Positions 1 to 32,835 of a stretch of DNA of 32,835 nt are shown one piece after another. The stretch comes from a virus. The stretch is from the IMG/VR virus record IMGVR_UViG_3300021180_000003, positions 1-32,835 of that record; one strand, written 5' to 3'. Within the stretch, counting starts at the first letter, position 1, and the number at the start of each line of letters is the position of its first letter. The notes beneath the pieces were generated by a model. That model was not told the DNA's origin, did no database searches, and saw nothing but the letters and a program-made list of their open reading frames with translations. The translations under genes were made by a program, and so were the position numbers.

Positions 1-127
1 CGCTGTAGTTTCTGGTAACACCATCGTATTAGCTGGCGCTACTGCAAGCATTACTGATTACTTCTTACCTGGCGATTTGATTTCTATCGCTGGCGTACAG
101 TCTGTAAACCCAGTAGGCCGCGCATCA
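1..127. repeat. Terminal direct repeat, left copy (assembly overlap)
   Basis: These 127 bases are identical to 32709-32835, and the coat-protein reading frame runs through the junction without a break. This shows a circular assembly, as expected for a circularly permuted, headful-packaged genome. The length 127 matches a common assembler k-mer, so it is most likely an assembly overlap and not a biological terminal repeat (inference). Confidence 0.9.
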
Positions 128-526
128 ACCGGTCAAGACATGCAGTTTGTTATTACCGCTCCTGCAAACTCCAGTTCTGGTGGCGCTATTACCATCCAAG
201 TTCAAGTTGTTGGCACAACCATCATCTCCGATGTGAATAGCCCTTATCGCAACGTAAGCAATCCTATTCCTAACGGCGCTGTGGTTTCGGTTGTTCCTTC
301 CTACAACTTAAACGTGGCTTATCCGAAGCGCGGTTTAGACATCGTATGTCCTCCGCTTTACAAACTCCAAGTCCCTTACGCGCATGTGTCAGTAGATCCC
401 GATACCGGTCTCTCGCTGTCCATCACGCAAACAGGCGACATTGTTAATTACGTAAACTTAATGCGTATCGACGTACTGTGTGGCTTCAAATGGCACGGCC
501 AATACGTAACCAAGCTTCTATCTTAA
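2..526 (+). CDS. Major coat protein, P22 gp5-like, C-terminal part (continues from 32014)
   Basis: This is the 3' part of the coat gene that starts at 32014. The frame is open from base 2, and joining across the 127-base overlap gives 406 residues, close to the 430 of P22 coat. The product forms the T=7-type shell around scaffold. The C-terminal part ends with VDVLCGFKWHGQYV-like strand residues (IDVLCGFKWHG), typical of HK97-fold coats of the P22 family. It follows scaffold directly, as in P22. Family assignment rests on the overall sequence and gene order; an apparent TTG start at 77 is only an internal codon of this frame. Confidence 0.85.
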   Translation, partial: AVVSGNTIVLAGATASITDYFLPGDLISIAGVQSVNPVGRASTGQDMQFVITAPANSSSGGAITIQVQVVGTTIISDVNSPYRNVSNPIPNGAVVSVVPSYNLNVAYPKRGLDIVCPPLYKLQVPYAHVSVDPDTGLSLSITQTGDIVNYVNLMRIDVLCGFKWHGQYVTKLLS

Positions 527-532
527 GGAGAA

Positions 533-829
533 ATGCCTGTGATTAATTGTATTTATCATCCCGTTCATGGAATGAGAGTAGTGCAACAAGACGAATATGA
601 ACGGCTTTTAGCCACAGGCGTTTGGTTTGCACATCCAACTGAAGCAAAAAATATGAGGAAAGACTATGAAAAGCAGATACATGACGAACGAAATGGGACA
701 CGAAGTGGGACCACTCCCAAACGCAGCCGCAAAACTACAGGGCCGCGAGCCGAGACTGGAGAAGAAGTACTACGAGTTCAACGCGAACATGACGAACAAC
801 GGTGCAGCAACGACTCGTCTAGCTCATGA
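533..829 (+). CDS. Small protein after coat, unknown
   Basis: A 98-residue frame begins 7 bases after the coat stop, preceded by AAGGAG. The first 55 residues (CIYHPVHGMRVV, then YERLLATGVWF and a charged helix) look like a real phage protein. The last 40 residues are rich in R, T and S and overlap the next gene by 164 bases in another frame, so this tail may be incidental or marks a frameshift. Position between coat and gp4-like adaptor suggests a head or head-tail accessory role. I do not recognise the family. Confidence 0.6.
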   Translation: MPVINCIYHPVHGMRVVQQDEYERLLATGVWFAHPTEAKNMRKDYEKQIHDERNGTRSGTTPKRSRKTTGPRAETGEEVLRVQREHDEQRCSNDSSSS

Positions 830-872
830 ACTTGGCGGCACTTTAGACCAAGAAGCATTTCCAGTTCGCTAA
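666..872 (+). CDS. Small protein before the head-tail adaptor, unknown
   Basis: A 68-residue frame starts at an ATG with AGGAAAG seven bases upstream and ends 10 bases before the adaptor gene. The composition is protein-like (EPRLEKKYYEFNANMTNNGAA) and more credible than the competing frame over the same bases. It overlaps the 533 gene by 164 bases. Either the two are genuinely overlapping genes or they are parts of one protein separated by a frameshift. Function unknown; the context is head completion. Confidence 0.6.
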   Translation: MKSRYMTNEMGHEVGPLPNAAAKLQGREPRLEKKYYEFNANMTNNGAATTRLAHELGGTLDQEAFPVR

Positions 873-882
873 GGAATAATAA

Positions 883-1608
883 ATGTCTCAGGTACAGAGA
901 ACAGTTAATCAATTAATCATTCAAGCATATCGTTTGATTGGGGAATTAGGCGATGCCGAACCCTTGACCGATACGATGCTTCAAGATGGCTTGTATTGCA
1001 TGAATGAATTGCTTGACCAATTCTCTGTATCGAGCGTTTACGTGCCATTTGTGTCGACAATTAACTTCAATTTCACGCCGATGCAAGATACCTATACATT
1101 TTCAGATATCGTCCCGGCAGATTTTGTAAGTAGCAGATTTGTGGATTTATCTCTCGCGAATTATCAGGTTGATGGAGAAATATTCTATCCAATCCGAATT
1201 ATTGACCGAGCCGATTATTATCTACAAACACGCGTCACCAATGTCACTGCACGTCCCGGTTTAGTTTGGGTGAATAAGCAAGGAACTGAAACCGCCATTG
1301 TCTTCTATCCCATTCCTGACCAACCTTATCTTTGCCAACTTCAAGTAAAGGTAATGATTAACTCATTTGCGCCACAGGATAGCTTGAACAGCATTCCTCC
1401 TCACTACGTACGTTTCTTGAAGTATGCACTGAGTCGAGAATTGAAAGCTTATTATCCGTCAGCTAATTGGCCAACTGAGAATGAAGACGAATACCAAAGA
1501 ACATTTCAATCACTGCGACAAGGCTTAGAGAAGGATGTAGGCATCCGTCCTAGCGCCATCATGGTGAGCAAAGAACCTTATTACTGGCAGACTATTCTTG
1601 CGTACTGA
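883..1608 (+). CDS. Head-tail adaptor, P22 gp4-like
   Basis: This 241-residue protein probably binds the portal ring and starts the tail machine. The N-terminal part (residues 1-50: VNQLIIQAYRLIGELG, then a helix MLQDGLYCMNELLDQFSV) is the usual signature of gp4-type adaptors, which have a short helix, loop and helix of this kind. P22 gp4 has 166 residues, so this one is longer at the C terminus. The start has AAGGAATAATAA upstream. It sits between coat and gp10-like gene, the P22 order, and overlaps the next gene by 11 bases. Any hydrolase activity as reported for P22 gp4 cannot be judged here. Confidence 0.75.
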   Translation: MSQVQRTVNQLIIQAYRLIGELGDAEPLTDTMLQDGLYCMNELLDQFSVSSVYVPFVSTINFNFTPMQDTYTFSDIVPADFVSSRFVDLSLANYQVDGEIFYPIRIIDRADYYLQTRVTNVTARPGLVWVNKQGTETAIVFYPIPDQPYLCQLQVKVMINSFAPQDSLNSIPPHYVRFLKYALSRELKAYYPSANWPTENEDEYQRTFQSLRQGLEKDVGIRPSAIMVSKEPYYWQTILAY

Positions 1609-3040
1609 TTTCGACATTGTCGGGAGTTTTAACGATCAACGTGTTGCAGGTTTTGATGCAGAAAGAACCATCAACATGTTTGAGTATGACGACCCGCTAG
1701 GGAAGAAAAATAAAGCCCTTCTCCCAACAGCGGGCCTTTTAAATAGGCTAAATGTCGTTACTTCAGGTTCATTTAGGGCTCAATTCGTGTTCAAGAACGT
1801 GCTTTATAATGTAATTGGCACCGGAGTTTACAGAGTCACAGATTTATTAGTCTCAACACTAATTGGGACATTAGGAACAGCAAGCGGATATGTGGGAATT
1901 GACGCCAACACATTCCAAATCATATTCGTAGACGGACTAAATGGTTGGATTTGGGACACAAATGCATCGACTTTTACGATGATTACTGATGTTAATTTCC
2001 CATCTCAACCAATAGATGTAGCGCAATTAGGCGGTTATTTCTTTGTTGCCCAAGGGAATAGCGCTGAGTTCAGAGCTTCTCAACTGAATCAAGGCACCGT
2101 TTACACGCCATTGTCTTCAGGAAGTATCACAACTCACCCTGGGAACATTGTTGCGCTGAGAACGTTACACAAGAAGCTATTCATCTTTTCAGATAATTTT
2201 ACTGAAATTTGGCAGCTGGTGGCTAATGCCGCATTACCGGTTGCGCCTAACCAAAGTTTGCTGATGGAAGTTGGGGCGATTTCTAGCGCAAGTATCGTGA
2301 CTGGATTTGACATGATGTTCTTTTTATCCAGAGATGTGAATGGTTTGGGTTCGGTAGTGATGGTAACTGGCTCACAAGCAATTCCAGTAAGCCCTAATTC
2401 ACTGGACTACTTTATTCAAAAATTTGATGTGGTCTCTGACGCATCGGGAATCTTGTATAGAGAAAATGGAATTATTTTTTATAGGCTCAATTTTACTGCT
2501 GCTGACTATACGTTTGTGTACAACGCGACGATGAGTACGCCAGAAAGTCGTAAGTGGCATGAAGAAGAGATGCTTGGAGGTGGAAGACATGTGGCGCAAA
2601 CCCATGCTTACTTCATCAATACCAACTTCTTTGGTAGCTATTTGAATTCCATTATGTACGAAGTAAACGACACATTTACAACGAATGACGGTGAGTTAAT
2701 TAGACGCGAAAGAATACCGAAGATGGTCGCACCCCCGGCATACCAGAGAATTAGATGTAATCGCTTCCAATTAGATTTGCTTCAGGGACAAGTTGAAGAT
2801 GATGGAACGAACGTTGCGCCGCAAGTTTTTCTTTCTCTTTCTAAGGATGGAGGTCAGACGTACGGCAACGAAATTATGGCGCCAATGGGTAAATTGGGTG
2901 AAAGAACATATAGAACAGTATGGCGAAAATTGGGAACAACGAAACGCGGTCAGGCCTTTTTACCACGCATTCAGTTCTTTTCCAAGATTCCGTTTGTGAT
3001 TTTAGGTTGCGCTTGGGATTACGAGGTATTGCCAGAATGA
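1598..3040 (+). CDS. Tail hub / DNA-stabilization protein, P22 gp10-like
   Basis: 480 residues, against 472 for P22 gp10, which closes the portal-gp4 channel and carries the tailspikes. It starts with TTG inside the adaptor gene (11-base overlap), followed by a characteristic N-terminal segment (DFDIVGSFNDQRVAGFDAERTINMFEY) of gp10-type proteins. The rest is beta-rich with repeated G-S-V and Y-F-F strands, consistent with a beta-propeller-like body. The C-terminal SKIPFVILGCAWDYEVLPE end is well formed. The ATGA overlap with the next gene shows translational coupling. Confidence 0.8.
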   Translation: MRTDFDIVGSFNDQRVAGFDAERTINMFEYDDPLGKKNKALLPTAGLLNRLNVVTSGSFRAQFVFKNVLYNVIGTGVYRVTDLLVSTLIGTLGTASGYVGIDANTFQIIFVDGLNGWIWDTNASTFTMITDVNFPSQPIDVAQLGGYFFVAQGNSAEFRASQLNQGTVYTPLSSGSITTHPGNIVALRTLHKKLFIFSDNFTEIWQLVANAALPVAPNQSLLMEVGAISSASIVTGFDMMFFLSRDVNGLGSVVMVTGSQAIPVSPNSLDYFIQKFDVVSDASGILYRENGIIFYRLNFTAADYTFVYNATMSTPESRKWHEEEMLGGGRHVAQTHAYFINTNFFGSYLNSIMYEVNDTFTTNDGELIRRERIPKMVAPPAYQRIRCNRFQLDLLQGQVEDDGTNVAPQVFLSLSKDGGQTYGNEIMAPMGKLGERTYRTVWRKLGTTKRGQAFLPRIQFFSKIPFVILGCAWDYEVLPE

Positions 3041-3297
3041 GTCAGGACTTTGATACGCCACCAATTAGAGATCCGATTACACAAAAAGGCGATATTCCTG
3101 GTGATATATGGGTGGATTGGGTTTCAACGCTTATTGATAACTTACGAACCTATTTGACATCACAAGGTTCATTTTTGCCGCCCTTAACATCAGCGCAAAT
3201 TGCAGCAATAACAGCGCCCACGAATGGGCAAATGATTTTTAACTCTACTACCGGAATGCCACAAGTTTACTACGGTGGAACTTGGAATAACTTTTAG
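3037..3297 (+). CDS. Small tail protein in the gp26/gp14 position
   Basis: I place the start at the ATG that overlaps the gp10-like stop (ATGA), giving 86 residues; a longer upstream ATG at 2920 would lie inside gp10. The C-terminal segment (APTNGQMIFNSTTG, YYGGTWNNF) resembles the small trimeric end-domains often seen at the ends of phage fibres and needles. In P22 this slot holds the 233-residue tail needle gp26, so this may be a minimal needle or plug, but no long coiled coil is visible. Confidence 0.7.
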   Translation: MSQDFDTPPIRDPITQKGDIPGDIWVDWVSTLIDNLRTYLTSQGSFLPPLTSAQIAAITAPTNGQMIFNSTTGMPQVYYGGTWNNF

Positions 3298-3305
3298 AGG
3301 ATTTT

Positions 3306-4013
3306 ATGTATAACCAAAATTTCAACTTGCCTACACCATCCTTTGGAGAATATGGCCAAGGTTATAACAAACCTCAACCAACAAACGCATTCAAGAATCT
3401 ATTGGGCGATAGTGGATTTTTAGGTGGATTAGGTTCCCTTTGGGGGGGTGCGCAAGGCCACGGCGGAGACCAAGGAGCGGCTTTTAATCAGCAATTACAA
3501 GGCATGATTGGTCAAGGCTCTCAAGGATATATGCCATTCCTACAAGCAGGACAAGGTGCTATTAATCCTTTCCAACAACAACTTCAAGGCATGCAAAATC
3601 CTGGCCAATACATGAATAACGTCATGAGTGGCTATCAAGAATCTCCCTGGGCAAAATTTCAAACTGGCGAATCACAACGTGCGGCCAATGCAGCAGCGGC
3701 TGCTGGCGGCTTAACAGGCAGCACAGTTCATCAAAATGCGGCGGCAGATTACGCGCGCAACATTGCATCACAAGACCAACAGCAGTACTTCCAAAATCAT
3801 CAGGGCGTGAACCATGAATATTTGAGTGGCTTGGCTCAACTGCTCGGTCTTGGCGGTCAAGCGGCTAGTGGCATTGGCAATCTTTATGGTCAAGGCGCTC
3901 AAGCAAGCGCTCAAGCAATGGCAAACCAACAGCAGGGTAAACAAGAAGATAAAAGCAATGTAATGGGGGGCTTTCTTGGAATGCTTCCTGGATTAGCAAG
4001 CTTATTTTTATAG
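3306..4013 (+). CDS. DNA-ejection (internal virion) protein, gp7 position
   Basis: 235 residues (P22 gp7 has 229). The sequence is rich in Gly, Gln and Ala, with an N-terminal G-rich stretch (FLGGLGSLWGGAQGHGGDQGAA), central helix with AANAAAAAGGLTGS, and a hydrophobic C terminus (GGFLGMLPGLASLFL). Low-complexity Ala/Gly/Gln proteins of this type are the smallest ejection protein in P22-like phages and are released with DNA into the cell envelope. RBS GAGGATTTT precedes the start. It is the first of three genes in gp7-gp20-gp16 order. Confidence 0.7.
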   Translation: MYNQNFNLPTPSFGEYGQGYNKPQPTNAFKNLLGDSGFLGGLGSLWGGAQGHGGDQGAAFNQQLQGMIGQGSQGYMPFLQAGQGAINPFQQQLQGMQNPGQYMNNVMSGYQESPWAKFQTGESQRAANAAAAAGGLTGSTVHQNAAADYARNIASQDQQQYFQNHQGVNHEYLSGLAQLLGLGGQAASGIGNLYGQGAQASAQAMANQQQGKQEDKSNVMGGFLGMLPGLASLFL

Positions 4014-4020
4014 GTGAAGT

Positions 4021-5349
4021 ATGTATCCATCAATGGGTAGCAGCATTAGAAATGTTTTAGGTGAGATTAATACTCTTGGCCAAGGTCAAGAGCGATTAAA
4101 TGCTATGCGTATGCAAAATCAGATGTTTATGCCTGAACATCAAGCCAATCTACAAAATCAATTGATTCAGAATAGATATTTGTCGCGAGAAAAAGAAGCT
4201 GGACTTAAGCATCAAAATCTTATTAATCAATATTATGGACCACAAGCTCAAGCAAATATTAATCATCTTAATACAAGCGCCGAATGGCAACGTTTTGTAA
4301 ATGCTAATCCTTTATATAACACAGAAGAAGGTAAGCTCAAGTATATGCAAGACCATCCTAAAGAGTTTGGGGGCGCCGGAAATGCTATCAATGGAAATCC
4401 TGGAGCGGGAGACAATCAACAAGTTAATAAGGTTCTTGGCGGTTTGCCTCCAGAAGCAATTAATCAAGTTAAAAATTCTTTTGCTGGAGGTCCACTACCA
4501 GGATTAGGCGGTCAAATGCCTGGACAAGCCATTCCTTCCCCTCGTCCTCCTAATGAATTAGCTAATGCTAATTTGGGTGATTTGGCTCTTCAAAAATATA
4601 AAGCAGAGATAACTGCAAAACAAAATAAAGGTCTTGGCGCCGGAAGCATGGGAGTTAATGCTAAAGATTTAAGAGAGCTGACATCTCAATTAATGAAAGA
4701 CAATGGATGGGATGAAGAAACTGCAGATAAAGCTGCAAGCTCTTATCTAGATGGAAACAGAGAGATGCCAGATGGCACTCCACTGCCAGATCCTTCTGGG
4801 AAAGCAAAATCTTTGATGGCTGGTATTTATGGCCGCAATAGCCCTAAAGCACTTCAAAATCAAGCTGCAAATATGGATGTGGTAGCCAAAGAAATTAATG
4901 ATATCGATATAGAACCAATTGCAAAATTTGCCGGAATTGCTGGCCGTATGGATGTTGCTAAAGAAATGAGAAAAATGGCTATGGGTGGCAATGTTTCGGA
5001 AGATTTCAGAAAATATAAAGAATTCCAAGATGTAACCAAAATATTCGCGATGGATACATTACGCAAAGGTTTTGGAACATCCGTGGTTCCTGAATATGTT
5101 TATGCAACTTTAGGAAAAGCAACAAATCCATTCAGTGATTGGTGGAACGATCCCAAACAAGTCGTGCGTGATTTCAATAAAGTCAAAGGATGGGTTAATC
5201 AGAATTCCAAGATGCTAACCCATAAGGCGAGATTTGGCTCTGTCGATTCTTACAGCAATGAAGAAAAATCTCCTAGTTCAGAAACAGAGTCCGCTCCCAG
5301 CCAAGATGTTCATTGGGAAGTTAAAGACGGGAAAATGGTGAGAATGTAA
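4021..5349 (+). CDS. DNA-ejection protein, gp20 position
   Basis: 442 residues (P22 gp20 has 471). The N-terminal third is a long Gln/Asn-rich helix region (residues 10-90, many M-Q-N and Q-A-N repeats). The middle is low-complexity G/P/N. The C-terminal third is more ordered (FQDVTKIFAMDTLRKGFG, then NPFSDWWNDPKQVVRDFN). It is expected to be an internal virion protein injected with the DNA. It is joined to the next gene by TAATG overlap. The call rests on size, composition and synteny more than on conserved motifs. Confidence 0.65.
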   Translation: MYPSMGSSIRNVLGEINTLGQGQERLNAMRMQNQMFMPEHQANLQNQLIQNRYLSREKEAGLKHQNLINQYYGPQAQANINHLNTSAEWQRFVNANPLYNTEEGKLKYMQDHPKEFGGAGNAINGNPGAGDNQQVNKVLGGLPPEAINQVKNSFAGGPLPGLGGQMPGQAIPSPRPPNELANANLGDLALQKYKAEITAKQNKGLGAGSMGVNAKDLRELTSQLMKDNGWDEETADKAASSYLDGNREMPDGTPLPDPSGKAKSLMAGIYGRNSPKALQNQAANMDVVAKEINDIDIEPIAKFAGIAGRMDVAKEMRKMAMGGNVSEDFRKYKEFQDVTKIFAMDTLRKGFGTSVVPEYVYATLGKATNPFSDWWNDPKQVVRDFNKVKGWVNQNSKMLTHKARFGSVDSYSNEEKSPSSETESAPSQDVHWEVKDGKMVRM

Positions 5350-7148
5350 TGGCTCACATAGTGAAATTGCCCAATGGAGAATATGCGCGTTTTCCGGCTG
5401 AAATGAAGCCAGAAGAAATGCAAGCGCTTATTGATAAGCAATTTTCAGCTCCCGATCCTCGATCAGACCCTATGGCAATGGCCAATAGATTTTCTCCTGC
5501 TACTGGATCTGGAAGCACTTATCAAGGTGAAGATAAATATACTGGGCCTGAATTAGCTAAAGGTATAGGGCAAGGCGTAGCAAATACCGGCATTGGCGTT
5601 GCTGATTTAATTCCTGGCGTAAATATTCCGAGATATAAACCTTCTTCTGGAACTGGAGAAGTTGGTCAAGGAATAGGAGATTTGCTGACATTGTTAAGTG
5701 GCGGCGGCGCACTTAAAGCCGCAAGTAAAATACCTCAGATTGCACATGGATTGAAAGCTGCTAGTAATATTATGAAAGGCGCTCCTAAGACTTCGGCAGC
5801 ATTAAATGCGCTTAAATATCCTGCTGGGGGTGCTGCGATTGGCGCAATTGAAAATCCAGAAAATCAACTTCATGGTATGGAAACTGGCGCTTTATTCGGC
5901 GCTATTCCTCCCTTGGCAAAATTAGCTACTAAAGGAATTCAAAATAGTTTTGGGAATGCCGTTACTCGCGCAGGTCTTGGGGCTGCTGGGGGTGCTGCAG
6001 TGGCTCCTATAGTTGGATATTCTCCCGGGCAAGGAGCAGCAGCTGGTGGTTTATTTGCTTTATCAGGCGCCAATAAACTTAAAAAATCTCAACCAGGTAT
6101 AGAAACTTTAGAACATATCAATCCAGAAGAGGCATTGCCGCGTTTAGAAGCTGGTAACAGATTAGGAACGCCTCTTACTCCTGCAGAAGCTAGCAATCGC
6201 CAGGATATAGGCCAGATGGAAGGTAGATATGGCCGTTCTGGAGAAGGAGCTGCTTTAGAAACAACTATTGGCAAGGAACGTACGGAACAGCAAAAGACAG
6301 CTATTAATAAACTTCTAAATACCATTTATAACCCAACATCAGAAAATAAAGCCAAAATCAGCAATCTTTATCGAGATTCTTATCGGTATAGCGTTAAGGA
6401 TGATGTTCTTAATGCATTTAAGCAAGATCCAGTCATCGAACAAGCATTTAACCATGTTGTTAATACTCCCGCGTTGAGAAAATCTTTAAAGGACGTCCCT
6501 GAAAATAGCATTGCTTTCTTGGATCAAACCAAGCGAGCAATGGATGACATGCAGAAAAAAGCGATTAAGTCTGGGAAAAATAATGAAGCTAGGATTATAG
6601 GCGAAAGCAGAGACCAAATGGTTTCTTTCATAGACAAGCATGTACCTCCTTACGCTAAAGCTAGGGAAGAAGCTCAAAAGAGCATTGTTCGTTCTCAAAT
6701 CCAAAAAGGAATGCGAACGAAACAAGTTAGAGCAACCGATTTCTATAAAAAATTCTTGCAAAACGATCACTCATTCTCAGAACTTAAAAGCAGCCTGAAA
6801 AATGTTCCAGAAGCACAAACACAACTGGATGACATGAAAAAAGCATGGGAAGGAATTATCAACACTGGAACTGCAAGAGCAGGGCATGGCCGCGCACAAA
6901 ATAGCATGAATGATAATCGAAATGCCGCTTCTAAATTAATTGATTTATGGCATGACATGAATGGTCAGAAATATAACAAAGAAGCTCTTAAATTTATTCA
7001 TAGCGGCAAATGGGACAAAGAATTACACGCTATACAAGAAAGTAAAAATAAACAAGAAAGAGAACATAAGTTAACGAATTTAATGACCAAAATATTAGCG
7101 TATGGCGGCATAAAAGCTACCAATCGCCCAGAAAAAGGAAATGAATAA
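5349..7148 (+). CDS. DNA-ejection protein, gp16 position
   Basis: 599 residues (P22 gp16 has 609). The N terminus (VKLPNGEYARFPAEMKPEEM, then IDKQF) carries the short motif, a target sequence followed by a charged helix and a KQF end, that begins many large internal virion proteins. Residues 60-240 are rich in Gly and Ala with hydrophobic stretches (for example GALFGAIPPLAKLA and GAAGGAAVAPIVG), as expected for a protein that helps form a transenvelope conduit. The C-terminal half is helical and highly charged. Overlaps on both sides by TAATG. Confidence 0.7.
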   Translation: MAHIVKLPNGEYARFPAEMKPEEMQALIDKQFSAPDPRSDPMAMANRFSPATGSGSTYQGEDKYTGPELAKGIGQGVANTGIGVADLIPGVNIPRYKPSSGTGEVGQGIGDLLTLLSGGGALKAASKIPQIAHGLKAASNIMKGAPKTSAALNALKYPAGGAAIGAIENPENQLHGMETGALFGAIPPLAKLATKGIQNSFGNAVTRAGLGAAGGAAVAPIVGYSPGQGAAAGGLFALSGANKLKKSQPGIETLEHINPEEALPRLEAGNRLGTPLTPAEASNRQDIGQMEGRYGRSGEGAALETTIGKERTEQQKTAINKLLNTIYNPTSENKAKISNLYRDSYRYSVKDDVLNAFKQDPVIEQAFNHVVNTPALRKSLKDVPENSIAFLDQTKRAMDDMQKKAIKSGKNNEARIIGESRDQMVSFIDKHVPPYAKAREEAQKSIVRSQIQKGMRTKQVRATDFYKKFLQNDHSFSELKSSLKNVPEAQTQLDDMKKAWEGIINTGTARAGHGRAQNSMNDNRNAASKLIDLWHDMNGQKYNKEALKFIHSGKWDKELHAIQESKNKQEREHKLTNLMTKILAYGGIKATNRPEKGNE

Positions 7149-8710
7149 TGACGATTACTTATAACAGAGGCGCTAATCCATTATGGTATTTCCCAGATTT
7201 AGCTGGTTTGCCATTAACTGGCGGACAGATGTTCTCTTATTCGAATTTAAATAGAAGCCAATTAAAGCCTATTTACATGGACCCTGCAGGCGATTTCCCG
7301 TGGCCTAATCCGATCGTATTTGAATCGAATGGACTGCAGGGACCTTTTTATTTCCAAGTGGATGATACATCGGACGACAGTTATTTCTTAGTTGTATTCG
7401 ATAATAACGGTGTCGAACAATTCACTATCGAAGATTATTTACCTGGCGACGGTGGCGGTGGTGGTGGCGTTGAAATTAACGACCTCGTGAATCTAGTTAT
7501 TAATGGAACAATGTTATTTAACGTTGGACAAACAGCAACGCCAATTAATGCCTATAACACATTTATCGCTACTGGACCACATGCTGGATTTTCGGCATCT
7601 GGTGATATTCAATTTGTTAAGAGTAATTTCACGGCAGTAGATCAAATCACCATGAATAAATTTATTCTTGGGACGACTCCGCTGACCAATGACATCACGC
7701 CAGAATATTATGCTTCTTATTCCTGCACCAATTCACCAGGTTCTGAGACCTATAAATATTTCAATTTTCCGATTGCCAATCATGTTAAAAATCTAGAAGG
7801 CGAGCAAATAACTATATCTTTGGAGGCTAAAAGCGCTATCAGCAACAACTTGAATGTTTTTGTTATTCAGAATTTTGGTAATGGTGGAAGCCCAAGTCCA
7901 CAAGTTACCACTACTGCTGCCACATTCAATTTAACTTCCTCTTGGCAGAAGTATGAAGTGACTTTAGTTGTTCCAAATTGTAGCGGAAAAGTCCTTGGAT
8001 TATGCGGAGATGATTATTTATCTGTTGGCATTGGAATGCAGCTAGGTGTTATTAATCAGACAGACTTTACTAACGTTCAGGTCATTCCAGGGAATATTTC
8101 TCCACCATATTTATATCAAACACCACAAATGGTTGCTGCTCAGATATTCGATCCTAGAACCGGCGTTCATAGCTCTGGATGGTGCCCTCCCGCACCTTTT
8201 GGATGGCTTCCATTGTCTGGAGGAAGCATTGGAAGTGCAACTTCTGGAGCAACTGCAAGAGCTAATATAGATACTTTCCCGCTTTATTATTTCGTTTATA
8301 GTTTTTGTGCCGATGCACAAGCTCCTGTCGCTGGCGGCAGAAGTGGCAATCCGTTTACCGATTTCGCGGCGAATAAAGCACTTACATTACCAGCCAGTAG
8401 CAATAGGGTATTTGAAAATACATTTCCTGGCGTTCCTAATGGAACCGCGCTTGGTTCGACTACTGCAACTGCTAGTGGAACTTTAACAAATACAAATATA
8501 CCGCCGAGTCCTCGTAATTATCAATTACCACAACCAGTAAATATCAATTACACCCAAGGCGGAACATCAAATGTATTCGGATTCTTGGCAAATGCCACAG
8601 TTGCTACTACAAATGGTTCTGAATATGGATTAATTGGCGCTCCTTTTACTACTAATCCATTTTCTGTATTGCAACCGACAGTTACTTCATTAATGTACAT
8701 AAAACTATAG
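7148..8710 (+). CDS. Tail fibre / receptor-binding protein with collar-like C-terminal domain
   Basis: 520 residues. Residues 8-100 form an N-terminal module (PLWYFPDLAGLPLTGGQMFSY, then DFPWPNPIVFESNG) common to tail-fibre proteins and likely to hold the virion. A poly-Gly linker (about residues 101-107) follows. Residues 120-310 look like a carbohydrate-binding beta-sandwich (Trp- and Tyr-rich, ITISLEAKSAISNN). From about 344 there is a tail-collar-like unit (GWLPLSGGSIGSATSGATARAN, written in part) and a Gly/Thr-rich tip. It begins the fibre cluster, immediately after the ejection genes where P22 would carry other functions. Receptor unknown. Confidence 0.75.
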   Translation: MTITYNRGANPLWYFPDLAGLPLTGGQMFSYSNLNRSQLKPIYMDPAGDFPWPNPIVFESNGLQGPFYFQVDDTSDDSYFLVVFDNNGVEQFTIEDYLPGDGGGGGGVEINDLVNLVINGTMLFNVGQTATPINAYNTFIATGPHAGFSASGDIQFVKSNFTAVDQITMNKFILGTTPLTNDITPEYYASYSCTNSPGSETYKYFNFPIANHVKNLEGEQITISLEAKSAISNNLNVFVIQNFGNGGSPSPQVTTTAATFNLTSSWQKYEVTLVVPNCSGKVLGLCGDDYLSVGIGMQLGVINQTDFTNVQVIPGNISPPYLYQTPQMVAAQIFDPRTGVHSSGWCPPAPFGWLPLSGGSIGSATSGATARANIDTFPLYYFVYSFCADAQAPVAGGRSGNPFTDFAANKALTLPASSNRVFENTFPGVPNGTALGSTTATASGTLTNTNIPPSPRNYQLPQPVNINYTQGGTSNVFGFLANATVATTNGSEYGLIGAPFTTNPFSVLQPTVTSLMYIKL

Positions 8711-8721
8711 AGGATTAAACG

Positions 8722-9039
8722 ATGGCAGTTACTTATACACAAAAGATAGATCCTAATTCTCCCACTGGAACCATTGGCGGAATGGCAACTAGAGGTGGAG
8801 TAATCACTCTAAACACATTCATTACCAATGCTGGTGGTGGTAAAGAAATGTTTAAGTGGCTCCATATTGGAACTGCGGGAAATATTGTTATAGAAGGCAT
8901 AGATGGTAATGTCATGGTTGCATTTAATGCATTCCGAGGATTGTACATAGGCGGTTTTAGAGTTCTTACTAGCGGTGTTGTTGATGGAAATACCTATACC
9001 ACAACTGCAGCAAATATAACTTGGCATGGCGGCAAATAA
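8722..9039 (+). CDS. Small virion-surface protein, unknown
   Basis: 105 residues, RBS GAGGATTAAACG. It is all-beta in appearance (NIVIEGIDGNVMVAFN, GLYIGGFRVLTSGVVDG, ITWHGG). Small proteins with this GTAGNIVIEG and RVLTSG pattern occur in phage tail regions as spike-base or decoration proteins (known pattern, remote). It ends in a TAATG overlap with the next micro-gene. Function inferred only from location. Confidence 0.65.
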   Translation: MAVTYTQKIDPNSPTGTIGGMATRGGVITLNTFITNAGGGKEMFKWLHIGTAGNIVIEGIDGNVMVAFNAFRGLYIGGFRVLTSGVVDGNTYTTTAANITWHGGK

Positions 9040-9197
9040 TGAATGCATTAAACCCACCTACAGACACTTGGTTCTTTTTTTTCAATGACAGTGATAGTGA
9101 TGGTCCGCCACCACCTCCTTCTGGAAATGTATTAACTGAATCTGGTGGTTCTGTATTAACTGAATCAGGCGGTAAAGTACCTTTGGAGACATCGTGA
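9039..9197 (+). CDS. 52-residue proline-rich microprotein with tandem repeat
   Basis: An ATG overlaps the upstream stop (TAATG) and the stop TGA overlaps the downstream ATG (TGATG), so the frame fits exactly between its neighbours. The product has an aromatic N-terminal patch (DTWFFFFND), five consecutive prolines, and a tandem heptad VLTESGGs-VLTESGG encoded by near-identical DNA. The exact fit supports translation. It may be a linker or chaperone-like tail peptide; function unknown. Confidence 0.6.
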   Translation: MNALNPPTDTWFFFFNDSDSDGPPPPPSGNVLTESGGSVLTESGGKVPLETS

Positions 9198-9796
9198 TGA
9201 AGATTAAGCATTTTGTTTTAGGAATTGCATTGTTAGCTTATGCTCATAGTAATATGGCGCACGCAACAGATTTGAAATTTAGTCAATTTGCCAATGGCGG
9301 AGCTCAACAAGTATCAGATCAAGTAGTTGGCCTTCGCGGTGGCGTAAACACTATATTCAATGCGGCTACTGGCAATGGAACGGTAACTAGCGTTGGCTTA
9401 AATATGCCTGCTGGATGGATTGTCACAGGAAGTCCTATTACAAATTCCGGCGTATTTGGCGTTACCACTAACTGGCAAATAAATAAAGTGCGCCAATACA
9501 ACGCATTTACAGTTGGCTTTAATAATCCACGCACCCCTAGCATGACCAACGATACTCAAGTCTTGTTTTCTATAACCATTACTAATGCCGCTTCTCAATC
9601 TGCCACTGTGAACGCACAGATTAGTTATAACTCATGCGTTACTTGGAATCCATTGTATGGACAAGGATCGACAGCTCAGCAGCCATCTACGCCATACGGT
9701 TTTAGTTTTATCGTGCCGGCGGGTAGTTGTTATCGAATAGTAAATTCCGGGACTGGATCTACAGCTATGTCACAAGTCAGCGAATTAACCTTATAA
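9197..9796 (+). CDS. Tail-fibre-like protein with Sec signal peptide
   Basis: 199 residues starting at the ATG at 9197 (GGAG nine bases upstream; a GTG at 9194 in frame is less likely). Residues 1-23 form a clear signal peptide: KIKH basic start, hydrophobic FVLGIALLAYA, and AHA before the likely cleavage site. The mature N terminus (LKFSQFANGGAQQVSDQVVGLRGG) matches the motif that begins many tail-fibre proteins, where a short strand is followed by VGLRGG-N. The remainder is beta-rich and ends TAMSQVSELTL. An exported fibre-like protein in a tail operon is unusual; see findings. Confidence 0.75.
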   Translation: MKIKHFVLGIALLAYAHSNMAHATDLKFSQFANGGAQQVSDQVVGLRGGVNTIFNAATGNGTVTSVGLNMPAGWIVTGSPITNSGVFGVTTNWQINKVRQYNAFTVGFNNPRTPSMTNDTQVLFSITITNAASQSATVNAQISYNSCVTWNPLYGQGSTAQQPSTPYGFSFIVPAGSCYRIVNSGTGSTAMSQVSELTL

Positions 9797-9808
9797 CTGG
9801 AGAATAAA

Positions 9809-12559
9809 ATGGCTCAGCCGTTCACTACTATTTTTAGAGTTCAATCTGGACAATTAGGCTTTGTTCCCGGAACCGTAAAGATGCAGACTACGGAATCTTT
9901 GGAAGCAATTACCACTCCAGGTTTTTTGGAATCAAGAACGCAGGGCGGTCAGCCATATCTCGAAACTGATATATTTGAAGTAATTTACTCTTATGATGTA
10001 AACAATGGTAATGGTATTCCCGGTTTCTTTAGTCTTACGAAAACCATGGGTGTTAAAACACTTGTTCCGTTGAATACACCTGGTGAAATCATCTTCCCAG
10101 TAACACCCGGAAACATAGTTGTATTTGCTAACGAGGAAGGATCCATCGAAGACGGTGGTCCTCCTTCTCAATTTTTAGCTGCTGCGAATAACTTATCTGA
10201 TGTAGAAAATGCTGCAATATCTCTTTCTAACATTGGTGGTATTGGTATTAACAGTGTCAATACATTAACTAACAAGACTATTACAGATCCCAGTAATGTT
10301 GTATCTGCTAGCAGATTAAGAACTACAAGCACTGATGTAGTAATATCATCTGCCGCCCCTCCAGCTACAGGCGAAGTATTGACTGCGACAAGTCCTACTA
10401 CTGCAGAATGGCAGCCTGATCCAGGCTCTGGATTGACCACTAAAGGTGATTTATTAACTCACAATAGCAGCTCAGAAGTGAGACTTCCTGTTGGTGGTGA
10501 TGGCACTGTATTAAATTCAGATTCTACTCAGGAAGATGGAATTGGTTGGACTAGCGTTTTAAAAGATGCAAGCCTAGCGCCCTCTTTTGATATAGACGCA
10601 AGACAATTATACGCAACTGACGGAACCACTTTAAAGATTGATTATAGCGATCCAAGTTCTACCAATTTCACTTCCATCCAAGGCGTGGAATTTGCCGTTG
10701 TTCCTGGGGCTGCTCCAGTGGTCAATTATTTAACTGTAAACGGCGCAGAAACTGGTAACGATCCGATTATAAATGCAGTTGGTGATGATACGAATGTAGG
10801 GATGACTTTTCAGACCCAAGGGAATGGAAGTTTTGACTTTACAGCACTAGGTGGCGGAACTGTGCTTTTATTACTACCGGAAACAAACTCCGTAAATAAT
10901 TTTATTATGACAGCGACAACTACCGGAACCCCTCCAGCTCTCCAGGCTGGTGGGGCCGATACAGATGTGAGCCTACAGCTATCAGCGCAGGGAGCCGGAA
11001 AAGTATTTACCACTAATCCATTTGCGGCATCTGGTCTTAATTACCCAACTACTGATGGTGCTTCTGGCTCCGTAGTGACAACCAATGGTTCTGGAACTTT
11101 ATCTTTACAACCAGTCCCAAGCGCTCCAGCTTATTTGCAAGGTCTGTCTGCTTATGCCGACATAACGAATGGTGATGATACAAATAATGGTTCAGTTATA
11201 GAACCATTTCAAACCATGACAGCAGCACAATCTTCTTTGGCTACTGAAGCTTTAACAATTAAATGTCAGGTTTTTATTGCGCCCGGAAACTATCCGGAAA
11301 ATTTATCTTTGGGTTCTAACATATGGGTAACTGGGACCGGTCGTTTAACGTGCCGCGTTAATGGAAACGTCGATATAAATAATACTACTTGGAACGTTAA
11401 TGCGGATTATCGAAGCGGATTTTATAGCTGCGACTTACGTGGAAACTTAATTTTTGACTTTACAACACAGCCAAATAATCAACAAGGAAAAATATATATT
11501 GAAGATTGCTGGGTAAATAATGCTCCTACAATGACTGCTGCAAACACTGTAAATCAAGTTATTATCACAGATTGTTTGTTATTCAGCGGCGTTGTGTCGA
11601 CAGGTGGTGAATATTTATTACAAGGGTGTTATTGCGCTGGTGATGTGAATATTAATTCAAGCTCTGTTGCTTCCACGTCATTTCAAGCTCAGAATGGTTC
11701 AATGGGTGGCAATTATTCATTCACAGCGGCTGCTGGACAAAGTATTCAAGTGACATTATCTGGTACTGCTGTAAGTCAAACGACCACTTTAAATGCCTCT
11801 GGAAATGTGCAAATTGTTGCTGATTATCTTTCTTTGCCACCACCTTCAAATATCACTTTAAGTGGAGGCGCGACACTTCAGATTGTTTCTACATCTTTCT
11901 TTGATAATAGCGTTATTACTTCTGTTGATGTTCAAAATAGACTTTTATTCGATAATGGTGGAGTTTCAACTCTTGATTATCAAAATACTAATTTAATAGA
12001 CCAAAGTAATTTCACCGCTCTTGGGTGGGGCGCAAGAGCGCTTATCAGCGTTAATGGTATAACTCCTGTTCTTAATTGGTCTACTTTAATTCAATATGAC
12101 ACAACTGGTAATTCCTCTCTTAATTGGGGCACAAGACAAGGATTTGCGAGTGATGGCACTACTGTTAACTTTACTTGGTCTAATCCAGCCACTTTTGTAG
12201 TCAATACTGCTTTGACCATAAATGGCGCAGTTTTACAGGTAAACAAAAATAGAGCATTTTCTGCTGAAACATTGGCGGCTTCTACAGGTAGAAGAGTTAG
12301 CACTACAAACGATACCATGATTAATTTCAGCGGCACCATTATCAATGTAGCCGCCGGAGCAGCTAGTATTATATTGCAAGTTAGCCCAGATGATTCTACA
12401 TGGACTACCCTTCAGGAATTTGCGGAACCATTGATTTCCGTTGGAAGTACAGCACCATTTTGCGCATTAATTCCTGCTGGCCATTATTATCAATGGATTT
12501 CCAGCACGAGCGCTGGGGGAACTAATACTATCAGTACCATCCAAGAAATTTCTTTGTAA
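9809..12559 (+). CDS. Large tail fibre / spike with beta-helix domain
   Basis: 916 residues. Residues 8-85 form an N-terminal domain also present in the 13027 protein. Residues 125-170 carry a fibre shaft motif (NNLSDVENAAISLSNIG, VNTLTNKTITDP). Residues about 207-245 carry LTTKGDLLTHN followed by RLPVGGDGTVLN, a repeat unit widespread in phage fibres. From about 440 to 690 the pattern (YADITNGDDTNNGS, then rungs of short hydrophobic strands) is that of a pectate-lyase-like beta-helix, which in spikes often binds or cleaves surface polysaccharide. The C-terminal domain (about 800-916) is beta-rich. No catalytic residues can be assigned. Confidence 0.8.
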   Translation: MAQPFTTIFRVQSGQLGFVPGTVKMQTTESLEAITTPGFLESRTQGGQPYLETDIFEVIYSYDVNNGNGIPGFFSLTKTMGVKTLVPLNTPGEIIFPVTPGNIVVFANEEGSIEDGGPPSQFLAAANNLSDVENAAISLSNIGGIGINSVNTLTNKTITDPSNVVSASRLRTTSTDVVISSAAPPATGEVLTATSPTTAEWQPDPGSGLTTKGDLLTHNSSSEVRLPVGGDGTVLNSDSTQEDGIGWTSVLKDASLAPSFDIDARQLYATDGTTLKIDYSDPSSTNFTSIQGVEFAVVPGAAPVVNYLTVNGAETGNDPIINAVGDDTNVGMTFQTQGNGSFDFTALGGGTVLLLLPETNSVNNFIMTATTTGTPPALQAGGADTDVSLQLSAQGAGKVFTTNPFAASGLNYPTTDGASGSVVTTNGSGTLSLQPVPSAPAYLQGLSAYADITNGDDTNNGSVIEPFQTMTAAQSSLATEALTIKCQVFIAPGNYPENLSLGSNIWVTGTGRLTCRVNGNVDINNTTWNVNADYRSGFYSCDLRGNLIFDFTTQPNNQQGKIYIEDCWVNNAPTMTAANTVNQVIITDCLLFSGVVSTGGEYLLQGCYCAGDVNINSSSVASTSFQAQNGSMGGNYSFTAAAGQSIQVTLSGTAVSQTTTLNASGNVQIVADYLSLPPPSNITLSGGATLQIVSTSFFDNSVITSVDVQNRLLFDNGGVSTLDYQNTNLIDQSNFTALGWGARALISVNGITPVLNWSTLIQYDTTGNSSLNWGTRQGFASDGTTVNFTWSNPATFVVNTALTINGAVLQVNKNRAFSAETLAASTGRRVSTTNDTMINFSGTIINVAAGAASIILQVSPDDSTWTTLQEFAEPLISVGSTAPFCALIPAGHYYQWISSTSAGGTNTISTIQEISL

Positions 12560-12628
12560 TGTATTAATTATGAAATGTCGATCTAATGAGATATGATTGG
12601 TTTTTTAACAAACTAGGAGTTTTAAATC

Positions 12629-12820
12629 ATGAAGAAAGAACATATGAAAAAAGAGCATCACAAGAAAGAACATCACAAAGTTGAGCATAAAGCTGAAAAA
12701 ATGCATCCAGCTCATAAAAAGGCCCACGCTGCATTGAAGAAATTACATGCTCATCATGAAAAAGGCGCTGCAATGGCTATGGCTGGCATGCATCACGAAG
12801 GTAAAAAAGCTAAAAAATAG
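12629..12820 (+). CDS. His/Lys-rich 63-residue protein
   Basis: RBS CTAGGAGTTTTAA precedes an ATG. The protein is almost entirely Lys, His, Glu and Ala (repeated KKEHH and HKKEHH units, then MAMAGMHHEG), strongly basic and likely helical or disordered. The repeats are seen both in protein and DNA. It could bind nucleic acid or divalent metal inside or on the virion, but this is inference. It forms a pair with the small gene at 12829. Confidence 0.7.
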   Translation: MKKEHMKKEHHKKEHHKVEHKAEKMHPAHKKAHAALKKLHAHHEKGAAMAMAGMHHEGKKAKK

Positions 12821-12828
12821 GAGGCTCT

Positions 12829-13005
12829 ATGGCTAAAGATACTTGCGTTGAACCATACAAAGAGGCGCCAATTTTTACCAAGCGTACTCAGTATCAGGAA
12901 GAAATGAAACGTGCTTCAGACATGACAAAGAAAGCTTGTCATATGAAAGATGTTCCAATGTACGGTGGGCCCGCTCCGCACGTGGTAGAGGGTTACGATT
13001 CTTAA
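12829..13005 (+). CDS. 58-residue virion-region protein, unknown
   Basis: A strong RBS (TAGGAGGCTCT) precedes ATG 12829. The frame encodes MAKDTCVEPYKEAPIFTKR, a helical middle with MKRASDMTKKACHMKD, and a Gly/Pro-rich end. Two cysteines (about residues 6 and 37) and histidines could allow a disulfide or metal site. It lies 8 bases after the His/Lys-rich gene. I do not recognise the family. Confidence 0.65.
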   Translation: MAKDTCVEPYKEAPIFTKRTQYQEEMKRASDMTKKACHMKDVPMYGGPAPHVVEGYDS

Positions 13006-13026
13006 TAACAAAATGAGGATATATAA

Positions 13027-14016
13027 ATGAGTAATTTTAATGTGAACCCTTTAGCTATGACCAGTCCTGGTTTTGGCCCATTTCGTTTCAGCGCAAGTAC
13101 AACTGATAGCTTAGAAACTATTACTGGTACCGGATATATGACTGATCAAATCCATACCGCAGGCATTAGATATAATGACAAAGTTGCGATTACCTATAGC
13201 TTCAATGAAGCGCTTGGCAGCTCTATTTATGGCGAATTCTTGATGCAAATTGTTGATGGCGTTGGCACACTGGTTCCTTGGAGTGGTTTAGGTGATTCTC
13301 CAAACTATGATTACGGTTTGGCAATGGTTTCCCAAACTGGGACTACCATGCAATTTTTGCCTGGCTCCATTACCAATGGCACCAATACTTATCAAATTAA
13401 CATTCCGGGAATTACCACAGTTAATTTAGCAACCAATGGTTTTAACGGGTTAGATACAGGTACTCAAACTGCCAATACACCTATTTTCGTGTATGCAATT
13501 GGAGATTCTACCGGTGTTAATCCAAGCGGTATGATCGCAAGCACCTCTGCCGCCGGCCCATTGTTACCCACTGGGTATGACGCATCTGCATTTATATATG
13601 CCACTTTCAATTTGACCGGAAGCGCTGCTTTGCCTTTGGTCATTACTTCTGGTTTAAATGCCAACGGCTTAATAGTTCAGTACCAAGCGGCAATTGTTGC
13701 TCTCACCGCGGGCGCCGCTACTACCCTTACCGGCTTAGACTTGACGACGCCTGTTCGCGCTGTTCCGACCATCCCTTTCTTGCGTGTTAATTTTGGCAGT
13801 CAAACAAGCGCTGGTGGCACATTCGCTATGCGCGACACTGGAAATACAACTGCTACCACAGCTACCGCTCCATTCAGGACTGCAGATGCAGGTGCCGCTT
13901 CTGGAAGAGGTGATTTGACAGTTGGTGTGAATGGCTCTAGCAATCCATCAGTTGATTATGCAGTTAGCGCTGGCACCGTAAACATCTTGGTGAATGGCTA
14001 CACAATGGTTGTATAG
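13027..14016 (+). CDS. Virion-surface / fibre-associated protein
   Basis: 329 residues, RBS ATGAGGATATATAA. Residues 13-80 (TDSLETITGTGYMTD, then a stretch ending GVGTLVPW) align by eye with residues 25-85 of the 916-residue fibre (TESLEAITTPGFLES, GVKTLVP). The remaining part is Gly/Thr/Ala-rich and beta in character, without Trp-rich core, ending SAGTVNILVNGYTMVV. It is the last gene of the late unit, just before a strong terminator. A fibre accessory or decoration protein is likely. Confidence 0.7.
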   Translation: MSNFNVNPLAMTSPGFGPFRFSASTTDSLETITGTGYMTDQIHTAGIRYNDKVAITYSFNEALGSSIYGEFLMQIVDGVGTLVPWSGLGDSPNYDYGLAMVSQTGTTMQFLPGSITNGTNTYQINIPGITTVNLATNGFNGLDTGTQTANTPIFVYAIGDSTGVNPSGMIASTSAAGPLLPTGYDASAFIYATFNLTGSAALPLVITSGLNANGLIVQYQAAIVALTAGAATTLTGLDLTTPVRAVPTIPFLRVNFGSQTSAGGTFAMRDTGNTTATTATAPFRTADAGAASGRGDLTVGVNGSSNPSVDYAVSAGTVNILVNGYTMVV

Positions 14017-14023
14017 TAAACGA

Positions 14024-14057
14024 GAGAAAGCCCTACTTACGTGGGGCTTTTTTCTTT
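14024..14057 (+). terminator. Rho-independent terminator of the late unit
   Basis: GCCCTAC-TTAC-GTGGGGC forms a 7-bp stem with one G-T pair and a 4-base loop, extended by AAA/TTT pairs and followed by a T6 run. It lies 10 bases after the last + strand gene. The stop codon of the leftward gene at 14033 lies inside the hairpin, so it may also stop leftward transcription, though the T run in that direction is weak. Confidence 0.85.
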
Positions 14058-14200
14058 ATAGAAGCGCGTTTAGCAAGGCTCTTGTCAGTTTTTCTGGCCT
14101 CATTTAAAGCAGCTGCTATTGCTTGCCCTTTTGGATGTCCAGATTCTTCCATTTCTTTAATGTTACGGCCGATATTCTTCTTTCCTTTCAGTAGGGGCAT
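14033..14200 (-). CDS. 55-residue basic protein, small phage family
   Basis: The frame encodes MPLLKGKKNIGRNIKEMEESGHPKGQ-type sequence followed by AIAAALNEARK and a basic end. This matches a very common small phage protein pattern: start MPL..K, a helix, then P-K-QA-AIA and a Lys-rich tail. Function unknown. It is the last gene of the leftward unit and its stop lies in the shared terminator. It overlaps the upstream gene by 38 bases. Confidence 0.7.
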   Translation of the reverse strand: MPLLKGKKNIGRNIKEMEESGHPKGQAIAAALNEARKTDKSLAKRASIKKKAPRK

Positions 14201-14441
14201 CACTATTCTCCTTTAGGTAATCCATCAATTCTTGTTTACGGACCTCATTCAATTTATAAGACGCTATCTCAAATACTGCACTTCTCATAATATGAGGAGG
14301 TGAATCTAAGTATATCTCTTCTTCCACGAAAGCTTCTAGTTTAGGTATCAATTCTTCTTTCGATGAATTCTTGAGTATTCCGATCAACTTATCCATCCTA
14401 TTAGTATACGGATATCTGAAAAATGCAGGATATTTAATCAT
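14163..14441 (-). CDS. 92-residue protein, unknown
   Basis: The frame is open for 92 residues, with a possible later start at the internal Met (MDKLIGILKNSS) about residue 16. It is acidic and helical (KLEAFVEEEIYLDSP, YKLNEVRKQELMDYLKEN). It belongs to the leftward early unit and overlaps the next gene by 38 bases. I do not recognise the family. Confidence 0.6.
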   Translation of the reverse strand: MIKYPAFFRYPYTNRMDKLIGILKNSSKEELIPKLEAFVEEEIYLDSPPHIMRSAVFEIASYKLNEVRKQELMDYLKENSDAPTERKEEYRP

Positions 14442-14515
14442 TCATTACCATCCAACTGCCAATTTACAGTATGATTTTCTTTTTTGTGGCCCGTGAAAAC
14501 AAATAATCCGTAGAA

Positions 14516-14635
14516 TCACCTAGCCCTCTCCAAAAAGAAAACTCTTTTTTTCAATTCTCGTATTTCATTGCAATTATGTTTAATGAGCATTGCAAATAAA
14601 ACCACAAGTCCAACTTGGCATATATTGACTATCAT
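14516..14635 (-). CDS. 39-residue membrane microprotein
   Basis: ATG with GGAG 11 bases upstream. Residues 1-18 are hydrophobic (ICQVGLVVLFAMLI), followed by a charged helix rich in E, R and K (NEIRELKKRVFFLERAR). This is the layout of a single-pass membrane protein with a cytoplasmic coiled tail. It is the third of three tandem membrane micro-ORFs and is shorter than the usual length cut-offs. The 75 bases between it and the 14163 gene hold no convincing feature. Confidence 0.5.
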   Translation of the reverse strand: MIVNICQVGLVVLFAMLIKHNCNEIRELKKRVFFLERAR

Positions 14636-14651
14636 TTAATTATTCTCCATT

Positions 14652-14771
14652 TTAATTAGCCAATAAAACTCTAAGAAAAATAATAATTCCATAAACTATA
14701 GGTGGAACCATAACGAAAGACACTATACTTTCGACTTTATACCAAAATGTTTCTTGAATTTCCCTATTCAT
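14652..14771 (-). CDS. 39-residue membrane microprotein
   Basis: Start at 14771 with GGAG six bases upstream (an in-frame ATG at 14777 lies in the RBS). The N-terminal half is polar (MNREIQETFWYKVES) and the C-terminal half is one hydrophobic segment (FVMVPPIVYGIIIFLRVLLA). Topology is probably N-in or N-out with a short tail. Stop is 17 bases before the next start. Function unknown; see cluster finding. Confidence 0.55.
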   Translation of the reverse strand: MNREIQETFWYKVESIVSFVMVPPIVYGIIIFLRVLLAN

Positions 14772-14781
14772 TTTCATCTCC

Positions 14782-14889
14782 TTATTTATTATTAATAAAA
14801 GACTCCAATATCAAAATTATGACCATCCACCATAGTGAAATATGTATTATTCCTAGTATTTGTAATAACAATAGGATTAGCGTAATCAC
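14782..14889 (-). CDS. 35-residue hydrophobic microprotein
   Basis: A GTG start overlaps the TGA stop of the recombinase gene (GTGA). The product is almost all hydrophobic (LILLLLQILGIIHI, then LWWMVIILILESF), with a short NNK end. The two hydrophobic stretches could be one long or two short membrane segments. The stop lies just before the RBS of the next micro-ORF. No standard RBS of its own is seen, so translation would depend on coupling. Confidence 0.45.
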   Translation of the reverse strand: MITLILLLLQILGIIHISLWWMVIILILESFINNK

Positions 14890-15608
14890 CCTTCAATGAC
14901 TCCATCTTGGTCAACATGTTCTGCCATTACATCTAGCATCCTCTTGCGAGCATCTTTAGCGTCTGTAATAGCTTCTCTTTCAGCCGGGTCTGGCAATACA
15001 CGATATGCCGCTTTATAGACAGACTTAAGTTCATCAATATCTACAGCAAAAGCGATATCTGACAGCCAATCATCAAGACTTCTAACAGTTAACTTTGGCG
15101 CTTCAACTATAGATGAAGTCACATTTACGCGATTAGGAATAGTTTCTATCTCCGTTTCATCTAGCATGCCAAGACCGCCCATAGAAAGCGTAAGTCGACG
15201 TTTAGCTTTAGTCTCGGCCTTCATATAAGCATTAGATTTAGCTTCACCTTGAAGTCCTTTAATCGATACACAACCACTCGCTGTATCTGCATAGCCATCA
15301 GGAGTTTGACCATACGCCGTATAACGAACTACATCATCAAAGACATCACACTGCAATCCAGTGATACTTATCTTCATGTTGCGACGAATCTGCTCGGTAG
15401 CATTTTTGGTGGCATATAACGTCAATTTATTATTCAGTTTGATATATTCAAAAGGCTTAGTGATTGGATTCAACCCCAGACTTTCGCAAATCTGATGGAA
15501 ATACACTAAACGTTCTTCGGTATTTAATTCTTCTAAGCGTCCTTCAATTAATGCCTTCTCAATTTTTTCTGGCAATATACTTACTTGTTTTGTTGCTAAC
15601 TGGTTCAT
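14886..15608 (-). CDS. Probable phage recombination (ssDNA-annealing-like) protein
   Basis: 240 residues, RBS AAAGGAGCAACA. Residues 25-75 (YFHQICESLGLNPITKPFEY, then LTLYATKNATEQIRR) and 120-155 (GLQGEAKSNAYMKAETKAKRR, LGMLDETE) match a protein family widespread in phage recombination regions. The pattern C-LGLNP-T-PF-Y and the AETKAKRR helix recall RecT/Bet-type annealing proteins, which pair complementary single strands during replication and repair. The exact superfamily cannot be settled without a profile search. It lies in the leftward early unit, as lambda-like recombination genes do. Confidence 0.55.
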   Translation of the reverse strand: MNQLATKQVSILPEKIEKALIEGRLEELNTEERLVYFHQICESLGLNPITKPFEYIKLNNKLTLYATKNATEQIRRNMKISITGLQCDVFDDVVRYTAYGQTPDGYADTASGCVSIKGLQGEAKSNAYMKAETKAKRRLTLSMGGLGMLDETEIETIPNRVNVTSSIVEAPKLTVRSLDDWLSDIAFAVDIDELKSVYKAAYRVLPDPAEREAITDAKDARKRMLDVMAEHVDQDGVIEG

Positions 15609-15855
15609 TGTTGCTCCTTTTTTTGGTTATACTCACAGTTGCCACTGGTTCTTTAGTTTCATTATCTAATATGCGACACACATATAGTGTATTTAAATCT
15701 TTAATTAAATGAAGATATGGATCTACATCAAATAAAGCGGGATTAAAAGGCCAATCTTTCTCCTGAGCCAAAAATCTATCCTCACAAGCAATAATGCTCA
15801 CTCTCCATTCAGAGAGGAGGAAATCGCTCATTTTCTTCCACTTTACTAATTCCAT
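15559..15855 (-). CDS. 98-residue early protein, unknown
   Basis: The frame starts two bases after the stop of the preceding micro-gene (TAG-AT-ATG), suggesting coupling, and overlaps the recombinase gene by 50 bases. The N-terminal 75 residues are protein-like (WRVSIIACEDRFLAQEKDWPF, LHLIKDLNTLYVCRIL). The last 25 residues are basic and lie in the overlap, where the recombinase frame is the one with strong family support. Function unknown. Confidence 0.6.
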   Translation of the reverse strand: MELVKWKKMSDFLLSEWRVSIIACEDRFLAQEKDWPFNPALFDVDPYLHLIKDLNTLYVCRILDNETKEPVATVSITKKRSNNEPVSNKTSKYIARKN

Positions 15856-15857
15856 AT

Positions 15858-16017
15858 CTAATACTCAAAAAAGTCTTTTGGTTGCATTCCAGATTCTCTT
15901 TCCATCCACTGTAGATAAGTCTCAGGACCTTCTTTTTCTAGCCGTCTACGCTTTTCAGACCACCATACATACTTAAATTCTTCACTGTACTCCGCAAGAA
16001 ACTCCTCTCTCGTCATA
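15858..16017 (-). pseudogene. Small early gene with apparent 1-nt frameshift
   Basis: ATG 16017 has a strong RBS (GGAGGCGTAT) and encodes MTREEFLAEYSEEFKYVWW, then hits a stop after a GGTGGG run. One frame over, the sequence continues as SEKRRRLEKEGPETYLQWMERE to a TAG at 15858-15860, just upstream of the next start. Removing one G would give a coherent 52-residue acidic/basic helical protein. Alternatives are two separate micro-ORFs (20 and 36 residues; ATG inside 'AGTATGTAT') or a sequencing error at the G run. Confidence 0.5.
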
Positions 16018-16410
16018 TACGCCTCCATCCTGATACTGCTGATTCATTTGTTCATTCAGCGCCAGCATGGCAAATTCTTTTTCTTTAAACAACTCGTTAA
16101 TCTCACTCTTATAGGCCTCCATCGTCTTCTCTACGATCAAGTCCGACATCTTAAATTTATGTTCTATTTTTTGCTCAACTAAAAATTCATCCAACAAATC
16201 TGTGAGCTCATCTGAGAATCTAGAAATAACAGAGTGCTTGTTCCCTTCTTCGCGTAGGATCAATCCCACCAGTCTTCTATACTCTATCTCCGTCAACTCT
16301 TCATGCCTTGGCATATACCAACTACAAGTATCGCTTACTTTGCGACGGCCAATTGTAAATAGGTAATGTAAATAATCTCTCGAACCACCCCGTCTATAGA
16401 ATCTATCCAT
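15982..16410 (-). CDS. 142-residue early protein, unknown
   Basis: First gene of the leftward unit, RBS GGAGTGAAAAGCA, 30-35 bases downstream of the predicted leftward promoter. The N terminus is aromatic and basic (MDRFYRRGGSRDYLHYLFTIGRRK). The rest is helical and acidic (RFSDELTDLLDEFLVEQKIEHKF). No known motif is recognised. Being first after the control region, it may be an early regulator or host-takeover protein (inference). Confidence 0.65.
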   Translation of the reverse strand: MDRFYRRGGSRDYLHYLFTIGRRKVSDTCSWYMPRHEELTEIEYRRLVGLILREEGNKHSVISRFSDELTDLLDEFLVEQKIEHKFKMSDLIVEKTMEAYKSEINELFKEKEFAMLALNEQMNQQYQDGGVYDERGVSCGVQ

Positions 16411-16444
16411 TGCTTTTCACTCCATGTGATTAGTTAACAAATCC

Positions 16445-16473
16445 ATGTTAATGGGAGGTACACACCAAGTCAA
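16445..16473 (-). promoter_or_regulatory. Leftward early promoter, copy 1 of 17-bp element
   Basis: On the minus strand, -35 TTGACT (16473-16468), 17-bp spacer, -10 TAACAT (16450-16445). The -35 and part of the spacer lie in the element GTACACnnnAAGTCAAC (16458-16474 on +). It points at the 142-residue gene. Confidence 0.65.
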
Positions 16474-16497
16474 CAATTAATTTAAACATATTTGCTG

Positions 16498-16526
16498 TTG
16501 CTCTGCTGAATAAAGTAAAGTATAGT
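16498..16526 (+). promoter_or_regulatory. Rightward early promoter
   Basis: -35 TTGCTC (16498-16503), 17-bp spacer, -10 TATAGT (16521-16526). It would start transcription near 16533, inside the second copy of the 17-bp element, and drive the small genes, Cro-like gene and probably the replication genes. Confidence 0.55.
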
Positions 16527-16541
16527 ACACGTAAAGTCAAC
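16512..16541 (-). promoter_or_regulatory. Copy 2 of the 17-bp element, possible second leftward promoter/operator
   Basis: The element GTACACnnnAAGTCAAC lies at 16525-16541. On the minus strand it gives -35 TTGACT (16540-16535), 17-bp spacer, and a weak -10 TACTTT. It overlaps the -10 and start region of the rightward promoter, so a bound regulator would affect both directions. Confidence 0.5.
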
Positions 16542-16553
16542 TTGGAGATTGAT

Positions 16554-16742
16554 ATGTTAGATTTACTGAATTCTTTAGATGAGATGATTGACGATCATAT
16601 GTGGAAGATGAATCAGAATATTGATGCTAATACTTTAGGGGATATGCTTCAGGCGATAAAACATTTGCGAACGCTTTGTGAATCTCGCGGTGTTATTGAA
16701 ATGGCGTATATAATGAAGAGGTATGTTCATGAGAGAGATTAA
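16554..16742 (+). CDS. 62-residue early protein, unknown
   Basis: Start chosen at ATG 16554 with TTGGAG upstream (spacing seven). The product is helical and acidic (LDLLNSLDEMIDDHMWKMNQ, LQAIKHLRTLCESRG). It is the first gene of the rightward unit and overlaps the next micro-ORF by 14 bases. I do not recognise the family. Confidence 0.6.
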   Translation: MLDLLNSLDEMIDDHMWKMNQNIDANTLGDMLQAIKHLRTLCESRGVIEMAYIMKRYVHERD

Positions 16743-16821
16743 ATTTCGTTTATGGAATAAAAAAGAATCTAGTTGGAACGATGATTTTCTTTTATTAGAT
16801 AGAAAGAAGAAAAATAAATGA
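16729..16821 (+). CDS. 30-residue YopX-like N-terminal fragment
   Basis: ATG 16729 lies in the end of the preceding gene and the stop overlaps the ATG of the next gene (ATGA). The sequence starts MREIKFRLWNKKESSWNDD, which is the classic N-terminal motif of YopX-family phage proteins (usually well over 100 residues). The rest of the domain is missing, so this is either a remnant that survives for coupling or a micro-protein. The family function is not known. Confidence 0.5.
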   Translation: MREIKFRLWNKKESSWNDDFLLLDRKKKNK

Positions 16822-17030
16822 CAGGACCAGAAAAAATAAAATGGTTACGTACTAGCCTACAAATGACTACACATGAGTTTGGAATTGCTATTGGGCTGAG
16901 AGGACGCTCAGCTATCACTAAGTATGAGAAAGGATATCGCAAACCTTCCTTTGAAACCTTGGCGCGCATTATAAAGCTAGCCAAGCAATACAATATCAAA
17001 GTAGCTCCTCAAGAATTAAGACCTTTGTAA
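16818..17030 (+). CDS. Cro-like HTH transcription regulator
   Basis: 70 residues with an XRE/Cro-type helix-turn-helix: helix 2 THEFGIAIGL, turn, recognition helix RSAITKYEKG (about residues 18-40), followed by a support helix (ETLARIIKLAKQY). It has no C-terminal dimerisation or cleavage domain, so it resembles Cro or a small repressor and not CI. It lies between the control region and the replication genes, as cro does in lambdoid phages. The 17-bp elements are candidate binding sites (inference). Confidence 0.75.
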   Translation: MTGPEKIKWLRTSLQMTTHEFGIAIGLRGRSAITKYEKGYRKPSFETLARIIKLAKQYNIKVAPQELRPL

Positions 17031-17078
17031 TTTTTTTATCCTAGTTTTAGATAAAGCACAAAAAGACCCATCTTGATT

Positions 17079-17108
17079 TTGACTCATATCGATGTAAAGA
17101 AATATACT
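17079..17108 (+). promoter_or_regulatory. Promoter for the replication genes
   Basis: -35 TTGACT (17079-17084), 18-bp spacer, -10 TATACT (17103-17108). The predicted start is next to the inverted repeat at 17118-17136. It lies about 160 bases upstream of the O-like gene. Confidence 0.55.
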
Positions 17109-17117
17109 GTAGAACTA

Positions 17118-17136
17118 CTAGATGATATTCATCTAG
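17118..17136. promoter_or_regulatory. Perfect 8+3+8 inverted repeat, possible operator
   Basis: CTAGATGA-TAT-TCATCTAG is a perfect inverted repeat just after the predicted transcription start. It could be an operator for the replication promoter or a 5' hairpin in the RNA. Confidence 0.5.
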
Positions 17137-17176
17137 ACAAAAAAAGACCCCTACTGCCACTAAACAGTAAGGGCCA
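17137..17176 (-). terminator. Possible leftward terminator / RNA hairpin
   Basis: Read on the minus strand, CCCTTACTG, an 8-base loop and CAGTAGGGG form a stem with one bulge followed by T7. It would stop transcripts coming leftward from the replication region. On the + strand the same DNA gives a leader hairpin without a T run. The rest of 17177-17270 shows no gene; it ends in AGAGGACACTTAGT, the RBS region of the O-like gene. Confidence 0.45.
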
Positions 17177-17270
17177 AAATCAACAGAGGTTCGTGGCCTC
17201 CGTATCCCCATAAAGATACTAAAAGCCCGTCTTTCTGTCTACATCTTTTCACCTAAAGAGGACACTTAGT

Positions 17271-18023
17271 ATGTTTCCAGCGCAGGCAATAAATCAATAT
17301 CTTTCTACTAATCCAGATATATCGTCAAAAGAATATACAACTCTTTGCGCTTTATCTTCTTATTTTGGAGACAAGATTGAGTGTTGGCCAAAACAAAAAA
17401 CATTATCTGAACGAACCAAACTATCCATTAGAACCATTAAAAGGGCCATTCAGCTTCTAAAAGAAAAAGGTTTAATTTTAGTCAAAAAGGTCAGATATCT
17501 TAACCATTATTTTTTAAACACTGATTTCTTCAAGGGCCTTATTCCGCGGGTTTCTGTCACCTCTAAAGTGCCACTCTGGCCCCTTAGAAGTAAACAAAGA
17601 AATAAAGAAGAAATATTAAACGTGTGTGATAACGAACGTCGTATGTATGGAGATAAAAATATGAACAACACACAGGATATATTATTGGATAAATTTGAAC
17701 CCAATGAATATGCTCGGCAGCTGGCAGCTACTAAGGGGATTGATTTAGAGCTAGAGACTGAAAAGTTCAAGAATTATTACAAGGCAAAAGGAAAATTATT
17801 TATTCATCTACACCCGTTATTTACTAATTGGCTGTTAACCATTCAACCACGCATAGGAAATGCAAATCATGGAACAAGGAAATCTGGCTCCGATATTATA
17901 TGGGACTCTTACCGAAGAAACTGTCCTGAAGACTTCAATGCCGTCCAACGACGTGAGAAGGACGTTGCCACGCAAGTGGACGGACCGGCTCTTCTCCCGA
18001 TTGAGTGTGATATACCTTTCTAA
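17271..18023 (+). CDS. Replication initiator, lambda O-like
   Basis: 250 residues. Residues 20-95 form a winged helix-turn-helix of the kind at the N terminus of phage replication proteins (LCALSSYFGDKIECWPKQKT, LSERTKLSIRTIKRAIQLLK, EKGLILVKK). Such proteins bind iterons at the origin and recruit the helicase loader. The middle is a polar linker, and residues 145-195 form a second helical domain. The C-terminal 54 residues overlap the next gene in another frame. Gene order with a P-like partner supports the call. No clear iterons are seen inside the gene. Confidence 0.65.
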   Translation: MFPAQAINQYLSTNPDISSKEYTTLCALSSYFGDKIECWPKQKTLSERTKLSIRTIKRAIQLLKEKGLILVKKVRYLNHYFLNTDFFKGLIPRVSVTSKVPLWPLRSKQRNKEEILNVCDNERRMYGDKNMNNTQDILLDKFEPNEYARQLAATKGIDLELETEKFKNYYKAKGKLFIHLHPLFTNWLLTIQPRIGNANHGTRKSGSDIIWDSYRRNCPEDFNAVQRREKDVATQVDGPALLPIECDIPF

Positions 18024-18678
18024 ATGGGACAATTTATTTGCAAACAATCCTGAAAAGCTAGAAATCGCTCATGAGATATGGGGAGAGGTTTTAGCTGAAT
18101 GCACTGGAGAACAGATTAAGAAGGGCTTGGATATGTGTCTAAAAACCCATGAATGGCCTCCTGGAGCAACGCAATTCAAAAACCTATGTCTAGATGACCC
18201 TTTAACGCCAAATGAGCGTGTAGCTCTTCGTAGGGCCTCAGAGAAAGATTTTGGTCATCCAGTGACATTGCTGGCTTACCAGAAAGTTGGTCAGTGGGAT
18301 ATGGAGCATGATTCTCAGGATGTCTTGGTGAAGAAATGGGCTGTTGCATATAAAGAAGCTGTGGAAGACCATAGAAAGGGGGTGCGTCCTCGTCCGTTGA
18401 AGCCGTTACATCCAGAAATAAAGCAGGTGATACATCATGTCTGTGAAACATTTGGGCTGACGTTCCACGACAGGCTTGTCAGGGTTAGGGAGGAAAATGA
18501 AGCTTTACAGATTGAGCATCCTAAGTGGGATAGAGAAAAGTATGAATTTAGTATGGCGACTTTCGATCAAGCTTATGCGGATGAGAGAAAGCGCTACCTA
18601 GTGAAACTGAGTGAAGTAGAAGCGCTTAATCTTGGGAGAGATGATGCTTACGATAGAAGAAGGTTTATGGGAGAATGA
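17860..18678 (+). CDS. Replicative helicase loader, lambda P-like
   Basis: 272 residues; a start at the in-frame ATG 17869 (AGGA at a better distance) would give 269. Residues 45-115 (WTDRLFSRLSVIYLSKWDNLF, then IAHEIWGEVLAECTGEQIKKGL, WPPGATQFKNLC) fit the P family pattern, in which a Trp-rich helix is followed by a helix pair and W-P-sP-eF--LC. P proteins load the host DnaB helicase. It overlaps the O-like gene by 155-164 bases, which is unusually long. The last + strand gene of this unit; its stop is directly followed by the end of the convergent unit. Confidence 0.65.
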   Translation: MQIMEQGNLAPILYGTLTEETVLKTSMPSNDVRRTLPRKWTDRLFSRLSVIYLSKWDNLFANNPEKLEIAHEIWGEVLAECTGEQIKKGLDMCLKTHEWPPGATQFKNLCLDDPLTPNERVALRRASEKDFGHPVTLLAYQKVGQWDMEHDSQDVLVKKWAVAYKEAVEDHRKGVRPRPLKPLHPEIKQVIHHVCETFGLTFHDRLVRVREENEALQIEHPKWDREKYEFSMATFDQAYADERKRYLVKLSEVEALNLGRDDAYDRRRFMGE

Positions 18679-18906
18679 TTAAGCCTTTATCTTCATGGTG
18701 GAAATAGGTGGAGGTTCTTGTCGTGCATTTATCACTGATGGCAGTGATTTTAAGCGGGCTTCTTCTATCATCATGTCCATCCGTATTGATGAATATCCTG
18801 GGATTATATTTGCTAACTGTGAATGCAATCTTTGTTTCTTTTTATCCAAAGCGCTTTCGTGATGTTTACTGAGCATTCTATTGTAGAGACGTAGATTATG
18901 TTTCAT
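18679..18906 (-). CDS. 75-residue basic protein, unknown
   Basis: Last gene of the leftward accessory unit, with its stop immediately beside the stop of the P-like gene. The N-terminal half is basic and helical (LYNRMLSKHHESALDKKKQ), the C-terminal half is less ordered. A terminator between the two convergent genes is not visible. I do not recognise the family. The 52 bases up to 18958 hold no gene. Confidence 0.55.
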   Translation of the reverse strand: MKHNLRLYNRMLSKHHESALDKKKQRLHSQLANIIPGYSSIRMDMMIEEARLKSLPSVINARQEPPPISTMKIKA

Positions 18907-18958
18907 TGTTATACCAATTTCTAAATCCCGTTAATTTTGAAGATCTTCTAATCATTAT

Positions 18959-19213
18959 TTAAATACTCTCTTTAAATACTTCATAATCTTCAGGATCTAT
19001 AAGCCATGAACGACCTGTATTGGGGCAGTTGATTAACATCTCTATGAGTTGCTGCCAGCGAATTTGCAATTCTCCTTCTGTATTAAATTGCTCTATTTGC
19101 TCCTTATCTCCTCGCACATAAATGATGTCTAATATTCTATAATTATGAAACCTATTCATGAAGACAGCTCCACTTTCAGGGTTTAATATTTTTCCATCGA
19201 ATATAATCCACAT
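18959..19213 (-). CDS. 84-residue accessory protein, unknown
   Basis: Frame of 84 residues with WIIFDGKILNPESGAVFMNRF at the start and a helical segment with IRWQQLIEMLINCPNTGRSWL. The N-terminal pattern, a short beta-hairpin with a 'NP-SG' turn, recalls small hypothetical phage proteins in accessory operons. It follows the 19216 gene by two bases. Function unknown. Confidence 0.6.
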   Translation of the reverse strand: MWIIFDGKILNPESGAVFMNRFHNYRILDIIYVRGDKEQIEQFNTEGELQIRWQQLIEMLINCPNTGRSWLIDPEDYEVFKESI

Positions 19214-19215
19214 AA

Positions 19216-19458
19216 TTATGTCTCCTTAGGGCTGTATAATTTTTCTTCATAATTACCTTTCATTTCAAATATACCTTCCTCGACATCGTTAAGAAAAGTG
19301 AAATATTCAACCATCCTTGTGGACGGAATGTATCCAAGTGCATATGCATTTTCCATAGATAAGGTCTCAATTTCTCTGACATCAATCCCGTTTGTTTGTT
19401 CGATTGCTTGTTTTACTTCTTCAAGAGAAGATGCACGGAAATCACGTAAAGCACCCAT
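19216..19458 (-). CDS. 80-residue accessory protein, unknown
   Basis: Start overlaps the stop of the upstream micro-ORF (TAATG). Acidic and helical (LEEVKQAIEQTNGIDVREIE, FLNDVEEGIFEMKGNYEEK). Coupled to the next gene by a two-base gap. Function unknown. Confidence 0.6.
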   Translation of the reverse strand: MGALRDFRASSLEEVKQAIEQTNGIDVREIETLSMENAYALGYIPSTRMVEYFTFLNDVEEGIFEMKGNYEEKLYSPKET

Positions 19459-19532
19459 TATGACATCTCCTTTATATTTTCTTCTATTACTTCGAGAGTA
19501 AATTGATGCAAGAGTTTTGGGTCAAATTTCAT
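19458..19532 (-). CDS. 24-residue micro-ORF
   Basis: ATG 19532 has TGAGGATTAATCAC upstream and lies four bases after the stop of the DUF551 gene; its TAA overlaps the next ATG. It reads MKFDPKLLHQFTLEVIEENI-. It may be a translated peptide or only a coupling relay. Confidence 0.35.
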   Translation of the reverse strand: MKFDPKLLHQFTLEVIEENIKEMS

Positions 19533-19536
19533 GTGA

Positions 19537-19812
19537 TTAATCCTCAGGCAATTCAAGTAAGGGCGTCCAATGAGTTACATTTTCAATCGCGAACGGTATA
19601 GAAGATTGTGTAAACCAAAATTTAAACTCCCCACCATCTCCTTTAGCATGCATATAGCGACCGATTTGCTGCCCATCCTTTTTATCAACGAAAATAACTT
19701 TTTCGTTGATAGGAGGCATCTTGTCTTCGCAATGCATCCACTGGTGAGAGCATTCCAAATTAAGCCGTTTAAATTCTTTTCTTAGAAAATTTTCTACTTC
19801 TGAATCTGTCAT
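19537..19812 (-). CDS. DUF551 family protein, copy 1
   Basis: 91 residues. After a 20-residue helical lead the body begins HQWMHCEDKMPPINEKVIFVD and ends ENVTHWTPLLELPED. The pattern W-----D-lP, a central strand pair, and THW-PLpelP is DUF551, a small family common in phages of enterobacteria and relatives, of unknown function. One of three tandem copies; a fourth lies at 23860. Confidence 0.75.
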   Translation of the reverse strand: MTDSEVENFLRKEFKRLNLECSHQWMHCEDKMPPINEKVIFVDKKDGQQIGRYMHAKGDGGEFKFWFTQSSIPFAIENVTHWTPLLELPED

Positions 19813-20064
19813 TTATCTATCTCCGGGCAATTCAGGCAAAGGCATCCAGTGGGTTACTTGATCGAGAATCCAATAATCATCTCCTTTTAACCATTTTATT
19901 GGATGAGATTGGTTTTTGTCTTTCGATTTATGTAAGTATGCCTTTTCTGCTTCCGTATATCCTTCAATCGCGATTAACACATAGTCTGATTCCCAATAAT
20001 TCGAGAATGTATTCCTGTATTCAATTAATGTAGGCATTTTCTCAGAACATTTAATCCATGTCAT
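19813..20064 (-). CDS. DUF551 family protein, copy 2
   Basis: 83 residues with the DUF551 start MTWIKCSEKMPTL and end LDQVTHWMPLPELPGD, the best match of the set to the family end. It is the most compact copy, without the helical lead of copy 1. It overlaps copy 3 by 14 bases and adjoins copy 1. The core between the ends differs greatly from the other copies, so the duplications are old or the genes arrived separately. Confidence 0.8.
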   Translation of the reverse strand: MTWIKCSEKMPTLIEYRNTFSNYWESDYVLIAIEGYTEAEKAYLHKSKDKNQSHPIKWLKGDDYWILDQVTHWMPLPELPGDR

Positions 20065-20407
20065 TTTCTTGCTCCGGCAGGGAAAGAAGATCCGGCAGGG
20101 GAAGAAGAGGCATCCAGTGGGTTACGTCTAATAAATCGTAATCATTGTCTTCCGCAAACCAATAAAGTTCCCCAATATTTTCGGAGCTTTTAATTAAAAC
20201 TCCGACTTTTCTATATTTAAAGCTACCAATTTTTAAGGCAACCATGACTTCTTCTGATTCTGAGTTAAAAGTGCCATAAGAATTTGGCTCTGTTAACTCA
20301 GGCAGTCTATCTTTGCAGTATATCCATTGGTGGTAGCAAATTTTATCGGCACAATATCTCGCTGTTTGAGAATATTTTTCTGCTTCAGATTTATTTTTTT
20401 CAGTCAT
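20051..20407 (-). CDS. DUF551 family protein, copy 3
   Basis: 118 residues. A helical lead (KSEAEKYSQTARYC) precedes HQWIYCKDRLPEL, and the domain ends LLDVTHWMPLLPLPD, then a 20-residue acidic tail. The same HQW(M/I)-C-D lead is seen in copy 1, so these two share a longer ancestor. Coupled by ATGA overlap to the upstream gene. Confidence 0.8.
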   Translation of the reverse strand: MTEKNKSEAEKYSQTARYCADKICYHQWIYCKDRLPELTEPNSYGTFNSESEEVMVALKIGSFKYRKVGVLIKSSENIGELYWFAEDNDYDLLDVTHWMPLLPLPDLLSLPEQENDMD

Positions 20408-20715
20408 CGGAATAGCTCCATGTCATATAATTTATTAGCGGCCCATCTGGTTTCAGCGCTATTTACAACTATATCTATCGCTTTCTTCTTAGCATCATTC
20501 CATCCGCGCATGTATTCTTCTGATTTGGGTTCGGTGTAGATTTGCCAATTATCATAATCTTCGAAGCTTACTTTAAAGTCTAAGATTATTTTATGACCTA
20601 CTTCGTCTAGCAAAGTTCCATCAGATGTAAGCTCTATGTGTTCACCTCGTCCCCATACACTTCTCCTAATCTTCTTTCCATCCAGTAATGCTTGCATTGC
20701 TTCGCGGTCGTTCAT
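20404..20715 (-). CDS. 103-residue protein with GKKIRR-W module
   Basis: Residues 1-60 (REAMQALLDGKKIRRSVW, EHIELTSDGTLLDE, YDNWQIYTEP) show the pattern of small phage proteins in which a helix, a KGKKIRR-W loop and a W-IY-EP end form a compact fold. This pattern is also close to that of DUF2829-type proteins such as Tad2, an inhibitor of Thoeris signalling; the relation is only suggestive. The C-terminal helix (YMRGWNDAKKKAIDIVV) is a separate, common phage tail. Coupled on both sides. Confidence 0.65.
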   Translation of the reverse strand: MNDREAMQALLDGKKIRRSVWGRGEHIELTSDGTLLDEVGHKIILDFKVSFEDYDNWQIYTEPKSEEYMRGWNDAKKKAIDIVVNSAETRWAANKLYDMELFR

Positions 20716-20786
20716 ATTTTAAAGCTCCATTTTAGGTGATAACCTGGGAAAATATTTTTTGTGTTTCTTTCTTGTAACTGTTTCAT
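20712..20786 (-). CDS. 24-residue micro-ORF
   Basis: The ATG overlaps the stop of the upstream gene (TAATG) and its TGA overlaps the next ATG (ATGA), so the frame fits exactly. It reads MKQLQERNTKNIFPGYHLKW-. Translation is plausible as a relay; a function for the peptide is not supported. Confidence 0.4.
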   Translation of the reverse strand: MKQLQERNTKNIFPGYHLKWSFKI

Positions 20787-20989
20787 TACGCATTACTCCT
20801 CAATAATCTTAGATATGAATCTTGATAAACTGGCGGTTCTACAACTGCTGTAATGTGACTCATTCCCTGATTGTCTGCATAACAATAGATGGAGCAGAAA
20901 ATACCAAGAGGATCGCGATACAAGTCTTCGGATTCAAAGTTAATACGTCGTTTACAATTACTACATGCGATATGCCAATCTAATATCAT
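20786..20989 (-). CDS. 67-residue zinc-ribbon-like protein
   Basis: Two cysteine pairs, CSNC (about residues 9-12) and CSIYC (about 32-36), suggest a zinc ribbon. The rest includes LDWHIAC and a C-terminal segment with DSYLRLLRSN. Small proteins of this sort often bind nucleic acid or a host enzyme. Coupled by ATGA to the upstream gene. Confidence 0.6.
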   Translation of the reverse strand: MILDWHIACSNCKRRINFESEDLYRDPLGIFCSIYCYADNQGMSHITAVVEPPVYQDSYLRLLRSNA

Positions 20990-21231
20990 GATAATTTCTC
21001 CCTGATAAAATTATTAATCTCATCTTGCATTCCTTGTTCTTTTAACAGACCTTGCATAGCCTCCACTTGCGTTCTTGAAGCTTTAACTTGATCAGTCAAA
21101 ACGGCTATCATTTTATCTACGAATTTCTTAGTTTCCAGCATGGCATTCAAAGCACCAGTACTTATTTCTAAACCTGAATACTTTTCTGCCATTTCTTTAA
21201 TGACTTTTACTGCCTCTGGTTCGGTCTCCAT
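20986..21231 (-). CDS. 81-residue helical protein, unknown
   Basis: All-helical and amphipathic (VKVIKEMAEKYSGLE, KFVDKMIAVLTDQVKASRTQ, EAMQGLLKEQG), with heptad-like hydrophobic spacing, so a coiled coil is likely. Start overlaps the upstream stop (TAATG), stop overlaps the next start. Function unknown. Confidence 0.6.
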   Translation of the reverse strand: METEPEAVKVIKEMAEKYSGLEISTGALNAMLETKKFVDKMIAVLTDQVKASRTQVEAMQGLLKEQGMQDEINNFIREKLS

Positions 21232-21410
21232 TAATGCTTCTCCGTGAGTGATTTTTGTAAGACTAATAGCAATCCTTTTGCAGTAAGTTCAGGACAACTA
21301 CCGACCAATACTTCAGCCGTATCTATGATATCTTTAGCCTGCAATATTTTGCCTCTATTAAATGCATCCTCATTGATTCTATCGATATACTGCCATTCCT
21401 CTTTTGTCAT
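21231..21410 (-). CDS. 59-residue protein, unknown
   Basis: The frame reads MTKEEWQYIDRINEDAFNRG, then KDIIDTAEVLVGSCPELTAKGLL. It is helical and acidic and is one residue below a common 60-residue limit, so it is easily missed. Its stop overlaps the start of the next gene (TAATG). A + strand frame over the same bases is a shadow. Confidence 0.6.
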   Translation of the reverse strand: MTKEEWQYIDRINEDAFNRGKILQAKDIIDTAEVLVGSCPELTAKGLLLVLQKSLTEKH

Positions 21411-21445
21411 GACTAAGCTCCATTTAGTAATGTTTGAAACTGAGT

Positions 21446-21718
21446 TTACTTATAAATTATTGACACACTTTTTTGAACCACTAAGAACCAAAACCAACGC
21501 AAGGCTTCCGCATAATCAAATTTAGCGCCTGCGTCTACTAATATATCTAAATGTGCTTCACATGATGCTTCTGTTATCACGTAACCATCATTTTCAAACT
21601 GTTCTTCCGCTGCTGCTGCTGCATATTCAGCAGCTAAATATGAACTATTATTTGAAGAATCATTAATAAGATTTACCACTTCATCTAAAGAAAGAGCATT
21701 TTCGATTTGAATTGACAT
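21446..21718 (-). CDS. 90-residue Ala-rich protein, unknown
   Basis: RBS GGAGTAGTAAAA. An N-terminal helix (LDEVVNLINDSSNNS) is followed by an Ala-rich helix (LAAEYAAAAAEEQFE) and an aromatic end (YAEALRWFWFLVVQKS). The C-terminal part may be membrane-associated. I do not recognise the family. Confidence 0.6.
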   Translation of the reverse strand: MSIQIENALSLDEVVNLINDSSNNSSYLAAEYAAAAAEEQFENDGYVITEASCEAHLDILVDAGAKFDYAEALRWFWFLVVQKSVSIIYK

Positions 21719-21745
21719 TTTTACTACTCCTCAAGTGATTTTAAT

Positions 21746-21931
21746 TTAGTAAATTGCTTGACCGAATTCGTCAGTTTCTACATCCCAATCAACGTCGTTA
21801 TCATTAGCCTTTTCTAGTTCTAACGAATCTTTTAAGTTGAATTGATTTGTAATGTGCTCTTGCTCATCCAATTTTTTTTCACGACTTAAGTTAAAGTTAA
21901 TGAAATCAATTTCGTTTCTTGCACTGCTCAT
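21746..21931 (-). CDS. 61-residue acidic protein, unknown
   Basis: First gene of the leftward accessory unit. Start chosen at ATG 21931, six bases after GGGG; ATG 21937 abuts the RBS. The product is acidic (LELEKANDNDVDWDVETDEFG) and may be disordered. About 35 bases downstream of the predicted promoter start. Function unknown. Confidence 0.55.
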   Translation of the reverse strand: MSSARNEIDFINFNLSREKKLDEQEHITNQFNLKDSLELEKANDNDVDWDVETDEFGQAIY

Positions 21932-21969
21932 TATCATCCCCTTTGTTTATTTGCCCAACCCACAAGACA

Positions 21970-21999
21970 ACTATAACGTCGTGTACACTTCAAGTCAAC
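21970..21999 (-). promoter_or_regulatory. Leftward promoter, copy 3 of 17-bp element
   Basis: -35 TTGACT (21998-21993), 17-bp spacer, -10 TATAGT (21975-21970). The element GTACACnnnAAGTCAAC lies at 21983-21999. The spacer contains the palindrome GTGTACAC. It is the best promoter of the three copies and drives the accessory unit. Confidence 0.7.
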
Positions 22000-22013
22000 A
22001 ACAAATATGAAAT

Positions 22014-22042
22014 AATCTTTAAATATTTTGATTTATTATGAT
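22014..22042 (+). promoter_or_regulatory. Weak candidate rightward promoter
   Basis: A -10-like TATGAT lies at 22037-22042, followed by AAAGTGTG, but no good -35 is seen 16-18 bases upstream. A regulator or other -10 (TATAAC at 21972) is possible. Some promoter is needed here for the unit that starts at 22077. Confidence 0.3.
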
Positions 22043-22076
22043 AAAGTGTGCAGCATACAAAATGAGGTAAAGTTCG

Positions 22077-22478
22077 ATGCATAAAAATAATAGCAAAAAA
22101 CCTCGGGAAAATAAGGCTAAAGTTGCAACTGAGGAGCAAGAAGCAAGAGCATTGATGAAATGGGTAAGGACTATTGGGATCAAAAAATACCCTGAATTAG
22201 CGTTATTTTATCATATACCCAATGGCGAGAAGAGGAATGTGGTAACAGGAGCAAGATTGAAGGCAATGGGGGTGATGGCTGGCATTCCTGACTATCATTT
22301 GCCCGTTGGAAGAGGTCCAATTAATAGTCTTTACATTGAGCTTAAGAAAAGAAAAGCTGGAAGAGTAAATAAGAACCAAGTTGATTTATTAGAGCGATTA
22401 GAGCTTGAGAATAACAGAGTGGAGATCGCTAGAGGTTGGGAAGAAGCAGTTAAAATAATAGAGGAGTATTTAGGATGA
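22077..22478 (+). CDS. VRR-NUC domain nuclease
   Basis: 133 residues. The sequence has the VRR-NUC layout: an N-terminal helix (EEQEARALMKWV), ALFYHIPNGEKR, a helix with GARLKAMGVMAGIPD, and the catalytic strand LYIELKKRKAGR followed by NQVDLLERLE and a last helix with VEIARGWEEAVKII. The acidic D of GIPD, the E and K of IELK, and the Q of the next helix are the PD-(D/E)XK core. Phage VRR-NUC proteins act as structure-specific or Holliday-junction-type nucleases. Starts the rightward unit and overlaps the next gene by ATGA. Confidence 0.8.
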   Translation: MHKNNSKKPRENKAKVATEEQEARALMKWVRTIGIKKYPELALFYHIPNGEKRNVVTGARLKAMGVMAGIPDYHLPVGRGPINSLYIELKKRKAGRVNKNQVDLLERLELENNRVEIARGWEEAVKIIEEYLG

Positions 22479-22795
22479 AATGGTTTTGGAATAAGAAGGA
22501 AGGACATTGTGTATGCAATCTAAAATTGGACACAATAATGCGGCGTATAAATTTTTTAGAACAACGAGTTACTCTTCATTATGTAGATGTGCATGAGCAG
22601 CTGAAGAAATTAGAATTCACTGATGATGAACATACAAAATGGCTAATTGATACACGTAAAAGTATTGATCTTAGTATAGAGACAGCATTATCTATGTCTG
22701 ATATTGAAGATTGTATAGAAGATTTTTGCGGCGCTATATCACGTTTAAAGAGTAGAATAGAAGCATTAGAAAAGAAAGGAGGCAAGAAGAAATGA
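22475..22795 (+). CDS. 106-residue coiled-coil protein, unknown
   Basis: Starts in ATGA overlap with the nuclease gene. It carries an N-terminal C-V-C pair (HCVCNLKLD) and then long helices with heptad spacing (MRRINFLEQRVTLHYVDVHE, GAISRLKSRIEALEKKGG). It looks like an elongated coiled coil. Function unknown. Overlaps the next gene by ATGA. Confidence 0.6.
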   Translation: MKWFWNKKEGHCVCNLKLDTIMRRINFLEQRVTLHYVDVHEQLKKLEFTDDEHTKWLIDTRKSIDLSIETALSMSDIEDCIEDFCGAISRLKSRIEALEKKGGKKK

Positions 22796-22995
22796 GTGAT
22801 TTAACCAAAACTAATTCATCAATTTTCATATTAGCTAGTCAGATATTAGATATTTTAAACCGGGCTGGTATAGGCCATCTCCCAGATCATGAGGCTAATA
22901 TCTTGGAACGCACAGTAGATACTATAAGCGACATGATTAGAGCTCAGAGAGACATTAAGAGGGCCATAGAGGCTGATGCGGAATCTACTAACTGA
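22792..22995 (+). CDS. 67-residue helical protein, unknown
   Basis: ATGA overlap with the upstream gene. All-helical (IFILASQILDILNRAGIGH, LERTVDTISDMIRAQRDIKR). No motif recognised. Small early or middle gene. Confidence 0.55.
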   Translation: MSDLTKTNSSIFILASQILDILNRAGIGHLPDHEANILERTVDTISDMIRAQRDIKRAIEADAESTN

Positions 22996-23071
22996 CTAGA
23001 TAAGACATTAGATAAACCCATTCATTTGCGTAGTCATAATGATTGGATGTATTTACTGTACAGGAATAGTG

Positions 23072-23323
23072 ATGATGAAAGATCCAATTGATGAGTATGT
23101 GGCAGATTTAATGAGGCATGTAGAAATAGCATATGATTTCTTGTTGAGAGACTTAGAGCATGAAATGGACTTACAATTGTTCAATGGAAATCTGAGTGAA
23201 GAAAATTATACGCGCTTGAAAGCTCATTTGAATCTGATAATACCTGAGCTGGCAGCAGATCATCGTACGGTATTTGAATATTCGATGAAGAAGATTAAGC
23301 GCATTGGAGAGAAGTATAAGTGA
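23072..23323 (+). CDS. 83-residue helical protein, unknown
   Basis: I choose ATG 23072 (AGGAATAGTG upstream). An upstream ATG at 23039 would add 11 residues (MIGCIYCTGIV) without an RBS. The protein is helical and acidic (PIDEYVADLMRHVEIAYDFL, ENYTRLKAHLNLIIPELAA). Coupled by GTGA to the next micro-ORF. Function unknown. Confidence 0.55.
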   Translation: MMKDPIDEYVADLMRHVEIAYDFLLRDLEHEMDLQLFNGNLSEENYTRLKAHLNLIIPELAADHRTVFEYSMKKIKRIGEKYK

Positions 23324-23424
23324 CCACTGAACTTTTAGATGCAATGATTACAATACCTATATTCGCCTTAGGCGTAGCAGTTGTATGCTTAATATTTTGG
23401 TTTGTTACGAAAGGAGTGGATTAG
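23320..23424 (+). CDS. 34-residue membrane microprotein
   Basis: GTG start overlaps the upstream stop (GTGA). Residues 9-30 form one hydrophobic segment (MITIPIFALGVAVVCLIFWF), followed by TKGVD. Its stop adjoins the next ATG. Single-pass membrane protein; a lysis or superinfection role is possible but not shown. Confidence 0.45.
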   Translation: MTTELLDAMITIPIFALGVAVVCLIFWFVTKGVD

Positions 23425-23523
23425 ATGGTTGAGATTATGCTTTTTGTTGCTGCGGTGATACTTATAGTAATTGGGTTTTTAGCTTTTTCTGCGGGTATCA
23501 TGATGTTAGTGAATATGATTTAG
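23425..23523 (+). CDS. 32-residue membrane microprotein
   Basis: ATG directly after the upstream TAG, with AAGGAG 11 bases before. The product is nearly all one membrane segment (MLFVAAVILIVIGFLAFSAG). Paired with the preceding micro-ORF. The next gene starts 12 bases later. Confidence 0.5.
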   Translation: MVEIMLFVAAVILIVIGFLAFSAGIMMLVNMI

Positions 23524-23534
23524 AAGGGAAAATT

Positions 23535-23867
23535 ATGATTGATATACAAATTACTGATGAGCAATGGAATCTTATTCAAGAAAAAATTAAATTCAAAGAT
23601 AAAGCTCAACGTATTGGTAGAAATCAAGCTTTCAAAAAGAAGCAATTAGATTTATCTGGATTAAATGAGGATGAGAAAATGGCTTGCGAGATGGGTTATC
23701 GCTTTGGTTTGAATCAAGTTGGACTTAATAGCGTTAATGATTGGCCTCTTCGTAAATGCGATGGCTGCAAGACATTTAAAAATGCAGACGAGATGATTGA
23801 AGATGAAGAGTATTACGTGAAGTGCAAAGAATGCGCATCTAAAGTTTTGGGAGTAATGAATGATTGA
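23535..23867 (+). CDS. 110-residue zinc-ribbon protein
   Basis: RBS AGAAGGGAAAATT. The N-terminal half is helical and charged (WNLIQEKIKFKDKAQRIGRN). The C-terminal part holds CDGC (about residue 75) and CKEC (about 98), a four-Cys zinc ribbon. Coupled by ATGA to the DUF551 gene. Could be DNA- or RNA-binding. Confidence 0.6.
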   Translation: MIDIQITDEQWNLIQEKIKFKDKAQRIGRNQAFKKKQLDLSGLNEDEKMACEMGYRFGLNQVGLNSVNDWPLRKCDGCKTFKNADEMIEDEEYYVKCKECASKVLGVMND

Positions 23868-24120
23868 AGACGAAAACGGATGGATTAGTATTGATGATGC
23901 TTTGCCTTCTCCCCACGAAAGTGTTTTGGTTTTTCTTAAAGGCGACGATATGAATTATTGTCCATCTGCAATGTTTATGACGGAAGATTTTGATTGGATG
24001 TGGGATAGTTATTTGGGGGAAATTACAGGATGCACTAGAAGATATGATTTCGATCAAGTAACCCACTGGCGCCCCATCGTATTGCCTAAATGTTATGGGG
24101 GCGAAAATGCCAATAATTAA
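23860..24120 (+). CDS. DUF551 family protein, copy 4
   Basis: 86 residues. NGWISIDDALPSPHESVLVFL begins the domain and FDQVTHWRPIVLPK ends it. This is the most regular DUF551 copy: W-s-dD-LP--h--VLVfl is the family start. It lies on the opposite strand, 3.4 kb from the tandem trio. Overlaps the upstream gene by 8 bases. Confidence 0.8.
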   Translation: MIEDENGWISIDDALPSPHESVLVFLKGDDMNYCPSAMFMTEDFDWMWDSYLGEITGCTRRYDFDQVTHWRPIVLPKCYGGENANN

Positions 24121-24265
24121 CGGAAAATACGAATCATTACCTAGTAAACGTATGCGTTCATTGGAAGAAGCGGCTGGAGATTATAGCGCGCCTCTTTGCT
24201 TTTTCTATCGTGATAATGAGAAGATATCAGATCCAGACAATGAAATTTATGAGGACAAAGAATGA
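24107..24265 (+). CDS. 52-residue protein, unknown
   Basis: ATG 24107 lies in the end of the DUF551 gene with GGGGGCGAAA upstream. Reads MPIINGKYESLPSKRMRSLE, then a segment ending FFYRDNEKISDPD. Acidic and soluble. Its TGA overlaps the start of the holin candidate. Confidence 0.55.
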   Translation: MPIINGKYESLPSKRMRSLEEAAGDYSAPLCFFYRDNEKISDPDNEIYEDKE

Positions 24266-24435
24266 CAAAAAAAGATACTTTGATGCTAATTGGATTTGTA
24301 ATCAATTTAATATTTATTGCTATGTTGATTTTAAGTTATGCGCATGGAGGCTGGCTGGGATTTATCTATAGTTTCTTAACAATGTTCTTTGGGGATATTG
24401 GAATTATAATAGGGAAATCTTTGGAAAATGGCTAA
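24262..24435 (+). CDS. Candidate holin, 57 residues
   Basis: ATGA overlap with the upstream gene and an 8-base overlap with the endolysin. Two hydrophobic segments (about residues 8-26, LMLIGFVINLIFIAMLILS; 32-52, LGFIYSFLTMFFGDIGIII), a Gly turn between them, and a charged N terminus (MTKKD) fit a small two-pass holin, which would open the inner membrane for the endolysin. Sequence alone does not prove it; the location beside the lysozyme is the main support. Confidence 0.6.
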   Translation: MTKKDTLMLIGFVINLIFIAMLILSYAHGGWLGFIYSFLTMFFGDIGIIIGKSLENG

Positions 24436-24937
24436 TCCAGATCCCGCAATCAATTACATGCTCAAATTTGAAGGTGGCTATTCAAATGACCCAGATGACA
24501 AAGGCGGCCCAACTAACTTTGGCATCTCTAGACGCTTCTTATTAATGCTAGATGACGATATCTGCTCTCCTGGGACGGAAGACGAGTACATTCGCAATCT
24601 AACTTTACCCCGAGCCATTGAGCTATATCACATATACTTCTGGCGACCTGCTTATGATGAGATTAATAGCCAAGACGTAGCCAATTACATTCTAGACATG
24701 GCGGTGAACCATGGCCCTGCTAAGTCCCACAAAATAGCTCAGAATGCTGCTGGAGTGGCTGTAGACGGCGTCATGGGGCCGCAGACTATCAGGGCTATCA
24801 ATTGCAAGGAAAGACATGCATTGCTCACGGAAATGCAGCTATTACGCGCTAATTACTATAGAATAATTGCCAAGAATAATCCCAGTCAGGCTAAGTTTCT
24901 TGGAGATTGGCTACGAAGAGCGGCAGGTATGATATGA
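24428..24937 (+). CDS. Endolysin, GH108 family with C-terminal PG-binding domain
   Basis: 169 residues, cutting the peptidoglycan glycan strand at lysis. The N-terminal motif YMLKFEGGYSNDPDDKGGPT and the following NFGIS are diagnostic of the GH108 (N-acetylmuramidase) family; the catalytic Glu is residue 15. A helical linker with the ...WRPAYDEI motif follows, then a C-terminal domain (AAGVAVDGVMGPQTIRAIN) of the PG_binding_3 type. There is no signal peptide, so release depends on a holin. Overlaps the holin candidate and, by ATGA, the next gene. Confidence 0.9.
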   Translation: MANPDPAINYMLKFEGGYSNDPDDKGGPTNFGISRRFLLMLDDDICSPGTEDEYIRNLTLPRAIELYHIYFWRPAYDEINSQDVANYILDMAVNHGPAKSHKIAQNAAGVAVDGVMGPQTIRAINCKERHALLTEMQLLRANYYRIIAKNNPSQAKFLGDWLRRAAGMI

Positions 24938-25212
24938 GTAGAAAATTATATGATTCTCTTTCTGAAGAGCATAAAGTTTTTGATGTAAGTGAAATTACGG
25001 GATTTCCAATAAAAACTTCTCTTACTTGTATTATTTTAAATTCACTATGGTTTCCTTTAGAATTGAATGAAAAAGATAAAGTGTATATGTTTAAAGGCAT
25101 TGTAGACTTACTTACAGATATCTCCCTAAAAAATATGTTGGCGAAAGAGAATCCACGCATTGGATATAATCAAAGAAGGTCGCCATCAGATATGGAATGC
25201 TTAAATGACTGA
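24934..25212 (+). CDS. 92-residue protein after endolysin, unknown
   Basis: Start set at ATG 24934 in ATGA overlap with the endolysin stop (an upstream start at 24907 lies inside it). Contains a hydrophobic stretch (LTCIILNSLWFPLELN) and a basic end (RIGYNQRRSPSDMEC). Not a classical spanin, since no lipobox or signal sequence is seen. Function unknown. Confidence 0.6.
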   Translation: MSRKLYDSLSEEHKVFDVSEITGFPIKTSLTCIILNSLWFPLELNEKDKVYMFKGIVDLLTDISLKNMLAKENPRIGYNQRRSPSDMECLND

Positions 25213-25465
25213 ACCAGAGCAAATCAGCACCCCCAAGACTATATGCAATTACATGCAAGACATGCTAGCTATTGTAGTAGTCTTCGGCATGTTCTTCGTC
25301 ATTTACTGGATATTAACTGATGATGCTAAAGCTAAAGATGACCACTTGCTCTCAATGCTAATTATGGTGCTAGTCTATGAATTTCAAGCGGTATTTAGAT
25401 ATTTCTACGGCAGCATGACTCTATTCGATAGCGTTAAGGATTTTAATAATAAGGAAGATAAATAG
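25205..25465 (+). CDS. Second holin / antiholin candidate
   Basis: 86 residues. Two membrane segments (about residues 18-38, DMLAIVVVFGMFFVIYWIL; 48-66, LLSMLIMVLVYEFQAVFRY) are followed by YFYGSMTLFDS. A phage holin family ends its last membrane helix in F-(Y/F)-GSS; this C-terminal 'YFYGS' resembles it. The N terminus is soluble. Either this or the 24262 gene could be the true holin, the other an antiholin. Overlaps the upstream gene by 8 bases. Confidence 0.6.
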   Translation: MTEPEQISTPKTICNYMQDMLAIVVVFGMFFVIYWILTDDAKAKDDHLLSMLIMVLVYEFQAVFRYFYGSMTLFDSVKDFNNKEDK

Positions 25466-25468
25466 ATG
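25448..25468. repeat. 21-bp direct repeat, copy 1 (RBS region)
   Basis: Identical to 25683-25703. The shared block contains AAGGAAGATAAATAG and the ATG, so both following genes start from the same sequence. In copy 1 it also encodes the end of the holin-like protein (EDK-stop). Confidence 0.8.
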
Positions 25469-25687
25469 GATATGAAACCAAAGATTTCTGAACTGGAAGA
25501 ATATTGTCGGCTTAAAATGGTGGATTTAAATGATAGGATGACGGAAATAGAAGCTTCTAGAGAAGATGAAGGCGATCAAATGCCTAGAGTATATTCCTTC
25601 ATGAAAGGCAAAAGATTGGCGTTTTTAGATATTATGGACAAGCTTCAACAACTCATAGAAGCCCTCGAAGAAATAGAGTCAAAATAA
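25466..25687 (+). CDS. 73-residue coiled-coil protein, unknown
   Basis: Helical with heptads (ISELEEYCRLKMVDLNDRMT, LDIMDKLQQLIEALEEIE). Starts within the first 21-bp repeat and ends two bases into the second. It may have been inserted by a small duplication. Function unknown. Confidence 0.6.
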   Translation: MDMKPKISELEEYCRLKMVDLNDRMTEIEASREDEGDQMPRVYSFMKGKRLAFLDIMDKLQQLIEALEEIESK

Positions 25688-25703
25688 GGAAGATAAATAG
25701 ATG
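25683..25703. repeat. 21-bp direct repeat, copy 2 (RBS region)
   Basis: Identical to 25448-25468 and holds the RBS and start of the next gene. The spacing is 235 bp, about the length of the gene between the copies. Confidence 0.8.
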
Positions 25704-25937
25704 CGAGGTCCAAAAGTCAGGGTTTATTCTATTGCAGCGCATCTTGAATTTAAATCTGCCACATGTATAGAGTTGGACGGAAAATGTCATGTGAGCTTTT
25801 GCCTAAATTCACATATAGACGGTATTATTCTTAACGACTTATGCAAAGCTTTTGAGGCTAATTTATCTGCGCTTTTATCTCATTGGTCTAATGGAGTTAA
25901 AAATATGAAGGAAAAAAATCAATGCCAAGATATGTAA
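25701..25937 (+). CDS. 78-residue protein, unknown
   Basis: Starts in the second 21-bp repeat. Contains three cysteines (SATCIELDGKCHVSFCLN) and a helical C-terminal part (LCKAFEANLSALLSHWSNG). Overlaps the terminase small subunit by 16 bases. Function unknown. Confidence 0.55.
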   Translation: MRGPKVRVYSIAAHLEFKSATCIELDGKCHVSFCLNSHIDGIILNDLCKAFEANLSALLSHWSNGVKNMKEKNQCQDM

Positions 25938-26368
25938 GCACTGAAAAAGCAGTACGTTCATTCCACAAATTCACTAAACCAACTATCAAGAAGGTATTTG
26001 ATAGACTCCGTGAATACATTCCTCAATCCCTAGCCTGTGAGTCAGCAGGCATCAGCCAACGTACCTTTGAGTTCTGGCTTGAAAAAGGCAGGGCAGATAG
26101 AGATAGCGGTCTAGAGAATGAACATACGCAATTGGTCATAGATTATACCAATTTAGTGTGCGATAATGTCCGTACTCAAATTGCGCAAATCACTTACGGC
26201 GAAAAAGGCTGGCAAGCCCGTGCATGGCTCCTGGAGAGACTGTATCGTATATTCTTCGGGTTGGATGGCCCAGAGATTGCAAAGCTCAGAGAAGAGATTG
26301 AGGAAGCTAAGCAGCTTATTGCGATGCGTAATGCAGAAACTATGAAACGAACTAAGAAAAGGAAATAG
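25922..26368 (+). CDS. Terminase small subunit
   Basis: 148 residues. An N-terminal helix-turn-helix (YIPQSLACESAGISQRTFEF, then WLEKGRAD) recognises the packaging site in this family. The middle (YTNLVCDNVRTQIAQITYGEKG) is a helical oligomer core, and the C terminus (GPEIAKLREEIEEAKQLIAM) is a charged helix. Lies two genes upstream of the large subunit. It forms a ring that binds the pac site and stimulates TerL. The GLENEHT loop and WL-KG motif are typical of TerS. Confidence 0.8.
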   Translation: MPRYVSTEKAVRSFHKFTKPTIKKVFDRLREYIPQSLACESAGISQRTFEFWLEKGRADRDSGLENEHTQLVIDYTNLVCDNVRTQIAQITYGEKGWQARAWLLERLYRIFFGLDGPEIAKLREEIEEAKQLIAMRNAETMKRTKKRK

Positions 26369-26371
26369 ACA

Positions 26372-26578
26372 ATGGGCAAGTTAACAACAATCAAGCGTAA
26401 GAAGCTTCCTAAGAATGAATTTGGATTACCTGGTGACAAAAAATATCCAATGCCAGACCGTTCTCATGCTGCTAATGCTAAGGCTCGTGCCGCGCAGATG
26501 GAGAAAAAAGGTAAACTATCTGAAAGTTCTGCTTCCAAGATTAAGGCTAAAGCGAATAGGATATTGAGCAAAGGTTAA
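26372..26578 (+). CDS. Small basic phage protein (DUF6582-like)
   Basis: 68 residues. KKLPKNEFGLPGDKKYPMPD and the following Ala-rich basic helix (HAANAKARAAQMEKKGKLS) fit a small widespread phage protein pattern that usually ends with K-KI--KA. It lies between the terminase subunits and overlaps TerL by TAATG. Function unknown. Confidence 0.7.
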   Translation: MGKLTTIKRKKLPKNEFGLPGDKKYPMPDRSHAANAKARAAQMEKKGKLSESSASKIKAKANRILSKG

Positions 26579-28128
26579 TGTTGAAACAATTGCAAAAGGA
26601 AGTGCGAGAGATGAAAGATTCCCTCTCGAGGACATCATTACAGCATCTATCAATAGAAGGGAATGAACTTGACATCCATTTCGAACCAGACAATAAAGTC
26701 TACATACCAACACCGACAGGTGAGCGGTTCCACGCGTCCAACCAATTCGTACGCCTGGTCTTGGGGCCTTATGGTTCCGGCAAGTCGACAATGTGTTGCA
26801 TGGAGTTGGTTAAAAGAGCTTGTGAAATGCCAAAATGGCTTAATGGAGTGCGTCGTTCTAAATGGGCAGTTGTTAGAAACACCACCGGAGAGCTTACAAG
26901 TACGACTTTACAAACATGGCTTAGTTGGTTTGGAGAGCTTGGCGATATAACCAAGCGTCAGAAGCCTATATTGAACTACACTCATACTTTCAATGATGGG
27001 GATGGGATTGTAGAAATTGAACTGATATTTCTAGCCTTGGACAGGGAAGATGATTTACGCAAAATTAGGTCACTTGAAGTTACTGGGTGTTACATTAATG
27101 AACTCTCTGAAGTACCTTCAGGAGCCCTTGCTCATTTCAAAGGCCGTGTTGGTCGCTATCCTAGTACTGCTTTTTGCCATGATCCTTACTGGAGCGGCAT
27201 TATCTGTGACTCTAACCCAACAGACATTGACCACTGGATGCCAAAGCTCTTTACTGACGCTGAATACGACGGAAGTCACGAGCTCTTCAGACAACCTCCA
27301 GGTCTCATTCCGGACTTAGATGGCAATTGGATAACCAACCCTAAAGCCGACAACATCAATAACCTTAGAACTGGCTACTACCCTGCAATGGCCCAAGGCC
27401 AAACTGCGGACTTTATAAAAGTATTCTGCTTGGGCGAATGGGGTTCAGTTGGCTTCGGCAAAAAAGTTTACCCAGAATATAATGACGACTTACATTCTCT
27501 AGAAGACATCAAAATCCTAGAAGGCCATCCAATCCAATTAGGATGGGACTTTGGCTTAACTCCAGCTTGTGTCGTCCTTCAAATCACTCCAATGGGGCAG
27601 ATGTTAGCGGTAAAGGAATACACTATAGACAACATGGGCATTAAGACTTTCGTTGAGAATATCGTATTGCCTGGCTTAAAACGTGATTTTCCAGGCTGCA
27701 ATATTGAATCATCGTATGGCGATCCTTCTGGTGTATCTCCTGACCAAATCATGGAAGAACTTTCTGCCATTGGCATATTAAATAGTTCCGGCATTCCAAC
27801 CCAACCAGGACGTTCCAATATTATCGAACCAAGATTGCAGTCAGTTAGATTCTTTCTTAATAGGATGGTCGATGGTAAACCAGCCTTTGTAGTCTCTCGT
27901 CGCGGCTGTCCTATGCTTCGACGTGGCTTCGTCAAAGATTATTGCTATAGGCGCGTACATGCGCCTGGGGAAGAAAGATTTAGGGATGTCCCAGATAAAA
28001 ACATAGCAAGTCATATACATGACGCGCTACAATACGTCTGCATGGAATTTGCAGCGGACCAAATCGTGTCTGAAAAAGCTCCCAAGAAGAAAATGAATTT
28101 CTATAATCCTGCATTCAACTGGGTTTAA
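26578..28128 (+). CDS. Terminase large subunit
   Basis: 516 residues (P22 gp2 has 499). The ATPase: Walker A GPYGSGKS at 63-70 (Lys69), and a Walker B strand ending GCYINEL with Glu175. The RNase H-like nuclease: GWDFGL (Asp324), YGDPSG (Asp382) and HIHDALQY (Asp482) are the three acidic positions. It packages DNA through the portal and cuts it. With the P22-like head, headful packaging is expected, in agreement with the circular assembly. Directly follows the small subunit and precedes the portal. Confidence 0.92.
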   Translation: MLKQLQKEVREMKDSLSRTSLQHLSIEGNELDIHFEPDNKVYIPTPTGERFHASNQFVRLVLGPYGSGKSTMCCMELVKRACEMPKWLNGVRRSKWAVVRNTTGELTSTTLQTWLSWFGELGDITKRQKPILNYTHTFNDGDGIVEIELIFLALDREDDLRKIRSLEVTGCYINELSEVPSGALAHFKGRVGRYPSTAFCHDPYWSGIICDSNPTDIDHWMPKLFTDAEYDGSHELFRQPPGLIPDLDGNWITNPKADNINNLRTGYYPAMAQGQTADFIKVFCLGEWGSVGFGKKVYPEYNDDLHSLEDIKILEGHPIQLGWDFGLTPACVVLQITPMGQMLAVKEYTIDNMGIKTFVENIVLPGLKRDFPGCNIESSYGDPSGVSPDQIMEELSAIGILNSSGIPTQPGRSNIIEPRLQSVRFFLNRMVDGKPAFVVSRRGCPMLRRGFVKDYCYRRVHAPGEERFRDVPDKNIASHIHDALQYVCMEFAADQIVSEKAPKKKMNFYNPAFNWV

Positions 28129-28130
28129 TC

Positions 28131-30293
28131 ATGAAGTATGAGCGAAATAAAATAGCGAGCCCCGAAAAATACCAAGATATGGAAGAATCTCGTTTAGCTA
28201 TGCTAGATGAGGCTGGTATTGATGAAATGGACGTTATTAGTGTTGCGCGGCAGAATGTGGCGGCCTGGACTTCATATTTTAGCGATAATAATACCCGCGG
28301 CAAGGACGACATGGAGTTTCTTTGCGTAGACCAATGGAATTCAATTGAACGTTCCGAATTCATTCGTCTACGTAAAACGCCGTTAGTGATTAATAAGTTG
28401 TATGATATGGTTAAAAAAATATCTGGCGAGCAACGTATGAATCGCCCAGATTTATTGGTCCGTTCAATGACAGGGAAGTCGACTCAAGAGCAAATTGATT
28501 TGCGCGCAGACTTGGTTCGAACCATATCGTATCAATCCCAAAATAACCTCGTTTACCAAATGGCATTTGATAATGCCTTATTCTTTGGCTATGGCGCCTT
28601 TCAAGTAGCTATTGAATATGAAAAACCTAAAAGCTTTAATCAAGTCATTCGTTATTATCCGGTGCCTGATCCTAGAATGTGCGGCTTCGATCCGCTGGCC
28701 CAAAAGCCACATAAAGGAGATGGTAATTACTGCTACAACATGTACATTTATAGCAAATCGGAATTTTATGCCGAAAACCCACACATTCAAGATGCCAATT
28801 CCTACGTTGACGACAAATTCACAATTGAATTCCCGTTCGAATCACGCGATTCAATCATCGTATGTGACTATTATCAGAAAGAGTGGTTCCCGACCACCAT
28901 CTATGAGCTCAACGACGGAAGAACAGTCAACGAATTTGAATGGGAAGAAATAGAAAAAGAAACCGCTAGAGTTGCCAAGATTATTGGCGGTAATTCTCCG
29001 GTAGACAAGATTTTGAAAGAGATGCTGCCAGAGCGTGTAGATGAACGTTCTACCAAAGATTTCACATTAATGCAGTACCGACTCATTAAAGACAAGATTA
29101 TCGAATTTACGGAATGGCCAGGAAAATTATTGCCAATGGTGTTTGTTGATGGCGATTCTAAATACATAGACGGCAAGCAACATACCCGTTCTTTTGCCCA
29201 TATTGCTCGTGATGCACAAAAGTTCTTAAATTACACAATGAGCGAATTAGCGACGGAAATGAAGAACCGACGTCGCGAGCAATGGTTAGGTACTCAAGCC
29301 AATATTGAAGGCAATGAGGAGATGTGGCGCAACCCAGAAACTCAACAAGGCATATTGATTGCTGAAATTGACCCCAAATCTGGTTCCATGCCACAGAAAT
29401 TACCGCCCTCTGAGATTCCGCAGACATTGCTGGGATTATATGAACGAACCACACAGGATTTACATGAACTTACTGGATTCCATGCTGCCAATCTTGGTCA
29501 GGAATCGAACGAAACATCAGGGATTGCCATTGCCAATCGCGCTATTCAGGGGAGCGCATCAGCCAGTGTGTATTTTGACAATTTCACCTCAGCTATTGAA
29601 CAAGGCGGAAGAATTAATTTAGAACTCTTACCTCACGTTTATAGCAAAGAAAATCGCCATATGGTGGTCACAAAACCTAATGGAACTACCCAATCTGTAA
29701 TACTAAATAGCAAGGGCGACCAAGGTCAGGACGTAAATACCCTTACTGGCGGCGAATATGACATTGAAATCGACACCGGGCCAAGTTTTGCGGTCCAAAA
29801 AGCTGAAAGCTTGAAGTTATTTATGCAATTAGCGTCATCCGGACCGCAAATATTGCCATTAGTAGCTGATTTAATGGCTGAGAATATGGACATTCAGAAA
29901 CGCAATCAAGTAGTAGAAAGATTTAAGACTCTCGTTCCGCCTGCAATATTAGCCAAGGAAGAAGGGCGGCCCCCTCCGCCTCCTCAACCTGACCCACAGC
30001 AGCAGGCCATGCAAATGCAACAGCAATTAGCACAAGCGCAATTGAAGGAGCGAGAGCAAGAAATTCAGGTGAGACAAGCTAAGTTGGAATTGGATAAAGA
30101 GAAGCATCAATTAGACCAGATGAAAATGATGCTGGAAGCTGAAAAGCTAAAAGCTCAAATGAGAGGCGAACATTTCGATAGACACGCTGGCCATCATGCG
30201 ACTATGCATAAGCATGATTTAGATTATTCTGCAAAAATAGCCAATACATTAGCTGGGATGCATAAAGGGCATGAAACCAACGAGCATACGTAG
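28131..30293 (+). CDS. Portal protein, P22 gp1-like
   Basis: 720 residues (P22 gp1 has 725). The body contains the portal core, with NKLYDMVKKISGEQRMNRPD near residue 85 and a C-terminal stem/wing region with LHELTGFHAANLGQESNETSG. The last 100 residues are Gln/Lys-rich helix (QQQAMQMQQQLAQAQLKERE), which in P22 makes the long 'barrel'. A 12-mer ring docks TerL during packaging and the tail later. No strong RBS is seen; the start is two bases after the TerL stop and may be coupled. Confidence 0.9.
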   Translation: MKYERNKIASPEKYQDMEESRLAMLDEAGIDEMDVISVARQNVAAWTSYFSDNNTRGKDDMEFLCVDQWNSIERSEFIRLRKTPLVINKLYDMVKKISGEQRMNRPDLLVRSMTGKSTQEQIDLRADLVRTISYQSQNNLVYQMAFDNALFFGYGAFQVAIEYEKPKSFNQVIRYYPVPDPRMCGFDPLAQKPHKGDGNYCYNMYIYSKSEFYAENPHIQDANSYVDDKFTIEFPFESRDSIIVCDYYQKEWFPTTIYELNDGRTVNEFEWEEIEKETARVAKIIGGNSPVDKILKEMLPERVDERSTKDFTLMQYRLIKDKIIEFTEWPGKLLPMVFVDGDSKYIDGKQHTRSFAHIARDAQKFLNYTMSELATEMKNRRREQWLGTQANIEGNEEMWRNPETQQGILIAEIDPKSGSMPQKLPPSEIPQTLLGLYERTTQDLHELTGFHAANLGQESNETSGIAIANRAIQGSASASVYFDNFTSAIEQGGRINLELLPHVYSKENRHMVVTKPNGTTQSVILNSKGDQGQDVNTLTGGEYDIEIDTGPSFAVQKAESLKLFMQLASSGPQILPLVADLMAENMDIQKRNQVVERFKTLVPPAILAKEEGRPPPPPQPDPQQQAMQMQQQLAQAQLKEREQEIQVRQAKLELDKEKHQLDQMKMMLEAEKLKAQMRGEHFDRHAGHHATMHKHDLDYSAKIANTLAGMHKGHETNEHT

Positions 30294-30334
30294 CACGTCT
30301 ATTACATTGAGAATTGCGTCAAAAGACGAATGTT

Positions 30335-30628
30335 ATGAAGCAACCAAAAGAACCATCGCTAAATACAGCGATGCCATTCACAGACTTACAGGGAATGAAC
30401 TCTATGAAGAAAGAAAGATTATTGACCAATCCGGAAATAAAGACCTACATTGAAACTGAAGTTGTCGAGCAGGTCACCGCTTGGATATCAGAATGGAAAA
30501 ATCAGATTCAGGCGCCTGCACGCTTTGGCACTCCTAATTGGGCAAGATTTGCAGCAATAGATCCCACTAAAGAACCAGAAGAGCGACCTGCTCTCGACAG
30601 TTTGAGTATAATGCGCTCGTCTTTATGA
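30335..30628 (+). CDS. 97-residue protein after portal, unknown
   Basis: Start at ATG 30335; a TTG at 30314 would add seven residues. It has no strong RBS. The product is MKQPKEPSLNTAMPFTDLQ, a helical middle (YIETEVVEQVTAWISEWKNQ) and a Pro-rich end. In other P22-like phages this site can hold a small head protein. A second frame at 30271 over the same bases is less credible. The last gene before the terminators. Confidence 0.55.
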   Translation: MKQPKEPSLNTAMPFTDLQGMNSMKKERLLTNPEIKTYIETEVVEQVTAWISEWKNQIQAPARFGTPNWARFAAIDPTKEPEERPALDSLSIMRSSL

Positions 30629-30675
30629 TAGACTGATGTTGTTAAGACGCCAGCTACATAAAGAACCACTTCACT

Positions 30676-30710
30676 AAACCCACTTCTGCATAGCGGGAGT
30701 TGGTTTTTAT
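30676..30710 (+). terminator. Candidate terminator after portal unit
   Basis: AACC-C-ACTTC pairs with GGAGT-T-GGTT with one mismatch (loop about 9 bases), followed by TTTTTAT. A rho-independent terminator is likely. Confidence 0.6.
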
Positions 30711-30735
30711 CTCATCTACCAATGGCAGAGTGAGT

Positions 30736-30770
30736 TGGGCAAATCCTTCGGAGGCGCCCATTTTTATTTG
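30736..30770 (+). terminator. Rho-independent terminator of the packaging unit
   Basis: TGGGC pairs with GCCCA, with an inner TCC-TTC-GGA hairpin, followed by T5-A-T3. It is a strong terminator. Together with the preceding one it separates the terminase-portal unit from the scaffold-coat unit. Confidence 0.75.
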
Positions 30771-30979
30771 CATGACTCATCATCAAACAACTAACATCTA
30801 ATTCTATACAGCCCACATAAACATTGACTTCTCTTGCATGCCTCAAAGTGAGAGTTTCATGTTTAAGATGATATCCATGTGTTTTTTAGGTAGGTATTTT
30901 CACTGTAAGTCCGGAGCTAAATTTTGCCGTAAGGAATACTCTTTAATTTTTGATATAGAAAACGAGGGTGACCTCTGCC

Positions 30980-31007
30980 TTGACAAACTTTAAAAGTTCC
31001 ATATAGA
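30980..31007 (+). promoter_or_regulatory. Promoter P1 before scaffold
   Basis: -35 TTGACA (30980-30985), 16-bp spacer, -10 TATAGA (31002-31007). The spacer contains AACTTT-A-AAAGTT, a perfect inverted repeat and possible operator. Near-consensus -35. Confidence 0.6.
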
Positions 31008-31015
31008 ACATTTCA

Positions 31016-31107
31016 CCACTTTTACCCCAAAATAGACCAATATTTAGGTGCATTTCCCCACTTTAACCCTAAAAACACACAAAATAATTGACACGATCCC
31101 CACTTTT
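31016..31107 (+). repeat. Three CCACTTT elements at 42-bp spacing
   Basis: CCACTTT(T/A) begins at 31016, 31058 and 31100, an exact 42-bp period (four turns at 10.5 bp). Copies 1 and 2 share a longer block: CCACTTTTACCCCAAAA and CCACTTTAACCCTAAAA. Copy 3 (CCCCACTTTTGAT) lies in the spacer of promoter P2. Likely a protein-binding array. Confidence 0.65.
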
Positions 31108-31115
31108 GATATATT
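31088..31115 (+). promoter_or_regulatory. Promoter P2 before scaffold
   Basis: -35 TTGACA (31088-31093), 16-bp spacer, -10 TATATT (31110-31115). Transcription would start near 31122, about 95 bases upstream of scaffold. The third CCACTTT element lies in the spacer, so the site may be regulated. Confidence 0.65.
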
Positions 31116-31216
31116 TGAGCTACGCAATGCTGCGGGACTTACGCGGTGTCGAAAATACCGTGGGGCTAACGTGAGGCCTATCAAATTCATGGGGCACAAG
31201 ATGCCGAGGAGACGAT

Positions 31217-31957
31217 ATGCAAGATGAAACTCAAGATTCTGGAATGGAAAACAATCCAGATGAAGTTATGGATACATTAGGTGTTGGCGACGACGACCAT
31301 AAGAGTGAACCAGTTCAACCAGCTGAAGATGACTTGCCGGGACATATTAAACAACGATTAGCCCGTCAGGAGAAAAAGCATGCTAAGGAATTAGCTGCTA
31401 TCAGACGCGAAATGGCTGAAAGGATGAATCCTATTCCCTCTCACGGTCAACCAACTGCTCCTTCTGAATCCTACCAAACTGACCATCAAATACAGTTACG
31501 CAATGAAGTCCATAAAGTTCTTCATGAAGAACGTGAACGCGAGAAACAGCGTCATGTTGAAGAACAGTATCAGAAGATGCACCAAGATTTGGGCGCTGCT
31601 GGTCATAAATATGAAGACTTCGAAGATGTCGTAATGGGTGATGACGTGCCATTCACGAGCGCTATTCGTGATGCAGCATTACTAATCCCTGCCGACATGC
31701 GAGCTGATGTTTTATATAAGCTTGGAAAAAACAAAGATGAGTTAAAGCGCATATTGAAGCTCCAACCGTTAGAGCAAGCACAAGAGGTGATTAAGCTTTC
31801 TCACGGTTTGATGGGCGGCGATAGGTCTAGCAGTCACGGTTCGAAGCCATTAAATCCAATGAAAGGCAATCCTTCAGTTAACAACTCTGCTCGCGGCGTA
31901 AATGAAAAGACATCAGTCAGTGAATTACGCAACAGAATGAAGTCAGGTTGGAAATAG
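31217..31957 (+). CDS. Scaffolding protein, P22 gp8-like position
   Basis: 246 residues (P22 gp8 has 303). Acidic N terminus (QDETQDSGMENNPDEVMDT), a highly charged helical middle (LARQEKKHAKELAAIRREMAER, EVHKVLHEEREREKQRH), and a basic C terminus (VSELRNRMKSGWK), the usual layout in which the C-terminal helix-turn-helix binds the coat. Directly between portal and coat genes, as in P22. RBS GAGGAGACGAT. Scaffold guides coat assembly and leaves the mature head. Confidence 0.8.
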   Translation: MQDETQDSGMENNPDEVMDTLGVGDDDHKSEPVQPAEDDLPGHIKQRLARQEKKHAKELAAIRREMAERMNPIPSHGQPTAPSESYQTDHQIQLRNEVHKVLHEEREREKQRHVEEQYQKMHQDLGAAGHKYEDFEDVVMGDDVPFTSAIRDAALLIPADMRADVLYKLGKNKDELKRILKLQPLEQAQEVIKLSHGLMGGDRSSSHGSKPLNPMKGNPSVNNSARGVNEKTSVSELRNRMKSGWK

Positions 31958-32013
31958 CTGAGCTTTAGCGATTCTCAATCTGACAAAAATTAACTTTTTT
32001 GGAGATTGAGAAA

Positions 32014-32835
32014 ATGGCTAATCAGTTTATTAATACCGAGCTCGTCAGTAACACCGCACTTGCAATGTTTGCTAACAACGCTCCCTTCTTGATGACCGGC
32101 TCCCGCATTTACCAAGACGATTTCACCAGTCGTGGTTATAAAATCGGCGATACTCTTCAAGTCCGCAGACAAAATCAATATATCGTTGGCGACGGCTCTA
32201 CAGCTACTCCCCAAGATATTATCGACACCGTTGAAAATATCACTGTAAATCATCAGTATCACACGATGGTTCAGTATACCATTCAAGACTTAAGCTTAAA
32301 CATCCAAGACTTCACCACTAAGTTCATTCAACCTGCGATTCAAAACATCATCACGCAGATGGAAACTGATTTGAGTCGTGCGCTTGAATTAGAAGCTAAC
32401 TTCTATACTGGCACTGCTGGCACCCCCATCAATTCTTTCACCACTGTTGATTTGGCTGGTGCTAAATTACTGGAACAAGGCGTTAACATTGCTAGCGATA
32501 CTTACTTAGCAATGACTGTGCGCGATGGTTCTGCATTGAAAGGCTCCTTATTAAACCAATTCACTCCGGTATTCAACGAAGATATCGTCCGCAGTTCTGC
32601 GATTGGTCATTTGTCCTACTTCGACATTTTCCAATCCCAAAATATCCAACGTCACATTGCTGGCGCAGGACCAACCTTATATCCTGGCGATACTTTGACT
32701 GTAAACGGCGCTGTAGTTTCTGGTAACACCATCGTATTAGCTGGCGCTACTGCAAGCATTACTGATTACTTCTTACCTGGCGATTTGATTTCTATCGCTG
32801 GCGTACAGTCTGTAAACCCAGTAGGCCGCGCATCA
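32014..32835 (+). CDS. Major coat protein, P22 gp5-like, N-terminal part (continues at base 2)
   Basis: 274 codons from ATG (RBS TTGGAGATTGAGAA) to the window end, in frame with the C-terminal part at 2-526; total 406 residues. The N terminus (MANQFINTELVSNTALAMFA, then a loop with RQNQYIVGDGST) and DLSLNIQDFTTKFIQPAIQN match P22 coat-family features, with an N-terminal arm, long helix and the start of the telokin-like inserted domain (from about 200: IAGAGPTLYPGD). Follows scaffold by 56 bases. Confidence 0.88.
   Translation, partial: MANQFINTELVSNTALAMFANNAPFLMTGSRIYQDDFTSRGYKIGDTLQVRRQNQYIVGDGSTATPQDIIDTVENITVNHQYHTMVQYTIQDLSLNIQDFTTKFIQPAIQNIITQMETDLSRALELEANFYTGTAGTPINSFTTVDLAGAKLLEQGVNIASDTYLAMTVRDGSALKGSLLNQFTPVFNEDIVRSSAIGHLSYFDIFQSQNIQRHIAGAGPTLYPGDTLTVNGAVVSGNTIVLAGATASITDYFLPGDLISIAGVQSVNPVGRAS
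32709..32835. repeat. Terminal direct repeat, right copy (assembly overlap)
   Basis: Exact copy of bases 1-127; see the left copy. Removing it closes the circle at 32,708 bp and restores one intact coat gene. Confidence 0.9.

Follow-up and report, generated by a model that had tools for sequence, protein, structure and literature searches.

Phased CCACTTT direct repeats upstream of a phage scaffold gene: a possible operator array with counterparts in unrelated phages

The window analysed here (the whole 32,835-nucleotide stretch of IMG/VR record IMGVR_UViG_3300021180_000003) carries, upstream of its head scaffolding gene, three copies of the heptamer CCACTTT on the + strand, with successive start-to-start distances of 42 and 42 bp, and this triple is non-random. 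The reading which we rank first, and which we favour tentatively, is that of an operator array at the scaffold-coat promoter; an array recognised by the terminase is ranked a close second, the two being nearly in balance. The record has 127 identical bases at its two ends (1-127 and 32709-32835), inside the coat gene, so it represents a closed circle and the phage genome measures about 32.7 kb. The features considered are listed in Table 1. The array is found 2.9 kb past the large terminase gene (TerL) and beyond the portal gene, in a non-coding gap which is longer than that of most relatives (often about 110-200 bp).

Table 1 Coordinates of the features considered in the window
Feature	Position	Strand	Description
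Initiator-like gene	17271-18023		about 13 kb from the array
TerS gene	start 25922		packaging/head gene
TerL gene	start 26578		packaging/head gene
Portal gene	start 28131		packaging/head gene
Non-coding gap	30629-31216	.	588 bp, flanked by the portal-side ORF and the scaffold gene
P1	30980-31007	+	weak promoter candidate, by sequence; TTGACA - 16 bp - TATAGA
Site 1	31012-31032	+	core 31016-31022; extended motif TTTCACCACTTTTACCCCAAAA
Site 2	31054-31074	+	core 31058-31064; extended motif TTTCCCCACTTTAACCCTAAAA
P2, predicted scaffold-coat promoter	31088-31115	+	TTGACA (31088-31093) - 16 bp - TG.TATATT (TATATT 31110-31115); predicted start about 31122
Site 3	31096-31106	+	core 31100-31106; within the P2 spacer; weak flanks
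H-type pseudoknot	31163-31195	+	scaffold mRNA leader; GGC/GCC stem; CGTGAG 31170-31175 with TTCATG 31186-31191
Scaffold gene	31217-31957	+	phrog_8865 head scaffolding protein, E 9.8e-08
Coat gene	start 31999		P22-type

The original prediction had placed CCACTTT starts at 31016, 31058 and 31100 with a 42-bp period and proposed same-face sites about four helical turns apart. Both points are borne out by the sequence: 42 bp corresponds to 4 x 10.5, which puts all three sites on one face of the helix. It had also credited the first two copies with 16-17 similar bases. They are indeed similar, but this understates their likeness, as the two 24-nt repeats (31009-31032 and 31051-31074) are identical at 21 of 24 bases, a self-match reached in 0 of 1000 shuffles. 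Dinucleotide shuffling of the 588-bp gap produced an equally spaced triple of any 7-mer (spacing 12-120) in 1 of 3000 trials, and the whole genome contains a single one, the CCACTTT triple, against 0.03 expected. The lone word is only mildly enriched in the genome (9 copies for 4.3 expected), and the six copies outside the array have flanks unlike those of sites 1 and 2. A matrix derived from other phages (42 sites in 14 arrays, picked by core and spacing only) and scored on the flanks alone ranks site 1 first and site 2 fourth of 65,582 positions. When the comparison is confined to the AT-rich gap they come first and second, and base composition thus does not account for their ranks. Site 3, whose core and spacing fit, is the weakest of the three, its flanks ranking 4598 with the same matrix.

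The strongest predicted promoter of the region, P2, matches the consensus hexamers at 11 of 12 positions and carries a TG before the -10 element; its score was equalled in 0 of 200 shuffles of the region, with the reservation that the sigma-70 consensus may not suit the host. The sites fall at about -103, -61 and -19 of P2, and the third copy lies inside its spacer, as had been claimed. The -10 position and the leader are homologous to those of relatives; as the -10 of P2 precedes a pseudoknot leader found in these relatives, P2 very probably is the promoter actually used by the scaffold gene. P1, whose predicted start coincides with site 1, is not among the promoters listed by the scan that found P2. 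The leader pseudoknot is separate from the array and marks the transcript. Among 52 leaders, its second stem occurs with 34 distinct arm pairs and has a mean of 4.9 bp, compared with 3.5 bp (maximum 3.85) when the partners were shuffled between phages; an Rfam search with the leader returned 0 matches. The region 31134-31216, together with relatives L002-L087, presents a conserved scaffold-coat operon leader in which a covarying H-type pseudoknot immediately precedes the ribosome site, and the leader of the window apparently holds two such pseudoknots in tandem. In P22, synthesis of the scaffolding protein is known to be regulated by the protein itself, which makes the conserved leader a candidate target.

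According to the operator reading, one sequence-specific protein would recognise about 21 bp, made up of TTTC, a C or an A, and CCACTTT-N-ACCC-N-AAAA, in sites 1 and 2 and would bind site 3 more weakly; co-operative binding or wrapping would shut P2 and P1 until late infection. It is favoured by the location of the array next to and over P2, with the conserved leader downstream, and by the presence of site 3 in the spacer of such a promoter. Repression would be likelier than activation at P2, because its near-consensus hexamers should need no help and site 3 lies between them. Positions -61 and -103 are also working positions of class I activators at CRP promoters. The window array resembles helically phased phage operators and CRP-type class I/II activator sites in that its sites occupy one face of the DNA, both within a sigma-70 promoter and upstream of it. 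It differs from them in consisting of asymmetric direct repeats rather than palindromes, next to a -35 element which is already consensus. Weighing against the operator reading, site 3, the main basis of the promoter link, has the weakest flanks, and similar arrays elsewhere are often found at terminase genes. The same operator would usually, though not obligatorily, be found at other promoters of the genome or be conserved in relatives, but CCACTTT is absent from the early control region (16411-16817, between the 15982 and 16818 genes) and the array is absent from the relatives. This early region has a different direct repeat, GTACAC..AAGTCAAC (16458-16474 and 16525-16541), which is a candidate operator of early regulators. 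Nothing in this region links the array to the 16818 Cro-like protein or to the 15982 protein.

The relatives used for comparison are about 60 IMG/VR loci with coat proteins 78-81% identical, portal about 50% and scaffold about 40%; none closer than about 43% in scaffold was present in the collections searched. The array is absent upstream of the scaffold gene in all of these loci, no CCACTTT pair at 40-45 bp occurs in the 43 relative records searched whole, and other 7-mer repeats at the homologous place show no peak at 42-43 bp. The idea that the relatives carry 42-bp repeats of a different sequence at this position was rejected, as none were found. Upstream of their scaffold genes, a -10 element (predicted by pattern matching) is followed by the conserved leader. 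At least 11 relatives have a palindrome whose centre lies 29-30 bp upstream of the base at which the -10 begins (L004, L017, L018, L020, L021, L042, L049, L057, L065, L078 and L082). If this base is taken as -12, the centre falls at about -41.5, the usual position of class II activators in CRP-type promoters. The palindromes (L017, L020, L021, L042, L049, L065, L082 and others) differ in sequence while their position remains constant. The window has no palindrome there, but TTGACA and CCACTTT sites instead. The capsid promoter is probably activator-dependent throughout the clade, with a fast-changing specificity, and the control elements of P2 are unlike those of the relatives. Concerning the proposal of phased sites as an activator or repressor array, the phasing and the overlap with the scaffold promoter stand, but the closest relatives lack the element. 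The window has mainly virion genes in common with ten relatives, and in these no counterpart was found of the tested candidates for a regulator or initiator (14886, 15982, 16818 and 17271). Regulator candidates that differ while virion genes are common fit a swap of the regulatory module, after which the late promoter would have to acquire new control sites. The simplest reading would be such a swap, accompanied by a corresponding change at the late promoter.

The original prediction had regarded loss of CCACTTT and of its spacing in the closest relatives as evidence against it, and these relatives have indeed neither the element nor the 42-bp period. Both recur, however, in phages unrelated by genes, so the CCACTTT array is no private accident. 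Three copies at exactly 42 bp were found in 16 viral contigs, where some are tandem repeats, often coding, and others are not. When the gaps were left free (29-58 bp), those of the non-tandem triples among the matches listed peaked at 42 bp (18 of 82 gaps), with 7 at 43 bp, the split between tandem and non-tandem being our own sorting. Two copies of TTCCCACTTT at 41-44 bp occur in 40 contigs, mostly at exactly 43 bp; most of these contigs belong to one family, with the pair between the TerS and TerL genes and a GC-rich core between the sites. In this L339 family (L336-L371, L433, L440, L471, L481 and others), the conserved GC-rich core GTCTCGATCGCTCGCCGG at the TerS/TerL junction is flanked by AAAGTGGG sites, two or three in number, of which two have a spacing of 43 bp, and the junction looks like a cos- or pac-type site. 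In L171 the orientation of the core is kept and the flanking sites are inverted. Searches with an extended single site gave 4 matches for TTYCCCACTTTNACCCNAAAA and 84 for TTTCCCACTTTGACCC (17 for the reversed control). As 54 of the loci represent a single identical context, found in many prophages, and the L339 family accounts for most of the rest, one site is no evidence; two or three sites at the correct period are required. No match to the array was obtained by BLAST among phages and plasmids, a literature search for the motif returned nothing useful, and nearly all 42-bp triples in a scan of bacterial genomes are tandem repeats.

This recurrence is among the arguments for the second reading, a pac-like array whose direct repeats would be bound by a small terminase ring that wraps about 126 bp, with packaging starting nearby. 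Among the matches listed, and with triples chosen regardless of genes, a large terminase adjoins 7 of 11 arrays with both spacings at 41-43 bp and 1 of about 16 with other spacings, an association which comprises few independent cases and many short contigs. Independent arrays next to terminase genes, confirmed by profile, are those of L092, L103, L171, L150, L147, L135, L176, L335, L339 and L370. There is usually one array per contig, without an inverted partner array, and the fit of the window sites to the matrix of this class by flanks alone points in the same direction. The arrays in TerS/TerL regions (L339 family, L335, L358, L361, L092, L103, L171, L150, L147, L135 and L176) share with the window the CCCACTTT core, TTTC before it, an A-run after it and the 41-43 bp period. 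They differ in being located at the terminase genes and in not overlapping a sigma-70-like promoter, and several have a GC-rich core between the sites which is missing in the window. A precedent is provided by phage SPP1, in which the pac, located in the packaging/head region, contains direct repeats and extends over promoters, so that promoter overlap could be secondary in the window as well; the SPP1 pac is nevertheless situated at the small terminase gene and has another repeat sequence, while the window array lies past the portal (PMC4737164). The window TerS (phrog_4102) is related to the phrog_1482 family, which is found beside four arrays. On the other hand, the array of the window is 2.9 kb away from TerL and has no GC-rich core, the small terminases beside arrays come from several families and the array does not co-vary with them, an array of this kind is missing from relatives whose small terminase is orthologous, and none was found in the regions examined of Sf6-type relatives of one array-linked TerS. 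The idea that such arrays generally overlap promoters was rejected: at 18 other phage array loci the overlap was no better than in shuffles, which weighs against the operator reading, and the window's array is the only one lying over a strong promoter.

The two readings could also be combined. Phased, packaging-linked CCCACTTT direct repeats of 41-43 bp period would then be common to unrelated phages and terminase families and would here be placed on the scaffold-coat promoter, with one protein reading both packaging and capsid expression, which we consider unlikely. Candidate sites of one sequence and period are found in phages which have different terminases and little else in common, and the identity of the binding protein would show either a rewiring of the capsid operon after a regulatory swap or a common packaging-site element.

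Less probable still is a captured or leftover transposon end with repeated transposase sites of the IS21/Tn7/Mu type. At the ends of IS21, direct repeats about 20 bp long, with two contact regions each, are spaced by 23 bp, which amounts to roughly 43 bp start to start and resembles the array in size, direct orientation and period (PMC10122671). The window has no second end, no istA/istB and no evident target duplication, and no transposase gene was recognised among the window proteins tested. No inverted partner array was seen in the window or near the other arrays, save for weak matrix hits in a few loci; a search of the tested array loci for an IstB-like motif gave nothing, and the true IstB loci examined are devoid of CCACTTT arrays. 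The idea was rejected on these searches. An origin of replication with iteron-like sites, raised in the original prediction, is very unlikely: asymmetric sites which span about two turns and are directly repeated at a multiple of 21 bp, within an AT-rich gap, would suit it, and some other arrays are in or near replication-type genes (L097 and L264), but its position gives no support, with the initiator-like gene far away and a strong promoter on the array. Least credible is a chance coincidence of three short words, for which the absence of the array from close relatives and the poor flanks of site 3 could be cited, and against which the shuffles, the likeness of sites 1 and 2 and the independently built matrix all argue.

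Two further observations concern other loci. Arrays of (G)GCCACTTT with an exact 21-bp period are present in L222, L242, L248, L287 and in the genomes to which these loci belong (Gracilibacillus and Sporolactobacillus), with several per chromosome, some of them clearly intergenic. In L525 (MW202785.1, 3305-4937) and L520 (OR260089.1, 1131-3934), the annotation splits the large terminase gene into two pieces, which are separated by a further stretch.
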